From positions 1-56,554 of the forward strand of contig JACRGX010000023.1 in the NCBI GenBank assembly GCA_016212185.1: DNA of 56,554 bases, written 5' to 3'. Source of the stretch: Nitrospirota bacterium (GTDB lineage Bacteria; Nitrospirota; Thermodesulfovibrionia; UBA6902; DSMQ01). The notes under the pieces were generated by a model. It made no database searches and was not told the origin of the DNA. It worked only from the letters and a program-made list of their open reading frames with translations. The first letter of the stretch is position 1. Every line of letters begins with the position of its first letter. The position numbers were made by a program, and so were the translations under genes. This document shows positions 1 to 56,554 of this stretch, one piece after another.

Positions 1-69
1 AGAGGCAGGGCGCTGAGGAAATTGCAGGAGTATTTACTGCAAACCACAGAGGGCACAGAGAGGGAATAG
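1..69 (+). CDS. possible 3' end of a gene cut by the window edge
   Basis: Frame 1 is open from the first base to a TAG at 67-69 and gives a charged 22-residue tail. A second frame is also open for longer, running into dispersed repeats, so the frame choice is uncertain. The tail runs into a CACAGAG-type intergenic repeat at about 43-62, which suggests the real coding end lies here or slightly upstream. No family can be assigned from so few residues. Confidence 0.25.
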   Translation, partial: RGRALRKLQEYLLQTTEGTERE

Positions 70-81
70 AATCTTTTCTTA

Positions 82-150
82 GTTGTCATTCCGGCTTGTC
101 CGGAATCTCGGAACGAGTCGTACCGACTTTCTTCAGAAGGATTACCGCTC
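82..150. repeat. dispersed TCATTCC/GGAATGA-type inverted repeat
   Basis: The stretch has the motif TCATTCCGGCTTGTCCGGAATC followed by an AGAAGGATT arm, split here only by wording. Related copies lie at about 2861-2903, 10931-10995, 13543-13610, 22101-22172, 31299-31326 and 35767-35842. All are intergenic and can form short hairpins. This marks the spacer before hicA as repeat-derived. Confidence 0.6.
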
Positions 151-229
151 GCCATCAGGCTATTTTTAATTCTTTCCTAATTTCCAGAAAATATTCCTGA
201 GCGTTCTCCTTAATGCATTACCGCTAAAA

Positions 230-258
230 TTGACACATGCTATCATATATGATAGTAT
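230..258 (+). promoter_or_regulatory. hicAB promoter with overlapping palindromic operator
   Basis: TTGACA at 230-235 and TAGTAT at 253-258 are separated by 17 bases. A 16-bp perfect palindrome, CTATCATATATGATAG at 240-255, fills the spacer and is a natural operator for HicB autorepression (inference). Only five bases separate the -10 box from the ATG at 264, so the transcript would start at or next to the start codon. Confidence 0.6.
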
Positions 259-263
259 ACGCT

Positions 264-521
264 ATGAGTAAAACTGAGAAGTTATTTGATAAAGTAAAAA
301 ATAATCCGCAGGATATCAGATTTGATGAAATCTGCAAGTTGGCAGAGATTTTTGGTTTCAGGTATAAAGGCGGAAAAGGAAGTCATAAGGTGTACAGCAA
401 AAAAGGAATTACGGAAATATTGAATTTTCAAAACGTCAGAGGTAAGGCAAAACCGTATCAGGTAAAGCAGTTTTTGAAAATTATTGAAGAGCACAATTTA
501 ACAATTAAGGAGGGACAATAA
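264..521 (+). CDS. hicA: HicA-family mRNA interferase toxin
   Basis: This 85-residue protein matches the HicA toxin fold: a small alpha-beta double-stranded-RNA-binding-like domain ending in KQFLKIIEEH. The GGKGSHKVY segment carries the conserved catalytic histidine of the family. HicA cleaves mRNA when free of HicB. The ATG at 264 is preferred because the upstream in-frame ATG at 237 lies inside the promoter/operator. No Shine-Dalgarno precedes 264, consistent with leaderless translation. hicB follows after one base. Confidence 0.85.
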   Translation: MSKTEKLFDKVKNNPQDIRFDEICKLAEIFGFRYKGGKGSHKVYSKKGITEILNFQNVRGKAKPYQVKQFLKIIEEHNLTIKEGQ

Positions 522-522
522 T

Positions 523-870
523 ATGCATTATCCGATAAAAGTATTCTACAGTGATGAAGATAAGGGTTTTATAGCCGTGATTCCTGATCTGCCCGGATGT
601 TCAGCTTTTGGAGAGACGGAAAATGAGGCAATAAAACAGGTAAAGATTGCTCAGGAATTGTGGGTAAAAACAGCAAAAAAAGAGGGGAGAAAAATACCGC
701 GCCCTTCATCAGAAGAAGCGTACAGCGGCAGGATACTTGCAAGGACTCCCAAATCACTTCATAGGATACTTATGGAGAAGGCAAAAGAAGAAGGAGTCAG
801 CCTTAACCAATTTGTAATCTATCTCCTTTCAAGGGGAGTAGAAAAACGTACAGCTTCATTGAAATCTTAA
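523..870 (+). CDS. hicB: HicB-family antitoxin
   Basis: A 115-residue partner of HicA. The N-terminal half (about 1-55) is the partly degraded RNase H-like HicB domain with the typical DEDKGFIAVIPDLPGC signature. The C-terminal part (about 75-110) looks like a ribbon-helix-helix/Arc-type DNA-binding segment (LHRILMEKAKEEGVSLNQF). It should neutralise HicA and repress the operon through the palindrome at 240-255. It starts one base after hicA stops and follows an AGGAGG-like site inside the hicA end. Confidence 0.85.
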   Translation: MHYPIKVFYSDEDKGFIAVIPDLPGCSAFGETENEAIKQVKIAQELWVKTAKKEGRKIPRPSSEEAYSGRILARTPKSLHRILMEKAKEEGVSLNQFVIYLLSRGVEKRTASLKS

Positions 871-933
871 TTCGGGGCAAGTAGATTATAGCAAGGGTTA
901 AAAGACCATTTATTCGTTTAAGCGAGGTATGAC

Positions 934-2328
934 ATGAAGAACATCGCCATAATTTTTATTTCCTTAATTTTATTCCTTCCCGCCATTGCTTTGTCTGAGA
1001 CAAAAGAAATTATTTCAGAAGGCACATACAACATGGGCGATGGAGAAACCCCTTCCGTTGCTGAAAGCAGAGCCTTGCTTAATGCAAAGCAGATTGCCCT
1101 TGAACAGGCAGGGACTTATGTGGAGAGTTATACAAAAGTAGAAAATCTCCAATTGACTAAAGACGAAATACAGGTCTTGGCATCAGGCATTATGGAAGTG
1201 GAGATACTTGATAAAAAAAGAACTATTGTCGGCGACGGCTTTAATTTCTGGGTAAAGATAAAGGCAAAGGTTAATCCGGATAAAATCGGGGAGATGGCTA
1301 ATAAAATTAAGCTGAAAGAAAAATCTCTTGTTGATGATTACAAAAAAATTCAGGAGGCTTATGAAAAGAGCCAAAAGGACATTGAAGAATTAAAGAAACA
1401 GTTGGCACAGGCAACGGGCGAAAAGAAGAAACAAGTTGAGGCAAAGATTGCTGATGATGAGAGATTGTTTCAGGCAAATGAGTGGTTTGATAAAGGATAT
1501 GAATATTATTTAGCCAATGAATATGATAAAGCAATAGAGGCATACACAAGCGCAATAGCATTAAATCCAAACCATGCAGAGGCATATAATAATCGGGGGG
1601 TTGCTTATGACGAAAAAGGCCAGTACGACAGTGCGATTGAGGATTACAGCAGGGCGATTGTATTAAATCCAAAAGATGCGATTGCCTATTCCAATCGTGG
1701 GAATGCTTATAAAGGCAAAGGTCAGTATGACAGGGCGATTGAGGATTACAATAAGGCGATTGTATTAAATCCAAAAGATGCTGATGCATATTATAATCGT
1801 GGTCTTGCTTATGATGACAAAAATCAATATGACAAGGCTATTGCAGATTTTAATAAGGCAATTACTTTAAATCCAAAAAATGCAGGGGCCTATAATAATC
1901 GTGGAAATGCTTATAACGCAAAGGGACAACATGACGAGGCAATTGAGGATTTCAATAAGGCAATTACATTAAATCCAAAACTTGTTGATGCCTATAATAA
2001 TCGTGGGAATGCTTATACTGACAAAGGTCAGTATGACAGAGCGATTGAGGATTACAACAGGGCGATTGAAATAAATCCAAGACTTGCAGATGCCTATTAC
2101 AATCGTGGGAATGCTTATGCTGTCAAAGGTCAGTATGACAAGGCGATTGAGAATTTCAACAGAGCAATTGGAATAAATCCAAAACATGCTGAGGCCCATT
2201 ACAATCGCGGGAAGGTTTATTATAATAAGGGAAATATGGGCAAGGCAATCTCTGATTTTCAAAAGGCATGTGATATGGGGCATGAGAATGGGTGCAAGGA
2301 AGCGCAGATGGTTTTACAAGAGAGATAA
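934..2328 (+). CDS. exported TPR-repeat protein
   Basis: 464 residues. Residues 1-21 are a signal peptide (basic MKN, hydrophobic core, cleavage near ALS). Residues about 25-125 resemble the FlgT N-terminal-like domain that often precedes repeats. Residues about 127-185 are a charged coiled coil. Eight tetratricopeptide repeats of 34 residues follow (about 182-455), each with the YNNRGNAYxxKGQYDxAIEDYxxAI pattern spread over the unit. At DNA level this is a 102-bp tandem repeat from about 1478 to 2290. It is likely a periplasmic scaffold for protein interaction; partner unknown. A weak GAGGT site precedes the ATG. Confidence 0.8.
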   Translation: MKNIAIIFISLILFLPAIALSETKEIISEGTYNMGDGETPSVAESRALLNAKQIALEQAGTYVESYTKVENLQLTKDEIQVLASGIMEVEILDKKRTIVGDGFNFWVKIKAKVNPDKIGEMANKIKLKEKSLVDDYKKIQEAYEKSQKDIEELKKQLAQATGEKKKQVEAKIADDERLFQANEWFDKGYEYYLANEYDKAIEAYTSAIALNPNHAEAYNNRGVAYDEKGQYDSAIEDYSRAIVLNPKDAIAYSNRGNAYKGKGQYDRAIEDYNKAIVLNPKDADAYYNRGLAYDDKNQYDKAIADFNKAITLNPKNAGAYNNRGNAYNAKGQHDEAIEDFNKAITLNPKLVDAYNNRGNAYTDKGQYDRAIEDYNRAIEINPRLADAYYNRGNAYAVKGQYDKAIENFNRAIGINPKHAEAHYNRGKVYYNKGNMGKAISDFQKACDMGHENGCKEAQMVLQER

Positions 2329-2396
2329 CAAAAAATGGATGGGTTTGCGTAAAATGCCTATTAAGAATGGGAAAATATGGCTCCACATCCCCAATT

Positions 2397-2645
2397 TTAT
2401 TTCTGCTGGCCCGGGGGCGGCTCATATTTATCTCCCGGCTCTACAACAATATGGATGCGTTTGGGCGAGTATCGGCTGGTACTCGGTCCGTAGTTGTCCA
2501 ACAAGACCTGCAGGAACTCCGCGAAGGCTTCAATTTCGCCTGATTCCGATTCCTGATAGACAATTTCCTCAGTTTCAGCTTCCGGATCTTCTGATTCAAT
2601 GCGCAACACCAAACCATTCTTAGCATTTCGGATTTGGAATTTCAT
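2397..2645 (-). CDS. small acidic hypothetical protein
   Basis: 82 residues, rich in Glu in the middle and ending in a Pro/Gly/Gln-rich tail. An AGGAGGTGAAAGAAAG ribosome site lies just before the ATG at 2645, which supports expression. The start overlaps the stop of the preceding 55-aa ORF in an ATGA junction, so the two are probably translationally coupled. I do not recognise a family. It is convergent with the TPR gene. Confidence 0.55.
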   Translation of the reverse strand: MKFQIRNAKNGLVLRIESEDPEAETEEIVYQESESGEIEAFAEFLQVLLDNYGPSTSRYSPKRIHIVVEPGDKYEPPPGQQK

Positions 2646-2809
2646 CTTTCTTTCACCTCCTGTTTTTTCCCTCCCTTCCCCAGCAGATGGCTGATTGTCT
2701 CAGCGGTCACAAGGGCAAGGTCGCGCTCGCGTTCCAGAAAGGGGCGCACATAGGACGGGAAATGTGGGGACACAGAGCCTGTATTTCCTCTGTATTTAGC
2801 TAATTTCAT
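2642..2809 (-). CDS. 55-aa hypothetical ORF coupled to the next gene
   Basis: The ORF runs from an ATG at 2809 to a TGA at 2644-2642 and encodes 55 residues including a PFLERERDLALVTAE segment. The stop overlaps the ATG of the 82-aa gene. Its first about 20 codons coincide with a repeat (CACAGAGCCTGTATTTCCTC) that is echoed near 7315-7345, so the N-terminus may be repeat-derived and the ORF could be a 5'-truncated remnant. No good ribosome site is seen. Family unknown. Confidence 0.4.
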   Translation of the reverse strand: MKLAKYRGNTGSVSPHFPSYVRPFLERERDLALVTAETISHLLGKGGKKQEVKER

Positions 2810-2860
2810 ATTACTTACATATCATATTTGATAAGTTAATGCAATGATATGTATACAGGG

Positions 2861-2903
2861 CGGGAATCCTTCTTCGGAAAGATTCTGGACAAGCCAGAAT
2901 GAC
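2861..2903. repeat. dispersed GGAATCC/AGAATGACA repeat
   Basis: GGGCGGGAATCC, then an AGATTCTGGACAAGCC arm and AGAATGACA. It is a member of the same intergenic family as 82-150 and 35767-35842. It sits downstream of rtcB and could form a hairpin at the end of that operon. Confidence 0.5.
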
Positions 2904-2958
2904 AAATTTAAAGGCATTTTCGGGTCAATGACGAATTTTTGTTAGTCATTCAACCCTC

Positions 2959-4404
2959 TCACCCCTTTATCACTCCCATCGGTCTAAGCCTTGCCACTTT
3001 TTTGGAAATGCCTGCGTTATGCACAACATCAACGACATTTGTAATATCCTTGTAAGCCTCAGGCATTTCCTCTGCAAGGGTTTCCCTGCCTGCTGACCGC
3101 ACGATAATGCCTTTATCCGCCATCTCTCTCCATATGGCCCTGCCCTTTGCACGCTTTATTGCCTGATGCCTTGACATCACCCTTCCGGCGCCGTGGCACG
3201 TGGAGCCGAAAGTCTCCTGCATCGCCTTTTCTGTGCCTAAAAGGACAAAAGACGCCCTGCCCATATCGCCCGGAATCAAGACAGGCTGACCAATATGTTT
3301 GTATGCAATTGGAAGTTCAGGATGCCCGGGCGAAAATGCGCGCGTTGCGCCTTTTCTATGGACAATGAGTTTTGTTTTTTTGCCGTTTACGGTATGCTCC
3401 TCAACCTTTGCAATATTGTGTGCCACATCGTATATCAGGCTCATGCCTAAGGTTTTAGGCGAGGCATTAAATACATGCAAGAAGGATTCCTTGACCCAAT
3501 GCATAATGCACTGCCTGTTGGCCCATGCATAATTGGCGGCAGCCCTCATTGCTGAAAGATAATCCTGCGCCTCAGGGCTGTTAAACGGCGCGCAGGCCAG
3601 CTCTTTATCAGGCAGTTCAATGCCGTATTTCCGCGCTGCATTTTCCATGACCTCAAGGAAATCCGTGCACACCTGATGCCCGAATCCCCTTGAACCCGTA
3701 TGAATCATTACAGTAATCTGGTCTTTGAATAACCCGAGACTGTTTGCGGCCTTTTCATCATAAATCTCATCTACATACTGTATTTCAGTAAAATGATTCC
3801 CTGAGCCTAAAGTGCCCTGCTGCGCCCTTCCCCTTTCATATGCCTTTTGGCTTATTAAATCAGGGTTGGCGCCGTCAATGCACCCGCCTGATTCCGTATG
3901 CTCAAGGTCTTCCCTGTCCCCAAAACCCTGCTCCACCGCCCACCGCGCCCCTTTAAGAAGCAGTTTGCGTTCGTCTTCAGAGCCGAGGCGTATCTTGCCC
4001 TTTGAGCCGACGCCTGAGGGGATTTGGGTGTGTAAGACCTCCACGAGGTCTTTGACTCTGGGCGCAACCTCTTGTCTTTTGAGGCTGCTCCTCAGAAGAC
4101 GCACACCTCAATTTATGTCGTAGCCCACACCGCCCGGAGAGATAATGCCGTCTTTAATATCAAACGCAGCCACTCCGCCGATAGTAAAGCCGTAGCCCAT
4201 GTGGATGTCAGGCATTGCAAGCGATGCGCCGACAATGCCGGGAAGCATTGCGACATTTGCAACCTGCTCAACTGAGTGCGCCTCAAGCCCTTTTTCAAGG
4301 ACCTCATCAACATAGATTATGCCTTTTGTCCTCATTCCATGCTTGTAGTCTTTGGGAACTTCAAGCCTTGCGCTGTCAATTCTATGGAGTCTTTCAATAG
4401 ACAT
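2959..4404 (-). CDS. rtcB: RtcB RNA ligase, predicted selenoprotein (UGA = Sec99)
   Basis: RtcB joins RNA 2',3'-cyclic phosphate or 3'-phosphate ends to 5'-OH ends using GTP and Mn2+. Two open stretches in one frame (4404-4111 and 4107-2959) are split by a single UGA at 4110-4108. Read through, they give 481 residues, a normal RtcB length. The UGA falls in GYDIN-UGA-GVRLL, exactly where RtcB has the Cys metal ligand (C98 in Pyrococcus horikoshii). All other key residues remain: D96, N203-H204 (GSGNH), H235 (IHTGSRG), H329 (AHNIAK) and the guanylylated H404 (CHGAGR). A hairpin at 4100-4074 fits a bacterial SECIS. AAAGGAG lies seven bases before the ATG. The gene ends an operon with archease, the RtcB activator. 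Confidence 0.88.
4074..4110 (-). promoter_or_regulatory. candidate bacterial SECIS element after the UGA of rtcB
   Basis: Seven bases after the UGA, GUCUU (4100-4096) pairs with AAGAC (4078-4074), and UGAGG (4094-4090) pairs with CCUCA (4084-4080). One C/A mismatch separates the two stems. The apical loop is AGCAG (4089-4085), with G as the second loop base about 20 bases from the UGA. Known bacterial SECIS elements have a stem-loop at this distance with a G in the first two loop positions. Folding is by eye. Confidence 0.7.
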
Positions 4405-4444
4405 AGGATTACTCCTTTCCTGCTTGTTTTTTCATCCTTCAACC

Positions 4445-5440
4445 TCACGCCCCTGCCCTGTCTTCCAGCACCTTCAGTTTTGAAATTTCCCCGAGCGCTA
4501 TAAGGGTATCTCCGATATCAATGGCTGTGCGGAAAGTCGGGTTAAATTTCATGTCGCCGCCGGGCTTTCTGACTGCAACAATTATAACCCCCAGATCTTT
4601 CCCAATGCCGCATTCGTCAAGCGTAAGCCCTTTAAGCTTTGAGCCTTTCTGAATTGTTATCTCCTCCATCTGAAGGTCTATGTTGCCGCTCTTTGTGGCA
4701 AATTCAATAAAATCAACAACCGCAGGCTTTACCACAGTGTGCGCAATCCTTAGCCCTCCGATGTGATACGGCGATACAACCCTGTCGGCGCCTGCCCTCA
4801 CAAGTTTTTGCTCTGACCCTTCCTCACCGGCCCTCGCAACTATCATAAGGGCAGGCTTTAATCCCCTTGCAGTCAAAACAACATAAAGATTTTCAGCGTC
4901 AGTCGGCAGAACTGATATCAGCCCCTTTGCTTTTTCAATGCCCGCCTCCCTCAAGACTTCATCCTGAGTGGCATCGCCTTCAAGAAGTATGATGTCTTCC
5001 TTTTCCTGAATCAGGGCAGGCGTCTTCTCAATAATAATAAACTCCACGCCGCTCCCTCTGAGCTCCTTGCAGATTATCTTTCCCATCCTTCCATAACCGC
5101 AGATAATGTAATGGCCTTTTAAATCTTTAATTTGCTTTTCCAATCTCTTCCTCCCCAGTATGTCCTGAAGCTCTCCCTCCAGGACAAACTTTGCGCCTGT
5201 ATTAAGCGTAAATAATATCGTGCCGGCGCCGCTTATTATTAGTATGATTGTAAATATCCTGCCGCCTGATGATAAATCATGGACTTCCTTGAATCCCACA
5301 GAAGCAATGGTGATTATCGTCATGTAAAGCGAGTCCAGCGCATTCCATCCCTCTATGACAATATAGCCCAGAGTGCCGAAGAGGACAATAAAAGCTATCA
5401 GCCCTAAAGAGAGCAGCAGCTTCATTTTGATAGTTTTCAA
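4445..5440 (-). CDS. K+ channel subunit with RCK/TrkA domains
   Basis: 331 residues. TM helix 1 at about 8-30, re-entrant pore loop at about 35-52, TM helix 2 at about 62-82, then a cytoplasmic RCK_N (Rossmann) domain from about 108 (ICGYGRMGKII, the nucleotide-binding glycine motif) and an RCK_C domain at about 245-325. The layout is that of MthK-like ligand-gated potassium channels. The filter reads ASVGFKEV rather than TVGYGD, so ion selectivity is uncertain. The TTG start at 5440 is chosen because AAGGAG sits eight bases upstream. It lies between archease and rtcB, 21 bases after the archease stop. Confidence 0.8.
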   Translation of the reverse strand: MKTIKMKLLLSLGLIAFIVLFGTLGYIVIEGWNALDSLYMTIITIASVGFKEVHDLSSGGRIFTIILIISGAGTILFTLNTGAKFVLEGELQDILGRKRLEKQIKDLKGHYIICGYGRMGKIICKELRGSGVEFIIIEKTPALIQEKEDIILLEGDATQDEVLREAGIEKAKGLISVLPTDAENLYVVLTARGLKPALMIVARAGEEGSEQKLVRAGADRVVSPYHIGGLRIAHTVVKPAVVDFIEFATKSGNIDLQMEEITIQKGSKLKGLTLDECGIGKDLGVIIVAVRKPGGDMKFNPTFRTAIDIGDTLIALGEISKLKVLEDRAGA

Positions 5441-5461
5441 GTTATAATCTCCTTAAATAGA

Positions 5462-5884
5462 TTATATATCAAAAATCACCTCTGCAAGCCATCCCGAATC
5501 ATTTTTCTTTAAGAAAAGCCTGTGATATGTCGCGGCTTTAATAAGGAGCCTCTGTTCATGGATCTCAGGGTCAAAGTAACCGCCTGACACCTCAGCCTCA
5601 ACGGCATTGCCATTTAAACTTACAGAAAATTGTTTTCCTATGAAACCATGCGTATCAAAGAGAAAAACCAATTCATTCAGCCAGCGTACAAACAGGCTTT
5701 CATAATTATCCGCCTCAACGGCAATCTGCTTTTTCTCGGTTTCCCTGATTTGCTCAGTATCTGTGATTAGTCCTGACATGCCCAAAGCGGCATTTTCAAA
5801 GAGTTCATTCAGCGTATTGCCGAAAACCCTAAGCCCGACATCACCGAATATGTCCAATGTCTCATAGCGTTTTTTATCCGCCAT
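5462..5884 (-). CDS. archease, RtcB activator
   Basis: 140 residues of the archease family (MTH1598/TM1083-like). The N-terminal YETLDIFGDVGLRVFG and NELFENAALGM segments and the C-terminal KAATYHRL segment are typical. Archease speeds RtcB guanylylation and allows multiple turnover. It is the first gene of the minus-strand run archease, channel, rtcB, an arrangement that supports a working RtcB despite the in-frame UGA. No signal peptide; cytoplasmic. Confidence 0.88.
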   Translation of the reverse strand: MADKKRYETLDIFGDVGLRVFGNTLNELFENAALGMSGLITDTEQIRETEKKQIAVEADNYESLFVRWLNELVFLFDTHGFIGKQFSVSLNGNAVEAEVSGGYFDPEIHEQRLLIKAATYHRLFLKKNDSGWLAEVIFDI

Positions 5885-5936
5885 ACTATTAGGACATTAT
5901 ACCACTACACAAAACCAAACGGCGTTCAGCCTGCAT

Positions 5937-6200
5937 TTATTCATAGTGCGTCCACATACGTATGACTTTAACTGTTTTAATTTTATCAAGAATCTGATAG
6001 ACAAGCCGGTGCTGGATATTTATGCGCCTGGAATACGCGCCTTCCAAATCACCGACAAGTTTTTTAAAGGGCGGAGGGTCCTGATAAGGGTTTTCTCCCA
6101 ATACCTTAATCAACTTTTCTGTCTGAGGGCGCAGTCCTGAAGCGGAAATCTTTTTTGCATCTTTTCGCGCTTGCTTAGTGTAGACAATCTTCCATATCAC
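5937..6200 (-). CDS. yoeB: YoeB-family mRNA interferase toxin
   Basis: 87 residues beginning IWKIVYTKQARKDAKK, the characteristic YoeB/Txe start, and ending RMWTHYE, close to the YoeB C-terminal catalytic His-Tyr end. YoeB cleaves mRNA in the ribosomal A site. I choose the GTG at 6200, which overlaps the yefM stop as GTGA; an ATG at 6221 would add seven atypical residues. Cotranscribed with yefM. Confidence 0.85.
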   Translation of the reverse strand: MIWKIVYTKQARKDAKKISASGLRPQTEKLIKVLGENPYQDPPPFKKLVGDLEGAYSRRINIQHRLVYQILDKIKTVKVIRMWTHYE

Positions 6201-6439
6201 CAGCGAGGCCCCTTTGAACATTTTTTGACCGGCGTTTTCAAACCTTTGCGTATTGATTCACCCATGCCCGGGATTGAAAGCAGATAAAGAGTTTCCTGAA
6301 TAGCGCTCCAATCGTTTTCAGAAACTATCACTGCCCTGCTGCGCTTTCCGGTAACATATACCGCCTCGTGCGACTCTGATACTTCGTCTATCAAGCGGTA
6401 CAATTTCTTCCTTGCCTCAGTTGCCGTAATAGTAGTCAT
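6197..6439 (-). CDS. yefM: YefM/Phd-family antitoxin
   Basis: 80 residues starting TTITATEARKKLYRLIDEV, the YefM/Phd DNA-binding fold, followed by a C-terminal arm that would wrap YoeB. The ATG at 6439 is preferred over 6454 because GGGAGGTG lies directly before it. It should repress its own operon at the paired GTAC sites at 6459-6474. The stop overlaps the yoeB GTG. Confidence 0.85.
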   Translation of the reverse strand: MTTITATEARKKLYRLIDEVSESHEAVYVTGKRSRAVIVSENDWSAIQETLYLLSIPGMGESIRKGLKTPVKKCSKGPRW

Positions 6440-6458
6440 AATTTCACCTCCCATAAGC

Positions 6459-6474
6459 GTACGATATAGTGTAC
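6459..6474 (-). promoter_or_regulatory. YefM operator-like paired GTAC sites
   Basis: GTAC at 6459-6462 and at 6471-6474, 12 bases apart, sit upstream of the yefM ribosome site. E. coli YefM binds palindromes with a TGTACA core at similar spacing. On the minus strand a TTGACA -35 box (about 6491-6496) lies 17-18 bases from TACACT over this site. Confidence 0.5.
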
Positions 6475-6545
6475 GTCATGCCGGATTGTTGTGTCAATGT
6501 TTGAAATCAGCGCTGGGCTACTGCCCGTCTGCCAGGCTTAATTGG

Positions 6546-6857
6546 TTAGACCCTCTTTCTATCCTTTTTAACACCTGAGATATCAAGCAAGGCTTCCGGA
6601 TGCCTCGCAGCAACCATTAATAAAACACGAGCTGGACCTTCCGGTTTCCGGCGCCCCTGTTCCCAGTTGCGAAGCGTTGCAACACTTATTCCCATAAGAG
6701 AGGCGAAGTTGTCCTGAGATAGACCGTAATGCTCACGTATCTTTCGCACCTCTGATTCCGGGAATGCAATAATGCGTGAAGGCTTCATCACCCCTTGCAT
6801 AATTGCACCGCCCTGTTTTACGCTTTCAAGCAGTTCTTCAAATAGTTCTTTTTTCAT
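6546..6857 (-). CDS. HigA/NadS-type XRE antitoxin
   Basis: 103 residues with a helix-turn-helix at about 42-85: ESEVRKIREHYGLSQDNFA, then MGISVATLRNWEQGRRKPEG. This form, with the HTH in the C-terminal half, is typical of HigA2/NadS antitoxins encoded after their toxin. Its start overlaps the toxin stop by four bases. It likely binds the toxin and represses the operon. Confidence 0.8.
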   Translation of the reverse strand: MKKELFEELLESVKQGGAIMQGVMKPSRIIAFPESEVRKIREHYGLSQDNFASLMGISVATLRNWEQGRRKPEGPARVLLMVAARHPEALLDISGVKKDRKRV

Positions 6858-7171
6858 AGGTACTCCTTTTCAATGACTTTTCTCAGTTGCCTGAGTTGCT
6901 CCTTTGTTAAATCATCCTGCTCATTTTTGGCATAGGCAAAAAGGAGAAGAATGACGTCTTTTGACATGAACCAGTAATATATAACCCTGATGCCGCCCCT
7001 TTTCCCATGCCCTTTTGCTGACCATCGAAGCTTTCTCATACCTCCGCTTCCCGACATAACCTTCCCGACATCCGGTTTGTTGACCAAATGAGCCTGCAAG
7101 AGCCGATATTCTTCGTAAGAGAGCATTACCTGAATTCGTCGTGTGAAAATCGGTGTCTCAATAATGGTCAT
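6854..7171 (-). CDS. RelE/HigB2-type toxin
   Basis: 105 residues of the RelE/ParE superfamily, HigB2-like, with the core GSGGMRKLRWSAKGHGKRGG and the following IRVIYYWF strand. It is probably a ribosome-dependent mRNA interferase. The ATG at 7171 lies five bases after a TATAAT box and has no Shine-Dalgarno. higA follows with a four-base overlap. Confidence 0.8.
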   Translation of the reverse strand: MTIIETPIFTRRIQVMLSYEEYRLLQAHLVNKPDVGKVMSGSGGMRKLRWSAKGHGKRGGIRVIYYWFMSKDVILLLFAYAKNEQDDLTKEQLRQLRKVIEKEYL

Positions 7172-7176
7172 AATTA

Positions 7177-7205
7177 ATTATACGTCAATGGCGTAGATTG
7201 TGCAA
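7177..7205 (-). promoter_or_regulatory. higBA promoter, leaderless geometry
   Basis: On the minus strand, TTGCAC (7205-7200), a 17-base spacer, then TATAAT (7182-7177). Five bases later comes the ATG of higB at 7171. The geometry is identical to that of hicA, so the mRNA probably starts at or beside the A of ATG. Confidence 0.6.
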
Positions 7206-7351
7206 GTAGAAATTGATAAGGCTAATCTTGAAGTGTTAGACAATCACCATCTCTTTTTTGTCTATTCTATTCAATGGAAAAAACATAACCTCATCAGCTT
7301 TGGATAACAATGTGGGAAATGGAGCCTGTGTTTTCTCTAATCAGATTTATC

Positions 7352-8509
7352 TCAGGCATAATTCCTCTTACGCAGGACTCGGATAAAAATATCTATAGCA
7401 ACTTTGAGCACACCCTTAATAATTGGCATTCTTTCAACAAACCATGCTAATGAGGGTCCAGTTTCATAATAAATTTCTATGAGATCCCGCCCAATTGAAG
7501 TTCGGGCCAAAAAGTTATCTCTCCAGCGCCTCAGTATTTCAACTTCAGATGAAGACGGAGAACCATAAACAACTGTTGCTACAAAACACTGTCCTGAGGG
7601 AATACTCTTCTTTGGTAATTCAAATTGTGACTTTTGGAGGTGCTCTTGATATGCCATTTCATTCTGCATCTTTGCTTCATCCCATAAAGGCAGATACCTG
7701 TAAATTATTTCACCGTCATTTGATGTTTTACCATAGTTAAAGTTAATTTCTACTTTCCCCCCCAGCCATTTGTATCTACGCCATACATCATCCTCATTTA
7801 ATTTGAAATCATCACCGTGTAAAGAACGTAAATAGTTGAAAAGTGCTTGGCCATTTTCCCATCCACGTGATATCACTTGGACAGAATAAAGTTCATCTTT
7901 AAAAAAACTGTACAACATACTTTCAACCTTAGCATCTCCGATTATCAATACATCTGTCTTGCGGTCAAAAGATTTATATTGACCATACCAATCTGTTTGC
8001 TCATAAGGAATCATATCACTTAAGTTTTGAATATTTGTCCCCCAGTCAATTCCGTTAAAGCCTGTGGGCTCATTTTGAATATTAGAAATAGTGCTGATAG
8101 TACTTTGTTCAATGCCCAGTTCTGGACAATAATTGCTTAGCAGGCTTAATAAATACATACCATTAATGAGTTCAATTGCCTTATCTTGTGAGAAAGCAAT
8201 TGCTTGTTTAGTGAAATCTGATGTTGTTACTAAAATACCCTTATTCGCATTCTCGGCATGCATCACGCCGTAGAGTTCTCTAATAACTGGTTCACCGATA
8301 TTATTGCCTTTTGTATATCTTTTGCATTGGATTACGTATTTGCCACCAACGATGGGCTGCTCATTAATTGCAACTACATCTATGCCCCCATCACCAGAAG
8401 CCTTAGTGGTAGTTGCATTAAAGCCCATCCTCTCAAAAAGAACTCTTATTAAATTTTCAAATTCTATCGGATCTAAAGCTTGTAGACTTTCGATACTGAG
8501 CAAATTCAT
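7352..8509 (-). CDS. Mrr-type restriction endonuclease with CFI-box C-terminal domain
   Basis: 385 residues. Residues about 8-125 form a PD-(D/E)XK Mrr_cat domain: GDGGIDVV gives the catalytic Asp and IQCKRY the Glx-x-Lys-type end. Mrr proteins cleave modified or foreign DNA. The middle (about 150-295) is unrecognised. Residues about 308-360 are a CFI-box domain: CFVATVVYGSP, LRRWRDNFL, GRDLIEIYYETGPSLAWF. A hydrophobic segment follows near the end (about 362-378), so the tail may meet the membrane. GAAGGAG immediately precedes the ATG. It sits in an AT-rich accessory block. Confidence 0.75.
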   Translation of the reverse strand: MNLLSIESLQALDPIEFENLIRVLFERMGFNATTTKASGDGGIDVVAINEQPIVGGKYVIQCKRYTKGNNIGEPVIRELYGVMHAENANKGILVTTSDFTKQAIAFSQDKAIELINGMYLLSLLSNYCPELGIEQSTISTISNIQNEPTGFNGIDWGTNIQNLSDMIPYEQTDWYGQYKSFDRKTDVLIIGDAKVESMLYSFFKDELYSVQVISRGWENGQALFNYLRSLHGDDFKLNEDDVWRRYKWLGGKVEINFNYGKTSNDGEIIYRYLPLWDEAKMQNEMAYQEHLQKSQFELPKKSIPSGQCFVATVVYGSPSSSEVEILRRWRDNFLARTSIGRDLIEIYYETGPSLAWFVERMPIIKGVLKVAIDIFIRVLRKRNYA

Positions 8510-8727
8510 ATCTCCTTCAGCGTTATTACTTGTTCTTAGTAAACCTGCAACTTATCGATGACATCTTATCTTAATCTATATATATTTATGGTATAACGCC
8601 CTAATAACTGACGGGTGCCACCGTATGATAAACAAAAACCTAAGCTAATTTACACTTCTGCAATATAATGCAGGCTGAAAAAATCCTGTGGTACTTGTTC
8701 TTGTCCGTCTGATTGATAGAGGTTTTT
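8510..8727. other. accessory-block spacer with possible recombination-site arm
   Basis: 218 bases without a gene. On the minus strand it contains TTAGGGCGTTATAC (near 8591-8604), similar to the 3' arm of integron attC sites, and a short TGCATTATATTGCA palindrome near 8660-8673. No complete attC fold could be drawn by eye. Confidence 0.3.
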
Positions 8728-9741
8728 TTATTTATTTGCAGACTCATTAATTTTACTTACCTGCTTTATCCATCCCGGAGGTTGAATTGCTGATAGGTGC
8801 ATATCTCCTGTAATATCCATCACAGGATGTAAATTTGAAATAAATTGTTGCAATGAAGTCTTCTCGGGATTAAAAATTGAAAGTTTCTCTCTCGGGAATA
8901 TAATATCATAAACATATGTATCGGTTGCATCAAACTCTGTCCTTCTCTTGCGCTGAGTATATGCAGCAATGTGAACACTTGGGACGCTCGGTAGTGCAGA
9001 GCAAAGCGTGCAAGCAATAAGAACACTTTGTCCTATAACCAAATTAAAGTAGTCTCGGTTTCGAGCAAGTTTATCAATTTTGATCTCCTTTATGTTTGCA
9101 TTTTTAAAAACGGTCTTGCGATGAGTTGGGATAACATCTTCAATTTCGGGCAAATCGAGGTGGATATACAAAATTGCATCATCATCTACATGTATGTCAC
9201 AAGATGTTTCATAGGGAAAATGAATCGTCTGTATCAGTTCAATAGATGCTGCATGGATTTCTGATAAATTCCGGTCGAGAATTGCTTGTAGACGCCTGAT
9301 GCGTTCTTGTTCAGTCTTATCCCATTCTTTTTTCCCGTCAGCAACTTTTAGCTCATAAGCTTCCAAGTGTCTTTCATAAGTTTCTTTTAGATTTTGCTCT
9401 TTCTTTGCCCATTCAGAGTCAATCATGGTATTAGCTTTTCTGGCAGCAAACCACCTTGGTAGCATATAAAAAGGGAACTTACATTTTATTTCGGTAGTAA
9501 TCTGTTCAAATAACATATCTTTCTCGCGTGAAGAATCAAACATATGTGGAGGAGTATCTGATGGATTAAAAGGTAAAGGATTGAGGGCATTTATGACTTC
9601 TTCATTTTTAGGAATTCTCGGGATTGTTTCCCAATGATTAATGATTTCGTGATAAAGTTTTTCCTCGTCATCAATTGTTTTTTGATTTTCGCCTATGCGA
9701 TCTTGTATTTCCATCTGTCGTATTTTTTGCTTCAAGTTCAC
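8728..9741 (-). CDS. hypothetical protein with central coiled coil
   Basis: 337 residues from a GTG at 9741; an ATG at 9714 is an alternative. Residues about 105-160 are strongly charged and helical (SEWAKKEQNLKETYERHLEA, then more), suggesting a coiled coil. The second half (about 170-320) is strand-rich with an IHVDDDAILYIHLDLPEIED segment. The 5' end overlaps the DUF4236 gene by about 70 bases. The pairing of a DUF4236 protein with a partner of this kind suggests one functional unit, but I do not know the function. Confidence 0.6.
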   Translation of the reverse strand: MNLKQKIRQMEIQDRIGENQKTIDDEEKLYHEIINHWETIPRIPKNEEVINALNPLPFNPSDTPPHMFDSSREKDMLFEQITTEIKCKFPFYMLPRWFAARKANTMIDSEWAKKEQNLKETYERHLEAYELKVADGKKEWDKTEQERIRRLQAILDRNLSEIHAASIELIQTIHFPYETSCDIHVDDDAILYIHLDLPEIEDVIPTHRKTVFKNANIKEIKIDKLARNRDYFNLVIGQSVLIACTLCSALPSVPSVHIAAYTQRKRRTEFDATDTYVYDIIFPREKLSIFNPEKTSLQQFISNLHPVMDITGDMHLSAIQPPGWIKQVSKINESANK

Positions 9742-10123
9742 GCAATGAAACCTTCCGTCCAGTTGAAGGATTTACAGCTTTAATTCTATCATCTGTTTTT
9801 ATCCGATCATACATCTCTTTGAGTTCTTGTGTGTTTAACGAAACTCTACGAGAACCTGACTTCAAAAGGTCTTTTACAAACTCGTCGTTCTGGCGATCCC
9901 CAGTGCTAAGTTGTTTGCTCTTTTGTATATATTGGGAACCAGAACTGATTGTGTCTCGAACTGATAGTCCTGTGCCAGGAATTCCTAGAGAACGGGTAAT
10001 CCCACGCTGTCCAAAAGTAAGCCTTGCACCACGTACACCGGCTGACAGCGAAAGTCCACCTTTGCTGAGATTCAACGAAATACCAGGTAAAATCTTAACT
10101 CGCCTGTAGAATCGGAAGCCCAT
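9671..10123 (-). CDS. DUF4236-domain protein
   Basis: 150 residues. The N-terminal 55 residues match DUF4236: GFRFYRRVKILPGISLNLSK, then GGLSLSAGVRGARLTFGQRG with glycine-rich strands. The C-terminal part is basic and probably unstructured. A GGAGAT site lies about ten bases before the ATG. Function of DUF4236 is unknown; such genes are frequent in accessory or mobile regions. Confidence 0.75.
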   Translation of the reverse strand: MGFRFYRRVKILPGISLNLSKGGLSLSAGVRGARLTFGQRGITRSLGIPGTGLSVRDTISSGSQYIQKSKQLSTGDRQNDEFVKDLLKSGSRRVSLNTQELKEMYDRIKTDDRIKAVNPSTGRKVSLRELEAKNTTDGNTRSHRRKSKNN

Positions 10124-10206
10124 AGTTTTTTATATCTCCAATCATAACAATGTTACATGGAAAAGCGTCCTGCGGCACTCGTTCACATCTATCTGGTTGT
10201 TATGTC
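10124..10206 (-). repeat. attC-like imperfect palindrome between accessory genes
   Basis: On the minus strand the spacer opens with CATAACAA (about 10196-10189) and closes with TTGTTATG (about 10142-10135), a perfect 8-bp inverted end pair. The inner arms (ATGTGAACGAGTGCC and GACGCTTTTCCATGT) pair imperfectly with many G-U matches. Length and layout recall a short attC site, but the canonical core motifs are not all met. Confidence 0.35.
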
Positions 10207-10818
10207 CTAATTCATGATTTGTTCTAATGCCTTTTTATTTATCTCCTTAATTATTTCAATTCCTTTTAATATTATTGCTAAAGTATATACAAATTCATTT
10301 TCAATCATGTGGGTGAATGGAGGCATATGCATCCAAACATCATACATTCTCTTTTTATTTATGTCGTTTGAATGGCTTAATTCACCATAAAGAAATGTCT
10401 CCATTATTTTTCGTCTTGTGAGTTGCTCATTGTTAAACTTAAACACAATAGTTGCAGATTTATCAAGAAAGTCATTAATCTCTTTCCTAATATTGTTAAA
10501 GTCATTTTTTAATGAACTGTCGATTTTAGAATTTTCGTAGTATTTGGCTAAGTTTCGAAATGAACTCTTTTCATTATCTTGAATAAAGAATCTGAATGTA
10601 AGTACAAATGCATCAATAGCTTCCTCATCTGGACCTCTTCTTGAGCTTGTAAATTCAACTGTCCCATCATCGTTAGTTTTTCCTGAAAAAGAAACTCCGG
10701 TTTTAGCCTTAAACATCGTTTCAACAAAGCTTAGGCGAAAGAGTTTATCTGCTTTTTCATTAAATAGCTTAAGACCGTAATTTATTTCGTTTGTGTCATC
10801 CATAAATTTAATGGACAT
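10207..10818 (-). CDS. hypothetical protein of an AT-rich accessory block
   Basis: 203 residues, alpha-helical in appearance with a RRGPDEEAIDAFVLTFRFF core and a LTRRKIMETFLYGELSH segment. It has no signal peptide or clear membrane helix. The ATG at 10818 lies eight bases after a TATAAT (10832-10827, minus strand), so a short leader is likely. I do not recognise a named family; a role in host defence or as a cassette cargo is only suggested by position. Confidence 0.6.
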   Translation of the reverse strand: MSIKFMDDTNEINYGLKLFNEKADKLFRLSFVETMFKAKTGVSFSGKTNDDGTVEFTSSRRGPDEEAIDAFVLTFRFFIQDNEKSSFRNLAKYYENSKIDSSLKNDFNNIRKEINDFLDKSATIVFKFNNEQLTRRKIMETFLYGELSHSNDINKKRMYDVWMHMPPFTHMIENEFVYTLAIILKGIEIIKEINKKALEQIMN

Positions 10819-10930
10819 TACCAGTAATTATACAATCTCAGTATGCCCCCAAAATCATACCTGATTTTTTGAGTGATTGATAATTTACTCCACAGGCACG
10901 ATATTTCGGGGCGGTGTATCTACACCATCA

Positions 10931-10995
10931 TTCCAGCCTGCCCAGAATCTTTCTTCAAGAAGGATTCCCGACGCGCTTCGCTTGCGGGAATGACA
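10931..10995. repeat. dispersed CATTCC/GGAATGACA repeat
   Basis: CATTCCAGCCTGCCCAGAAT, a TTCTTCAAGAAGGATTCCC arm, and GCGGGAATGACA. It is a complete member of the intergenic family noted at 82-150. It forms a hairpin downstream of the response regulator gene and may act in transcript ending. Confidence 0.55.
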
Positions 10996-11012
10996 AGCAA
11001 AACGTAGAGCCT

Positions 11013-11369
11013 TCACTCACCGGCTTCTTTGACTGCGTTAAACAGGGTATCGGGGTCAAATGGTTTTTCAATATAATTGAAGGCGCCGAGTTTAAGCGCA
11101 GTCACTGCCGTATCAACGCTGGCGTAGCCTGTTATCATGATGACTTTGGTCTCAGGCCATTTCTCTTTAATTGTCTTCAGCAGTTCCATGCCGTCCATAT
11201 CAGGCATTTTCAGGTCCAGAAGTATTATGCCGAAGGGCTCTTCTTCAAGCAGTTCAAGTCCTTTTTTGCCGCTTAATACGGACTTTACCTCATACCCTTC
11301 CATCGCAAGCGCCCTTTCACAGCTTAACCCTATAATTGTCTCATCGTCTATGACCAGTATTTTTTTCAT
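11013..11369 (-). CDS. CheY-like response regulator receiver
   Basis: 118 residues, a lone receiver domain without an output domain. DDET near residue 7 gives the acidic pocket, LLDLKMPDMDG the phosphoacceptor Asp (about residue 51), then T (MITGY) and K (YIEKPF). Its start overlaps the kinase stop by four bases (ATGA), so the two form one system. With no effector domain it must act by protein contact or as a relay. Confidence 0.88.
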   Translation of the reverse strand: MKKILVIDDETIIGLSCERALAMEGYEVKSVLSGKKGLELLEEEPFGIILLDLKMPDMDGMELLKTIKEKWPETKVIMITGYASVDTAVTALKLGAFNYIEKPFDPDTLFNAVKEAGE

Positions 11370-12964
11370 TTTGCCTTTTCTATCAGCAGTAGTCTAACAA
11401 AAAAGCTCGTGCCTTTTCCAACAACGCTTTTTACATTAATCTTGCCTCCGTAATGCCTGACTATTCCATGACTTACCGAGAGCCCGAGCCCTGTTCCCTT
11501 GCCTACCGGTTTTGTTGTAAAAAAGGGCTCAAAAAGCCTTTTCTGCAAATCTTCCGGTATGCCGCTTCCGGTATCGGTAAATTCTATTTCCACAAAAGGT
11601 TTTTCATCCGCCACAACCCTGCGCGTTGCAATAGTTATAGTCCCGCGTTCGCTTATCGCATCCGCTGCATTTATCAGCATATTCAGGAATATCTGCTGGA
11701 ACTGGGACGGATCGCCGAGGGTAATAAATCTCCGGCTGTCCAGATTAATGTCAAATTTTATGTTATGGAATTTTGCCTGATTTTTAACCAAATCAACTGT
11801 ATGGCTTACTACATCGTTAATAGCCACTTCTCCCTTTTCAGCCGGTATGGCCCTTGCAAATGTAAGAAGGTTCATGATTATTTTCGTGCACCTTTCAGCC
11901 TGCTCAATAATTATCTTAAGGTCCTCTGCGTCAAGGCCCTCAGGCGGTACGCGCTTCAGCATCAGATGGGCAAAAGTCACAATGCCTGTCAGGGGGTTGT
12001 TAATTTCATGCGCTACGCCTGCCGCCATTCTGCCGAGGGATGCAAGTTTCTCCGTCTGCATAAGCCCAGCATGCGTTATTCGTATTTCTTCCGTCTTTCT
12101 GACAACCTCAGCCTCAAGCTCATGCGTCCACCGCGCCTGCTGTTCCTTTGCCGCCTTGATGTCCTTTATCATTGAATTAAATGTATTGGCAAGAACGCCG
12201 ATCTCATCCTCAGTGGCTACGGGCACTGTATAATCAAGGTCTCCGGCAGAAACCCTTTTCATGCCGTGCACAAGATGACCGACAGGACTGGAAACAATTT
12301 TATAAAGGATTATGGCAAGCGATACGGAAATCATCACAATAAACATCACAACATAGCCCGTAAGGGCCAGCCCCTGCCTGAACTGCGCCTTATCAAGGAG
12401 CCCGAGTGATAAATCCGCCTCCACGAATCCGAGGATCTTCTGTTTTTCAGAATGAATATGGCAGCTTGCGGTATAACAGGACGGTTCGTTGGGAATAGTC
12501 CCGATGACCTTCAGCACCCTTACACCATTTGAACTTTTGTAGATAGCCCACCTTTGGGGGTTTGGCAAAAGTCTGGATGACCGCCCGGGTTCTGTATGGC
12601 ATCCACCACATGTAACAGACGCCCTGTCAACTTCACTGCCGATTTCTCCCTTTTGCGAGGAAAAAAATACCGTCCCCTTGTGGTCAAAAATCCTTACCAT
12701 GTTTACGTCCTCTGTCGCGCCCACATCTTCAATGGTCTGCTGAATTGCAGCCCTGTGAAACGTAAGCATGCTGTAGCGAGTGCTGTTTTTTATGAAGTCT
12801 ATGAAGGAGTCGCCGTATCTGACGGCAATTACCACAAAATCTTTTTCCTGCTTCTTAGAAAGAGCATACCAGAAAACAAAGCTTCCCAATGCCATCAATA
12901 AGCCTATGGCAATAATAAGTTTTGCCGCGAGAGACTTTTTGGGATGAAGAAAAATATTCTTCAT
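11366..12964 (-). CDS. membrane sensor histidine kinase with heme-type periplasmic domain
   Basis: 532 residues. TM helix at about 13-33, periplasmic region to about 190, TM helix at about 196-218, HAMP at about 220-275, HisKA with AAGVAHEINNPLTG (phospho-His), and HATPase_c with NMLINAADAI, GSGIPEDLQ and GTGLGLSVSHG. The periplasmic part holds a CGGCH (CxxCH) heme site and a second CYTASCH (Cx4CH) site, so it probably binds c-type heme and senses redox state, oxygen or NO. The receiver gene follows directly. Confidence 0.88.
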   Translation of the reverse strand: MKNIFLHPKKSLAAKLIIAIGLLMALGSFVFWYALSKKQEKDFVVIAVRYGDSFIDFIKNSTRYSMLTFHRAAIQQTIEDVGATEDVNMVRIFDHKGTVFFSSQKGEIGSEVDRASVTCGGCHTEPGRSSRLLPNPQRWAIYKSSNGVRVLKVIGTIPNEPSCYTASCHIHSEKQKILGFVEADLSLGLLDKAQFRQGLALTGYVVMFIVMISVSLAIILYKIVSSPVGHLVHGMKRVSAGDLDYTVPVATEDEIGVLANTFNSMIKDIKAAKEQQARWTHELEAEVVRKTEEIRITHAGLMQTEKLASLGRMAAGVAHEINNPLTGIVTFAHLMLKRVPPEGLDAEDLKIIIEQAERCTKIIMNLLTFARAIPAEKGEVAINDVVSHTVDLVKNQAKFHNIKFDINLDSRRFITLGDPSQFQQIFLNMLINAADAISERGTITIATRRVVADEKPFVEIEFTDTGSGIPEDLQKRLFEPFFTTKPVGKGTGLGLSVSHGIVRHYGGKINVKSVVGKGTSFFVRLLLIEKAK

Positions 12965-13118
12965 GGTTGCCTTAAATTATAATAAAAATCCACTTTTTTA
13001 AAAAGTGCGATCTTCAAGAGGCAGGCTGATAAGTAAGTTAAAATTACGAATAAGCATGTTAAATAGTATCAAATATAGTATTGACATGGATTAACAATAT
13101 ATATAAAAATAGCCCACA
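12965..13118 (+). promoter_or_regulatory. nuo operon promoter region
   Basis: TTGACA at 13081-13086 is followed by an AT-rich tract with TATAAA at 13102-13107 (spacer 15). The nuoA ATG is at 13119, so the leader would be only a few bases, and no Shine-Dalgarno is visible. The region also separates nuo from the divergent kinase gene. Confidence 0.5.
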
Positions 13119-13490
13119 ATGCCAGGAACATATATTCCAATAAATTACCTGCCGGTATTAATAATAATAATCATTGCCGCTTCTGTGGGCTTAGCCCCTT
13201 TGCTCATAGGCATACTCATCAGGCCTGCAAGGCGTTATCCGCTGAAGCTCTCCCCTTATGAATCAGGCAACCCGCCGGTTGGAGAGCCCAGGTACAGGTT
13301 TTCAGTGCGGTTTTATATTATCGCAATGCTTTTTGTGGTATTTGATGTTGAAGCGGTCTTCCTCTATCCATGGGCAGTTGCATATGATAAAATCGGGCTG
13401 TACGGTTTCGTGGAGATGATGATATTCATATTCATCCTTTTAATCGGTTACATATATGTATGGAAAAAAGGCGCGCTTATGTGGGAATGA
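13119..13490 (+). CDS. nuoA: NADH-quinone oxidoreductase subunit A
   Basis: 123 residues with three TM helices (about 10-32, 65-85, 95-115). The loop with KLSPYESGNPPVGEPRYRFS is the conserved ND3-type signature near the quinone site. It opens the nuo operon of complex I, which couples NADH or ferredoxin-linked electron input to quinone reduction and proton pumping. Gene order A-N is complete in this window. Confidence 0.93.
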   Translation: MPGTYIPINYLPVLIIIIIAASVGLAPLLIGILIRPARRYPLKLSPYESGNPPVGEPRYRFSVRFYIIAMLFVVFDVEAVFLYPWAVAYDKIGLYGFVEMMIFIFILLIGYIYVWKKGALMWE

Positions 13491-13542
13491 AGAAAGTTAA
13501 AAGTTATTATTGAAAAATGTATAAAGAATGTCCGTCCTTTCG

Positions 13543-13610
13543 TCATTCCCGCAGTTCTTAAGCGGGAATCCAGAGAAAAAGACTGGATTCCGGGTCAAGC
13601 CCGGAATGAC
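13543..13610. repeat. dispersed inverted repeats in the nuoA-nuoB spacer
   Basis: Two consecutive hairpins: CATTCCCGCAGTTCTTAAGC with its GGGAATCC arm, then GACTGGATTCCGGGTCAAGC with CCCGGAATGACA. They belong to the TCATTCC family and lie inside an operon spacer, where they could slow transcription or protect mRNA ends. Confidence 0.55.
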
Positions 13611-13645
13611 ATAAATAAAAAGGACGAATTACGGAGGTTTGCGCA

Positions 13646-14167
13646 GTGCTGATAAATGCATCGCCTGATGTTATTGAAATAGAAGACAGGGTAAAAATTA
13701 TCCCCGGTGCAAATACTATCATTACCTCTCTTGATAAACTCATCAACTGGGGCAGAAAATCATCAATATGGCCCATGACTTTCGGTCTTGCCTGCTGTGC
13801 AATTGAGATGATGGCAACAGGCGCAAGCCACTATGACTTTGACCGTTTCGGAATTGTCTTCAGGGCATCACCAAGGCACACAGACCTTCTGATTATCGCA
13901 GGGACAGTAACAAAAAAAATGGTGCCTGTCATAAGGCGGGTTTATGATCAGATGCCGGAGCCGCGGTATGTAATGGCAATGGGCAGTTGTGCATGTTCCG
14001 GCGGGATATTCAATACTTATTCCGTTGTTCAGGGGTGCGATACTTTTTTGCCGGTTGATGTCTATGTCCCGGGCTGTCCCCCAAAACCCGAGGCCTTGAT
14101 GGAGGGAATCCTGAAGCTTCAGGACAAAATACAGAAAGAACATCTCAGATGGAGCAGGTGGAGGTAA
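13646..14167 (+). CDS. nuoB: NADH-quinone oxidoreductase subunit B
   Basis: 173 residues. It holds the N2 [4Fe-4S] cluster that passes electrons to quinone: the tandem cysteines in [11 protein letters not shown], then GSCACSGG and [11 protein letters not shown]. The segment [11 protein letters not shown] is typical. A GGAGG site precedes the start (GTG/ATG region at 13646). Cytoplasmic arm of complex I. Confidence 0.93.
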
Positions 14168-14253
14168 AAATACAGTGGACAGTAAACAGTGAACAGTAAA
14201 CAGTTATTGACTAAATACTATTCACTGACAATTATTCACTGCATTTAAGTTAA
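14168..14253 (+). repeat. heptad repeat in the nuoB-nuoC spacer
   Basis: From about 14172 the sequence runs ACAGTGG, ACAGTAA, ACAGTGA, ACAGTAA, ACAGTTA, a seven-base period, followed by CACTGACAATTATTCACTG. The same heptad style with other words recurs in other spacers. Confidence 0.65.
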
Positions 14254-14787
14254 ATGGAACCTTTAGAGATTGCAGAAAGGCTGAAAGAGCAGTTTCCTGA
14301 TGAAGTTGCCGGAGTGACGCAGTCAGGGGAGCAGGTCTCTGTCATTGTCAAACGTGGCAGAATTATTGATATCTGCCGGTACCTGCATGACGACCCGGCA
14401 ATTTGTCTGAATTATCTGTCAGACCTGTGCGGCGTTGATTACCCGGGCAGGAAACCCCGTTTTGAAGTGATTTATAATCTTTACTCCTTAAAGCACCTCC
14501 ACAGGCTGAGGTTGAAGGCGCTTATCCCTGAAGAAGAATTGTCAATTAACAGTATTGTATCAGTCTTGGCAGGCGCAAACTGGCATGAAAGAGAAACCTG
14601 CGACATGTACGGCATTGTTTTTAACAACCACCCTGACCTAAGGCGCATACTTATGCCCGAGGACTGGGAGGGTTTTCCCCTTAGAAAAGATTATCCTCTG
14701 AAAGGCGCCGAGGGGAAGGAATACAGGGGATATGAAGAAGCAAGGGAACTGCACAAACACGATGAGGAGTGGAATATAAAATCTTGA
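14254..14787 (+). CDS. nuoC: NADH-quinone oxidoreductase subunit C
   Basis: 177 residues of the 30-kDa subunit. Typical segments are NYLSDLCGVDYPGRKPRFEV and ERETCDMYGIVFNNHPDLRR, then ILMPEDWEGFPLRKDYPL. It contacts NuoD and NuoB in the peripheral arm and has no cofactor. It is separate from nuoD, not fused. Confidence 0.92.
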   Translation: MEPLEIAERLKEQFPDEVAGVTQSGEQVSVIVKRGRIIDICRYLHDDPAICLNYLSDLCGVDYPGRKPRFEVIYNLYSLKHLHRLRLKALIPEEELSINSIVSVLAGANWHERETCDMYGIVFNNHPDLRRILMPEDWEGFPLRKDYPLKGAEGKEYRGYEEARELHKHDEEWNIKS

Positions 14788-14850
14788 ACCATGTTGAACA
14801 ATTTGAACTATTTAAACAATTTTGAACAATGTTGAACTATAGTCTTTGTT
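14783..14850 (+). repeat. TTGAAC-word repeat in the nuoC-nuoD spacer
   Basis: The word TTGAAC or TTAAAC recurs about every 8-11 bases (TTGAACCATG, TTGAACAATT, TTGAACTATT, and so on). A related but inverted set fills the nuoE-nuoF spacer at 16527-16605. Confidence 0.6.
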
Positions 14851-16062
14851 ATGGAAAATATAGAAGATAAATCACAGGGGACTTCCCGCATAGCGACTGA
14901 GGAAATGACGCTCAATATGGGTCCCCAGCACCCTGCCACGCACGGGGTGCTCAGGCTTGTGCTTGAACTTGACGGCGAAACCGTGGTCAAATGCACTCCC
15001 TATATCGGCTATCTCCACCGGGGCATTGAGAAGCTCTCGGAGCACAGGAACTATTTCCAGATTATACCCCTCACCGATCGGCTGGATTACATAGCATCAA
15101 TGTCTAACAACATCGGCTACTGCATTGCGGTAGAGAAACTTTTCGGAATTGAACCGCCTGAAAGGGCGCAGTTCATCAGAACTATCACGGCTGAGATGTC
15201 CCGCATATCAAGCCATCTTCTCTGGCTTGCAACGCATGCGCTGGACATAGGCGCAATGACAGTATTCCTTTATTGCTTCAGGGAAAGGGAAAAACTCCTT
15301 GACCTGTTTGAGCGCCTCTGCGGCGCAAGGCTTACAGTAAGCTATCCAAGGATAGGCGGCGTACGGAATAACGCCGATACAAAATGGCTGGAGGACCTCT
15401 ACGATTTCACCGGAGAATTCCCAATGAGGATTGAGCAGTATGAAACACTCATAGACCAGAACCGCATCTGGCTCAGAAGGACCAAGGGAATCGGAGTTAT
15501 CTCTGCCGAAGAGGCAATAAACTGGGGATTAAGCGGCCCTGTAATCAGGGGCTCAGGCGTGCCGTATGATATAAGAAAATTTATGCCGTATGCGGCATAT
15601 GACAGGGTTAAATGGGAAGTCCCTACGGGTAAAAACGGGGATGTTTACGACCGTTACCGCGTGAGAATGGAGGAACTGCGCCAGTCAAATTTCATCATAA
15701 GGCAGTGCATAGAAAAAATCCCTCAGGGTCCTGTGATGGCTGACGCCCCCAAATATCTACTGCCGCCCAAAGACAAGGTTTTAACTGATATGGAGCATCT
15801 CATACATCACTTTGTACTTATAACAAAAGGCTATCACGCCGCCCCTGAAGGCGAAATTTATGCTGCCACAGAGGCCCCGAAGGGAGAGCTCGGTTTTTAT
15901 ATAGTAAGCAACGGCGAGGGGAAACCCTATCGCCTGAGGATACGTACGCCTTCATTTGTGCACATATCAGTCCTGCCCAAGCTCTGTGAAGGCAGCCTAA
16001 TTGCAGATGTCGTTGCAAATATCGGAAGCATAGATATAGTTTTGGGAGAATGCGACAGGTGA
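14851..16062 (+). CDS. nuoD: NADH-quinone oxidoreductase subunit D
   Basis: 403 residues, the 49-kDa subunit that forms the quinone pocket with Nuo[21 protein letters not shown] carries the conserved His near the quinone headgroup, and [12 protein letters not shown] and [11 protein letters not shown] are family signatures. The C-terminus ends in DIVLGECDR. Its end overlaps nuoE by 13 bases. Confidence 0.94.
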
Positions 16063-16526
16063 TGTTTACTGAAACCGTGTTAAAGGAAATTGAAAGCATA
16101 AAAACAAAATACCCTAATCCGAGGAGCGCTCTGCTCCCGGCGTTATATATTGCGCAGAAAGAGTTCGGGTGGCTGAGCCATGAGGCTATGCAGTGCGTTG
16201 CACATGCTATAGACCTGCCTGAGGCGGCAGTGCGGGGGACTGCATCTTTCTATGCGATGTTTAAGCATAATCCAATGGGGAGGCATCTCATACAGCTTTG
16301 CACAAATGTGTCATGCATGATTTTAGGCGCTGAAAAACTGGCGGATTTCCTCAAGTCTAAATACGGTCTTGAATCAGGCGGCACCACCAAAGACAATCGT
16401 TTTTCTCTCATGATAATGGAATGCATAGGCTCCTGCGGCACAGGTCCGGCAATGCTTGTTAACACGGATTTTTATGATAATCTTACTGAAAAAAGGATAG
16501 GAGAGATACTAAATACATATAAATAA
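16050..16526 (+). CDS. nuoE: NADH-quinone oxidoreductase subunit E
   Basis: 158 residues, the thioredoxin-like [2Fe-2S] subunit (N1a). Cysteines lie in [11 protein letters not shown] and [12 protein letters not shown]. It forms the NADH-input module with NuoF and NuoG, so this complex is the 14-subunit type rather than the 11-subunit type lacking E/F/G. Confidence 0.92.
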
Positions 16527-16613
16527 TTGTTCAAGGGTTCAACATGGTTCAATATTGTTTAAATTGAACGAATTGAACCGTTTAAACTATTTGAACGTAT
16601 TTAATAAACAAAA
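16527..16613 (+). repeat. TTCAA/TTGAA-word repeat in the nuoE-nuoF spacer
   Basis: GGTTCAACATGGTTCAATAT, then TTGAACGAATTGAACC and TTTGAACG at about 7-10-base intervals. It can fold on itself, since the left half is the complement of the right half in word content. Confidence 0.55.
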
Positions 16614-17891
16614 ATGGAAAAAATATTATTGAAAAATACTGAAAACGCTGATTCTGCCGACATTGACGGATACATCAAAACCGGCGGTTATAAAGGCATT
16701 CCAAAGGCATTTAAACTAAAGCCGTCTGACATTATTGAGGAGATAAAGAAATCAGGTCTAAGAGGCAGGGGCGGCGCAGGTTTCCCGACAGGCATGAAAT
16801 GGAGCATTGCCGCCGCAGACTCCAAATTCCCCAAGTATCTTGTCTGTAATGCAGATGAAGGCGAGCCCGGCACATTCAAAGACAGGCATATACTTGAGAA
16901 GAATCCGCATTTATTAATAGAGGGGATGGTTATATCGGGATTTGCGCTCGGCTCTGAATACGGTTATATCTACCTCAGAGGTGAATATCCGCATGCAAAA
17001 GATATTTTGGAAAAGGCTATAAGACAGGCCTATGAAAAAAAATTTCTCGGCAAGGGCATCCTCGGGGGAAAAATAAAATTCCATCTTGCCGTGTATCAGG
17101 GCGCGGGGGCGTATATTTGCGGTGAAGAAACCGCGCTTATTGAATCGCTTGAAGGCAGAAGAGGGCATCCGAGGCTGAAGCCTCCCTTCCCTGTAAATGC
17201 CGGCGCGTGGAAAATGCCGACTATTGTAAATAATGTTGAAACGCTGTCTAATGTGCCCTACATTATTGACGCCGGAGCCGGAGCATATTCAAAAATAGGC
17301 AGTAAAGATTGTCCGGGCACAAAGCTGTTCAGCGTAAGCGGATGCGTTGAAAAACCCGGCGTTTATGAACTCCCCATGGGGATTTCCCTCAGGGAGATTA
17401 TTTACACCCATGCCGGAGGTATTAGAGGAGGAAAAAAAATTAAGGCGGTAATTCCTGGAGGAATCTCAACACCCGTGCTTCCTGTGGATAAAATAGACTG
17501 CCCCATGGATTTTATCTCAATACAAAAATACGGCAGCATGCTCGGCTCAGGCGCCGTCATTGTCATGGATGAATCCGTCTGCATGGTGAAGGTTGCGCAC
17601 AGGTCAATGAAGTTCTTTGAACATGAGTCCTGCGGCAAATGCATCCCGTGCAGGGAAGGAACAAGCTGGCTTGAAAAAATACTTCAGAGAATTGAACACG
17701 GCAAAGGAAGGGAAGATGACCTCGGACTTTTATCCGGTATAGCAGAAACCATGCTGGGCAAAACCTTCTGCCAGCTTGGAGACGGTGCGGCATGCGCGAT
17801 GCAGTCAATGCTAAAACATTTCAGGGGAGAATTTGAGGAACACATAAAAAGAAAATCAAAATGTCAAAGCTCAAATGCCAAAAAAGAATAG
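16614..17891 (+). CDS. nuoF: NADH-quinone oxidoreductase subunit F
   Basis: 425 residues, the NADH- and FMN-binding subunit. GLRGRGGAGFPTGMKW and NADEGEPGTFKDR bind NADH/FMN, GAGAYICGEETALIESLEG is the second signature, and ESCGKCIPCREGTSWL with a later Cys ligates the N3 [4Fe-4S] cluster. Usual length. The last codons are Lys/Ser-rich and run into spacer repeats. Confidence 0.94.
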   Translation: MEKILLKNTENADSADIDGYIKTGGYKGIPKAFKLKPSDIIEEIKKSGLRGRGGAGFPTGMKWSIAAADSKFPKYLVCNADEGEPGTFKDRHILEKNPHLLIEGMVISGFALGSEYGYIYLRGEYPHAKDILEKAIRQAYEKKFLGKGILGGKIKFHLAVYQGAGAYICGEETALIESLEGRRGHPRLKPPFPVNAGAWKMPTIVNNVETLSNVPYIIDAGAGAYSKIGSKDCPGTKLFSVSGCVEKPGVYELPMGISLREIIYTHAGGIRGGKKIKAVIPGGISTPVLPVDKIDCPMDFISIQKYGSMLGSGAVIVMDESVCMVKVAHRSMKFFEHESCGKCIPCREGTSWLEKILQRIEHGKGREDDLGLLSGIAETMLGKTFCQLGDGAACAMQSMLKHFRGEFEEHIKRKSKCQSSNAKKE

Positions 17892-17940
17892 GTATAGCAT
17901 TGCTTTGTTATTTGGATTTTGACATTTGTCATTTAAAATT

Positions 17941-20583
17941 ATGATATCCATAACCATCAACGGAAAAGAGATTACTCTGGACAAGCCGGTGACCGTCCTT
18001 AATGCCGCAAAGCGCGCCGGGATAAAAATACCAACTCTCTGCAACTATGAACTGCTTGAACCCTACGGAGGATGCAGGCTCTGCATTGTAGAAGTAGAAA
18101 GATTGCCGAAACTCCAGACCGCATGCACCTTAATGGCGGCAGACGGCATGGTCATAAAGACTGAATCCGATACCATCTCCGATGTAAGGCGCGGTCTTCT
18201 GGAATTGCTTCTCATAAACCATCCTCTTGACTGCCCGCAGTGCGACAAGGCAGGCGAGTGTGAACTGCAAAACCTCGTCGGCAAATACGGTGCTGCCTCA
18301 GGCAGGTATAAAGAGGAAAAAAGAAAGGTTCCTGCAAGTCATGAAGATAAAATCATCTCGCGAAATATGGAAAGATGCGTACTTTGTACAAGATGCGTGA
18401 GGACCTGCGATACAGTACAGGGCGCATTCGCAATTTCAGTCATCGGCAGAGGGGGCGGCTCAAGAGTTGAGCCGTTTTCATCAACATCATTTAACTGTGA
18501 ATACTGCGGCAACTGTCTTACGGCATGTCCGGTGGGCGCAATATTGAGCCGCATTCATCTGCACAGTTACAGGTTATGGCAGATTGACAGGGAAGTTGAG
18601 ACCATCTGCCCTTACTGCGGCGTAGGGTGTTCTTTAGTTCTTCAGGTCCGGGATGAGTCAGTAAAGCGCGCAGTCCCGAAATTAGGACTCGGTTTAAATA
18701 ACGGACTCCTGTGCTCAAATGGAAGGTTTGGTTATGAATTTGCCGGAAGTCCCGAACGACTCAAGACACCGCTTGTCCGGATAGCGCCAAAAGAAAAGAT
18801 AGAAGTTAAGAAGATAAGAAATTTAGAAGATAAAAACTCAGCCTCTCAACTTCATAACTTCTCAGCTTCTCAGTTTCGCGAAGCATCTTGGGAAGAGGCT
18901 TTAAGCATAATCGCTGAAGAATTAACGGCTGTACGGGATAAAAACAGCGGCGATGCAATTGCAGGCATTGCCTCGGCAAGATGCACAAACGAGGATAACT
19001 ATGTATTTCAGAAGTTCATGAGGACAGCATGCCGCACAAATCATATAGATTCGGTTTCAAGGGCCGGATTTGCAGGCATGCAGAAATATTTTGAAGACCT
19101 CTTAGGACAGGGGATTACGTCAAACCTGATAGCAGGGCTTAAAAACTCCAATGCAATACTGGCCGCCGGCGAAGACCCTACCGCCGTAAACCCCGTTCTT
19201 GGTTTATCAATACGGGCCGCGGCAAGGGAAGGCGCAAAAATTGCCGTCATTGGAAATATGCCCGGGCTTAAACGGTTTAAGACGCATACAGTTATCCCTC
19301 CTTTATTTAAAGAGGCGGAAATACTTGAAGCCTTGCTTGCTGCAGTAGCTAAGGGTAAGGGTGTACGGGGTGAAAAACCAGCGATAGACAGCATGATCGC
19401 CGGGATTTCACAAAACTCTCCTGAACAACATATTGAAGGGCTTAAAGAAATTGCAGACGTGCTTCTTCGCTCAGGGTCTGTTTCTATCGTTCTGGGCGCT
19501 GACGCCGCCCGCCGGGAAGACGGACACAGAACGCTTTTTGCAATCGCCGGACTAACCTACCTGCTTGAGGCAAGACTTTATCTCCTTTCAGAAAAGCCTA
19601 ATGAACAGGGGCTTATTGATATGGGCTGTCTGCCTGATACGCTTCCGGGTGGAAGACCTCTCGGCATCTCTGATTTCAGAAAAAGGTTTGAGACTGAATG
19701 GAAAACAGCCGTGCCTGCAAAAGAAGGGCTTACCCTTATGAAAATTATAGAGGCGGCTAAAGAAAAAAAAATTAAGGCGATGTACATAATGGGCGAAAAC
19801 CCCGCATTCAATCTTCCGGACAACGCCCAAATAAAAGAAGCCTTAAGCTCGCTTGATTTTCTTGTGGTTCAGGATATTTTCCTGACCGAAACCGCAGAAC
19901 TTGCCGATGTAGTTCTTCCTGCGGCTTGCTGGCCCGGGAAAGAAGGGACCTTCACCAACCTTGAACGCAGGATACAGCTTCTTAAAAAGGCAGTAAACAC
20001 ATCACCCGGCATGGAGGACTGGAAGATTATCGCCGCGATTTCCGGGAAAATGGGGTGTAAAATGGCATATTCCGATGCTGAGGAAATAATGCAGGAGATT
20101 GCGCGCGTCTCTCCGCTTTACAAAGACCTTACTTACAGTGAGATTGCAAAAGGCAATTGCCTGTGGCCCTATCATGGAGAGCCGTTAAGGGGCTGGCTCG
20201 GCGAGGTGCCTGCGGCATCTGTCAAGCCTAAAAAATACAATGCCGACCTCTACATTGCGCCTGAAAACATACTATTTCACTCAGGAACCCTTTCAAGAAG
20301 CGCCTCTACATTGAGAAAGATATATCCTAAGCCCTTGTTAAAGATCGGCGCGCATCATGCCGGAAGACTCAGCCTGAAAGAAGGTGACGCCGTTTCTGTT
20401 TCATCAGCGCATGGAAGTGTCAAGGTCCCTGTCTCAATTGACCCTACAATAAAAGACAACAAGGCATTGCTCAGTAATAATTTTGAAGGCGCGGGCGTAT
20501 TCAGTCTCATGGGTTATAATATTGACCCGGTTACAAACATTCCGGGGATAGAAGGCTGTGAGGTTACAATTAATAAACTATGA
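17941..20583 (+). CDS. nuoG: NADH-quinone oxidoreductase subunit G
   Basis: 880 residues. [2Fe-2S] N1b: CNYELLEPYGGCRLC with a later Cys. HPLDCPQCDKAGEC gives the His-Cys N5 site. CVLCTRCVRTC and CEYCGNCLTACPVG are further [4Fe-4S] motifs. CPYCGVGC is the N7-type motif before a molybdopterin-like fold with no sign of a working Mo site. I use the ATG at 17941; an upstream TTG at 17926 is weaker. An extra stretch of about 23 residues near 279-305 derives from a heptad repeat. The end overlaps nuoH. Confidence 0.92.
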   Translation: MISITINGKEITLDKPVTVLNAAKRAGIKIPTLCNYELLEPYGGCRLCIVEVERLPKLQTACTLMAADGMVIKTESDTISDVRRGLLELLLINHPLDCPQCDKAGECELQNLVGKYGAASGRYKEEKRKVPASHEDKIISRNMERCVLCTRCVRTCDTVQGAFAISVIGRGGGSRVEPFSSTSFNCEYCGNCLTACPVGAILSRIHLHSYRLWQIDREVETICPYCGVGCSLVLQVRDESVKRAVPKLGLGLNNGLLCSNGRFGYEFAGSPERLKTPLVRIAPKEKIEVKKIRNLEDKNSASQLHNFSASQFREASWEEALSIIAEELTAVRDKNSGDAIAGIASARCTNEDNYVFQKFMRTACRTNHIDSVSRAGFAGMQKYFEDLLGQGITSNLIAGLKNSNAILAAGEDPTAVNPVLGLSIRAAAREGAKIAVIGNMPGLKRFKTHTVIPPLFKEAEILEALLAAVAKGKGVRGEKPAIDSMIAGISQNSPEQHIEGLKEIADVLLRSGSVSIVLGADAARREDGHRTLFAIAGLTYLLEARLYLLSEKPNEQGLIDMGCLPDTLPGGRPLGISDFRKRFETEWKTAVPAKEGLTLMKIIEAAKEKKIKAMYIMGENPAFNLPDNAQIKEALSSLDFLVVQDIFLTETAELADVVLPAACWPGKEGTFTNLERRIQLLKKAVNTSPGMEDWKIIAAISGKMGCKMAYSDAEEIMQEIARVSPLYKDLTYSEIAKGNCLWPYHGEPLRGWLGEVPAASVKPKKYNADLYIAPENILFHSGTLSRSASTLRKIYPKPLLKIGAHHAGRLSLKEGDAVSVSSAHGSVKVPVSIDPTIKDNKALLSNNFEGAGVFSLMGYNIDPVTNIPGIEGCEVTINKL

Positions 20584-21551
20584 CGGATATAATAAGTATC
20601 ATAATTAAAATTGCAATTGTTATTTTAATAACACTTCTGCACGTAGCCTATGTGGTATATTTTGAACGCAAGGTCATAGGCCACATGCAGGCCAGGCTCG
20701 GACCTATGAGGGTCGGTCCGCATGGGCTGTTGCAGCCTATTGCAGACGGCATAAAGCTTTTTTTCAAGGAAGACATCATTCCCTCGCAATCGGATAAACC
20801 CATATTTTATATTGCGCCTGTCATCGGGCTGGTTGCGGTTTTATCTTCCCTTGCCGTAATTCCATTCTGGCGCGGGTTTTCCATTGCCGATATCAATATC
20901 GGCGTTCTCTACATATTGGCGCTTTCCTCTGTAGGCGCTTTCAGTGTCATTCTCGCAGGCTGGGCTTCTAATTCAAAATACCCGTTCCTCGGCGGTTTGA
21001 GGTCTTCGGCGCAGGTCATAAGCTATGAAATTGCAATGGGCTTAAGCCTTGTGCCTGTAATGATGCAGGCAGGAAGCGCAAATCTTGCAGACATAGTAAA
21101 GGCACAGGCGGCATATCCTTTCATAGCAAACCCGCTCATGTGGATTTCTTTCTTTGTATTTCTTATAGCGATGGTTGCGGAGACAAACAGAGCGCCGTTT
21201 GATCTTCCGGAGGCGGAAAGCGAGCTTGTCGCAGGATACTTTGTTGAATACAGCGGGATACGCATGGGCCTGTTTTTCATGGCTGAGTATACGGCTATGT
21301 TCGTCATGTCCGCCATGGTGACTATTTGTTTTTTTGGCGGATGGAGCGGTCCGCAATTCTGGATTTTGTCATACATTCCTCCGGTTGCATGGTTTTTACT
21401 GAAAGTCTATGCCCTGATATTTTTCTATTTCTGGATAAGGGCCACACTTCCGAGATACAGGTATGACCAGCTCATGGGGCTTGGGTGGAAGTTGTTTATT
21501 CCTTTATCATTGGCAAATATAGTATTGACGGGAATCGTGAAATTATTATGA
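20580..21551 (+). CDS. nuoH: NADH-quinone oxidoreductase subunit H
   Basis: 323 residues, eight TM helices, the ND1 subunit at the arm junction. FERKVIGHMQARLGPMRVGP and ETNRAPFDLPEAESELVAGY are the conserved quinone-channel signatures. ATG overlaps the nuoG stop. Confidence 0.94.
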   Translation: MTDIISIIIKIAIVILITLLHVAYVVYFERKVIGHMQARLGPMRVGPHGLLQPIADGIKLFFKEDIIPSQSDKPIFYIAPVIGLVAVLSSLAVIPFWRGFSIADINIGVLYILALSSVGAFSVILAGWASNSKYPFLGGLRSSAQVISYEIAMGLSLVPVMMQAGSANLADIVKAQAAYPFIANPLMWISFFVFLIAMVAETNRAPFDLPEAESELVAGYFVEYSGIRMGLFFMAEYTAMFVMSAMVTICFFGGWSGPQFWILSYIPPVAWFLLKVYALIFFYFWIRATLPRYRYDQLMGLGWKLFIPLSLANIVLTGIVKLL

Positions 21552-21573
21552 GAAGAATGGAGTCAAGGGGTCA

Positions 21574-22092
21574 ATGACAGTTAAAGAATTTACAAAAAAA
21601 GTTCTATTCATTGAAATCCTTCAGGGTCTTGCCCTGACTCTTAAGCATTTATTTACTCCTGCCGTCACAAGGCAGTACCCTTCGGAAAAACGGGAACCAT
21701 TCCCGGGTGCCAGAGGGCTTCATGCGCTTGTGAGGGATGAGCAAACAGGTCAGGCAAAGTGCGTGGGCTGCGGTCTTTGCGCTGCAATGTGCCCGTCGCA
21801 GTGCATACATATTTATACAAGCGAGGGCGAGGATTATAAGAAAATTGTTGACCGCTATGAAATAGACGTCTTAAGATGCGTCTTCTGCGCATTCTGCGTA
21901 GAGGCATGCCCCTACGGCGCAGTTGCGCTCACAGGGCATTACGAATATTCAAACTATTCAAGGGGTGTCTTTTACTATACAAAAGAACGGCTTTTGGAAA
22001 ACTGGGATAAATACATGTCAGGCGATAAAGGCAGGGAGTATTTTAAAAAATTCTGGAGTCCCATGAGTAAAGACTTCGCACAGAAGAAATAA
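21574..22092 (+). CDS. nuoI: NADH-quinone oxidoreductase subunit I
   Basis: 172 residues with two [4Fe-4S] ferredoxin motifs, CVGCGLCAAMCPSQC and CVFCAFCVEACPYG, clusters N6a and N6b. It links NuoG to NuoB. Short spacing to nuoH. Confidence 0.93.
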   Translation: MTVKEFTKKVLFIEILQGLALTLKHLFTPAVTRQYPSEKREPFPGARGLHALVRDEQTGQAKCVGCGLCAAMCPSQCIHIYTSEGEDYKKIVDRYEIDVLRCVFCAFCVEACPYGAVALTGHYEYSNYSRGVFYYTKERLLENWDKYMSGDKGREYFKKFWSPMSKDFAQKK

Positions 22093-22100
22093 ACAAACTT

Positions 22101-22172
22101 CTGTCATTCCGGCTTGACACGGAATCCAGATTTTTATGTCTTCTGGATTCCTGCTTTCGCAGGAATGACAGC
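22101..22172. repeat. dispersed TCATTCC/GGAATGACA repeat in the nuoI-nuoJ spacer
   Basis: TCATTCCGGCTTGACACGGA with its arm, then CTGGATTCCTGCTTTCGCAG and GAATGACAGC. The second half, GGATTCCTGCTTTCGCAGGA, occurs identically at 31301-31320 before mdh. Confidence 0.6.
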
Positions 22173-22187
22173 ATAATTTAGGAGATT

Positions 22188-22697
22188 ATGCTTCCACAGA
22201 TATTTTTTGCATACTTTGCGGCTGTGATTACCGGGACCTCAATCCTTGTGATAACGAGGAAAAACCCAGTGCACAGCGTCATCTGGATGCTCGTGCTTTT
22301 CCTTCACATAGCAGCGCTTTACATATTTCTGAATGCCGAATTTTTAGCGGCAATACAGATAATTGTTTATGCAGGCGCAATCTTGGTATTATTCCTTTTT
22401 GTCATTATGCTCCTGAACCTAAAGAAGGAAGAGACCGAAAGGAAATTTCAAGGGCACTGGGCGCTGAGCACGTTTGCCGGAGCGCTTTTTGCAGTATTTT
22501 TGATACTGATATTGCGTAAGATTACAGTATTCCCGGCGCCCGGACAGTACAGTATTCAGGCGATGCAGTCAGAAGGCAATCTCATGGTTATAGGAAAGGT
22601 CTTATATACAGAATATCTGCTGCCCTTTGAAATCGCATCAGTAATACTTCTGGTGGCAATAATCGGGGCAGTGGTGCTGGCAAAGAAAAAAATATAA
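22188..22697 (+). CDS. nuoJ: NADH-quinone oxidoreductase subunit J
   Basis: 169 residues with five TM helices. AAIQIIVYAGAILVLFLFVI is the conserved TM3 helix with the pi-bulge of ND6. Membrane arm of complex I. Confidence 0.92.
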   Translation: MLPQIFFAYFAAVITGTSILVITRKNPVHSVIWMLVLFLHIAALYIFLNAEFLAAIQIIVYAGAILVLFLFVIMLLNLKKEETERKFQGHWALSTFAGALFAVFLILILRKITVFPAPGQYSIQAMQSEGNLMVIGKVLYTEYLLPFEIASVILLVAIIGAVVLAKKKI

Positions 22698-22773
22698 ACT
22701 GAAGCGTAATGAGTATAAAGATTTTACCCATTACGGATTACACATAACGGATTACGGTCTTTAAGGAGGTTAA

Positions 22774-23076
22774 TTGGTTCCTTTAAGCTGGTACATAATG
22801 CTCAGCGCAGTGGTTTTCAGCATAGGCGTCATAGGCTTTATCTCAAGGCGCAATCTGATTATTGCATTCATATCCATAGAGCTGATGCTGAATTCCGTAA
22901 ACATCAGCCTTGCCGCATTCAGTCATTATCTTCAGTCCATAAGGGGTCAGATTATGGTCTTTTTTGTAATTACTGTGGCTGCCGCCGAGGCGGCAATCGG
23001 GCTTGCGATATTGATAGCGCTTTACAGAAATAATCCGACGGTCAAAGCGGATGAGATAAATCTTTTGAAAGGATGA
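22774..23076 (+). CDS. nuoK: NADH-quinone oxidoreductase subunit K
   Basis: 100 residues, three TM helices, with the conserved Glu in [11 protein letters not shown] and another in [10 protein letters not shown]. The TTG start follows AAGGAGG at a good distance. ND4L homolog. Confidence 0.92.
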
Positions 23077-23201
23077 AGGATGCAATATTCAATGTTCAAT
23101 TAGCAATACAAAATTAGCATTTGACAATGATAAGCACTTAAATTTGAAATGATAATTGTTAATTTTGCAATTTGCAATGTTTTGTATAAGTAAAATAGAA
23201 A

Positions 23202-25124
23202 ATGCTTAAATACATACTCATACCACTGCTTCCGTTAATTGCGTTTGCGATAAATATTTTATTCGGACGCAATTACATCAAAGACAAGGCGCACTGGATA
23301 GCCGTGCCTGCGGTCCTCGGCTCCTTTGCCCTTGCAGTGAGCGCATTCCTTGAAGTAACCTCGGGGAATATCATCAATATAAACATCTACAATTGGGTCA
23401 TATCAGGAAGTTTCAGCGTGCCTATCGGCTTTCTCATAGACCAGCTTACGGCAATAATGCTCATAGTCGTCACTTCCATCAGTTCATTGATATTTATTTA
23501 CTCCGTGGGCTACATGCACGGAGACAAAGGCTATTACAGGTTCTTTGCGTATCTGAGCCTTTTTGTCTTTTCAATGCTCATGCTCGTCATGGCAAATAAC
23601 TTCCTGCTCCTTTACTTTGGCTGGGAGGCAGTCGGTTTATGCTCTTATTTCCTCATTGGCTTCTGGTATGAAAAAAAATCCGCTGCCAATGCAGGCAAAA
23701 AGGCATTCATAGTAAACAGGTTCGGAGACTTCGGCTTTGGACTGGGCATTATGCTTATATTTCTCACTTACGGGAGCGTTGAGTACGCAAATGTATTTGC
23801 AAATGCAGGAAGCGCCGCAGGCATGACATCAAACATTTTCGGATATGATATAAACACTATTACCCTGATCTGCATTTTGCTTTTCTGCGGCGCTGTCGGA
23901 AAATCCGCGCAGATGCCGCTTCATGTATGGCTTCCAGATGCAATGGAAGGACCGACGCCTGTCTCTGCATTGATTCATGCGGCCACAATGGTCACGGCAG
24001 GCGTGTTCATGGTTGCGCGCTGTAATCCGCTTTTTAATCTCTCGGCAGTTGCGATGAACACAGTAGCTATAGTCGGCGGCATAACCGCAATATTTGCGGC
24101 GTCAATCGGGCTTGTGCAAAATGATATAAAACGTGTCATAGCATATTCCACCGTCAGTCAGTTAGGCTATATGTTCCTGGCCCTCGGCGTAGGCGCCTAC
24201 TCTGCCGGAATATTTCATCTTTATACACATGCCTATTTCAAGGCCTTGCTCTTCCTCGCCTCAGGCAGCGTCATTCACGCCCTGCATAACGAGCAGAACA
24301 TGCAAAACATGGGCGGATTAAAAAAATATATGCCTGTAACTTACACAGTATTTATTTTAGCCACACTGAGCATTACAGGCATTCCGGGATTTGCAGGTTT
24401 CTTCAGCAAAGATGAAATCCTCTGGAGGGCCTACTCAAGCAGTGACCTTGGAAAATTTTTATGGATTCTGGCTGCGTCAGCGGCCCTTTTAACGGCATTC
24501 TATTCGTGGAGACTGATATTTCTGACGTTCCACGGCAAGTTCCGCGGAACACATGAACAGGAGCATCACCTCCACGAGTCACCGCCGGTCATAACTATCC
24601 CATTGATGCTCCTTGCCATAGGCGCTGTAGGCGCCGGTTGGGTCGGCATACCGCCGCTTCTTATGGAGCACGGTGACAGAGTCGGAGAATTTCTTGCGCC
24701 TGCGCTCGGTCATCCGCATGGGGAAGGCTCGCATGCAGAAGAATTAATGGTAATGGGAATATCCATACTTGTTGCATTAGGCGGATGGTTTATCGCACAT
24801 AAAATGTATGTAAAAAATACAGAACTGCCGGATAAAATCATCTCTAAATTTCAGTCGCTTTATAAACTGCTTTATAACAAATACTATATTGATGAACTTT
24901 ACGACAAAACTATTGTACAGCCTGTGCTTAAGGCATCTGACAAAGTCATACTCGGATTCTTTGACGGAAAGATTATAGAAGGAGTTGTAAACGGAGTCCC
25001 GGCGCTTATCGGCTCCTTCAGCCAAAAACTGAGGAAGGTGCAGACAGGCATACTTTCTGGTTACGGACTGATAATGGCGCTCGGGGCAGTGATTATAATC
25101 GGCATTGTAATTTTTGCAAAATAG
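23202..25124 (+). CDS. nuoL: NADH-quinone oxidoreductase subunit L
   Basis: 640 residues, antiporter-like ND5 subunit with about 16 TM helices and the C-terminal lateral helix. FGWEAVGLCSYFLIGFW (key Glu), KSAQMPLHVWLPDAMEGPTP and HAATMVTAGVFMVAR (key Lys/His) are present. It pumps protons. Confidence 0.94.
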   Translation: MLKYILIPLLPLIAFAINILFGRNYIKDKAHWIAVPAVLGSFALAVSAFLEVTSGNIININIYNWVISGSFSVPIGFLIDQLTAIMLIVVTSISSLIFIYSVGYMHGDKGYYRFFAYLSLFVFSMLMLVMANNFLLLYFGWEAVGLCSYFLIGFWYEKKSAANAGKKAFIVNRFGDFGFGLGIMLIFLTYGSVEYANVFANAGSAAGMTSNIFGYDINTITLICILLFCGAVGKSAQMPLHVWLPDAMEGPTPVSALIHAATMVTAGVFMVARCNPLFNLSAVAMNTVAIVGGITAIFAASIGLVQNDIKRVIAYSTVSQLGYMFLALGVGAYSAGIFHLYTHAYFKALLFLASGSVIHALHNEQNMQNMGGLKKYMPVTYTVFILATLSITGIPGFAGFFSKDEILWRAYSSSDLGKFLWILAASAALLTAFYSWRLIFLTFHGKFRGTHEQEHHLHESPPVITIPLMLLAIGAVGAGWVGIPPLLMEHGDRVGEFLAPALGHPHGEGSHAEELMVMGISILVALGGWFIAHKMYVKNTELPDKIISKFQSLYKLLYNKYYIDELYDKTIVQPVLKASDKVILGFFDGKIIEGVVNGVPALIGSFSQKLRKVQTGILSGYGLIMALGAVIIIGIVIFAK

Positions 25125-25332
25125 GAGGAATAACCACAGAGGGCACAGAAAAAAACAAAACTGAATTTAGCCACAGATTACACAGATTAACACAGAAAGT
25201 CTCCCCTCCCTTGACGGGAGGGGATGAAGGGGAGGGTGAAAATAGCTTTTTAAACACCCCCACCCTCTCCCGTCAAGGGGGAGGGAACATAAGGTATTTC
25301 TCTCCCATCAAGGGGGAGTATATTGAAAGAAA
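25125..25332. repeat. composite repeat cluster in the nuoL-nuoM spacer
   Basis: First a CCACAGAGGGCACAGAA unit, then a stretch (25157-25195) nearly identical to 33408-33446, with words TGAATTTAGCCACAGATTAC and ACAGATTAACACAG. A GC-rich fold-back follows: CTCCCCTCCCTTGACGGGAG with GGGGAGGGTG, answered by CACCCTCTCCCGTCAAGGGG and again by CTCCCATCAAGGGGGAG. It can form a strong hairpin within the operon. Confidence 0.6.
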
Positions 25333-26874
25333 ATGGAAAATATAATTTTAAATCAGCTTAATTATCCTGTGCTCAGCGTAATAGTGTTCCTCCCTGTCAT
25401 CGGGTCACTGCTTATTTTATTTTTGAAAAACAACAATGCAATACGCTGGGCTGCGCTTATTGTGACCACAGCCGTGTTTTTATCAGCACTTCCAGTATTA
25501 AGCAATTTTGACAAGACTACATACAAAATGCAGTTTGTGGAAAGGTATCCGTGGATTCCGTCATGGGGCATAAACTATTTTGTGGGAATAGACGGCATCA
25601 GCATACTCTTTATATTTCTCACCGCGCTTTTGAGCATCCTCTCCGTGCTTGTTTCATGGAGGGCTATCGGGACAAAGGTCAAGGAATTTCACATTGCCAT
25701 TTTAACTATGGAGGCAGGAATGTTAGGCGTCTTTGTCTCTCTGGACTTCCTGCTTTTTTACATCTTCTGGGAGGCAATGCTGATACCGATGTTCCTCTTA
25801 ATCGGCGTCTGGGGCGGCTCTCAGAGGATTTATGCGGCAATAAAGTTCTTCCTTTACACACTTGTCGGAAGCGTGCTCATGCTTGCAGGCATTGTAGTGC
25901 TGTATTTTTACGGAGGGAAAACGCTTGATATTCTTGCCTTGAGCAGTCTCAGGTATCCGGTTCAGCTTCAACTCTGGCTTTTCCTTGCCTTCTTTGCCGC
26001 CTTTGCCGTAAAGGTCCCGATGTTCCCGTTTCACACATGGCTTCCTGACGCCCATACAGAGGCGCCGACTGCCGGGAGCGTCATACTTGCAGGCATTCTA
26101 ATTAAAATGGGCGCGTACGGATTTTTAAGATTCTCCATGCCGATGTTCCCAGACGCAGTAAAATTTTTCACAGGACCGCTCCTTCTGCTGTCCATAATTG
26201 CAATCATCTATGGTGCGCTTGTATGCCTTGCGCAAAAGGATTTAAAAAGGCTCATTGCATATTCAAGCGTAAGCCATATGGGATTTGTCACACTCGGGCT
26301 TTTCGCCCTTAATCAGCAGGGCGTTGAGGGCGGGATACTTCAGATGATAAACCATGGCATTATCACAGGCGCGTTTTTCCTGATGGTTGGAATCATTTAT
26401 GAAAGAACACACACAAGGGTAATTTCAGACTACGGAGGCTTTGCATCTGCCGTTCCTTGGTACTCAGGAATTTTCATAATATTCACCCTTGCATCAATAG
26501 GGCTTCCGGGCACAAATGGCTTCATCGGTGAATTCCTGATAATACTCGGCGCATTCAAGGTGAAAATGCTTACAGGCGCGCTTGCGGCAGCAGGGATTAT
26601 CCTTAGCGCAGGATACATGTTATGGCTTTATCAAAGGGTGTTTTTTGAAAAGCTTAATCCCAATTACGAACATCACCCTCTAACAGATTTAAACCTGCGG
26701 GAAGTATTAATATTAACGCCGCTCATTATCCTTGTCTTCTGGATAGGCATTTACCCTGATGCATTCCTTAGCTTCATGCGTCCTTCTGTAACACACCTTA
26801 TTGAACAGGCAGGCTCAGGAGCCGAAACAAACAATCTGGCACAATTCATAAAGGAGATTTTGGGATGGATTTAA
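25333..26874 (+). CDS. nuoM: NADH-quinone oxidoreductase subunit M
   Basis: 513 residues, ND4 antiporter-like subunit with about 14 TM helices. FYIFWEAMLIPMFLLIG holds the conserved Glu, and FPFHTWLPDAHTEAPTAGSV and LIAYSSVSHMGFV are signatures. Ends overlapping nuoN. Confidence 0.94.
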   Translation: MENIILNQLNYPVLSVIVFLPVIGSLLILFLKNNNAIRWAALIVTTAVFLSALPVLSNFDKTTYKMQFVERYPWIPSWGINYFVGIDGISILFIFLTALLSILSVLVSWRAIGTKVKEFHIAILTMEAGMLGVFVSLDFLLFYIFWEAMLIPMFLLIGVWGGSQRIYAAIKFFLYTLVGSVLMLAGIVVLYFYGGKTLDILALSSLRYPVQLQLWLFLAFFAAFAVKVPMFPFHTWLPDAHTEAPTAGSVILAGILIKMGAYGFLRFSMPMFPDAVKFFTGPLLLLSIIAIIYGALVCLAQKDLKRLIAYSSVSHMGFVTLGLFALNQQGVEGGILQMINHGIITGAFFLMVGIIYERTHTRVISDYGGFASAVPWYSGIFIIFTLASIGLPGTNGFIGEFLIILGAFKVKMLTGALAAAGIILSAGYMLWLYQRVFFEKLNPNYEHHPLTDLNLREVLILTPLIILVFWIGIYPDAFLSFMRPSVTHLIEQAGSGAETNNLAQFIKEILGWI

Positions 26875-28301
26875 ATCTTATCAGGATACTTGCGCCTGAA
26901 CTTATACTGATATGCACGGCATTGATACTCCTTTTGCTTGATTTGCTTGTCAAAAGAAAAGAGACGGTTGCCTTTGCCGGCATCATCGGCGCCCTGCTCT
27001 CTTTTTATGTGAATATCAGACTGTGCGCTCTGGGCTGGTCGGGCAGTATATTGTCCGGAATGTTTATATTTGACGGATATGCTAATTTTTTTAAATTAAT
27101 TTTCTATATCAATGTCATCCTTACAATCTTTATCTCCCTTAAATACATGGCGTTAGACGGCGCATCATTCGGGGAATACTATGCGCTCATCCTTTTTGCC
27201 TCATCAGGCATGATGATTATGGCGTCAGCCGTTGATTTAATCGTGCTTTACTTAGGGCTTGAGCTGATGGCACTTTCAACCTACATACTCACAGGGATAA
27301 CAAGAAGACAGATTCGCTCGTCAGAAGCCGCGGTAAAATATTTTTTCCTTGGAGCATTTTCCTCGGCATTCCTCCTGTACGGAATCTCCCTTACCTATGG
27401 CCTTACAGGCACAACAAACCTGAAAGAGATTGCCATGGCATTGCAGGGGCTGAACCTTTTGGAAAATCCTATTCTTTCATTAGGGCTGATTTTTCTGATC
27501 GTGGCTTTCGGGTTTAAGATTGCGCTTGTGCCTTTTCATATGTGGGCACCTGATGTTTATGAAGGAGCGCCCACGCCTGTCACAGCCTTTATGTCCATCG
27601 GCCCGAAGGCGGCCGGGTTTGCGGTTTTGGGAAGGGTGCTGTTTGATGCATTCGGAGCCATGCATGTGCAGTGGTCGCAAATCCTGATCCCCTTGTCAAT
27701 TATTACAATGGCTGCCGGAAACATCATTGCCATTGCGCAGACAAATATCAAAAGAATGCTTGCATATTCATCCATAGCCCATGCGGGGTATGCGCTTTTA
27801 GGCATCATCGCAGGAACATCAGGAGGGCTCTCGGGCATGATGAACTACATGTTTATCTACGCCTTTATGAACATAGGAGCATTCGCAGTTGTGATTATGC
27901 TCAGGAGTGAAGGTTTCAGAGGCGAGGAATTATCGGATTATGAAGGGCTTGCAAAAAACCACCCTGTTGCATCCGCCTTAATGCTTATTTTCATGTTTTC
28001 GCTTACAGGGATTCCGCCGACAGCAGGCTTCATCGCTAAATTTTATATCTTCATGGAGGCGGTCAGGGCAGGCTATCTGCCCTTGGTGATAGTCGCAGTC
28101 ATATTCAGCGCAATCTCCGCATTTTTCTATTTACGGGTCGTCATGTATATGTACATGAAAGAGCCTCAGAAAGAAGTCAGCCTTTCAACAACTCCGGCGT
28201 TATACATCGCCCTTGCCGTAACCGCCGCAGCAACACTTATCTTAGGAGTTTTTCCGTCAGTGCTCATAGAACTTGCCAAAATGTCAGCGATGGGGTTTTG
28301 A
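26865..28301 (+). CDS. nuoN: NADH-quinone oxidoreductase subunit N
   Basis: 478 residues, ND2 antiporter-like subunit. YLGLELMALSTYILTG, KIALVPFHMWAPDVYEGAPT and MLAYSSIAHAGYALLG are signatures. It overlaps the nuoM end by ten bases and closes the operon. A weak GCGG/CCGC hairpin with a T-rich tail follows at 28303-28318. Confidence 0.94.
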   Translation: MDLNLIRILAPELILICTALILLLLDLLVKRKETVAFAGIIGALLSFYVNIRLCALGWSGSILSGMFIFDGYANFFKLIFYINVILTIFISLKYMALDGASFGEYYALILFASSGMMIMASAVDLIVLYLGLELMALSTYILTGITRRQIRSSEAAVKYFFLGAFSSAFLLYGISLTYGLTGTTNLKEIAMALQGLNLLENPILSLGLIFLIVAFGFKIALVPFHMWAPDVYEGAPTPVTAFMSIGPKAAGFAVLGRVLFDAFGAMHVQWSQILIPLSIITMAAGNIIAIAQTNIKRMLAYSSIAHAGYALLGIIAGTSGGLSGMMNYMFIYAFMNIGAFAVVIMLRSEGFRGEELSDYEGLAKNHPVASALMLIFMFSLTGIPPTAGFIAKFYIFMEAVRAGYLPLVIVAVIFSAISAFFYLRVVMYMYMKEPQKEVSLSTTPALYIALAVTAAATLILGVFPSVLIELAKMSAMGF

Positions 28302-28321
28302 GCGGATATATTCCCGCAGTT

Positions 28322-28483
28322 TTATTTTACAATACTAGAATTGCCTGCCGCATGCTTTATTTCCTTATCCGTCTCTTCCTCAAAAGCCCTGACTTTTATT
28401 TTTTTCTTTGGCGCCCAACCGTGTTTGTGCGGTTTGCAAAGGGCACAGCCTTTGGATTTTTTATCCTTATAAACTTTTCCCAT
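28322..28483 (-). CDS. 53-aa Lys-rich protein with a CxxC motif
   Basis: ORF from an ATG at 28483 to a TAA at 28324-28322: a basic protein with SKGCALCKPHKHGW and then lysine-rich helix. The Cys-Leu-Cys spacing (CALC) plus the His pair looks like a small metal-binding or RNA-binding knuckle. It lies 12 bases after the HAF gene stop and is convergent with nuoN. I recall similar short proteins in related anaerobes but cannot name a function. No clear ribosome site is seen. Confidence 0.6.
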   Translation of the reverse strand: MGKVYKDKKSKGCALCKPHKHGWAPKKKIKVRAFEEETDKEIKHAAGNSSIVK

Positions 28484-28494
28484 TAGTTTTTATT

Positions 28495-30003
28495 TTAGCA
28501 TGAATAAACAGGTAATTTTTTAAATGACTTTAAGGAAATGGTTTTACTCGCACTGAAATAATTCGTCCCGTCAGGTTTTTTGATTTCTAAGCCCATTGTA
28601 TCTCGTAGAGTCGAGTCTCCGACAGGACTGCCATCAGTAATTGTTGCAGTAAACGTGTAGCCTGAAGCTCCATTAATCGTTCCAACGCCTGTAACTATCG
28701 CTGTGCCTCCTGACGCTGAAATTCCCGTGATTGATGTGCTTACAAGGCTCAGTCTGTTTCGGGTGTAATAATATCTGAGATAACTTGTCCCAAGAGAAGA
28801 TGCGTTAACATTAACACTCATGCTTGCACGGAATAACGGTATCGGATAATTGTAAGCATTGCCTGAAACTGAGGCAATTGGTGTTGATGGGTTGCAGTCG
28901 TCATCTATGCCATTATTGGGAATTTCAGTCGCACCGGGATTGACTGCCGGATTGCTGTCATCACAATCAACATCTGAGGGATAACCATCATTATCATTGT
29001 CGGGAACAACAGGCGATGCAATAAATCCTCTTGAAGTGCCTGTACTGTCTTTTCCCCACCCAACTATAGTTCCGTTATCATTAATTGCCTGTGCACTTGA
29101 CTCTGACCAACCGGTAGGCAATATTTCGGTATATGTACCACCACTGTAAAGAAATCCCTTAATGGTGTTATTGCTACCATATACACACCCAACTGCGTCT
29201 CCGTTGTTATTTAGTCCTCTAACGTCTGTATATGGCCATTGTGGGCCCACCTCTAACGAACCCAGCATATGTAATATTGAATAAGAGCCATTACTGAAAA
29301 GAAATGATTTATATCCCTGCCCGTCATAGCCATTGCCAATTATATCCCCATTATTATTGATATCAATAAGGGTCAAATAAGATAACCCCGGAATCATGAA
29401 CTCAGTGTAAGAACCGTTACTGTAGACAAAAGCCCTTGATGCACCGAATCCGTAACCATCTCCCGCTACATCCCCGTTGTTATTTATCGCGACAGCTCTT
29501 GACGCTGACCAACCGGAAGGAAGTATTTCGGTATAATTCCCTGAACTGTATAAATACCCTTTTCCCATTGACCCCTCATTATTGTGCTCGCCATATCCCA
29601 CTATAGCCCCACTGTCATTAATGTCTACGGCAACAACATGTTCACCCCAGCCAGAAGGCCTTATCTCAGTGTAAGAACCATTACTATAGAGAAAACCTCT
29701 ATAGCCCAAAGCAGTAGAGCCTGTTCCAACAACTTCTCCATTATTATTAATACCATAAGCAGACGCATAGGTCTGGCCAGTAGGTAACAATTCACTGTAA
29801 GAACCGTTGCTATAAATAAAGCCTGTCCTCTGTGTACCGCTGCCATCTGGACTTCCTACAACTACACCGAAATTGTTGAGTCCTCTGGCATCTGTGCCGG
29901 GAAATAATTCCGTGTAAGTGTATTCAACTGCATAAGCAATATTTACAAGGAACAATACATTCAGTAAGCAAATAACAATACTTAATCTTTTTTCCTTTTT
30001 CAT
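28495..30003 (-). CDS. secreted HAF-repeat protein with MopE-like metal-binding motif
   Basis: 502 residues. Signal peptide at 1-25 (KKEKRL, hydrophobic core, AYA). Residues about 30-335 hold seven or so HAF-type repeats, each with GFLYSNGSYTEILPSGW- and AVDINNNGDIVG-like halves, probably a beta-propeller. Residues about 337-375 are an Asp-rich DNDNDGYPSDVDCDDSNPAV stretch ending GIDDDCNP, the putative Ca2+-binding MopE-type motif. A C-terminal strand-rich domain follows. A GGGGGGGAGA tract precedes the ATG. It is likely extracellular. Confidence 0.82.
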   Translation of the reverse strand: MKKEKRLSIVICLLNVLFLVNIAYAVEYTYTELFPGTDARGLNNFGVVVGSPDGSGTQRTGFIYSNGSYSELLPTGQTYASAYGINNNGEVVGTGSTALGYRGFLYSNGSYTEIRPSGWGEHVVAVDINDSGAIVGYGEHNNEGSMGKGYLYSSGNYTEILPSGWSASRAVAINNNGDVAGDGYGFGASRAFVYSNGSYTEFMIPGLSYLTLIDINNNGDIIGNGYDGQGYKSFLFSNGSYSILHMLGSLEVGPQWPYTDVRGLNNNGDAVGCVYGSNNTIKGFLYSGGTYTEILPTGWSESSAQAINDNGTIVGWGKDSTGTSRGFIASPVVPDNDNDGYPSDVDCDDSNPAVNPGATEIPNNGIDDDCNPSTPIASVSGNAYNYPIPLFRASMSVNVNASSLGTSYLRYYYTRNRLSLVSTSITGISASGGTAIVTGVGTINGASGYTFTATITDGSPVGDSTLRDTMGLEIKKPDGTNYFSASKTISLKSFKKLPVYSC

Positions 30004-30308
30004 TTTCTCCCCCCCAATTCATAATTAACGATATTCTAAAAAATACAAAGGGCACGCATACATAGCAGTGCCCCTCGTCATTCAAATTTAATGATTACGT
30101 CTTAACTCTGTATAAGGCTGATTGTGGAGACTATTCACCCCATTGTTATTCTTACCATATTGCAGCAAGTTTCAGTGTGTAGATATTTTGACTATTCCAA
30201 CTCTATGTTGTTAATTGTTTTTACCATATATATGTGGTATTTGTCAAAAGAATAATCAGATGGATATACATGGTTTATTGAGTATTGAAAAGAACATATA
30301 ATCTCTCT
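30004..30308. other. divergent spacer with leader hairpin and promoters
   Basis: This spacer lies between the HAF gene and xre. On the minus strand a TTGACA (about 30248-30243) is followed by AT-rich sequence, and a hairpin GGGCAC/GTGCCC with a T-rich tail lies between it and the HAF gene. On the plus strand TATAAT at 30297-30302 precedes xre. No gene is seen. Confidence 0.45.
30038..30073 (-). terminator. terminator-like hairpin in the HAF gene leader
   Basis: On the minus strand GGGCAC (30073-30068) pairs with GTGCCC (30055-30050) across a 12-base loop and is followed by TTTGTATTTTTT. It stands about 35 bases before the HAF start codon, so it could attenuate that gene or end a short leader RNA. 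Confidence 0.5.
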
Positions 30309-30659
30309 ATGAAAGAGGCGGCAGGCGATATAAGAAAGAAATTTGGCAGTCGGATAAGGGAATTAAGAAAATCCGCAGGGATTACACAGGAAGAATTAGG
30401 CGAGAAGGCAGAATTGAATTATAAGTTTATAGGCGAACTTGAAAGAGGGCAGGTAAACGTAAGTCTTGATTCTATCGTAAAAATTTCAGGTGCGCTTGAG
30501 GTAAAAATAGGCGATTTATTTTCAAAAGAAAAGATTTCAGTGCAAAAGGTTTCTGTAAAAGAAAATAACCCCTTGGCAAAGTTCTCCCCTCAAGACCTCC
30601 GACTCATCAAAAAAGCCCTCCGGCTGCTAAACAGGACGTTTTCAAGGGTATCGGCTTAA
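30309..30659 (+). CDS. XRE-family transcriptional regulator
   Basis: 116 residues from the ATG at 30309. HTH at about 14-60: FGSRIRELRKSAGITQEELG, then YKFIGELERGQVNVSLDSIV. The ATG lies six bases after TATAAT (30297-30302), so a leaderless transcript is likely; a TTG at 30285 would lie inside the promoter. The last codons (RLLNRTFS) are duplicated at 31195-31228, flanking the neighbouring module. Convergent with a decayed nucleotidyltransferase. Confidence 0.78.
   Translation: MKEAAGDIRKKFGSRIRELRKSAGITQEELGEKAELNYKFIGELERGQVNVSLDSIVKISGALEVKIGDLFSKEKISVQKVSVKENNPLAKFSPQDLRLIKKALRLLNRTFSRVSA
30618..30651 (+). repeat. direct repeat, copy 1 (3' end of xre)
   Basis: 34 bases including CAGGACGTTTTCAA at the end of xre. 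Copy 2 at 31195-31228 matches at 31 of 34 positions. The pair brackets the small gene and the decayed nucleotidyltransferase. Confidence 0.7.
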
Positions 30660-30904
30660 AATTTTTTCCAGATCGTCTGATATCTCCGGCATTTCCAGAA
30701 CAGAGGAAAATTCATTTACCCACGACCGGATTCGCTGTAAATCCAGACCCGGATTGGCATCAAGGACTGATTCTATATCTGCTAAATCTCTCGGGAGGCT
30801 GCTACGCCGCCTGTCACAATGCCAAGAACACCTGCCTCCTTTAGCCAGTTGACAAAATCCCGCAAGACGGCAAAAGGCAATTGCACCTGTTCCTTTTCAG
30901 ACAT
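30642..30904 (-). pseudogene. decayed nucleotidyltransferase (AbiEii/DUF6036-like)
   Basis: From ATG 30904 one frame reads about 38 residues ending in the motif GIVTGGVAAS, the start of a nucleotidyltransferase active site, then hits a stop. The next frame continues with DLADIESVLDANPGLDLQRI and a plausible C-terminus to a TGA at 30642. The catalytic Asp motif and most of the core are missing, so an internal deletion with frameshift has inactivated it. The small gene upstream overlaps its start by eight bases. Confidence 0.6.
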
Positions 30905-31127
30905 GACAGAGCCTTTTGAGTTTTATCCACAATTCCCTTACTTCTATTTCTTCTGCCTTTAAGGCGCTGCCCCACCTGAAATCATCTACCCATCCCATAA
31001 GAACAGTCAACTGCTGCAGCTTTTGTTTGGCAGTAGTTTTACGCAATTCCTGCCGTTCCGCCTCATTAACCATTTCCCAGCGCTTTTTGAACTTCAGGGC
31101 TTCTTCTTTTGTGATTCTATTGCTCAT
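30897..31127 (-). CDS. small helical partner of the decayed nucleotidyltransferase
   Basis: 76 residues, helical and charged: ITKEEALKFKKRWEMVNEAE, then LTVLMGWVDDFRW. Proteins of this form often sit just upstream of nucleotidyltransferase toxin-like genes, and here it overlaps that (broken) gene. It may be an orphan antitoxin. No known catalytic motif. Confidence 0.6.
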   Translation of the reverse strand: MSNRITKEEALKFKKRWEMVNEAERQELRKTTAKQKLQQLTVLMGWVDDFRWGSALKAEEIEVRELWIKLKRLCHV

Positions 31128-31194
31128 ATTAATATCCTTATATTATTATATCCTTGTTCTGCATTGAATTCCATAAGTTTTATAGAGCAGGTTT

Positions 31195-31228
31195 CTCCGG
31201 CTTCTGAACAGGACGTTTTCAAAGGTAT
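31195..31228 (+). repeat. direct repeat, copy 2 (remnant of an xre 3' end)
   Basis: Same 34 bases as 30618-30651 with three changes; read in frame it gives RLLNRTFSKV and a stop, so it is a remnant of a second xre end or a target-site-like duplication made when the module arrived. Confidence 0.65.
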
Positions 31229-31298
31229 GAGTTTTCCCCAAAACCCTCTTGTTAATAATTTCTCCCTTAGGCTATAATTCTTAACTATTTAACGGTGT

Positions 31299-31326
31299 CT
31301 GGATTCCTGCTTTCGCAGGAATGACA
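31299..31326. repeat. dispersed GGATTCC/GGAATGACA hairpin before mdh
   Basis: GGATTCCTGCTTTCGCAGGA followed by ATGACA; identical core to the second half of 22101-22172. It ends only five bases before the mdh ORF. Confidence 0.6.
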
Positions 31327-31343
31327 AAACCATGGAGGGCGGG

Positions 31344-32270
31344 TTGAATAAAAAAATCACTGTCGTTGGCGCGGGCAATGTCGGCGCAACGACTGCGCAG
31401 CTTATTGCAGAGAAAAACCTCGCGGACGTTGTGCTTATTGATGTCGTTGAGGGCATACCGCAGGGCAAGGCGCTTGACATTCAGGAGGCATGCCCGCTGT
31501 GGCATTCTTCTTCAAAAGTCACAGGCACAAATAACTACGCTAACACTGCTGATTCTGATATTGTCATCATAACTGCAGGGCTTGCGAGGAAACCCAGCAT
31601 GAGCAGGGACGACCTGCTTAAAGCCAATGCTGACATAGTAAAAGGCGTTGCGGAAAATATTGCCACATTTTCTCCCAATTCCATTATCATCGTTGTCACA
31701 AATCCCATGGATGTAATGGCGCAACTTACGCAGAGGGTTACGAATTTTCCTTTTCAAAGGGTTATCGGCATGGGCGGGGTGCTGGATTCTGCGAGGATGC
31801 GGACTTTTATTGCGCTTGAGATGAATATATCTCCCAAAGACGTTCGTGCAATGGTCTTAGGCGGACACGGCGACCTTATGGTGCCTTTGTTTGAAACAAC
31901 GACTGCCGGCGGTAAAAAAATAACAGATGTTTTGCCTGTTGAGAAAATTAAAAAAATCATTGAGCGGACAAAAAACGGAGGCGCCGAGATTGTAGGGCTT
32001 TTAAAGACAGGCAGTGCATACTATGCGCCTGCCGCCTCTGTAGTTGAGATGATAGAAACAATATTCGGACTGAAAAGTGATATACTTCCGTGCTCTGTTT
32101 ATCTGAACGGCGAATACGGAGTAAAAGGTGTTTACACCGGCGTGCCTGTAAGGCTGTCTTCAAAGGGCGCCGGGAAAATTATAGAAATTGAACTGTCTGA
32201 TGATGAAAGACAGGGCTTCATGAAGTCAGCAGAGGCAGTGAGGGAGCTGATTAAAAAAATAGGAATTTAG
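31344..32270 (+). CDS. mdh: malate dehydrogenase, NAD-dependent
   Basis: 308 residues of the LDH-like Mdh type. Rossmann motif VVGAGNVGATTA, Arg in RKPSMSRDDL, VTNPMDVM, and the catalytic His in GGHGDLMVPL. It converts malate and oxaloacetate. I take the TTG at 31344 because GGAGGG (31334-31339) is well placed for it; an in-frame ATG at 31332 would place that site inside the gene. Cytoplasmic; a TCA-cycle enzyme. Confidence 0.9.
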   Translation: MNKKITVVGAGNVGATTAQLIAEKNLADVVLIDVVEGIPQGKALDIQEACPLWHSSSKVTGTNNYANTADSDIVIITAGLARKPSMSRDDLLKANADIVKGVAENIATFSPNSIIIVVTNPMDVMAQLTQRVTNFPFQRVIGMGGVLDSARMRTFIALEMNISPKDVRAMVLGGHGDLMVPLFETTTAGGKKITDVLPVEKIKKIIERTKNGGAEIVGLLKTGSAYYAPAASVVEMIETIFGLKSDILPCSVYLNGEYGVKGVYTGVPVRLSSKGAGKIIEIELSDDERQGFMKSAEAVRELIKKIGI

Positions 32271-32285
32271 TTTGATAAGGGGTTA

Positions 32286-32463
32286 TTGATAAGAGGTTCT
32301 TCAAGCGAACATTCAAAGATTTTAGGAAAATCAAGGAAATCAAAAGAAAAAGGAATTAAAACTGTTTGACCCCGATTTCTCGGGGGAGTTTTTTAATTCC
32401 CTTTTGATGACGCAGATTTTCCGTATGAAAATCTTTGCAGAGAGCTGAAAAATCTCTTATCAA
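32286..32463. repeat. 178-bp fold-back (MITE-like) element between mdh and the NDK gene
   Basis: Left end TTGATAAGAGGTTCTTCA is answered by the complement of right end TGAAAAATCTCTTATCAA. The arms stay complementary inward: CAAAGATTTT, GGAAAATC, ATCAAAAG and GGAATTAAAA all recur in order on the other arm, up to an apical CCCCGA-TTTC-TCGGGG hairpin followed by GAGTTTTTT. It could be a miniature transposable element and may double as the mdh terminator. Confidence 0.65.
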
Positions 32464-32499
32464 AATTAAAAATTAAGAAATAACAGAAGGAGAAAAGCT

Positions 32500-33225
32500 A
32501 TGAATAAAGAACTTGAACAAACACTCGTATTAATTAAACCGGATGCTTTGAAGAATTCATTGACCGGATATGTGCTTTCACAGCTTTCTGAATTCCATTC
32601 AGGCTTATGCTTTTCCGGCACCAAGATAGTCCACGTTTCAAAGATGCTTGCCGAGGAGCATTATTCGGAGCACCGCGGGAAGTTATTCTTTCCTTCGCTC
32701 ATTGAATATATCATGGGACAGCTTCATTATCCCGGCAAACCTGAAAGGCAAAGGGTCATTGCAATTGTCTATCAGGGACTAAACGCAGTGGGGAAGATAC
32801 GCGATATTGCAGGTCCCACAAATCCGCATCTTGCACGGGAACAGAAGCCCGGATGTATCCGCTCGCTCGGGACTGTCGTGCCGCTGTTGAATGACAAGGG
32901 AGAGAAAATTGGCGAACGTATGGATAATCTGATTCATGCTTCTGCGACAATAGAAGAGGCTGAGCGCGAAATCAAGCTCTGGTTCAAACCAAACGACATC
33001 CCTACCTCCATGCGCATATACACAACACGGCAGAGCGAGGAATTTTTTTATTTTAAAGACGACAGGGTTCTCAAAACATACGAGCCCGGCAGTGTATGCC
33101 TGCTTGCGCTCGGAAATCTGGCATGGGAATCGGATTTAGACGTGCTCCGGCAGATCAGCAAGGGACAGCAAGCCTCCTGCACTATCCAGACAGTCGCAGC
33201 AAAATATCTTTTGAACGCGGAGTAA
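32500..33225 (+). CDS. nucleoside diphosphate kinase domain protein, extended
   Basis: 241 residues, longer than the usual 140-150 of NDK. TLVLIKPDALKNSLTGYVLS is the nucleotide-binding start, and NLIHASATIEEAEREI holds the equivalent of the catalytic His, though the usual His-Gly-Ser-Asp reads His-Ala-Ser-Ala. An insert lies at about 60-90 and a C-terminal extension of about 80 residues follows. It may be a real kinase or a regulatory NDK-like protein. GAAGGAG precedes the ATG. Its stop lies inside a 52-bp palindrome. Confidence 0.75.
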   Translation: MNKELEQTLVLIKPDALKNSLTGYVLSQLSEFHSGLCFSGTKIVHVSKMLAEEHYSEHRGKLFFPSLIEYIMGQLHYPGKPERQRVIAIVYQGLNAVGKIRDIAGPTNPHLAREQKPGCIRSLGTVVPLLNDKGEKIGERMDNLIHASATIEEAEREIKLWFKPNDIPTSMRIYTTRQSEEFFYFKDDRVLKTYEPGSVCLLALGNLAWESDLDVLRQISKGQQASCTIQTVAAKYLLNAE

Positions 33226-33270
33226 AAGCAAGCACGGCAGACAATTGTCTGCCGTGCTTGCTTTTACTCC
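33219..33270. repeat. 52-bp perfect palindrome over the stop codon of the NDK gene
   Basis: Each 26-base arm contains GGAGTAAAAGCAAGCACGGC and CAGACAATT from the outside in, with the centre between 33244 and 33245 and no mismatch. The arm includes the TAA stop codon. Possible roles are a strong RNA hairpin or a recently formed quasi-palindrome correction product. Confidence 0.85.
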
Positions 33271-33321
33271 CCTGTCTATGCCATACTGAACCAGCTTTCT
33301 GAAGTTTTTGACGAATAACAA

Positions 33322-33354
33322 GCCGCCAAAGCTTTTGACTTTGCGGCTTTTTTA
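33322..33354 (+). terminator. rho-independent terminator
   Basis: GCCGCCAAAG (33322-33331) pairs with CTTTGCGGC (33339-33347) with one bulged C, followed by TTTTTTATTT. It would end the NDK-gene transcript. Confidence 0.75.
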
Positions 33355-33493
33355 TTTGAATTAACACAAACACTGAAATTAACCACTGAGAACTCAGAGA
33401 AAAATAAAACTGAATTTAGCCACAGATTACACAAATTAACACAGATTTTTCAAAAATTTTTTTTAATCTGTATCTTCTGCCGACTCTGTGCCC

Positions 33494-33513
33494 CCTGCCT
33501 GCCGGCAGGCAGG
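33494..33513. mobile_element. 20-bp mobile palindrome, insertion in CACAGAG repeat
   Basis: CCTGCCTGCCGGCAGGCAGG. It sits exactly between CTCTGTGCCC (33484-33493) and TCTGTGG (33514-33520). The uninterrupted form (CTCTGTGCCCTCTGTGGT, as complement) occurs at 43-60 and 25133-25149. Thus the palindrome appears as a clean 20-base insertion. Confidence 0.7.
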
Positions 33514-33537
33514 TCTGTGGTTTAAAAAAGGAGAAAC

Positions 33538-35112
33538 ATGTACAAAAGATTTTACAATTTCAATCTCTCGGACGAGGTGCTTAACGCCGTCTCTGAGATG
33601 GGCTTTGAACAGCCCACACCCATACAAGAAATCGCAATTCCTCCTGCCATGGAGGGGCTTGACATAATCGGTCAGGCGCAGACTGGCACAGGGAAGACTG
33701 CCGCATTCGGCATCCCGCTGATTGAAAAAGGCAGAAGAGGCAAGACCCCGTATGCAATTGTCCTTGCGCCTACGCGCGAGCTTGCGGTGCAGGTAGCGCA
33801 GGAGCTGAACAGGCTCGGCAAAAACAAGGGCATAGTAACAGTCCCCATTTACGGAGGACAATCCATTGACAGGCAGATACGCTCGCTTAAAAAAGGGGTT
33901 GATATTGTCGCCGGCACGCCCGGACGCGTGATGGACCACATGCAGAGAAAGACGCTCAGCCTTAAAAATATCAGCTTTTTAGTCCTTGACGAAGCGGATG
34001 AAATGCTCAATATGGGCTTTATTGAAGACATTAAGTTCATTTTAAAGGAAATCCCCGCAGAGCGCCAGACCATGCTTTTTTCAGCGACCATGCCTAAGGA
34101 GATTGTAAACATAGCCGCCAGATACATGCGGAATCCCAAAAAGGTCGCCGTAGATGCAAAGAGCATGATTGTTACGAAAATTAATCAGGTGTTTTACGAA
34201 GTCAGGCACGATAACAAGATAACGGCGCTCACAAGACTGCTTGATGTTGAAGAACCTTCTCTTACGCTCGTCTTCTGCCATACCAAAAATGAAGTGGATG
34301 AGGTATCGGGCAAGCTCCAGCAGATGGGATATTCCGCAGGCGCGATACACGGAGATTTTACCCAGTCTCACAGGGATGAGATGATGTATAAATTCAAAAA
34401 AGGTGATATTGACGTGCTTGTCGCCACAGACGTGGCCGCAAGGGGTCTGGATATCCCAGACGTTTCACATGTAATTAACTACAGCATCCCGCAAAACCCG
34501 GACAGCTACATTCACCGCATAGGACGTACAGGAAGGATGGGCAAATCCGGCATTGCAATCACATTCGTCACGCCGAGAGAGCTCAGGCAGTTAAGGCTCA
34601 TAGAGCTTTCCGCAAAGACAAAGATTAAAAAAGCGAAACTGCCCACGATTGCCGACGTCAAAAAGGCGCGCGAGCAGGAGGTAATCAATGAGATTGACAA
34701 TGTAATTGAAAATGCAAAACACTCGGGATTTTTGAATTTGACGGATGAGCTGTCCAAGAAATATCCGCTCCGCGATATAGCCGCATCTGCCCTGAGCCTC
34801 ATTTTTTCAGACATTGAAGACGAGGAGATAGAGGAAATCGGCATGCCTGATTTATCTTCAAAAAATAATTACGCAAGGCTCTTCATGACTATCGGAAGAA
34901 CAGACCGGGTAAAGGTCGGCGACATTGTCAGGTCTATTGCATCTGCCGCAGGCATCCCGGGAGAAAAAATCGGGAACATCGCTATTTTTGACAAATTCAC
35001 TTTTGTGGAAGTGCCTCACAACCTCGCCTCAAGGGTAATAGACGCCGTTGATAATGCCGTTATCAACGGCAGGAAGATACGGATCCAGCTTGCAAAGGCA
35101 AAAAAGCGGTGA
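33538..35112 (+). CDS. DEAD-box RNA helicase (DeaD/CshA-like)
   Basis: 524 residues. Q motif FEQPTPIQEIAIP, motif I AQTGTGKT, Ia PTRELAVQV, GG, TPGRV, II VLDEADEML, III SAT, IV VFCHTKNEVD, V DVAARGLDIPDVSHVI and VI HRIGRTGRMG. Residues about 445-520 form a DbpA-type RNA-binding domain (RLFMTIGRTDRVKVGDIVRS). It unwinds structured RNA, probably in ribosome assembly or decay. GGAG is well placed before the ATG. An AT-rich hairpin follows at 35161-35186. Confidence 0.9.
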   Translation: MYKRFYNFNLSDEVLNAVSEMGFEQPTPIQEIAIPPAMEGLDIIGQAQTGTGKTAAFGIPLIEKGRRGKTPYAIVLAPTRELAVQVAQELNRLGKNKGIVTVPIYGGQSIDRQIRSLKKGVDIVAGTPGRVMDHMQRKTLSLKNISFLVLDEADEMLNMGFIEDIKFILKEIPAERQTMLFSATMPKEIVNIAARYMRNPKKVAVDAKSMIVTKINQVFYEVRHDNKITALTRLLDVEEPSLTLVFCHTKNEVDEVSGKLQQMGYSAGAIHGDFTQSHRDEMMYKFKKGDIDVLVATDVAARGLDIPDVSHVINYSIPQNPDSYIHRIGRTGRMGKSGIAITFVTPRELRQLRLIELSAKTKIKKAKLPTIADVKKAREQEVINEIDNVIENAKHSGFLNLTDELSKKYPLRDIAASALSLIFSDIEDEEIEEIGMPDLSSKNNYARLFMTIGRTDRVKVGDIVRSIASAAGIPGEKIGNIAIFDKFTFVEVPHNLASRVIDAVDNAVINGRKIRIQLAKAKKR

Positions 35113-35372
35113 ACAGGCTTGCGGCAATTCCTGTAAACAGCGGGGAACTACAGTTAAATTAAAAGTATTTTTTCCTAAATACTTTTATAAAATTTTTTAA
35201 TTTGACCGTTTATGGACTGTTATATTAAAGTGTTAGGTCTGTGGTTCCTTACTTTGAGGGTTATTACCACGAATTTAAGACCTTTTGGTTGCTGTGTACA
35301 GCCTATTTTTCATAAAAAATACACAGGCTAAGACAAATACAAACAATACAAAATAAAAGGAGGAAGTTTAAA
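35113..35372 (+). promoter_or_regulatory. dsrC promoter and leader region
   Basis: Starts with an AT-rich hairpin AAAAGTATTT/AAATACTTTT (35161-35186) that could end the helicase transcript. A TTGACC lies near 35201 before TATATT. The leader then holds an inverted pair AGCCTATTTTTC/AAAAAATACACAGGCT near 35308-35330. AAAGGAGGAAG precedes the dsrC ATG. The promoter call is weak. Confidence 0.4.
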
Positions 35373-35708
35373 ATGGCAACATTAGAATTTGAAGGAAAGA
35401 GCTATGACGTTGATGAGGAAGGGTATCTTTCAGACTGGCAAAACTGGAACGAAGGGCTTGCAGGCCACATGGCAAAACTTGACGGACTTGATCTGACATC
35501 TGCGCACTGGGATGTTATCAGATTTCTGAGGGATTATTTCCAGAAATACCAGATAGCGCCAATGATTAAGATTCTTGTCAAGGAAATCGGCAAGTCTCTT
35601 GGTCCTGAAAAGGGCAATACCAAGTATCTATATGAACTTTATCCGGCCGGACCTGCAAAGCAGGCGTGCAGATATGCAGGGCTCCCAAAGCCGACCGGCT
35701 GCGTATAA
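35373..35708 (+). CDS. dsrC: DsrC sulfur carrier protein
   Basis: 111 residues. The C-terminal arm GLPKPTGCV carries the conserved Cys110, and Cys99 precedes it; both are needed for the DsrC trisulfide cycle. DsrC carries sulfite-derived sulfur from DsrAB to the DsrMKJOP membrane complex. A strong AAAGGAGGAAG ribosome site suggests high expression. dsrAB are not in the window. Confidence 0.95.
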   Translation: MATLEFEGKSYDVDEEGYLSDWQNWNEGLAGHMAKLDGLDLTSAHWDVIRFLRDYFQKYQIAPMIKILVKEIGKSLGPEKGNTKYLYELYPAGPAKQACRYAGLPKPTGCV

Positions 35709-35766
35709 ATAATGAGATACCATGTAGCAAGCTACATGGTATCAGAAAGATAGTGGTTATTTTGTT

Positions 35767-35842
35767 GTTGTCATTCCCGCTTGTCGGGAATCTTTCCGCT
35801 TCTTGAGAATAAGAAAATGATTCTGGACAAGCCAGAATGACA
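35767..35842. repeat. dispersed TCATTCC/AGAATGACA repeat after dsrC
   Basis: TCATTCCCGCTTGTCGGGAA, then TTGAGAATAAGAAAATGATT, and CTGGACAAGCCAGAATGACA. Same family as 82-150, with hairpin potential between dsrC and the dsrM gene group. Confidence 0.6.
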
Positions 35843-35919
35843 GAATGAGAGACCTTGTAGCAAGCTGTTAGTAATTAACAAGTTCAAATTTATAGAGGAG
35901 CGGTTTATACGGCTTAACC

Positions 35920-36489
35920 ATGGAGTTGTATAATCTTCTGTCAGAAAATAAATCTGCTATTGTCAGTCAATGGTTTGATGCAATAGTTAAAACTTATCCG
36001 CCTGATACCTCACGTTTTTTAAAAGGGCAGCAGAATCCCTTTCATAATCCTGTGGGGGCTGTAATATATCAGGGGATGGAGAACCTATTTGAAGAACTCC
36101 TCAGCGGGACATGGAGCGAAAATATTTCCCTGCACCTTGACAATATCGTCAGAATCAGGGCAATTCAGGACTTTACCCCCTCGCAAGCTGTTGGTTTTAT
36201 CCTCCATCTGAAAAAAATCATCAGGGAAACATTTATAAATGAAATCTCTGAGCGCTGGCTTTCTGATGAATTGCAGGCATTTGAAAATAAAATAGACGAA
36301 ATCTCCCTGCTTGCCTTTGACAACTATATGAAATGCAGGGAAAAGATTTATCAGCTCAAAGTCAATGAACTGCAGAGATGGACCTTCAGGAGACTGCAGA
36401 AAGCAGATGAAGTATATAAGCAGGAATGTGTCCATAAAGACATCTATAATGAAACAATAGAATTTGGAAGAAAAGAGGTACCAAGATGA
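35920..36489 (+). CDS. RsbRD N-terminal-domain protein before dsrM
   Basis: 189 residues, helical, with SENKSAIVSQWFDAIVKTYP, then SRFLKGQQNPFHNPVG, the signature of the RsbRD_N domain. Genes for this domain are often placed directly before dsrM in sulfur-reducing lineages. It overlaps dsrM by four bases, so it is cotranscribed. It has no STAS domain, unlike RsbR; a sensing or assembly role for the Dsr complex is a guess. Confidence 0.8.
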   Translation: MELYNLLSENKSAIVSQWFDAIVKTYPPDTSRFLKGQQNPFHNPVGAVIYQGMENLFEELLSGTWSENISLHLDNIVRIRAIQDFTPSQAVGFILHLKKIIRETFINEISERWLSDELQAFENKIDEISLLAFDNYMKCREKIYQLKVNELQRWTFRRLQKADEVYKQECVHKDIYNETIEFGRKEVPR

Positions 36490-37478
36490 ATGCCATTCTT
36501 TCCCTTATTGCCGTAATAGTATTAGTTTTGATTGCTTTACTGGGAGTCAAAACGGCAAACCTTCATTTCCTCTTCGGAATAGCTGTGCCCTATACGGCTA
36601 TTGCCGTATTCCTCATCGGCGTAATCTCACGGGTTTTAAAGTGGGGGCGCTCGCCGGTTCCATTCTGCATACCAACAACCTGCGGTCAGCAGAAGTCTTT
36701 GCCATGGATTAAACAGTCCAAACTTGACAACCCGTCTACAACCTCAGGAGTCATCGGAAGAATGCTTCTTGAGGTCCTTTTGTTCCGTTCGTTATTCAGC
36801 AATACGACATTTGAATTAAGAAAAGGCCCTAAGTTAGCCTACGGCTCCACAAGGTGGCTCTGGCTTGGCGGACTGGCATTTCACTGGTCCTTTTTCATTG
36901 TCCTCATCAGGCACCTGAGACTATTTACAGAGCCTGTGCCTTCATGCCTGAATAAGCTTGAAGTTCTTGACGGATTTTTGCAGATAGGCGCGCCCGGACT
37001 TTTAATAAGCGGCGTAGTCCTTTTGCTTGCGGTTACATATCTTTTTCTCAGAAGGGTTTTTATCCCCGAAGTCCGCTACATCTCGCTTGCGGCGGATTAT
37101 TTTCCGCTGTTTTTAATATTAAGCATTGCCTTAAGCGGCATCATCATGCGGTATTTTACAAAGGTGGATATCGTAGGCGTAAAAGCGCTGACAATGGGAT
37201 TAGTCAGTTTTAATGCCGCAATCCCCGAAGGAATCAGCGTCGTTTTTTACATTCATCTGTTCCTTGTAAGCGCCCTGCTTGCTTACATACCTTTCAGCAA
37301 AATTATGCATCTGGGCGGAGTCTTATTAAGTCCAACCAGAAATATGCCTAATAACAGCCGTATGGAGCGGCACATAAATCCGTGGAATTATCCTGTCCAT
37401 GTTCACACTTATGAAGAATATGAAAACGATTTCAGGGAAAAAATGAAACAGGCTGGAATCCCTGTGGAGAAGGAGTAA
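36486..37478 (+). CDS. dsrM: DsrM, cytochrome b subunit of the Dsr membrane complex
   Basis: 330 residues, NarI-like, with about six TM helices. His residues in helices (WLGGLAFHWSFFIVLIRHLR and FYIHLFLVSALLAY) likely bind two hemes b. It exchanges electrons with menaquinol and passes them to DsrK. It overlaps the RsbRD-like gene and is two bases from dsrK. Confidence 0.93.
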   Translation: MNAILSLIAVIVLVLIALLGVKTANLHFLFGIAVPYTAIAVFLIGVISRVLKWGRSPVPFCIPTTCGQQKSLPWIKQSKLDNPSTTSGVIGRMLLEVLLFRSLFSNTTFELRKGPKLAYGSTRWLWLGGLAFHWSFFIVLIRHLRLFTEPVPSCLNKLEVLDGFLQIGAPGLLISGVVLLLAVTYLFLRRVFIPEVRYISLAADYFPLFLILSIALSGIIMRYFTKVDIVGVKALTMGLVSFNAAIPEGISVVFYIHLFLVSALLAYIPFSKIMHLGGVLLSPTRNMPNNSRMERHINPWNYPVHVHTYEEYENDFREKMKQAGIPVEKE

Positions 37479-37480
37479 TT

Positions 37481-39091
37481 ATGTCAAAAACGCCCAAACC
37501 GGATGAACTGTCTAAAGTAGATTATACTCCGCCTAAGACCGGATGGATGGACACGCCCGCTGAACTCAAGCAGGGCATGTGGTGCTATGGCTCAAAGCCC
37601 AAAAATCTTGAGACTTTAGAGTTTCCCAATCCAAGGCAGTGGTCGCCTGCGGATGAGGACTGGAAACTGCCCGAAAACTGGCAGGAAACTTTACTGAACG
37701 GGCTTAAAGAGCGGCTTGATAAATACCGTTCATTTAAGGTCTTTATGGACATATGCGTAAGGTGCGGGGCCTGCGCTGATAAATGTCACTTCTTCATAGG
37801 CTCAGGCGACCCGAAGAATATGCCTGTCTTAAGGGCGGAACTGCTCCGCTCCGTGTACAGGGGAAATTTTACAACAGCGGGAAAGATACTTGGAAAACTT
37901 GCTGGCGCGCGCAAGCTTACTTATTCAGTGCTTAAAGAATGGTGGTATTATTTCTTTCAGTGCACCGAATGCCGCCGCTGTTCTGTCTTCTGCCCTTACG
38001 GGATTGACACTGCTGAAATCACCATGATGGCCAGGGAGCTCCTTAACCTACTCGGATTAAACACAGACTGGATCTCAGGGCCTGCCGCAAACTGCTATAT
38101 GAAGGGCAACCACCTCGGTCTTGAGCCGCATACAATTGTCGGCAATCTTGAATACATGCTGGATGATATTGAAACAATAACCGGCATAAAAATAAAACCG
38201 TCATTCAACAGAAAAGGCGCTGAAATCCTTTTTGTAACGCCTTCCGGAGACCTTTTTGCAGACCCGGGCACATATACTGCAATGGGTTATCTCATGCTGT
38301 TCCATGAATTGGGGCTTGACTACACATGGAGCACCTATGCCTCAGAAGGCGGGAACTTCGGTTTCTTCACATCAAATGAGCTTGCAAAGAGGCTGAATTC
38401 AAAAATATACGCAGAGGCAAAAAGACTCGGCGTTAAATGGATTCTGGGCGGTGAATGCGGCCATATGTGGAGGGTGCTGAATCAATACATGGACACATGG
38501 AACGGTCCTGCAGACTTTCTCCAGATGCCTAAGTCTCCGATAACCGGCACTATATTTGAGAATGCAAAATCCACCAAGATGGTTCACATTGCAGAATTCA
38601 CCGCGGACCTTATAAAACACGGGAAACTGAAGCTGGACCCAAAGAGAAACGACCACCTGAAGGTAACCTTTCATGACTCGTGCAACACCGCGCGGGGCAT
38701 GGGTATTTTTGAAGAGCCCCGTTACATTATCAAAAACGTATGCAATCATTTCTACGAGATGGATGAACATACCATCAGGGAGAAGACCTTCTGCTGCGGC
38801 AGCGGCTCGGGACTAAATGCAAGCGAGAACATGGAACTCAGGATGAGGGGCGGACTGCCGAGGGCCAATGCCGTAAAAGACGTTGTAGAAAAATACGGCG
38901 TAAACATGTTAGCCAATATCTGCGCCATTGACAGGGCGGCGCTTCCGGCAATAATGGACTACTGGGTGCCCGGAACTGCTGTCACAGGCGTTCACGAACT
39001 CGTTGCAAATGCGCTCGTCATGACGGGTGAAAAAGAGAGGACGACTAATCTGCGCGGCGAGCCCCTTTCCGGAATGGAGGGCAAGGAATAA
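37481..39091 (+). CDS. dsrK: DsrK, HdrD-like iron-sulfur subunit
   Basis: 536 residues. Two [4Fe-4S] motifs, CVRCGACADKCHFF and CTECRRCSVFCPYG, and CCG-type cysteines (HDSCNTARG, then TFCCGSGSGL) that form the noncubane site of heterodisulfide reductases. It is thought to reduce the DsrC trisulfide in the cytoplasm. Its TAA overlaps the dsrJ ATG. Confidence 0.94.
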   Translation: MSKTPKPDELSKVDYTPPKTGWMDTPAELKQGMWCYGSKPKNLETLEFPNPRQWSPADEDWKLPENWQETLLNGLKERLDKYRSFKVFMDICVRCGACADKCHFFIGSGDPKNMPVLRAELLRSVYRGNFTTAGKILGKLAGARKLTYSVLKEWWYYFFQCTECRRCSVFCPYGIDTAEITMMARELLNLLGLNTDWISGPAANCYMKGNHLGLEPHTIVGNLEYMLDDIETITGIKIKPSFNRKGAEILFVTPSGDLFADPGTYTAMGYLMLFHELGLDYTWSTYASEGGNFGFFTSNELAKRLNSKIYAEAKRLGVKWILGGECGHMWRVLNQYMDTWNGPADFLQMPKSPITGTIFENAKSTKMVHIAEFTADLIKHGKLKLDPKRNDHLKVTFHDSCNTARGMGIFEEPRYIIKNVCNHFYEMDEHTIREKTFCCGSGSGLNASENMELRMRGGLPRANAVKDVVEKYGVNMLANICAIDRAALPAIMDYWVPGTAVTGVHELVANALVMTGEKERTTNLRGEPLSGMEGKE

Positions 39092-39489
39092 TGTATAACA
39101 GCGGGAAAATAATCACCGGACTCATCATCTTTGTCGGGCTGGTTGCGACTCCTTTCTTTTATAACTCCGGCAAAACTTCTGTTAAGCCGGAGCCCGGTAT
39201 TGACACCCCGGCAATCCGGCAGCTTGCTGAAAAACAGTGCGTTGAACCAAGGGAATTTATGAAGGCCAACCATATGCAGCTTCTGAATGACTGGAGAGAT
39301 TCTGCCGTACGCGACGGCAGCAGGATTTATGTAAACTCACAGGGCAAACAGTTCACCATAAGCCTTCAGAATACCTGTATGCACTGCCATTCAAACAAGG
39401 CTGAATTTTGCGATAAATGCCACACCTACGCAAATGTAAAGCCGTACTGCTGGAACTGCCATATAGCGCCGAAGGAGAATAAGACATGA
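39091..39489 (+). CDS. dsrJ: DsrJ, triheme periplasmic cytochrome c
   Basis: 132 residues with an N-terminal membrane anchor (about 7-26) and three CxxCH heme sites (CMHCH, CDKCH, CWNCH) near the C-terminus. It is the periplasmic heme subunit of DsrMKJOP; overlaps dsrO by four bases. Confidence 0.93.
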   Translation: MYNSGKIITGLIIFVGLVATPFFYNSGKTSVKPEPGIDTPAIRQLAEKQCVEPREFMKANHMQLLNDWRDSAVRDGSRIYVNSQGKQFTISLQNTCMHCHSNKAEFCDKCHTYANVKPYCWNCHIAPKENKT

Positions 39490-40283
39490 GCATAGATAGA
39501 AGAGAATTTTTAAAATTTGCAGGGGCCTCCACGCTGTTAGGGCTTGGAGGCATAACGGCAGTACAGGAGCTTCTTAAAACCAGCGCCGGGGCATCGCACG
39601 TTATGGTTGATGAGAAGGCTTTATCAGCAAAGAGATGGGCTATGGTTATTGACATAAGTAAATTTAAGACAGAGGCAGACTATAAAAATGTGGTTCAGGC
39701 CTGCCACAGCATACACAATGTGCCTGACATCGGAAATCCCAAAGATGAAGTTAAATGGATATGGACCGACACATATGAGCACACCTTTCCAGGGCAGGGA
39801 AATGAATACATGCCTGAGGGCTTAAAACACAAACCGTTCCTCCTTCTGTGCAATCATTGCGAACAGCCTCCCTGTGTACGTGTTTGCCCGACAAAAGCTA
39901 CATTCAAAAGAAAAGACGGGATTGTCATGATGGATCAGCATCGCTGTATCGGATGCAGGTTCTGCATGGCGGCATGTCCTTTTGGCGCAAGGAGCTTTAA
40001 CTGGAGAGACCCAAGACCGTTTATCAAAGAGCAGAACCCTGAATATCCCACAAGGACTATGGGTGTCGTGGAAAAATGCACCTTCTGCTTTGAACGGCTT
40101 GCAAAGGGTCTTCAGCCGGCTTGTGTGGAAAAGTCCAACGGCGGGCTGATATTCGGCGACCTGTCTGACCCCAATTCAGAGGTTAGAAAGGTCTTAAGCA
40201 CACATTACAGCATCAGGCGCAAACCGGAAATCGGAACGCAGCCCAGTGTTTATTACATTATAGGAGGTAGTGAAAATGCTTGA
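39486..40283 (+). CDS. dsrO: DsrO, periplasmic ferredoxin-like subunit
   Basis: 265 residues. A Tat signal (DRREFLKFAG with hydrophobic stretch to about 30) exports the folded protein. [4Fe-4S] motifs: CNHCEQPPCVRVCPTKA, CIGCRFCMAACPFG and CTFCFERLAKG-C. It pairs with DsrP. Confidence 0.93.
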   Translation: MSIDRREFLKFAGASTLLGLGGITAVQELLKTSAGASHVMVDEKALSAKRWAMVIDISKFKTEADYKNVVQACHSIHNVPDIGNPKDEVKWIWTDTYEHTFPGQGNEYMPEGLKHKPFLLLCNHCEQPPCVRVCPTKATFKRKDGIVMMDQHRCIGCRFCMAACPFGARSFNWRDPRPFIKEQNPEYPTRTMGVVEKCTFCFERLAKGLQPACVEKSNGGLIFGDLSDPNSEVRKVLSTHYSIRRKPEIGTQPSVYYIIGGSENA

Positions 40284-41448
40284 AAAGGCGCTGACCGGCA
40301 GTAAAAAATACTGGGTCTGGATATTCTTTTTGCTTGCCCTGATAGGCATCGGTGTTATTAACTACCTTCGCCAGTTTAGCTACGGACTTGGCATTACAGG
40401 CATGAGCAGGGACGTCTCCTGGGGTTTTTATATCTCCCAGTTTACATTCCTTGTCGGGGTTGCGGCATCAGCCGTTATGCTTGTCATACCGTATTACCTG
40501 CATGACTTTAAAAAATTCGGAAAGATAGTCATCCTCGGGGAATTTCTGGCTGTGGCCTCTGTTTCAATGTGCATGCTGTTTATTTTTGTGGACATGGGAC
40601 AGCCTATGAGGATTATGAATGTCATACTGCACCCCACTCCCAACTCAATACTTTTCTGGGACGCCATTGTATTAAATGGTTATCTGTTTCTTAACATTAT
40701 TGTCGGATGGACTACCCTCGGCGCCGACCGCAAAGGCGTTCCGCCTTCAGCATGGGTAAAACCCCTGATATATCTGTCAATACCGTGGGCAATCAGCATC
40801 CACACGGTTACGGCATTTCTTTATGCAGGCCTTCCCGGAAGACATTTCTGGCTGACTGCAGTCATGGCGGCACGGTTTCTCGCATCGGCATTTGCTTCCG
40901 GACCATCGCTTCTTATTATTTTATGCCTGATTGTAAGAAAGGTCAGCAAATTTGACCCGGGCAAAGAGCCGATACAGGCTCTGGGAAAAATAGTCACATA
41001 TGCAATGTTTGCCAACGTATTTCTGCTTGGACTTGAGTTTTTTACTGCATTTTACAGCAATATACCGGGGCACATGCATCCCTTCCACTATCTCTATGCC
41101 GGTCTTGAAGGGCATGCCAAACTGGTCCCGCTGATGTGGGCGTCATCTATACTCGCAGTTGTGGCGCTTATCCTCCTGATTAATCCGAATATGAGGAAAA
41201 ATGAAAATATTCTTGCCTTCACCTGTGCATCGGTCTTTATATCCTTGTGGATTGACAAGGGATTCGGACTGGTTATCGGAGGATTTGTTCCCAACCCGTT
41301 TGAAGGGGTAACAGAGTACTGGCCCACACTGCCAGAGGCGTTAATCTCCCTTGCGGTATGGTGCATAGGGTTCCTGATACTCACTATACTTTACAAAATA
41401 GCCGTTACAGTGAGGGAAGAGACAAGCTCCTGGCCCGAGCTTCACTAA
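40276..41448 (+). CDS. dsrP: DsrP, NrfD-like membrane subunit
   Basis: 390 residues, about ten TM helices, NrfD/PsrC family, quinone-interacting partner of DsrO. The ATG at 40276 is preferred to the GTG at 40270 because AGGAGG at 40262-40267 gives better spacing. Ends the dsrMKJOP operon. Confidence 0.92.
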   Translation: MLEKALTGSKKYWVWIFFLLALIGIGVINYLRQFSYGLGITGMSRDVSWGFYISQFTFLVGVAASAVMLVIPYYLHDFKKFGKIVILGEFLAVASVSMCMLFIFVDMGQPMRIMNVILHPTPNSILFWDAIVLNGYLFLNIIVGWTTLGADRKGVPPSAWVKPLIYLSIPWAISIHTVTAFLYAGLPGRHFWLTAVMAARFLASAFASGPSLLIILCLIVRKVSKFDPGKEPIQALGKIVTYAMFANVFLLGLEFFTAFYSNIPGHMHPFHYLYAGLEGHAKLVPLMWASSILAVVALILLINPNMRKNENILAFTCASVFISLWIDKGFGLVIGGFVPNPFEGVTEYWPTLPEALISLAVWCIGFLILTILYKIAVTVREETSSWPELH

Positions 41449-41791
41449 AAACAGCCCTTGCGGGTAAATGACACTGACGGGGCACAAATACCTTCAAAAT
41501 TTTAGAAAAGCAATTAAGATTATTAGATGCGATGTTGTAATTTGTTAGAAAATTCATAGTAAATGCATAGGGTATGCCGTACAACATCGCATATTATGGT
41601 ATTGCCCTAATATTTTTCAGGCATCTATACCCCGTCAATGTTACATGTAGATTTTTAATAAAATAATTATGTATAATTAAAAAACAGGTTTTTAGCTAAT
41701 AAATGTTATTCTTGCCTTATCCTCATTAGGCTTTAATGCCTCTTAATTTTTCAGGGATTGGCTTGAATCAAAAAAACAGGAGGTGAACAAC
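41449..41791. other. 343-base spacer with a second fold-back element
   Basis: No gene is seen. Most of the spacer is the inverted-repeat element at 41464-41644. After it comes an AT-rich tract with TTTAATAAAATAATTATG and, at 41778-41786, the AGGAGGTGA ribosome site of the ferredoxin gene. Confidence 0.5.
41464..41644. repeat. fold-back (MITE-like) element after dsrP
   Basis: Outer arms: GTAAATGACACTGACGGGG on the left is answered by the complement of CCCCGTCAATGTTAC on the right. Then AATACC/GGTATT-like and GAAAAATATTAG-like arms pair, and a perfect 13-bp pair ATGCGATGTTGTA (41527-41539) / TACAACATCGCAT (41580-41592) closes a 40-base loop. The layout is like the element at 32286-32463 but the sequence differs. 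Confidence 0.6.
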
Positions 41792-41977
41792 ATGTATGTA
41801 GTTGCGATTGAAAATGAAAAATGCGACGGGTGCGAGGAGTGCATAAATATCTGCCCGGTTGAAGTCTTCAAGCTTGAAAACGGAAAATCATCCCCGCATA
41901 AGTCAGACGAATGCGCTTACTGCTTGAGCTGTATAGAGGCATGCCCTAACAAAGCCATTACTGTAACTGAAATGTAA
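41792..41977 (+). CDS. 2x[4Fe-4S] ferredoxin
   Basis: 61 residues. CDGCEECINICPVEVF and CAYCLSCIEACPNKAI are the two cluster motifs. The ATG at 41792 is five bases after AGGAGGTGA; a GTG at 41783 lies inside that site. It may feed electrons to the Dsr enzymes next to which it sits. Followed by a bidirectional terminator. Confidence 0.88.
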   Translation: MYVVAIENEKCDGCEECINICPVEVFKLENGKSSPHKSDECAYCLSCIEACPNKAITVTEM

Positions 41978-41983
41978 TAAAAA

Positions 41984-42018
41984 AAAGGCGTCCCGATGCT
42001 TCGGGAACGCCTTTTTTT
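41984..42018. terminator. bidirectional terminator between ferredoxin and tusA
   Basis: An A-run, then GGCGTCCCGA (41987-41996), loop TGCT, TCGGGAACGCC (42001-42011), then a T-run. It serves the ferredoxin gene on plus and the tusA run on minus. Confidence 0.88.
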
Positions 42019-42036
42019 ATTCTTCTTAATTTTTCC

Positions 42037-42288
42037 TTAAGGCTTTTTAATAAAGATTTCCCAGTAACCTTTATCTTCAAGTTTGATTAACTCAAACTCA
42101 TATCCATGTTTCTCGCAGTACTTGGGGATTGTGTCTTCAGCAGATGCAGGGGCATCGCAAAGCACCTTTAGAATAGTGCCTGCCGCCGCCTTTTCAAGCG
42201 TCTTCTTGGTCAGTACAAGCGGGTATGGGCACACCCTGCCAAGCACATCAAGTGTTTCGGTCGGTGTCATTGACTTTAAATCCGCCAT
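42037..42288 (-). CDS. tusA: TusA-family sulfur carrier
   Basis: 83 residues. GRVCPYPLVLTKKTLEKAA has the CPxP motif whose Cys carries persulfide sulfur. The rest (IPKYCEKHGYEFELI) is standard. It ends a minus-strand run with DsrE/F/H-like genes, a sulfur-relay set next to dsrMKJOP. Confidence 0.9.
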   Translation of the reverse strand: MADLKSMTPTETLDVLGRVCPYPLVLTKKTLEKAAAGTILKVLCDAPASAEDTIPKYCEKHGYEFELIKLEDKGYWEIFIKKP

Positions 42289-42318
42289 TAATCATTACCT
42301 CCTATATTTAATAGTTTT

Positions 42319-42732
42319 TTAGAAGAAAAGAAGATGGTGCATGTCTTCCATCATCTTATTAATCTCAGCAAAAGGTACAACCTTAACCTTCATGTCGGCT
42401 CCGAATTCTTCAGCATCCATTATAATATCATTTTCAGACAGTCCAAATTTTTCAAGGTCCTCCTTGCATACAAGAACATTCAGGTCTAGGAGAAGCGAAT
42501 TTTTAATATGCGACTCTGTGCTTGAAATATTGTAGTGCTCTGTTGCCTTTTGGTTTTTTATGCAGTTTAAAACCCCGTCGCCTATAAAGGCGAGGTCTGC
42601 CGTAACCAAATCGCCGTCCTTCAGATAAACCTCAACCGACTGGCTTGCGATTGCATGCGTCAGGGCCAGTTTCGGATTTTCAGTCTTGTAAGGCGGTCTC
42701 TGAACAATAAAACCCAATTTTGTAGTTGCCAT
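42319..42732 (-). CDS. DsrF/TusC-like sulfurtransferase-family protein
   Basis: 137 residues, DsrE/F-like fold: LGFIVQRPPYKTENPKLALT start and YLKDGDLVTADLAFIGDGV. Cys57 and Cys88 are the only cysteines. Order in the run suggests the DsrF/TusC place in a DsrEFH-like hexamer, but assignment within the family is uncertain. Confidence 0.72.
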   Translation of the reverse strand: MATTKLGFIVQRPPYKTENPKLALTHAIASQSVEVYLKDGDLVTADLAFIGDGVLNCIKNQKATEHYNISSTESHIKNSLLLDLNVLVCKEDLEKFGLSENDIIMDAEEFGADMKVKVVPFAEINKMMEDMHHLLFF

Positions 42733-42734
42733 TG

Positions 42735-43094
42735 TTACTCACCTCCTATATGAAGCACCCTGTCTGCATCAAAGGCGCTTGCAAGGTACCAGTCCATGCT
42801 GTGTCTTTTAAAACCTTCCATTGTGCCGTCCTTGTGATAGCCTCTGGCTTCTGCGCAGGCCTCGCAGGCAGTTGCGGTAAGCCCTTTGCCCATCAGCTCT
42901 TTCAGGGTTTTTTCAAGATGAGAGTAATCTTTAAATGCCCTCTGCCCTTTTATTGACAGCATGGTCCCGTTGCCTGAGACCCATAAATCAACCTTATGCC
43001 CCTTGTCTACAGCCGCCCCGGCAAGCTTTACGGCAAAATCAAGGCTCATGGAGCCGACAAGTGAAGAAAAACAACCAATCGTAAGTTTCCCCAT
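42735..43094 (-). CDS. DsrE/TusD-like sulfurtransferase-family protein
   Basis: 119 residues, DsrE fold. TATACEACAEARG gives Cys77 and Cys80; the first corresponds to the position of the active Cys of DsrE/TusD, within the CxxxARG-like context. It probably accepts persulfide sulfur and hands it to TusA or DsrC. Two bases before the next gene. Confidence 0.78.
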   Translation of the reverse strand: MGKLTIGCFSSLVGSMSLDFAVKLAGAAVDKGHKVDLWVSGNGTMLSIKGQRAFKDYSHLEKTLKELMGKGLTATACEACAEARGYHKDGTMEGFKRHSMDWYLASAFDADRVLHIGGE

Positions 43095-43107
43095 TTTCCA
43101 ATTCCTC

Positions 43108-43404
43108 CTATAACCAGACTGATTTTTCGTAGTTGTTGAATATCAGGTCAACCACATCGCTGTAATTTACGACCTTTATGCCGCTTGCAATATTGGAACT
43201 GCTCAAACCCCTTGTCTCAAGGTCTTCGGAGAGCGCATAAAAATCAGCAGACTTTTTAAGAAGCGGAGAAGCGCCGCCGTTTTCTTTTATGGCTGCATGA
43301 TATACGCCGTTTTGAATAAGTATTATGCCCAGCTTTTCAGCCTTCAGCCTGTCCAATGTGTCAACCGTATTCCTAAGGTCACTGACAAAAACAGCAAGTT
43401 TCAT
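43108..43404 (-). CDS. DsrH/TusB-like protein
   Basis: 98 residues, DsrH/TusB-like in size and in the LGIILIQNGVYHA strand-loop. It has no cysteine at all, so it lacks the Cys seen in canonical DsrH. Its place first in the run fits a DsrH-like structural subunit. Confidence 0.65.
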   Translation of the reverse strand: MKLAVFVSDLRNTVDTLDRLKAEKLGIILIQNGVYHAAIKENGGASPLLKKSADFYALSEDLETRGLSSSNIASGIKVVNYSDVVDLIFNNYEKSVWL

Positions 43405-43720
43405 AAAAATACCTCCTTAAATTGATATGTTGTCAAAAATTAACCACAAAGTGCACAGAGTGCTTAGCATTGCAAAATTATCAATTATCATTTCAAAATG
43501 CAAATTTTAAATGCTAACTTTGCAATGCTAAATTTACAATGAATATTTTTTCAGCGTTCTGGTTTGCCTATTATTTTTTTACAATTCTAACTATAAACAA
43601 GGCGTTTTACTTTATACTTTTAAGTGCCCTTTGTCAACAGCTTTTCTGCCTTATAATTTAATGTTATCGCCATATAAAACTACCTTAAAAATCACTTTAT
43701 GCTATAATAAATAATACATA
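43405..43720. other. 316-base spacer before the tmRNA gene
   Basis: No gene is seen. It holds a TTAACCACAAAGTGCACAGA repeat unit, then an AT-rich dispersed repeat with TTGCAAAATTATCAATTATC and similar words (also near 23149-23180 and 48076-48112). TATAAT at 43703-43708 is the likely ssrA -10 box. Confidence 0.5.
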
Positions 43721-43963
43721 GGGGGCGACAGGCCTCGACGGGGGTTATGAGGTCTACGCTGCATGCCGTGGCTCTGTCACCACGTAAAAAGGCAGAACAA
43801 AAACACAAAAGCCAATCACGAACTGGCACTTGCTGCTTAATTAAGCGGCACGCTTCCCTGAGACTGTCTGCGGCTCAGAAGAGGCGTCAGAAAGCGGGCT
43901 TGTCTGAAGGTATCCTCCCTTGACCTTTGGATGAAACTTAAGAGGGGGCCGGAATCAGTAAAG

Positions 43964-43981
43964 CCTGCCTGCCGGCAGACC
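43964..43981. mobile_element. partial mobile palindrome inside tmRNA
   Basis: CCTGCCTGCCGGCAGACC, matching 15 bases of the 20-bp palindrome at 33494-33513. It lies at the tip of a stem formed by GAATCAG (43952-43958) and CTGATTC (43981-43987), so the insertion lengthens a helix without opening it. Confidence 0.6.
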
Positions 43982-44052
43982 TGATTCTTAAACTTAAATA
44001 AGCAGGATACGCATGTAGACGCTTAGATGTAGTGCTTCCGGACCCGGGTTCA

Positions 44053-44071
44053 AATCCCGGCGCCTCCACCA
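44053..44071 (+). repeat. attL-like direct repeat (3' end of ssrA)
   Basis: AATCCCGGCGCCTCCACCA, the last 19 bases of tmRNA. It recurs exactly at 47968-47986. tmRNA 3' ends are a classic integration site for islands. Confidence 0.88.
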
Positions 44072-44182
44072 TCATCTCTTTTCCGCCATACCCTTGCTTC
44101 CGACAGCAATTTTTACGCTGGATTTTTCTTTTCCTTATCTCGCACTCCCAACACAGAAAAGGTTAAAGAATTCTCTGAAATA

Positions 44183-44224
44183 TATAATCCTATTTTGGGA
44201 TTATACCATAATAGGATATATACT
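44183..44224 (+). promoter_or_regulatory. promoter and operator-like repeats of the island regulator
   Basis: TTGGGA at 44195-44200, spacer 18, TATACT at 44219-44224; ATG seven bases later at 44232. Overlapping inverted half-sites: TATAATCC (44183-44190) with GGATTATA (44198-44205), and ATCCTATT (44187-44194) with AATAGGAT (44210-44217). Such paired operators around the promoter are what controller proteins of restriction systems use. Confidence 0.55.
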
Positions 44225-44231
44225 AAAAAAT

Positions 44232-44450
44232 ATGAGCAAATCAATTTATACAAAAGATTACAAGGAAATTATTAATCGCCTAAAACAAGCGAGAACTGAC
44301 GCGGGACTTTCTCAACAAGCAGTAGCCGATAAACTCGGGAAACCACAATCTTATGTTTCAAAAATTGAATCCGGTGAGAGACGGCTTGATGTCGCCGAGC
44401 TTAAAAAATTAACAGAACTTTATAAAAAGCCGGTATCTTATTTTATATAA
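44232..44450 (+). CDS. small XRE regulator, controller (C) protein-like
   Basis: 72 residues, essentially a single HTH: RLKQARTDAGLSQQAVADKL, then GKPQSYVSKIESGERRLDVA. Size and position directly before a restriction gene match C proteins, which delay nuclease expression when a system enters a new host. It starts close to the -10 box with no ribosome site. Next gene starts five bases after the stop. Confidence 0.75.
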   Translation: MSKSIYTKDYKEIINRLKQARTDAGLSQQAVADKLGKPQSYVSKIESGERRLDVAELKKLTELYKKPVSYFI

Positions 44451-44455
44451 TCACC

Positions 44456-45163
44456 ATGCTGTTAAATAAATTTGAAAAATTTCTACGAGCGGTTGATCTT
44501 AAGGCATATAGAGAAAAATACATGCCGATTAAGATTGTGGAAATGAATTTACCTAAAAATATTCAAGCAATTGAGCTGTTATATCGTGTATATTGGGACA
44601 AAAAGGAATTTATCGATTTTGAGAATTTTTATAAAATTTATGAAAAGGAAAAAGTGCGAGATCTCCACAAATTTCAAAAAAAGACCGGCATGTGCGCAAA
44701 GTGCTTTAAAAAAGGAATAAGGGCAAGAACATACAGAACATGGGCAGGACTAATTACACAAATTCACGCAGGGTATGTTGCCGAACAAGTATTTGGTCCC
44801 AACACTATAAAAATGTCAGAGGAACTGGACCGTCAAGGCGCTGATATTCAAGTAAATTATAAAGGAATTATTCTTAATTATGATGTGAAAAAGATAGCAA
44901 ACACGGGGGTAATGGGGCGCGGGCATACTCCAAAACGTCCAATTCCAGGAGAAAAGATTCCCATTCGGTATGAGGTTCCAAACCTTGATGTTATTTTATA
45001 TCCAAAAAAGAAAAGAGAAGAGGGATATAAGAAAGCGTATACTGATTTTGCTAATAAGTACATAGAAACCAAAATGCTTGCTGTATTTCCAAACGGTTTT
45101 GTTGTCTTTACACCCCATATCTTTGAGCAAAAGAAAAACGAGGTAGACCAATCATCAAAATAA
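44456..45163 (+). CDS. probable type II restriction endonuclease
   Basis: 235 residues. The core ELDRQGADIQVNYKGIILNY followed by DVKK fits a PD-(D/E)XK site, with an Asp in GADI and Asp-Val-Lys after a strand. A CAKCFKKG segment at about 80 holds two Cys. I cannot assign a specificity. Pairing with a methyltransferase (tail-to-tail, nine-base overlap) and a C-like protein supports the call. Confidence 0.65.
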   Translation: MLLNKFEKFLRAVDLKAYREKYMPIKIVEMNLPKNIQAIELLYRVYWDKKEFIDFENFYKIYEKEKVRDLHKFQKKTGMCAKCFKKGIRARTYRTWAGLITQIHAGYVAEQVFGPNTIKMSEELDRQGADIQVNYKGIILNYDVKKIANTGVMGRGHTPKRPIPGEKIPIRYEVPNLDVILYPKKKREEGYKKAYTDFANKYIETKMLAVFPNGFVVFTPHIFEQKKNEVDQSSK

Positions 45164-46675
45164 TTTCGGTACAACCTTTGTGCTATCTATCATCTTTTCC
45201 GCCATTCGCACATAATCTGGATTAATCTCAAAACCAATATATGATTGCCCTAATTCTTTGGCGGCAACACATTCTGAACCTGTACCCACAAATGGCACTA
45301 AGACAACGCCGTCTTTTTTAGGCATAGCTGATCTAATTAATTTTTTCGAAAGTTCAAGTGGTTTTTGTGTCGGGTGTTTCATAATTTCGTGACCGTTGTG
45401 TTTTTGCAATTGCCGCGGTTCAAAAACACTATCGCAAGTTTTACACAAAAACCACCTCTCAATCATTCCGGCCCCACCTGCCAAAGCTGCGACCTTGATG
45501 ACATCTCGCGGTAATGCGCCACCCTCATGGGCATTATAAACAGTTTCTATTCCACTCTTGCTAAATCTGCCAACTGTTCCTTTTCGTACCTTTCCAGCTG
45601 CTCCATTCAAAAATCCTTCCGTATATGGTTCTCTCACTTCATCTCTATTAAAAATTGGGGTGTCTTTCCATGCGCAGATAATTGCTTCATGGCTTCTCTG
45701 CCAAAAATTAAGAGAGGCAACATTTTTATTCGTATAGTGCCAAATAAGCCAGCGTTTGTTTATAGGAATTTCAATAGAAAGATAAGCTAAAATTTCACTA
45801 AAGCCGTAAATAAACATTGTCCCAGTTGGTTTCATTGTTCGGATGCTTTCACTGATCCATTCTTTACACCACGCAACATATTCGCTCAATTCTCGTTTAT
45901 CAAGATTGTTCCCAAAATCTTTGCCGATATTGTAGGGCGGATCAATTACTACGACATCGCAACTTTCGTCAGGAAGTTTTTTAAGTTCTGCGAGTGCATC
46001 GCCTAAAATTATTTTGTTTAATGGAAGCGTCTTGTTTCTTTTTAACGAGGATGTTGTCAATAACTCCTCTACATGTTGTGACTCGTTTTGTATGACGTCA
46101 ATAACAATACCTTGAACCTGTATATCTCGATCTTTCCTTATAATAATCGGTTCGTATGCGCTATTTGCCGGCTGAAGCCGAATCTGATTACGCTCTTTAT
46201 AAAATTTTTTAAGCGTCGCCTCATAATTATCTATTAAAGCAACCACCCTTTGTCCATTTTCAGCAACTTCTTGTTGTTTAACCAAGACAACATCGCCGTC
46301 TTTTATATTTTCGTCAATCATACTATTTCCGCTCACTCGCAAGGCGTAGAAATCGCCATTTTGGGGTAATTTTGTTTTGGCTACTGCTATAAACTCATTT
46401 TGGCGAATTGCTTCAATGGGTTCACCGGCGGCAATAGTTCCCAAGAGAGGGATTTTTACCAAATATTCCTTTTCTGGAATGCTAATTGCGCGCGCCCTAT
46501 TCTTTAACCTTTCCAAATAACCCTCTTTTTTTAACTTAGATATATGAAAATGGGCAGTAGAAACCGAGGAAAGCTTAAAATGCTTACATATCTCCTCAAG
46601 AGACGGTGCGTAGCCCTTCTTTTTTGAGTAAGATTTTACGAAGTCAAGGACTTCTTTTTGTTTTTTTGTAATCAT
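45155..46675 (-). CDS. LexA repressor fused to a beta-class DNA methyltransferase
   Basis: 506 residues in one unbroken frame. Residues 1-65: LexA winged HTH (KQKEVLDFVKSYSKKKGYAP, then SVSTAHFHISKLKKEGYL). Residues 70-200: S24 self-cleaving domain with the Ala83-Gly84 scissile bond (GTIAAGEP), Ser118 (RVSGNSM) and Lys156 (ATLKKF), so the dyad is intact. Residues about 215-500: methyltransferase with motif IV DPPYN (245-249), HPTQKP, and motif I FVGTGSECVAAKELG near the C-terminus, the beta order. It likely methylates adenine-N6 or cytosine-N4 and protects the island's restriction site. It could repress its own promoter and lose its DNA-binding part on DNA damage. Confidence 0.88.
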   Translation of the reverse strand: MITKKQKEVLDFVKSYSKKKGYAPSLEEICKHFKLSSVSTAHFHISKLKKEGYLERLKNRARAISIPEKEYLVKIPLLGTIAAGEPIEAIRQNEFIAVAKTKLPQNGDFYALRVSGNSMIDENIKDGDVVLVKQQEVAENGQRVVALIDNYEATLKKFYKERNQIRLQPANSAYEPIIIRKDRDIQVQGIVIDVIQNESQHVEELLTTSSLKRNKTLPLNKIILGDALAELKKLPDESCDVVVIDPPYNIGKDFGNNLDKRELSEYVAWCKEWISESIRTMKPTGTMFIYGFSEILAYLSIEIPINKRWLIWHYTNKNVASLNFWQRSHEAIICAWKDTPIFNRDEVREPYTEGFLNGAAGKVRKGTVGRFSKSGIETVYNAHEGGALPRDVIKVAALAGGAGMIERWFLCKTCDSVFEPRQLQKHNGHEIMKHPTQKPLELSKKLIRSAMPKKDGVVLVPFVGTGSECVAAKELGQSYIGFEINPDYVRMAEKMIDSTKVVPKLF

Positions 46676-46679
46676 AGAC

Positions 46680-46730
46680 TTGAAAATTTTTTATATTCTT
46701 TAGTATAATCGAAACAAAATAGAAAATCAA
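46680..46730. promoter_or_regulatory. overlapping divergent promoters with an inverted repeat
   Basis: Minus strand: TTGATT (46730-46725), 17 bases, TATACT (46707-46702) for the LexA-methyltransferase gene. Plus strand: TTGAAA (46680-46685), 18 bases, TATAAT (46704-46709) for the CD-NTase gene. An inverted repeat TTATATT-CTTT-AGTATAA (46691-46708) covers both -10 boxes, a good site for the LexA part. Confidence 0.6.
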
Positions 46731-46752
46731 AGCCAAGTTATCCCAAACCATA

Positions 46753-47904
46753 ATGAACATATCAGAAGAACAACTAAGTCGGTGGGCAAAAGCACCAAGC
46801 GAAACAGAAGAAGGAAAGTGCCAAAATACTATAAACAGGATTACGGAAATCGTGAAAAATAAATTTGGCAATGATGTTTCAGTGTTTTTACAAGGTTCAT
46901 ATCGCAACCGGACAAATGTCAGACAAGATAGCGATGTGGATATAGTCGTTTTACATAAGAGCTATTATTTTCCTGATGTTGGTGGGTTATCAGAATCCGA
47001 TAAGACAGCTTATTGGAAAAATTTCACTGAATCCAATTACACATTTCCCCAATTCAAAAATGATATTCATGCTTTACTGAAAGATACTTTCGGGACAAGT
47101 ATGGTAACCAGAAAAAATAAATGTATTAGAGTAAATGGTAATGATTATAGGGTAAACGCTGATGTTGTTCCTTGTTTTGTCCATAAACGATTTTGCGCGC
47201 TCTCATCTGTAGAGGTGGAGGGTGTTGAGTTAGTCTCTGATGCTGGTATTCATATTCATAGTTTTCCGAAACAACATTATGATAATGGTGTTACAAAAAA
47301 CAACGATACCGAAAAAATGTATAAATCAGTGGCGCGTATTCTTAAAAATATTCGGAATGAACTTATGGGTCAAGGAACTATCTTGCCCAACAGTATGCCC
47401 TCTTTCTTTCTTGAATGCCTGGTTTGGAATGTTTTACCGAACACTCTTTTCAAGAAAAGCACTTACACTGCAACAACAAGGGCTGTTATTGCTACAATTT
47501 GGAATGAAATGAGAGAACCTGAAAAGGCAAATAACTACGCTGAGATTAGTGATCTGAAGTGGTTGTTTAGGGGTAACCCCAATAGGACACATCAGCAGGC
47601 TTTGGAAATTTCGCAAACCTTCTCAAAAATCTTTGTGTACGCTTACTATGAGCGATCACAATCGGAAAGTGTGGTCGCAAATTTTGCTGAACTAAATAGT
47701 GAAAATTATCTGTTTTACACTTACGACAGTGCGCCAAATTCACTAAAATCTGGTGCAATGCAAGCACACAAAGGTACTGTCAAACTTAAGTATTTATCGA
47801 ATGAGAACAAGCTTATCGGCACATACTTCAATAGTATTGGAAATAGTGGTGAAGTAGATTTTGAGTTTGAACAAAATGCTTTGATAGGAAGGTTTGCGAA
47901 ATAA
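46753..47904 (+). CDS. cGAS/DncV-like nucleotidyltransferase (CD-NTase)
   Basis: 383 residues. VFLQGSYRNRTNVRQDSDVD gives the Gly48-Ser49 motif and the metal-binding Asp61 and Asp63; NADVVPC gives the third acid, Asp137. This is the SMODS/CD-NTase active site that makes cyclic oligonucleotide signals in CBASS. Helical OAS-like region at about 170-310. The last about 60 residues are strand-rich (KGTVKLKYL, LIGTYFNS, GEVDFEFEQN). No CBASS effector gene lies next to it. Divergent from the LexA-methyltransferase gene. Confidence 0.72.
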   Translation: MNISEEQLSRWAKAPSETEEGKCQNTINRITEIVKNKFGNDVSVFLQGSYRNRTNVRQDSDVDIVVLHKSYYFPDVGGLSESDKTAYWKNFTESNYTFPQFKNDIHALLKDTFGTSMVTRKNKCIRVNGNDYRVNADVVPCFVHKRFCALSSVEVEGVELVSDAGIHIHSFPKQHYDNGVTKNNDTEKMYKSVARILKNIRNELMGQGTILPNSMPSFFLECLVWNVLPNTLFKKSTYTATTRAVIATIWNEMREPEKANNYAEISDLKWLFRGNPNRTHQQALEISQTFSKIFVYAYYERSQSESVVANFAELNSENYLFYTYDSAPNSLKSGAMQAHKGTVKLKYLSNENKLIGTYFNSIGNSGEVDFEFEQNALIGRFAK

Positions 47905-47967
47905 GTCTGCTGAAAAAATTGGAAGCCCAAACAAATGCGTGGCGTGAGGAGGGGGTTTTGGAGGAGG

Positions 47968-47986
47968 AATCCCGGCGCCTCCACCA
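47968..47986 (+). repeat. attR-like direct repeat
   Basis: AATCCCGGCGCCTCCACCA, exact copy of the tmRNA end at 44053-44071, with different bases on both sides (G before and AT after, versus A before and TC after). Confidence 0.88.
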
Positions 47987-48143
47987 ATACTGAAAGTTAA
48001 GAGTTATAAGTTAAAAGTTATGAAACACAATCCTCGCAACCTGCATAACGGCATATATGCCTTATCCAAATCATCTCAAATTGCAAAATTAACAATTATC
48101 ATTTCAAATTAATCTTCACTGTGGCAAGACCACGTGGAATACG

Positions 48144-48159
48144 CCTGCCGGCAGGCAGG
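48144..48159. mobile_element. 16-bp form of the mobile palindrome
   Basis: CCTGCCGGCAGGCAGG between GTGGAATACGC and TCGCTATCCATTT. The related repeat at 52711-52744 reads GGGAATACGC directly followed by TCGTTGTCCATTT, so the palindrome is an insertion here. Confidence 0.65.
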
Positions 48160-48283
48160 CTCGCTATCCATTTGAGTGCTTTTCATTGTCATCAAATGAT
48201 AATTTTGCATTGATAATTGATCATTGCATACTGTTTCTTTCACTCTTGCATCTTGCATCCTTTATCATGTATCTTATTCTACT

Positions 48284-49501
48284 ATGGCACGACAGAAAGT
48301 CTTAGCAATAGTCTTGGCAGGCGGAAGGGGCAACAGGCTCTTTCCCCTCACATTTGAGCGGTCAAAACCTGCTGTCCCTTTTGGCGGACGCTACCGTATA
48401 ATTGACTTTGTATTAAGCAATCTCATCAACTCCAGAATATTTTCCATTTACCTCCTTGTGCAGTACAAATCCCAGTCCCTGATAGAGTATGTGAGGGAAA
48501 ACTGGGTCTTGTCATCCATCATACAGGATCATTTTGTCACTGTAGTCCCACCGCAGATGCGCATCGGACCGGAGTGGTTTCAGGGCACTGCCGATGCGGT
48601 TTTTCAGAATCTCAATCTTATCCGCCAGCACAAACCCGACCTCGTGGCAATCTTTGGCGCCGACCACATATACCGCATGGACATACGCCAGATGATTGAC
48701 TTCCATGTCCAGAATAATGCCGATGTTACTGTGGCTGCGAGACCCATACCCATAAGCGAGGGCAGTTCCTTCGGCATTATTGCCGCTGACAACGACGGCC
48801 GGATTAAGGGCTTTGAGGAAAAACCGGCAAAGCCGACCCCTATACCGCACGACCCAAAGCACGCATACTGTTCCATGGGCAATTACCTTTTTAATACAGA
48901 CGTGCTTATTGATGCGCTTGTGGATGCGCAGAAAAACAGACAGCATGATTTCGGCGCTTATGTAATTCCAAATCTCGTAAAAACAAAACAACTCTTCGCC
49001 TATAACTTCTCCACAAATGTTATCAAAGGCATTAAGCCTTATGAGGAAAAAGGGTACTGGAGGGACGTCGGGACCATTAAGGCTTACTGGGAAGCGCATC
49101 AGGACTTGCTCGGCGAAAAACCTGTTTTCGACATCCATAATGAACTCTGGCCCATCCAACCATCTTACAGTAAAATGCCTCCTGCAAAAATATTAAGCGG
49201 CGAGATTGTAAACAGCATGATTTCCTCAGGCGCGCTTATAAAAAATGCTCAGATAGTAAATTCAATCATAAGGCGCGGCGTTACCATTGAAGACGGTGTT
49301 GAGGTCAGAGATTCAATCATCATGGACCGCGTAACGCTCAAAAAAGGCTGCCGGTTAAACAAGGTCATCGTGGACTGCTGCAATGTAATTGAAGAGGGCG
49401 TTCATATCGGAGAAGGCAGTAAAGAGCATTACATGCGGGCGCACATGGACAATTCGGGCATTACGGTCATTGCAAGCGAGATGCAGTCAGCAAAGCTGTA
49501 G
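48284..49501 (+). CDS. glgC: glucose-1-phosphate adenylyltransferase
   Basis: 405 residues. IVLAGGRGNRLFPLTFERSK is the nucleotide-binding loop, KPAVPFGGRYRIIDF the activator/substrate region, WFQGTADAV and GADHIYRMD the sugar-nucleotide core, and a left-handed beta-helix C-terminal domain follows (IVNSIIRRGVTIEDG). It makes ADP-glucose for glycogen. The ATG at 48284 fits the family start ARQKVLAIVLAGG; upstream in-frame codons are spacer. Confidence 0.92.
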   Translation: MARQKVLAIVLAGGRGNRLFPLTFERSKPAVPFGGRYRIIDFVLSNLINSRIFSIYLLVQYKSQSLIEYVRENWVLSSIIQDHFVTVVPPQMRIGPEWFQGTADAVFQNLNLIRQHKPDLVAIFGADHIYRMDIRQMIDFHVQNNADVTVAARPIPISEGSSFGIIAADNDGRIKGFEEKPAKPTPIPHDPKHAYCSMGNYLFNTDVLIDALVDAQKNRQHDFGAYVIPNLVKTKQLFAYNFSTNVIKGIKPYEEKGYWRDVGTIKAYWEAHQDLLGEKPVFDIHNELWPIQPSYSKMPPAKILSGEIVNSMISSGALIKNAQIVNSIIRRGVTIEDGVEVRDSIIMDRVTLKKGCRLNKVIVDCCNVIEEGVHIGEGSKEHYMRAHMDNSGITVIASEMQSAKL

Positions 49502-49523
49502 GATTTAAGGCTCGCACAAAAGG

Positions 49524-49856
49524 TTATCTGCTAACAGCCACCAGATCACATTCAACGCTTTTGGCAAGCAGATACCGTATATATGCGTTGTATGATATGC
49601 CCCTTTTCTTTGCAAGCATCCTTATCTTCTTGAGCACAAGCGGGTCAAATTTCAATGTGACAGGCGCAAGCTTTGGTCTTTTAAATATATCCGAACTTTC
49701 CTGCAGTTCCTCCCAATAATCAGCGATTGAGTGTTTCCTCCAGAACTCTCTTTCTTCCCTCTCTGTTTTTAATTCAGGTAATTTCTTCACTGCAAAATTA
49801 GTTTTACCTAAAGGTATTGCTGTTGTCAATATCTTTTTAAAAACATGCGGGGGCAA
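49524..49856 (-). CDS. CopG-type antitoxin-like protein
   Basis: 110 residues. KTEREEREFWRKHSIADYWE is typical of the CopG_antitoxin/BrnA-like family, followed by a ribbon-helix-helix PVTLKFDPLVLKKIRMLAKK and RGISYNAYIRYLLAKSVE. No toxin gene lies next to it, so it is either orphan or pairs elsewhere. The exact start is uncertain. Confidence 0.7.
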   Translation of the reverse strand: MPPHVFKKILTTAIPLGKTNFAVKKLPELKTEREEREFWRKHSIADYWEELQESSDIFKRPKLAPVTLKFDPLVLKKIRMLAKKRGISYNAYIRYLLAKSVECDLVAVSR

Positions 49857-50040
49857 TTTCGCAACTATAAAAATTCACTTGATTTTAATTACCGCCTTAT
49901 ATACGATATTTTTTAAATACTTTCTTTAAGAGGCAAAACATGGGTAATGGACTATCATAACGGTTTTTTTAAAGACTGCCTGCAACTGACGGTTGACGAC
50001 AGGGGCAAAGAAAATTCATATATTGAGGTAAAATAGTTCT

Positions 50041-50304
50041 ATGCCAACAGATATTGACTTTAGCTTACATTCATTGCTGAAAATTGAGATACTGAAGGCT
50101 CACGATCTACCTGTAACAAAAGAAATTATTGAAAATATTGTCAAAAACCCTGATAAAATAGAAGTAGGCTATAAAAACAGATTAATTGCTCAAAAGGGTT
50201 TTGATGCAACTCGTGTCCTTAGAGTAGTTTATGAAACATTACCAGACAAACTTTACGTCGTAACTGTTTATCCGGGAAGGAGGTCCCGATATGAGAAAGA
50301 TTAA
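50041..50304 (+). CDS. DUF4258-like small protein
   Basis: 87 residues with ILKAHDLPVTKEIIENIVKN and LRVVYETLPDKLYVVTVYPG, a RelE/BrnT-like small fold seen in DUF4258 proteins, often toxins of TA pairs. It overlaps the DUF2283 gene by 14 bases. A GAGGT-like site precedes the ATG. Confidence 0.72.
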   Translation: MPTDIDFSLHSLLKIEILKAHDLPVTKEIIENIVKNPDKIEVGYKNRLIAQKGFDATRVLRVVYETLPDKLYVVTVYPGRRSRYEKD

Positions 50305-50500
50305 ATATAGTAAAGATGTTGACGCCCTTCTTATTGAACTTTCAGATAAAAAGATAGATTACGCTGAAGAAGAAGGGCAGATGATTGTCCATTTTTCAAA
50401 AGAAGGCGAGCCGGTACTTCTTGAAATACTGGATGCAAAAGACTTTATTCTCAATTCTCTTTCCAGTCTTGTAAAAGAAAAGGAAGTAGCAATACCCTAA
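50291..50500 (+). CDS. DUF2283 protein
   Basis: 69 residues, KIKYSKDVDALLIELSDKKI and HFSKEGEPVLLEILDA, the DUF2283 signature. These are usually paired with a DUF4258 gene, as here, and probably form a toxin-antitoxin-like unit with this protein as antitoxin (inference). Confidence 0.78.
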   Translation: MRKIKYSKDVDALLIELSDKKIDYAEEEGQMIVHFSKEGEPVLLEILDAKDFILNSLSSLVKEKEVAIP

Positions 50501-50526
50501 AAGAAATCTAAAGGCTGCCTCATGGC

Positions 50527-51570
50527 TTACACCAGCTTAATCTGTTTCAGCTCCGAGCCTTTCCACGCAAACTGTCTTTTTGCGCGGTTTTTTAAGATAG
50601 CCTTTTCCTGCATCATGGCTGATACAAGCAGTGGAAGCCCTATTGTGGCGTCTATGTAAACCGTTGCCGAAGTTGCGGAATATTTTATCTTGCCCCACGA
50701 CTTTGCCTCTTCAAAGGTGCATCCGGAAAGCCCGCCCCATTTGGGGTCGTCCGTTGTTATCTGAATTGCAAACTGATGCCCGGGGTGATTATTATAACCA
50801 AACACCTCCAGCATCGGCTCTATCTGCTGGATGTAGTTTTTAGGCACACCGCCCCCTATGTAAAACACGCCCGTGGATTTTGCCTTCTTTGCAATCTGCA
50901 TAATCTCATAATTATCCCTCAGGAGGTCTATGTAAAATCCGCTGTCAGGATTGTCCCTGAAGCAATAAGCCACCAATCCTATGCCTATGCCGCTGTCATG
51001 TATTGTCGGGCAGAAAACAGGAGTGCCTGTCTTATAAGCAGTCCTTATTATTGACGAGGGGTCCTTAATCCTCTTTCCCATCTCTGAAAGGAACTCTCTT
51101 GAGGAATAAGCCCTTTTCTCCAGTTTTTTAGGGAGAGCAGTAAAAAAGGCATCCACTTTAATAAATAAATTGTCGTCGGCAAAGGTATCGTAAATCCTGT
51201 CAATGCGCATTTCCCTGAGTTCCTCATCACCGACATGTCTCTCTGCCACATAATGGTTATGCCCCTGGCTTTCAAAAAAATCATGATACATATTGGCGCC
51301 GGTTGAAACAAGCACGTCTATCATGTTATGAGCAATCATGTCCCTGACAACTTTTTTCATCCCGGCAGGGACCATTGCGCCGGACAATCCAAAATAGATA
51401 ACGGTGTTTTTATCCGAAAGCATATTTTTAAAAACTGAAAAACACCTGGCTAAGTTCCTGCTCTGAAAAGACGTGCTGTGAAAGGCTTCAAGGACATCTT
51501 TAACCCTGCTGTTTTTTACCGGGTCAAAATGTCTGATTTTTTTTGAGAGCAGGCATTTTTTCTTATCCAA
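50527..51570 (-). CDS. deoxyhypusine synthase-like protein
   Basis: 347 residues of the deoxyhypusine synthase family. IYFGLSGAMVPAGMKKVVRD and VDVLVSTGANMYHDFFE-type segments bind NAD, and SWGKIKYSATSATVYIDATI includes the Lys of WGKI that forms the enzyme-butylimine adduct. Bacteria lack eIF5A, so it may act on polyamines (homospermidine-like) or another target. TTG start with GGAGGTG upstream. Confidence 0.82.
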   Translation of the reverse strand: MDKKKCLLSKKIRHFDPVKNSRVKDVLEAFHSTSFQSRNLARCFSVFKNMLSDKNTVIYFGLSGAMVPAGMKKVVRDMIAHNMIDVLVSTGANMYHDFFESQGHNHYVAERHVGDEELREMRIDRIYDTFADDNLFIKVDAFFTALPKKLEKRAYSSREFLSEMGKRIKDPSSIIRTAYKTGTPVFCPTIHDSGIGIGLVAYCFRDNPDSGFYIDLLRDNYEIMQIAKKAKSTGVFYIGGGVPKNYIQQIEPMLEVFGYNNHPGHQFAIQITTDDPKWGGLSGCTFEEAKSWGKIKYSATSATVYIDATIGLPLLVSAMMQEKAILKNRAKRQFAWKGSELKQIKLV

Positions 51571-51643
51571 AATACACCTCCAAAATAAAACGACGTGCAG
51601 ATATAATAATCCAACAGCGCCTTTCCGTCAATGATTATCGCCT

Positions 51644-52531
51644 TTACCCGCTTAAGACAATCAGCACAACACCTGCGAGCATCATAACGCCGCCGAAAAA
51701 TCTTACGACAATTTTTTCTTCCTTAAAAAGAATATACCCGTAAATAATGCTGAAGATAAGGCTCATGCGTTTTACCGAGATCATGTATGCAACTTTTGTA
51801 AGGCTTATTGCAACCATGTGAAAGATAATCATCAGCGAATAGGAAGCCCCCATGAGAATTAACAGTATAATATCTTTTTTTGTGATGATAATCCCGGTAT
51901 GGGTCTTTTCAAACCTGTCCCTGTTTTTTCCAATAGCAATGGGCGTAAAGAGGGCAGTCACCAGCACGATATAAAAACTGCCGAAAAAAACCGGCGATGA
52001 ATGTTCTATTGCCAGCTTGCCCAGAGTTGATGTAACGCTGAATACCGCCGCAACTATAATCATCATCACAGAGCCTTTTTCTTTTAACATTGCCTTTACC
52101 GGCTCAATCAAGGCGTATCGTGCCTTGTGAATATTGAGCACATAACTTCCGCCTGTTATGAGGATAATTCCAATTGCGCCGCTTAAAGAAACCTTCTCGC
52201 CCAGAATCACATATGAAATAAGTATCAAAAAAAGCGGTGTGAATGCAAGAAACGGCATTGTAAGGCTCATCGGAGAAACCTTAAGCGCCTTTGTATAAAG
52301 TATGACGGTTGTAATCTCAAGCGGAAGCGCAATCAAAACGGCCGTCCAGAACGTTCCGTCAAGAGGCGGTATCCCGACGAATAAAAGACTTATCATAAGA
52401 AGAGGCAGTGAAAACAACAGCCGCAGCCATGCAACGAGATATTCATCCTTTACGGAAAATAAAAGACGCTTGGTCAGCGCATCGCTCGTAGCGAGCAGGA
52501 ATGCAGTCAGAAATGCATATATCACCCACAA
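51644..52531 (-). CDS. EamA/DMT-family transporter
   Basis: 295 residues with ten predicted TM helices in two EamA repeats (about 1-140 and 152-293). PLEITTVILYTKALKVSPMS is typical. Substrate cannot be told; the next gene upstream is a polyamine-like enzyme, so a linked substrate is possible. TTG start with AGGAGG seven bases upstream. Confidence 0.82.
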   Translation of the reverse strand: MWVIYAFLTAFLLATSDALTKRLLFSVKDEYLVAWLRLLFSLPLLMISLLFVGIPPLDGTFWTAVLIALPLEITTVILYTKALKVSPMSLTMPFLAFTPLFLILISYVILGEKVSLSGAIGIILITGGSYVLNIHKARYALIEPVKAMLKEKGSVMMIIVAAVFSVTSTLGKLAIEHSSPVFFGSFYIVLVTALFTPIAIGKNRDRFEKTHTGIIITKKDIILLILMGASYSLMIIFHMVAISLTKVAYMISVKRMSLIFSIIYGYILFKEEKIVVRFFGGVMMLAGVVLIVLSG

Positions 52532-52803
52532 ATCCGGATCCTCCTGATCATCTTTTTTTGCCCTCTGATGATATTTTACATTACCCTGATTATTATGTCA
52601 GATGGTATTTTTGCTCTAAAAACTTTTTAATTGATCTTCCCTGCGTCAGAGACCGCAGGGAATCTAATGTAAGGAATTTCTTTTTATTACATGCGCTCGC
52701 TAACCCCGCAGCAAGACCACTGGGAATACGCTCGTTGTCCATTTACTTCAGGATAAGTGGAAAAACCCTTGACATTATCGTATCTTTTTGATATTTATAT
52801 GCT
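52532..52803. other. spacer with hairpin, dispersed repeat and pilM promoter
   Basis: No gene is seen. A hairpin TTCCCTGCG/CGCAGGGAA lies at 52637-52662. The GCAAGACCAC-GGAATACGC repeat is at 52711-52744, uninterrupted. The pilM promoter follows. Confidence 0.5.
52769..52797 (+). promoter_or_regulatory. pilMNOPQ promoter, leaderless geometry
   Basis: TTGACA (52769-52774), 17 bases, TATTTA (52792-52797), six bases, then the pilM ATG at 52804. No ribosome site is seen before pilM. Confidence 0.55.
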
Positions 52804-53856
52804 ATGCTACTTCGTAGCAAAGGGGTCATAGGTTTAGATGTGGGTTCCAGACACATCAAGGTCGTTCAGCTTAAAGACGTCAAAGACGGCTATCAGTTAG
52901 AGCGTTTAAATATCGCCACACTTCCGCCTGAATTAATCGTTGACGGCTCCATCATAGATTCGCCGCGTGTCGTGGAGGCAATAAAAGGGCTTATCTCGGA
53001 GTCCGGGATAAAAATAAAGGATGCGGCCATCTCAGTATCAGGACATTCCTCTGTAATCATCAAACGGATATCCCTGCCCCAGATGACCGAAGATGAGTTG
53101 AACGATTCAATAAAATTTGAGGCGGAGCCGTATGTGCCGTTTGACATAGACGATGTAAATCTTGACTTCCAGATACTCGGTACAGGCGAAGAACAAAACA
53201 AGATGGATGTCGTTATCGTTGCCGTTAAAAAAGATAAGATAAACGAATACGTATCCGTCGTCAAGGAGTCCGGACTCAATCCTGTAATAGTTGATGTAGA
53301 CCTTTTTGCGCTCGCAAATATCTATGAAGTCAATTATGAGTCAAAGCCCGGAGAAAATACCGCCCTTGTTAATATCGGAGCCGGGACAATTAATATAAAT
53401 ATCCTGAACGGCGGCGTATCCGTATTTACAAGATACAGTCCGGTCGGCAGCAATCTTCACACAGAGGCCGTTCAGCGGGAGTTCGGCATTTCATATAACG
53501 ATTCAGAACGCTTAAAACGCGGAGAGTCCATTGAAGGAATTCCAAAGGAAAACGTACCACCGGCCGTAAATTCCGCTTCCGAGGATATTATTGCCGAGAT
53601 TGCCAGGTCTTTTGACTACTTCAGGGGCGCCACGAATGAGAACGATATCCACGAGATTATCCTAAGCGGCGGATGCGTGCTGATAAAAGATTTTGCCTCA
53701 CTGCTGAATGAGAAAATCGGCGCTGACGTAAAAATCATAGAGCCTTTTAAAAATATCCAAATCCCCGAGAGTTTTGACAAAGCGCATCTTAAAAAAATGG
53801 GGCCTATTGCCGTTGTGGCGCTGGGACTGGCTTTAAGGAGACTTGGAGACAGATGA
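52804..53856 (+). CDS. pilM: PilM, actin-like type IV pilus assembly protein
   Basis: 350 residues, FtsA/PilM actin-like ATPase fold: VIGLDVGSRHIKVVQLKD (phosphate-1), TALVNIGAGTININIL (phosphate-2), EIILSGGCVLIKDFASLL (adenosine). It forms the cytoplasmic ring that binds the PilN N-terminus. First gene of pilMNOPQ. Confidence 0.92.
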   Translation: MLLRSKGVIGLDVGSRHIKVVQLKDVKDGYQLERLNIATLPPELIVDGSIIDSPRVVEAIKGLISESGIKIKDAAISVSGHSSVIIKRISLPQMTEDELNDSIKFEAEPYVPFDIDDVNLDFQILGTGEEQNKMDVVIVAVKKDKINEYVSVVKESGLNPVIVDVDLFALANIYEVNYESKPGENTALVNIGAGTININILNGGVSVFTRYSPVGSNLHTEAVQREFGISYNDSERLKRGESIEGIPKENVPPAVNSASEDIIAEIARSFDYFRGATNENDIHEIILSGGCVLIKDFASLLNEKIGADVKIIEPFKNIQIPESFDKAHLKKMGPIAVVALGLALRRLGDR

Positions 53857-54392
53857 TAAGGGTAAACCTTCTTCCACCGGAACAAAGGAAAAAAGTTAAA
53901 CCTCTACCAGGAGTCCTTGTCATCAGCACCTTTATTACGGTAGCGACAATCCTTGTGCTGGGAGGCATCACATTTTTTTTAACCAGTAAAATCTCAGACC
54001 TTAAGGCTGATCAGGCATTAAAAGAAAAGCGACTTGCTGAACTGCAAACAATGATAAAAGAAATCAAAGACTACGAAAAAGACAACAAGTCATTTCAGGA
54101 TAGAAATAACATTATTGAGCAGTTGAGGAAAAATCAGAACATACCCTTAATTTTGCTGGATGAGATAAGCGAACTGCTTCCAAAAGGCGTATGGCTCACT
54201 TCTTTAAATGAGTCCGGAGGCGTTGTAAATATATCCGGCTATGCATATACCAATCCTGATATCGTCAATTATGTGGAAAACCTTAAAAAATCAGAAAAAC
54301 TTATAGAGGCTGCACTGCTGGAATCGCGGAATGCAACGATTGACAATATTTCTGTCTATCAATTTAAATTAACCTTCAGGGTGAAGGTGTAA
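53853..54392 (+). CDS. pilN: PilN, pilus alignment protein
   Basis: 179 residues. The N-terminal IRVNLLPPEQRKK binds PilM; TM helix at about 22-45; coiled coil at about 48-90; then a ferredoxin-like periplasmic domain. Overlaps pilM by four bases. Confidence 0.91.
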   Translation: MIRVNLLPPEQRKKVKPLPGVLVISTFITVATILVLGGITFFLTSKISDLKADQALKEKRLAELQTMIKEIKDYEKDNKSFQDRNNIIEQLRKNQNIPLILLDEISELLPKGVWLTSLNESGGVVNISGYAYTNPDIVNYVENLKKSEKLIEAALLESRNATIDNISVYQFKLTFRVKV

Positions 54393-54393
54393 T

Positions 54394-55017
54394 ATGGCTC
54401 TTAACATTAATTTTAATAAAATAAATGCAAAGCTGAAAAATCTTCCGCCTTATTTAAAGGCAATCGTTTTATCTGCGCCCTCAATTGTGCTGATTATTTT
54501 ATTCATCATCCTGCTTTATATGCCAAAGGGCGCTGAGATTAACGGCCTGAAAGACAGCATAGCCAAACTTGACAGCGAAATTGCAACCAGCGAGATAAAG
54601 GCAAAGAAATTAGCCGACCTCAAGATTGAAAATGCACGATTAAAGACACGCCTTGCGAAATTAAAGGAGCAATTACCGGAGGAAAATGAAGTTTCGGGTC
54701 TATTAAGGCAGATCTCAGAACTGGGACTCAAATCAGGGCTTAAAATCATTTTATGGAAACCTGAAGGCAGATCACCTGACCCGAGCGGTCTCTATGTAAA
54801 AATACCTGTAACCGTAGAGGTTGTAACGGGCTATCATAATCTCGGCGTTTTCTTCAGTTATATCAGCAGACTGCCGAGAATTGTCAATATATCAGGCATA
54901 AAGCTCTCTAATCCTGCGCTGAAGGAAGGAGTCAGGGTATTAACTGCCAATTTTACCGCCACTACTTTTTCTGCCGTGCCTGAACCTGCGGTGACTAAGG
55001 GGGCAAAAAAACCATGA
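54394..55017 (+). CDS. pilO: PilO, pilus alignment protein
   Basis: 207 residues. Short cytoplasmic N-terminus, TM helix at about 22-45, coiled coil at about 48-95, then the PilO ferredoxin-like domain with LLRQISELGLKSGLKI. It pairs with PilN. Confidence 0.91.
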   Translation: MALNINFNKINAKLKNLPPYLKAIVLSAPSIVLIILFIILLYMPKGAEINGLKDSIAKLDSEIATSEIKAKKLADLKIENARLKTRLAKLKEQLPEENEVSGLLRQISELGLKSGLKIILWKPEGRSPDPSGLYVKIPVTVEVVTGYHNLGVFFSYISRLPRIVNISGIKLSNPALKEGVRVLTANFTATTFSAVPEPAVTKGAKKP

Positions 55018-55526
55018 GGGCCTTTGCGGTTTTAATTTCGCTGGCATTCATGCTTTCAGCATACGGATGCTCAAAAGAAGAGGCAAAGCAGAAGGCAAAA
55101 GGCGCAGCGACCGTAAAAAAAGAAGCCCAGATACAGCCGCTGCCTCCGGAATCCGCAAAGCCGGAAGAACTTGGCTACACCTATGACCCAAGGGGACGGC
55201 GCGACCCCTTTACGCCGCTTATCGCCGTCGGTTTAGATAAAGGCAAGAAGGCACGCACTGCAGGGACTCTTGAGGGTTATGACATAAATGATTTTACGCT
55301 GGCGGCAATTGCTGAAAAAAAAGGCGTGCGTTACGGGCTGATCCTTTCGCCTGACAACAAGTCTTATACCGTAAAAGAAGGGACTGTCCTGGGACTGTAT
55401 AAAGGAACGGTCAAAAAAATAACAAATGACAAAGTAATAATAATTGAATATAGTATAGATTATACGGGTAAAACAAGACCCCGCGAAGTAGTCTTAGAAC
55501 TCCGCAAGGGTAAGGAGGCAGAATGA
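55014..55526 (+). CDS. pilP: PilP, pilus assembly lipoprotein
   Basis: 170 residues. Lipobox-type signal with SAYGC (Cys19). A linker is followed by the PilP beta-domain: YTYDPRGRRDPFTPL and FTLAAIAEKKGVRYGLI. It links PilNO to the secretin PilQ. ATGA overlap with pilQ. Confidence 0.9.
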   Translation: MRAFAVLISLAFMLSAYGCSKEEAKQKAKGAATVKKEAQIQPLPPESAKPEELGYTYDPRGRRDPFTPLIAVGLDKGKKARTAGTLEGYDINDFTLAAIAEKKGVRYGLILSPDNKSYTVKEGTVLGLYKGTVKKITNDKVIIIEYSIDYTGKTRPREVVLELRKGKEAE

Positions 55527-56554
55527 TAAAATCAGATTTAAAAGCGTTCTTCAGTTTAACGGGCGCATTTCTATTTTTATTTGTTTTAGCTGTATGCTGT
55601 ACATCAACAGGAATTGCAAAAGCTGAAGATGCGGCCCAGAGTCCTGTTATTACAGGCATAGACGTGCAGGAAAGCGATAGTATTACTGAAATCCGTATAG
55701 ACAGCAATGCTTCGCTTTCTTATACAATATATAAACCTTCCGACCCTTTCAGGGTTGTGGTTGAACTTCGCGATGTCGGACTGGGCAGGTTCAAAGACAA
55801 GATGGTCCTTGATAAGTCCGGCGTCATGGAAATAATCCCGATGGAAGTTGAAGGCGCGGCAAAGACAGTCAGGCTTGAGATTGCCCTTTCGTCGCCTGTA
55901 GAAGTAAAACCTTTACTAAGAGGTAACACATTAGTCCTTTCTTTCCCAAAATCCGAGCCGCCTGCCTTAGAAATGCAAGACGCTTCAGCCTCCGCTGATG
56001 AATCAGCAAAAGAAGCGCTAAAGGAAAAACCCGCAGTTGCCGCTCAGGAAGAACCAAAAGCGTCAAAGCCTGAAGCAGCGCCGCAGGCCGGGGCAAAATA
56101 TACAGGAGAAAAAATATCCCTTGATTTTCAGGATGCGGACCTCCTGCACATCTTTAGACTGCTTGCCGATGTAAGCGGCTATAACATAGTCGTACATCCA
56201 GAGGTAAAAGGCAAATTTTCAATGAGGATTTTAAATGTGCCCTGGGACCAGGCGCTTGACATAATACTCCGAAACTACAGCCTGTCAAAAATAGTTGAAG
56301 GCAATATCATTCGTATTGCGCCGACAAATGTTTTAGCGCGGGAAGGCGAAGATCTGGCAAAGGCAAAAGAGGCGGAGATAAAATCAGGCGACATTGAGAC
56401 AAGGGTTTACCCGATTAATTACGCCGATGTTGACAAGGTCAAATCCACTATTGAAACTGCCAAGGTTCTTACCAGTATGGGATTTATAAGCACTGACAAA
56501 AGAACAAGCAGTATAATTATAAAAGACGTCAAAGAAAAGCATGAGGAATATGAA
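55523..56554 (+). CDS. pilQ: PilQ secretin, N-terminal part (cut by window end)
   Basis: 344 residues are visible. Signal peptide to about 34, AMIN domain at about 42-145, Ala/Glu/Pro-rich linker to about 192, then the STN domain with ISLDFQDADLLHIFRLLADV and a start of the NOLW/N1 domain. The beta-barrel secretin part lies beyond the window. It forms the outer membrane pore. Confidence 0.9.
   Translation, partial: MIKSDLKAFFSLTGAFLFLFVLAVCCTSTGIAKAEDAAQSPVITGIDVQESDSITEIRIDSNASLSYTIYKPSDPFRVVVELRDVGLGRFKDKMVLDKSGVMEIIPMEVEGAAKTVRLEIALSSPVEVKPLLRGNTLVLSFPKSEPPALEMQDASASADESAKEALKEKPAVAAQEEPKASKPEAAPQAGAKYTGEKISLDFQDADLLHIFRLLADVSGYNIVVHPEVKGKFSMRILNVPWDQALDIILRNYSLSKIVEGNIIRIAPTNVLAREGEDLAKAKEAEIKSGDIETRVYPINYADVDKVKSTIETAKVLTSMGFISTDKRTSSIIIKDVKEKHEEYE

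Follow-up and report, generated by a model that had tools for sequence, protein, structure and literature searches.

A 20-bp tagged hairpin that splits dispersed repeats in a Nitrospirota genome and recurs across bacterial phyla and viral contigs

A perfect 20-bp palindrome, CCTGCCTGCCGGCAGGCAGG, lies at positions 33494..33513 of a 56,554-nucleotide stretch of Nitrospirota DNA (the window), where shuffled sequence predicts 0.00 matches. Is it a chance inverted repeat, a selected site or a very small mobile element? A sequence-only reading of the window had held that the palindrome moves or is copied, since it appeared to interrupt other repeats at two sites and to cap a stem of ssrA at a third. 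It had proposed a genome-wide count, a comparison of filled and empty sites and a search for a REP-type transposase, and had taken the same arrangement of sites in relatives as evidence against movement.

Repeats split by the palindrome in the window

The element, which matches exactly and has no strand of its own, sits 25 bp upstream of an ORF (33538-35112) that, from our own reading of its motifs, probably encodes a DEAD-box helicase. It splits a host repeat on the minus strand (33484..33520, CCACAGA/GGGCACAGAG; CTCTGTGCCC/TCTGTGG around position 33494). Window and genome-wide repeat matches identify empty copies of this repeat on the plus strand at 42..60 and 25132..25150, with the intact form AACCACAGAGGGCACAGA at 42-59 and 25132-25149. 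Across the genome, the intact 17-mer CCACAGAGGGCRCAGAG is found 10 times exactly and 13 times with one mismatch. A second filled copy, at position 6278 of contig C45, carries the identical palindrome at the identical split point. The clean split first seen at 33494 is thus confirmed by the intact copies and by this second filled one. The second proposed site also stands: a 16-bp form, CCTGCCGGCAGGCAGG, which lacks one CCTG unit and is likewise unstranded, lies at 48144..48159 inside another repeat, GGAATACG/CTCG, and the empty counterpart GGAATACGCTCG is found on the plus strand at 52723..52734.

The third site does not stand. In an alignment of 27 tmRNAs (the host's own and those of 26 relatives), the ssrA stretch at 43964-43983, read earlier as a partial copy, is homologous and contains no insertion of 16-20 bp; the same-genus relative is identical in this segment and most of the others are close to GCCT-TCTTGCCGGCA. 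We have rejected it as a copy of the element: judged from the alignment, this is ordinary tmRNA sequence and its resemblance to the palindrome is due to chance.

The window holds further repeats. A perfect, loopless 52-bp palindrome, GGAGTAAAAGCAAGCACGGCAGACAATTGTCTGCCGTGCTTGCTTTTACTCC, is present at 33219-33270, 224 bp before the 20-bp element and at the end of an ORF (32500-33225); it may be either a true inverted repeat or an assembly fold-back. A tandem repeat of seven 102-bp units occupies 1418-2329 within an ORF (934-2328). A 29-bp dispersed repeat, TCTGGATTCCTGCTTTCGCAGGAATGACA, is found in identical form at 22142-22170 and 31298-31326, and related repeats elsewhere in the same genome host the palindrome (L005, L012). 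It is often the case that several copies of one host repeat are split at the same point, in the host's own genome (L005, L012) and in genomes G088 (L450, L453, L455) and G007 (L427, L434): such recurrent identical split points indicate either that filled repeats were copied whole or that there is a preferred insertion site within the repeat.

Copy number and anatomy of the hairpin

The genome-wide count bears out the proposal of a dispersed element: in the 2.33-Mb genome of the host, the palindrome is found at 26 places with up to three mismatches, the reversed palindrome of identical composition at none. In relatives and many phyla, too, copy numbers greatly exceed this control; in the order of the host they range from 0 to 62 per genome, with up to two mismatches. 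In the 84,980 GTDB species genomes scanned, at least 116 stretches contain the exact 20-mer; about 0.2 would be expected in 257 Gb at one in 4^20, a figure that ignores composition. Among the listed matches, the carriers belong to, among others, Patescibacteria, Omnitrophota, Bacteroidota, Nitrospirota, Elusimicrobia, WOR-1, Planctomycetes and Verrucomicrobia, and 49 carriers of the exact 20-mer have between 1 and 110 copies each at up to two mismatches. Viral contigs contain 33 stretches with the palindrome and none with the reversed control. Some of these contigs have several copies each (L311, L318, L319 (contig 3300037242_000417), L298, L293), and six copies are found within one 29-kb viral contig; such multi-copy contigs are possible vehicles between hosts. 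A literature search restricted to open-access papers found none that describes the sequence or its peptides, subscription papers being outside its scope, and the two matches that a 12-mer gave appear, judged from their listing, to concern oligonucleotides of no relation to it.

Sequence variants reveal that the structure is off-centre: a CCTG tag (positions 1-4) is followed by a predicted 6-bp stem (5-10 paired with 15-20) that closes a GGYA loop (11-14). The stem is usually CCTGCC/GGCAGG, and it is this commonest stem that makes the tagged hairpin read as a perfect 20-bp palindrome; the tetraloop is GGCA or GGTA and the tag CCTG, occasionally CTTG, with conservation of tag and loop partly built in, because loci were chosen by pattern. 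The variants CCTGCCTGTCGGCAGACAGG, CCTGCCAGCCGGCAGGCTGG and CCTGCCTGACGGCAGTCAGG each have two changed bases that pair only as 5-10 with 15-20, which argues for the off-centre fold and not for the symmetric palindrome, and the stem variants CCTGTC, CCAGCC and CCTGAC each occur with the matching partner. Among the variants listed in genomes, a manual count gave about 26 double complementary against about 6 single changes at the same pairs, and when viral contigs were scanned with positions 7, 9, 16 and 18 unconstrained, 13 of 20 instances of T9 had A16 as well. One change, CTTG...CAAG, fits the full palindrome and not the tagged hairpin, so both folds may matter; as RNA, the commonest form has predicted energies of -11.1 kcal/mol for the tagged hairpin and -13.9 kcal/mol for the full palindrome.

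Most carriers are metagenome bins, which would fit a sequencing or assembly artefact. This explanation has next to no probability: isolate genomes (loci L079, L071, L072 and L111) have 32, 49, 39 and 21 copies, respectively, related genomes have copies in common that carry point mutations, reading frames are preserved, and the stem variants are compensatory.

Insertion sites and genic context

The two flanks of each of 312 distinct sites were joined and searched for elsewhere in all the DNA analysed, with gaps from -4 to +8 allowed. Close empty matches, part of which come from other genomes or from tandem repeats, had a gap of 0 in 31 of 41 cases, and no other single gap value occurred more than twice, indicating that an insertion usually adds exactly 20 bp and neither duplicates nor removes target sequence; clean junctions are exemplified by ATTGCTTCACTTTG/TTCGCAATGACAGC (L117) and TAGCTCAGTTGGTA/GAGCGGTTGGCT (L322). 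Tandem forms of the element are also present, as is the 16-bp form. At most of 122 exact sites there is no target-site duplication; flush repeats of 7-8 bp are in excess at four of them, but look like pre-existing tandem repeats and were discarded as target duplications. Target preference is weak: of the 122 exact sites, few have A and many have T directly after the element, and of 75 oriented copies, 41 are preceded by G and 20 by A. Hairpins were considered as the main insertion target and rejected, as junctions are only weakly enriched in inverted repeats.

Gain and loss are also seen within the genus. Genome G001 lacks the element at three sites of the host genome (L004, L007, L031) and has it in common at two (L008, L042), one of these mutated; at both window sites its entire repeat block is different. 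The arrangement is thus not the same in this relative, and with the copy counts and the filled and empty junctions these data sustain the original claim: on comparison of sequences, mobility of the hairpin is well supported.

Copies are depleted from long ORFs, which contain 19% of them versus 67% of random points. ORF-internal copies keep the reading frame, which an insertion of 20 bp alone would shift; one additional base must therefore be part of these insertions. RecG has a seven-residue insertion at the palindrome in comparison with a solved RecG, a phosphosugar mutase carries an in-frame insertion and a pseudouridine synthase two, and MurC- and Elp3-like proteins, inspected by eye, also have in-frame copies. 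The inserted peptides read LPAGRQ, PACRQAG or CLPAGR.

The depletion from long ORFs, like the presence of the same word in many phyla, would also fit a protein-binding, regulatory or uptake site that arose repeatedly by selection and not by movement. We regard such a site as very improbable, given the clean, exact insertions in other repeats, tRNA-like pieces and conserved proteins and the patchy copy number among close relatives.

In unrelated genomes, the palindrome is found in the D-arm of partial tRNA copies (L459:713-935, L460, L055, L144, L086); at L459, three palindrome-bearing partial copies, spaced 101 bp apart, come after a real tRNA-Arg. Functional tRNAs with an insert were considered and set aside: a complete tRNA fold was found at L315 alone, and the other tRNA-like matches are partial copies.

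Candidate mobilisers and relation to known elements

In its mode of action the palindrome is like a REP, and tagged REPs, known from 8 phyla with the tags GTAG or CGTC (PMC3733652), are the nearest described class. Like these, it falls within 20-40 bp, has one unpaired tetranucleotide tag beside a short, GC-rich, compensatory stem with a short loop, reaches high copy numbers in several phyla and is sometimes found within ORFs (PMC3733652). Unlike these, its tag is CCTG and not a terminal GTAG or CGTC, its loop is GGYA, one identical core is present across many phyla, and no association with a RAYT gene was detected, either flanking or genome-wide. As tag and transposase association differ, we have not filed it in the GTAG/CGTC families, even though the anatomy matches.

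The tag and hairpin anatomy and the clean insertion would be expected of a classical REP, moved by a RAYT transposase (PF01797) that is encoded elsewhere in the genome or was recently lost, and of 40 carriers tested 32 have PF01797 genes, as do 48 of 61 relatives. The host genome itself has six PF01797 genes, but none is near or flanked by copies of the palindrome. Across 47 genomes of the order, the number of PF01797 genes does not correlate with copy number (Spearman rho 0.06, p 0.67): G004 and G006 have 7-8 genes and no copies, and genomes from several phyla with 50, 43, 34, 29, 20, 20 and 19 copies have no PF01797 match. The transposase suggested by the sequence-only reading is therefore not supported as the mobiliser, and we consider a classical REP unlikely.

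Other candidates fared no better. An IS91-type Y2 transposase was rejected, as PF04986 is absent from most carriers tested and does not track copy number. Neither a transposase nor a linked autonomous element was found between paired copies at L094, L116, L121, L154, L293, L298 and L311, and the genes beside copies belong to common families, with no unusual recurrent one. Incompleteness of the bins weakens each single gene absence, but less so all absences jointly.

The lack of an associated gene, the slight excess of junctions within inverted repeats and the occurrence of 16-bp and tandem forms are all compatible with host-driven copying, in which short, hairpin-ended single strands are pasted by template switching during replication or by repair and no dedicated enzyme is required. 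Defined ends, a size of exactly 20 bp at most sites and one identical sequence across many phyla suggest specific recognition instead, and we think host-driven copying quite unlikely.

The IS200/IS605 family inserts without target duplication. The palindrome resembles this family, which is mobilised by TnpA Y1 transposases, in having no target duplication (the gap of 0 described above) and in its hairpin, hairpins being subterminal in IS200/IS605 (PMC6006769). It differs in being only 20 bp long, with a transposase neither inside it nor next to it, and in its weak target preference with a slightly biased left flank, where IS200/IS605 elements have a fixed target tetranucleotide. A third comparison is offered by the Rickettsia palindromic elements, repeats of about 150 bp described from Rickettsia (PMC10969869), which are likewise found in frame within unrelated protein genes; the element described here shares the in-frame insertion and is not a repeat of about 150 bp with a conserved peptide, as it is 20 bp long, adds 6-7 residues and is present in many phyla.

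Our preferred reading is that the palindrome is probably a non-autonomous, REP-like mobile hairpin, likely inserted as single-stranded DNA by a putative enzyme acting in trans. Clean insertion, the tagged hairpin and compensatory stems speak for a folded single strand as the form that is recognised, in the manner of IS200/IS605 elements and REPs; the failure of PF01797 to track copy number, the scarcity of Y2 transposases and the absence of a linked or recurrent gene suggest a single-strand mobiliser that acts in trans. Such an enzyme would insert the folded strand and so add, at new places, exactly one unit of CCTG tag, stem and loop, without duplication or loss of target sequence. Copies lie mostly between genes and in other dispersed repeats, sometimes in frame within genes, and gene transfer, phages included, probably carries the element between phyla. 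More tentatively, one and the same 20-bp hairpin could be mobile across phyla and phages by way of a putative non-RAYT system acting in trans, repeatedly adding in-frame peptides of 6-7 residues.

For identical 20-bp copies to be present in very distant phyla, the mobile system must be uncommonly promiscuous, or else a common host process must accept this hairpin. The element accounts for recurrent LPAGRQ/ACRQAG peptides in proteins of Patescibacteria and others. With copy-rich isolates at hand (for example Agriterribacter, Longitalea and Flavivirga), an exact size and an off-centre hairpin, the movement of the smallest mobile elements becomes directly testable.

Follow-up and report, generated by a model that had tools for sequence, protein, structure and literature searches.

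The LexA–methyltransferase locus

The DNA analysed here, referred to as the window, is the whole stretch of 56,554 nucleotides from a Nitrospirota bacterium. The features of the locus are presented below by their coordinates in the window, with the strand in brackets.

44053–44071 (+): left copy of a 19-bp repeat, AATCCCGGCGCCTCCACCA, identical with the 3′ end of the tmRNA gene (43721–44071)
44184–44221 (+): conserved controller-type inverted repeats, ATAATCCTATTTTGGGATTATACCATAATAGGATATAT, in front of the XRE and restriction genes
44232–44450 (+): XRE-type helix-turn-helix (HTH) protein, probable controller (C) protein of the restriction gene (PF01381, 9e-16); homologues occupy the same place
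44456–45163 (+): TaqI-family restriction endonuclease (PF09573, 1.3e-32), convergent with the fusion gene, the 3′ ends overlapping by 9 bp; the layout is the same in relatives
45155–46675 (-): LexA–methyltransferase fusion, 506 amino acids (winged HTH 2–63, S24 76–192, linker approximately 198–212, β-class methyltransferase 220–500)
46680–46709 (+): divergent promoter towards the CD-NTase gene, TTGAAA-N18-TATAAT, the end of its -10 element overlapping the predicted operator
46702–46730 (-): promoter of the fusion gene, TTGATT-N17-TATACT, with the predicted operator within its spacer
46708–46726 (-): predicted operator, TTTTCTATTTTGTTTCGAT, with direct half-sites TTTCTA and TTTCGA 11 bp apart
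46738–46746 (+): degenerate DnaA box, TTATCCCAA; a perfect TTATCCACA stands at the equivalent place in 45 of 60 related promoters
46753–47904 (+): CD-NTase (CBASS cyclase) fused to a Cap15-type receptor domain, a divergent neighbour in the same island
47968–47986 (+): right copy of the 19-bp repeat, end of the island

The fusion is encoded by a single open frame on the reverse strand, without an internal stop. Based on Pfam, the protein contains LexA_DNA_bind (residues 2–63, 5e-16), Peptidase_S24 (76–192, 5e-31) and N6_N4_Mtase (240–494, 8e-37); it scores 185.9 bits against the NCBIfam LexA model TIGR00498 (curated cut-off 110.95), and thus has both the winged HTH and the S24 domain of LexA. 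A preliminary description of the locus, made from the sequence, had reported a complete LexA continuing in frame into a complete β-class methyltransferase, and this is confirmed; the motifs that it named were all read from the translation where expected (A83–G84, S118, K156, DPPY245, HPTQKP434 and FVGTG462). LexA proteins with the Ala-Gly dipeptide and the Ser/Lys dyad cut themselves on RecA filaments, and in this way DNA damage destroys the repressor. A83, G84, S118 and K156 are invariant across 27 aligned fusions, and this conservation of the catalytic residues supports the view, also put forward earlier, that the fusion would be competent for LexA-type cleavage. The closest solved structures in a sequence search are LexA of Thermotoga (3k2z) and the methyltransferase M.BceJIV (8urk), and the modelled S24 domain, taken by itself, matches LexA of the RecA filament complex 8gms with a TM-score of 0.84. 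The AF2 model of the fusion, built from 27 sequences, is of moderate quality (mean pLDDT 68), with the linker (198–210) and the methyltransferase region 314–404 poorly modelled; we therefore make no claim on the packing of the domains. Compared with LexA (TIGR00498; PDB 3k2z, 1jhf and the RecA complexes 8gms and 8trg), the fusion shares the winged HTH, the S24 fold, the cleavage dipeptide and the Ser/Lys dyad, but adds a methyltransferase of 300 amino acids, and its predicted operators are found at methyltransferase genes rather than repair genes.

As expected for a Type II system, the methyltransferase gene adjoins a restriction endonuclease gene (RE_TaqI, 1.3e-32), and the TaqI-family neighbour suggests TCGA as a putative recognition sequence. 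In 52 of 56 loci the next gene downstream runs towards the fusion, mostly with overlapping 3′ ends; the convergent partners include TaqI, MvaI_BcnI, Bsp6I, His-Me and HNH nucleases, and some have no family match. In an Omnitrophota MAG (L022, 2673–3364) the TaqI-type restriction gene is broken into two frames and the LexA–methyltransferase is intact. Concerning the control of the restriction gene, it is preceded by a small XRE protein with an inverted-repeat operator, features that would identify a controller protein. The LexA operator was sought at the promoters of the XRE–restriction gene pairs and is absent; their own conserved inverted repeats stand there instead, and direct LexA control of the restriction gene is not supported. 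The locus thus resembles C-protein Type II systems in having a small XRE protein and its own inverted-repeat operator in front of the restriction gene, but differs from them in that no controller operator was seen away from the restriction promoter and that a second control, of the LexA type, is predicted for the methyltransferase.

The island (44072–47986, 3.9 kb) starts at the 3′ end of the tmRNA gene, has the 19-bp repeat at both ends and contains the XRE, TaqI-type, LexA–methyltransferase and CD-NTase genes; no recognisable integrase was found within it. It is missing from a genome of the same genus (G001), in which the flanking DNA is approximately 88–97% identical. The GC content of the island is 0.35–0.39 (vs 0.43–0.45), and positions 44081–46743 are 77% identical to Patescibacteria DNA (L002). 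Inheritance within the order of the window's genome was rejected, based on the empty site in G001 and on a search of 40 relatives, none of which contains a full fusion. An origin from phages or plasmids was likewise rejected: searches of 72,556 plasmid and 50,697 phage records gave no match over 80% of the protein, and a scan of IMG/VR for the fusion gave one partial match only. Judged from the sequence, the tmRNA gene offers an integration site at its 3′ end, and the preferred interpretation of the island is that it was transferred into a lineage that does not belong to Patescibacteria. A CopG-type antitoxin gene (49524–49856, -) and a DUF4258 gene (50041–50304, +) lie near the island and are, as far as seen, not conserved with it.

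A recurrent family in Patescibacteria

More than 50 LexA–methyltransferase fusions were recovered, nearly all from Patescibacteria, usually with a convergent restriction enzyme. A scan of genome contigs gave approximately 25 full-length fusions, with identities of 66–89% and nearly all from Patescibacteria MAGs. As these genomes were assembled independently and encode the same full-length protein, a chance or mis-assembled fusion was rejected. In the host genomes, a LexA search revealed many further LexA domains heading long frames that encode other methyltransferases. The types joined to LexA are N4/N6 (PF01555), D12 (PF02086; L129, L143, L145) and C5-cytosine (PF00145; L133, L150). In a sample of 380 Patescibacteria genomes, LexA matches are present in 324; among the best matches (approximately 150), 14 lie within frames of at least 459 amino acids, and all 11 of these that were examined are methyltransferase fusions. 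A one-off of this genome was accordingly rejected; the preliminary description concerned a single fusion and was in this respect too narrow. One relative (L131, 4843–6810) has an additional C-terminal Staphylococcal-nuclease-like domain (PF00565).

In the tree, the LexA modules of the fusions group together in a single clade (SH-aLRT 96; four label changes vs 23.9 when shuffled), which contains four short members; the sampled housekeeping LexA genes of Patescibacteria fall outside, the LexA of the fusions belonging to a separate clade. Highly similar LexA modules and promoters precede differing methyltransferases (L034, L031–L033, L122, L127, L146), which indicates that the LexA module is swapped as a cassette. 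At L203 (G373 C11, 3646–4236), an operator identical to that of the window is followed by a truncated LexA of 196 amino acids, a cysteine-rich tail and methyltransferase remnants; this is probably a decayed copy.

The predicted operator and its targets

In 61 upstream regions, direct repeats with a period of 11 bp score 6.87 of 8 (4.91 ± 0.11 when shuffled); all other periods are near the shuffled control, and 11 bp alone is strongly enriched. The period-11 operator mostly lies inside the 17-bp spacer of a TTGATT/TATACT promoter. In L022, L130, L132, L147 and L148 it is found on the opposite strand, a placement that speaks for a protein site rather than promoter sequence alone. Direct repeats of this kind are known from the LexA boxes of α-proteobacteria (GTTC-N7-GTTC, period 11; PMC3323433), with which the fusion operators share the direct repeat, the 11-bp period and the TTC core; the half-sites of the fusions, in contrast, vary with the recognition helix and are placed before methyltransferases.

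The recognition-helix residue was defined as X in S-T-x-H-X-[HY]. Phenylalanine is accompanied by TTTCTA in at least one half-site (34 of 34), a few loci, including that of the window, having TTTCGA in the other half. Glutamine or glutamate goes with ..GG half-sites in 20 of 21 cases, the exception (L149) having the weaker pair ATTCGC-N5-TTTCGG, and histidine or tyrosine goes with CGA or CTA. The half-sites across the family, by helix, are TTTCTA, TTTCGG, GCTCGG, GTTCGG, TTTCGA and TTTAGG, and both half-sites change together, tracking the helix residue. A tree built solely from the S24 columns has 10 changes of helix class and 11 of the operator; the well-supported independent helix–operator pairs number four, concordant in 3.8 of 4 on average, and are too few for significance by themselves (sign test, p 0.125). 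As the helix and the promoter are adjacent and can travel together, the covariation counts are not fully independent, and more weight attaches to the coordinated change of the two predicted half-sites. Repression of its own divergent promoter by the fusion, as first proposed from the window, is well supported by a predicted period-11 operator that lies in the promoter and covaries with the recognition helix.

Other elements accompany these promoters. The perfect DnaA box TTATCCACA, in either orientation, stands just upstream of the same 45 of 60 LexA-fusion genes (0.08 for permuted words), and a link to replication would be a guess. A second, opposed promoter-like sequence (TTGA..-N16–19-TATAAT) overlaps the operator region in 21 of 67 LexA-fusion genes (0.2 expected) and occurs even without a conserved divergent gene.

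Seven relatives (L026–L029, both L140 proteins and L134) have the LexA helix-turn-helix without the S24 domain and carry their own period-11 operators; cleavage therefore appears dispensable in some members. These natural variants suggest that the autorepressor core can stand alone, in which case cleavage would be an added layer. They also favour an explanation in which the LexA part does no more than autorepress and dimerise, the latter through S24, and cleavage has no physiological role, with repression proportional to the amount of protein. M.SsoII provides a precedent, as its N-terminal HTH region regulates its own restriction–modification system by binding to the promoter (PMC3978073). 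The fusion resembles M.SsoII and Ecl18kI in that an HTH at the N-terminus of a methyltransferase is aimed at the promoter of its own system, binding being predicted here from a putative period-11 site that covaries with the helix. The fold and the operators differ, however: M.SsoII and Ecl18kI have a 434-repressor-like HTH and no protease domain, hence no built-in release upon damage, and the fusion has a LexA winged HTH on a β-class N4/N6 methyltransferase rather than a 434-repressor HTH on a C5 enzyme. The Ala-Gly, Ser and Lys residues are kept in every readable S24-bearing fusion, some of which are less than 50% identical overall to the window protein; pure dimerisation needs neither nucleophile nor base, so their retention speaks against it, and we consider autorepression without a role for cleavage rather unlikely.

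Concerning the reach of the operator, its pattern, with up to two mismatches, has 35 matches in 24 hosts (10 for the reversed control). The best match is the LexA gene's own promoter in 23 hosts; that of the remaining one (G050) is an unrelated site with two mismatches. The gene context of the extra matches was considered with four weak ones left out, and one is at a contig edge. Additional operators precede unfused methyltransferases (L084, L087 and L088; matches in G043 C10, G061 C26 and G061 C50) and other LexA–methyltransferases (G043 C31, G060 C37, G056 C36). In the 380-genome sample, 14 sites have at most one mismatch; seven precede LexA-type genes and the others resemble chance sites. 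In the window's genome the operator at 46708–46726 is the sole site with two mismatches or fewer. An SOS repair regulon was not seen among the operator sites found, which precede the fusion itself and other methyltransferases.

These distributions bear on the proposal that the fusion is the host's global SOS LexA carrying a methyltransferase, which would tie methylation to the whole SOS regulon. The fusion is indeed the only lexA-family match in several hosts, and the half-sites of the H-[QE]-H fusions resemble those of some Patescibacteria LexA genes. However, operators of the TTTCTA type are nearly unique per genome, and those additional ones that were examined lie in front of methyltransferases instead of repair genes. 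The window's genome, in which the operator occurs once, also has a separate housekeeping LexA (L043), different from the fusion. A role as global SOS repressor was rejected on these grounds for the TTTCTA type, and we regard it as highly improbable. RecA is encoded in 23 of the 24 hosts and in the window's genome; in the latter, the interaction of RecA with the fusion is assumed, because the host's housekeeping LexA differs.

The operator at 46708–46726 overlaps the CD-NTase promoter, and the arrangement recurs: the CD-NTase gene is divergent from the fusion in L007, and in G220 from a standalone LexA resembling the fusion clade, with the same operator type. Occasional LexA control of the CD-NTase (CBASS) is thus plausible, and the tie between the two genes suggested earlier gains some ground as a possibility. 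The CBASS features seen are the cyclase and the Cap15 receptor domain, in one protein; the membrane part was not seen. In L193 (G349 C1), a homologous cyclase (68%) and a Cap15 protein (74% over residues 273–383) are encoded by distinct genes, and from this the window protein would seem to combine a cyclase with the receptor half of its effector, the membrane half having been lost. If the switch mainly served to arm defence, phage-induced damage would destroy the repressor and turn on the CD-NTase (CBASS) as a second line, induction of the methyltransferase being secondary. The promoter overlap and its recurrence in L007 and G220 would fit such a role, but most LexA–methyltransferase loci have no adjoining CD-NTase and that of the window looks altered, fused to half of Cap15; we give this explanation little credence.

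Proposed damage-responsive modification

The reading that we favour, and consider reasonably probable, is that the fusion is an autorepressing modification enzyme of a Type II system, whose repressor half is removed through RecA after DNA damage, including self-restriction, so that damage raises modification. It takes the fusion, its residues, its recurrence, the operator and the covariation from the sequences, and would add to them binding, cleavage, activity of the fragment and the direction of the effect. The N-terminal LexA module would bind its own promoter at the two direct half-sites, which are spaced by 11 bp, and the bound fusion would hold transcription of the methyltransferase low, and probably that of the divergent CD-NTase too. 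DNA damage, including cutting of under-methylated DNA by the system's own restriction enzyme, would give rise to RecA filaments; imbalance of Type II restriction is known to cause breaks and SOS induction (PMC3874152). On these filaments the S24 domain would cut Ala83–Gly84, parting the DNA-binding domain from the dimerising S24–methyltransferase portion and freeing the promoter, with higher methyltransferase output as the consequence. The restriction gene may in addition be dampened by strong transcription in the convergent direction. DNA breaks would in this way feed back on DNA protection, and restriction systems with the fusion would probably raise their own protection while DNA is being cut. 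Restriction alleviation in Type I systems, in which ClpXP degrades the HsdR nuclease (PMC4231737), has a similar purpose, namely to protect the chromosome from an imbalance between restriction and modification; the fusion, in contrast, is predicted to raise the methyltransferase, and belongs to a Type II system.

For the family as a whole, we would put at about even chances a broader picture in which Patescibacteria captured a single LexA lineage, distinct from the housekeeping SOS repressor, to serve as a plug-in damage sensor for N4/N6, D12 and C5 methyltransferases. Its targets would be methyltransferase genes (fused ones, and unfused ones in trans) and sometimes CBASS, and the helix–operator pairs would diversify and so insulate the systems from each other. 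The cell would read its own DNA breaks and adjust modification, as an SOS-driven thermostat for Type II restriction.

The components are known; their combination appears to be new, as Type II restriction–modification with a new regulatory principle. In the open-access literature, itself incompletely covered, we found no description joining LexA, a DNA methyltransferase and Patescibacteria/CPR. It is a long-standing question how Type II systems spare the host when methylation lags, as upon entry into a new cell, dilution by replication or DNA repair; the solutions described so far involve controller proteins, autorepressing methyltransferases and antisense RNA. If the proposed reading is true, a methyltransferase that senses breaks through a module of its own would couple protection directly to damage as a feedback, and restriction alleviation in Type II systems would become testable. 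The helix–operator pairs would be a ready set of orthogonal repressors. To our knowledge, the regulation of defence in Patescibacteria is almost unstudied, and the fusion would provide a mechanism for these very reduced bacteria.
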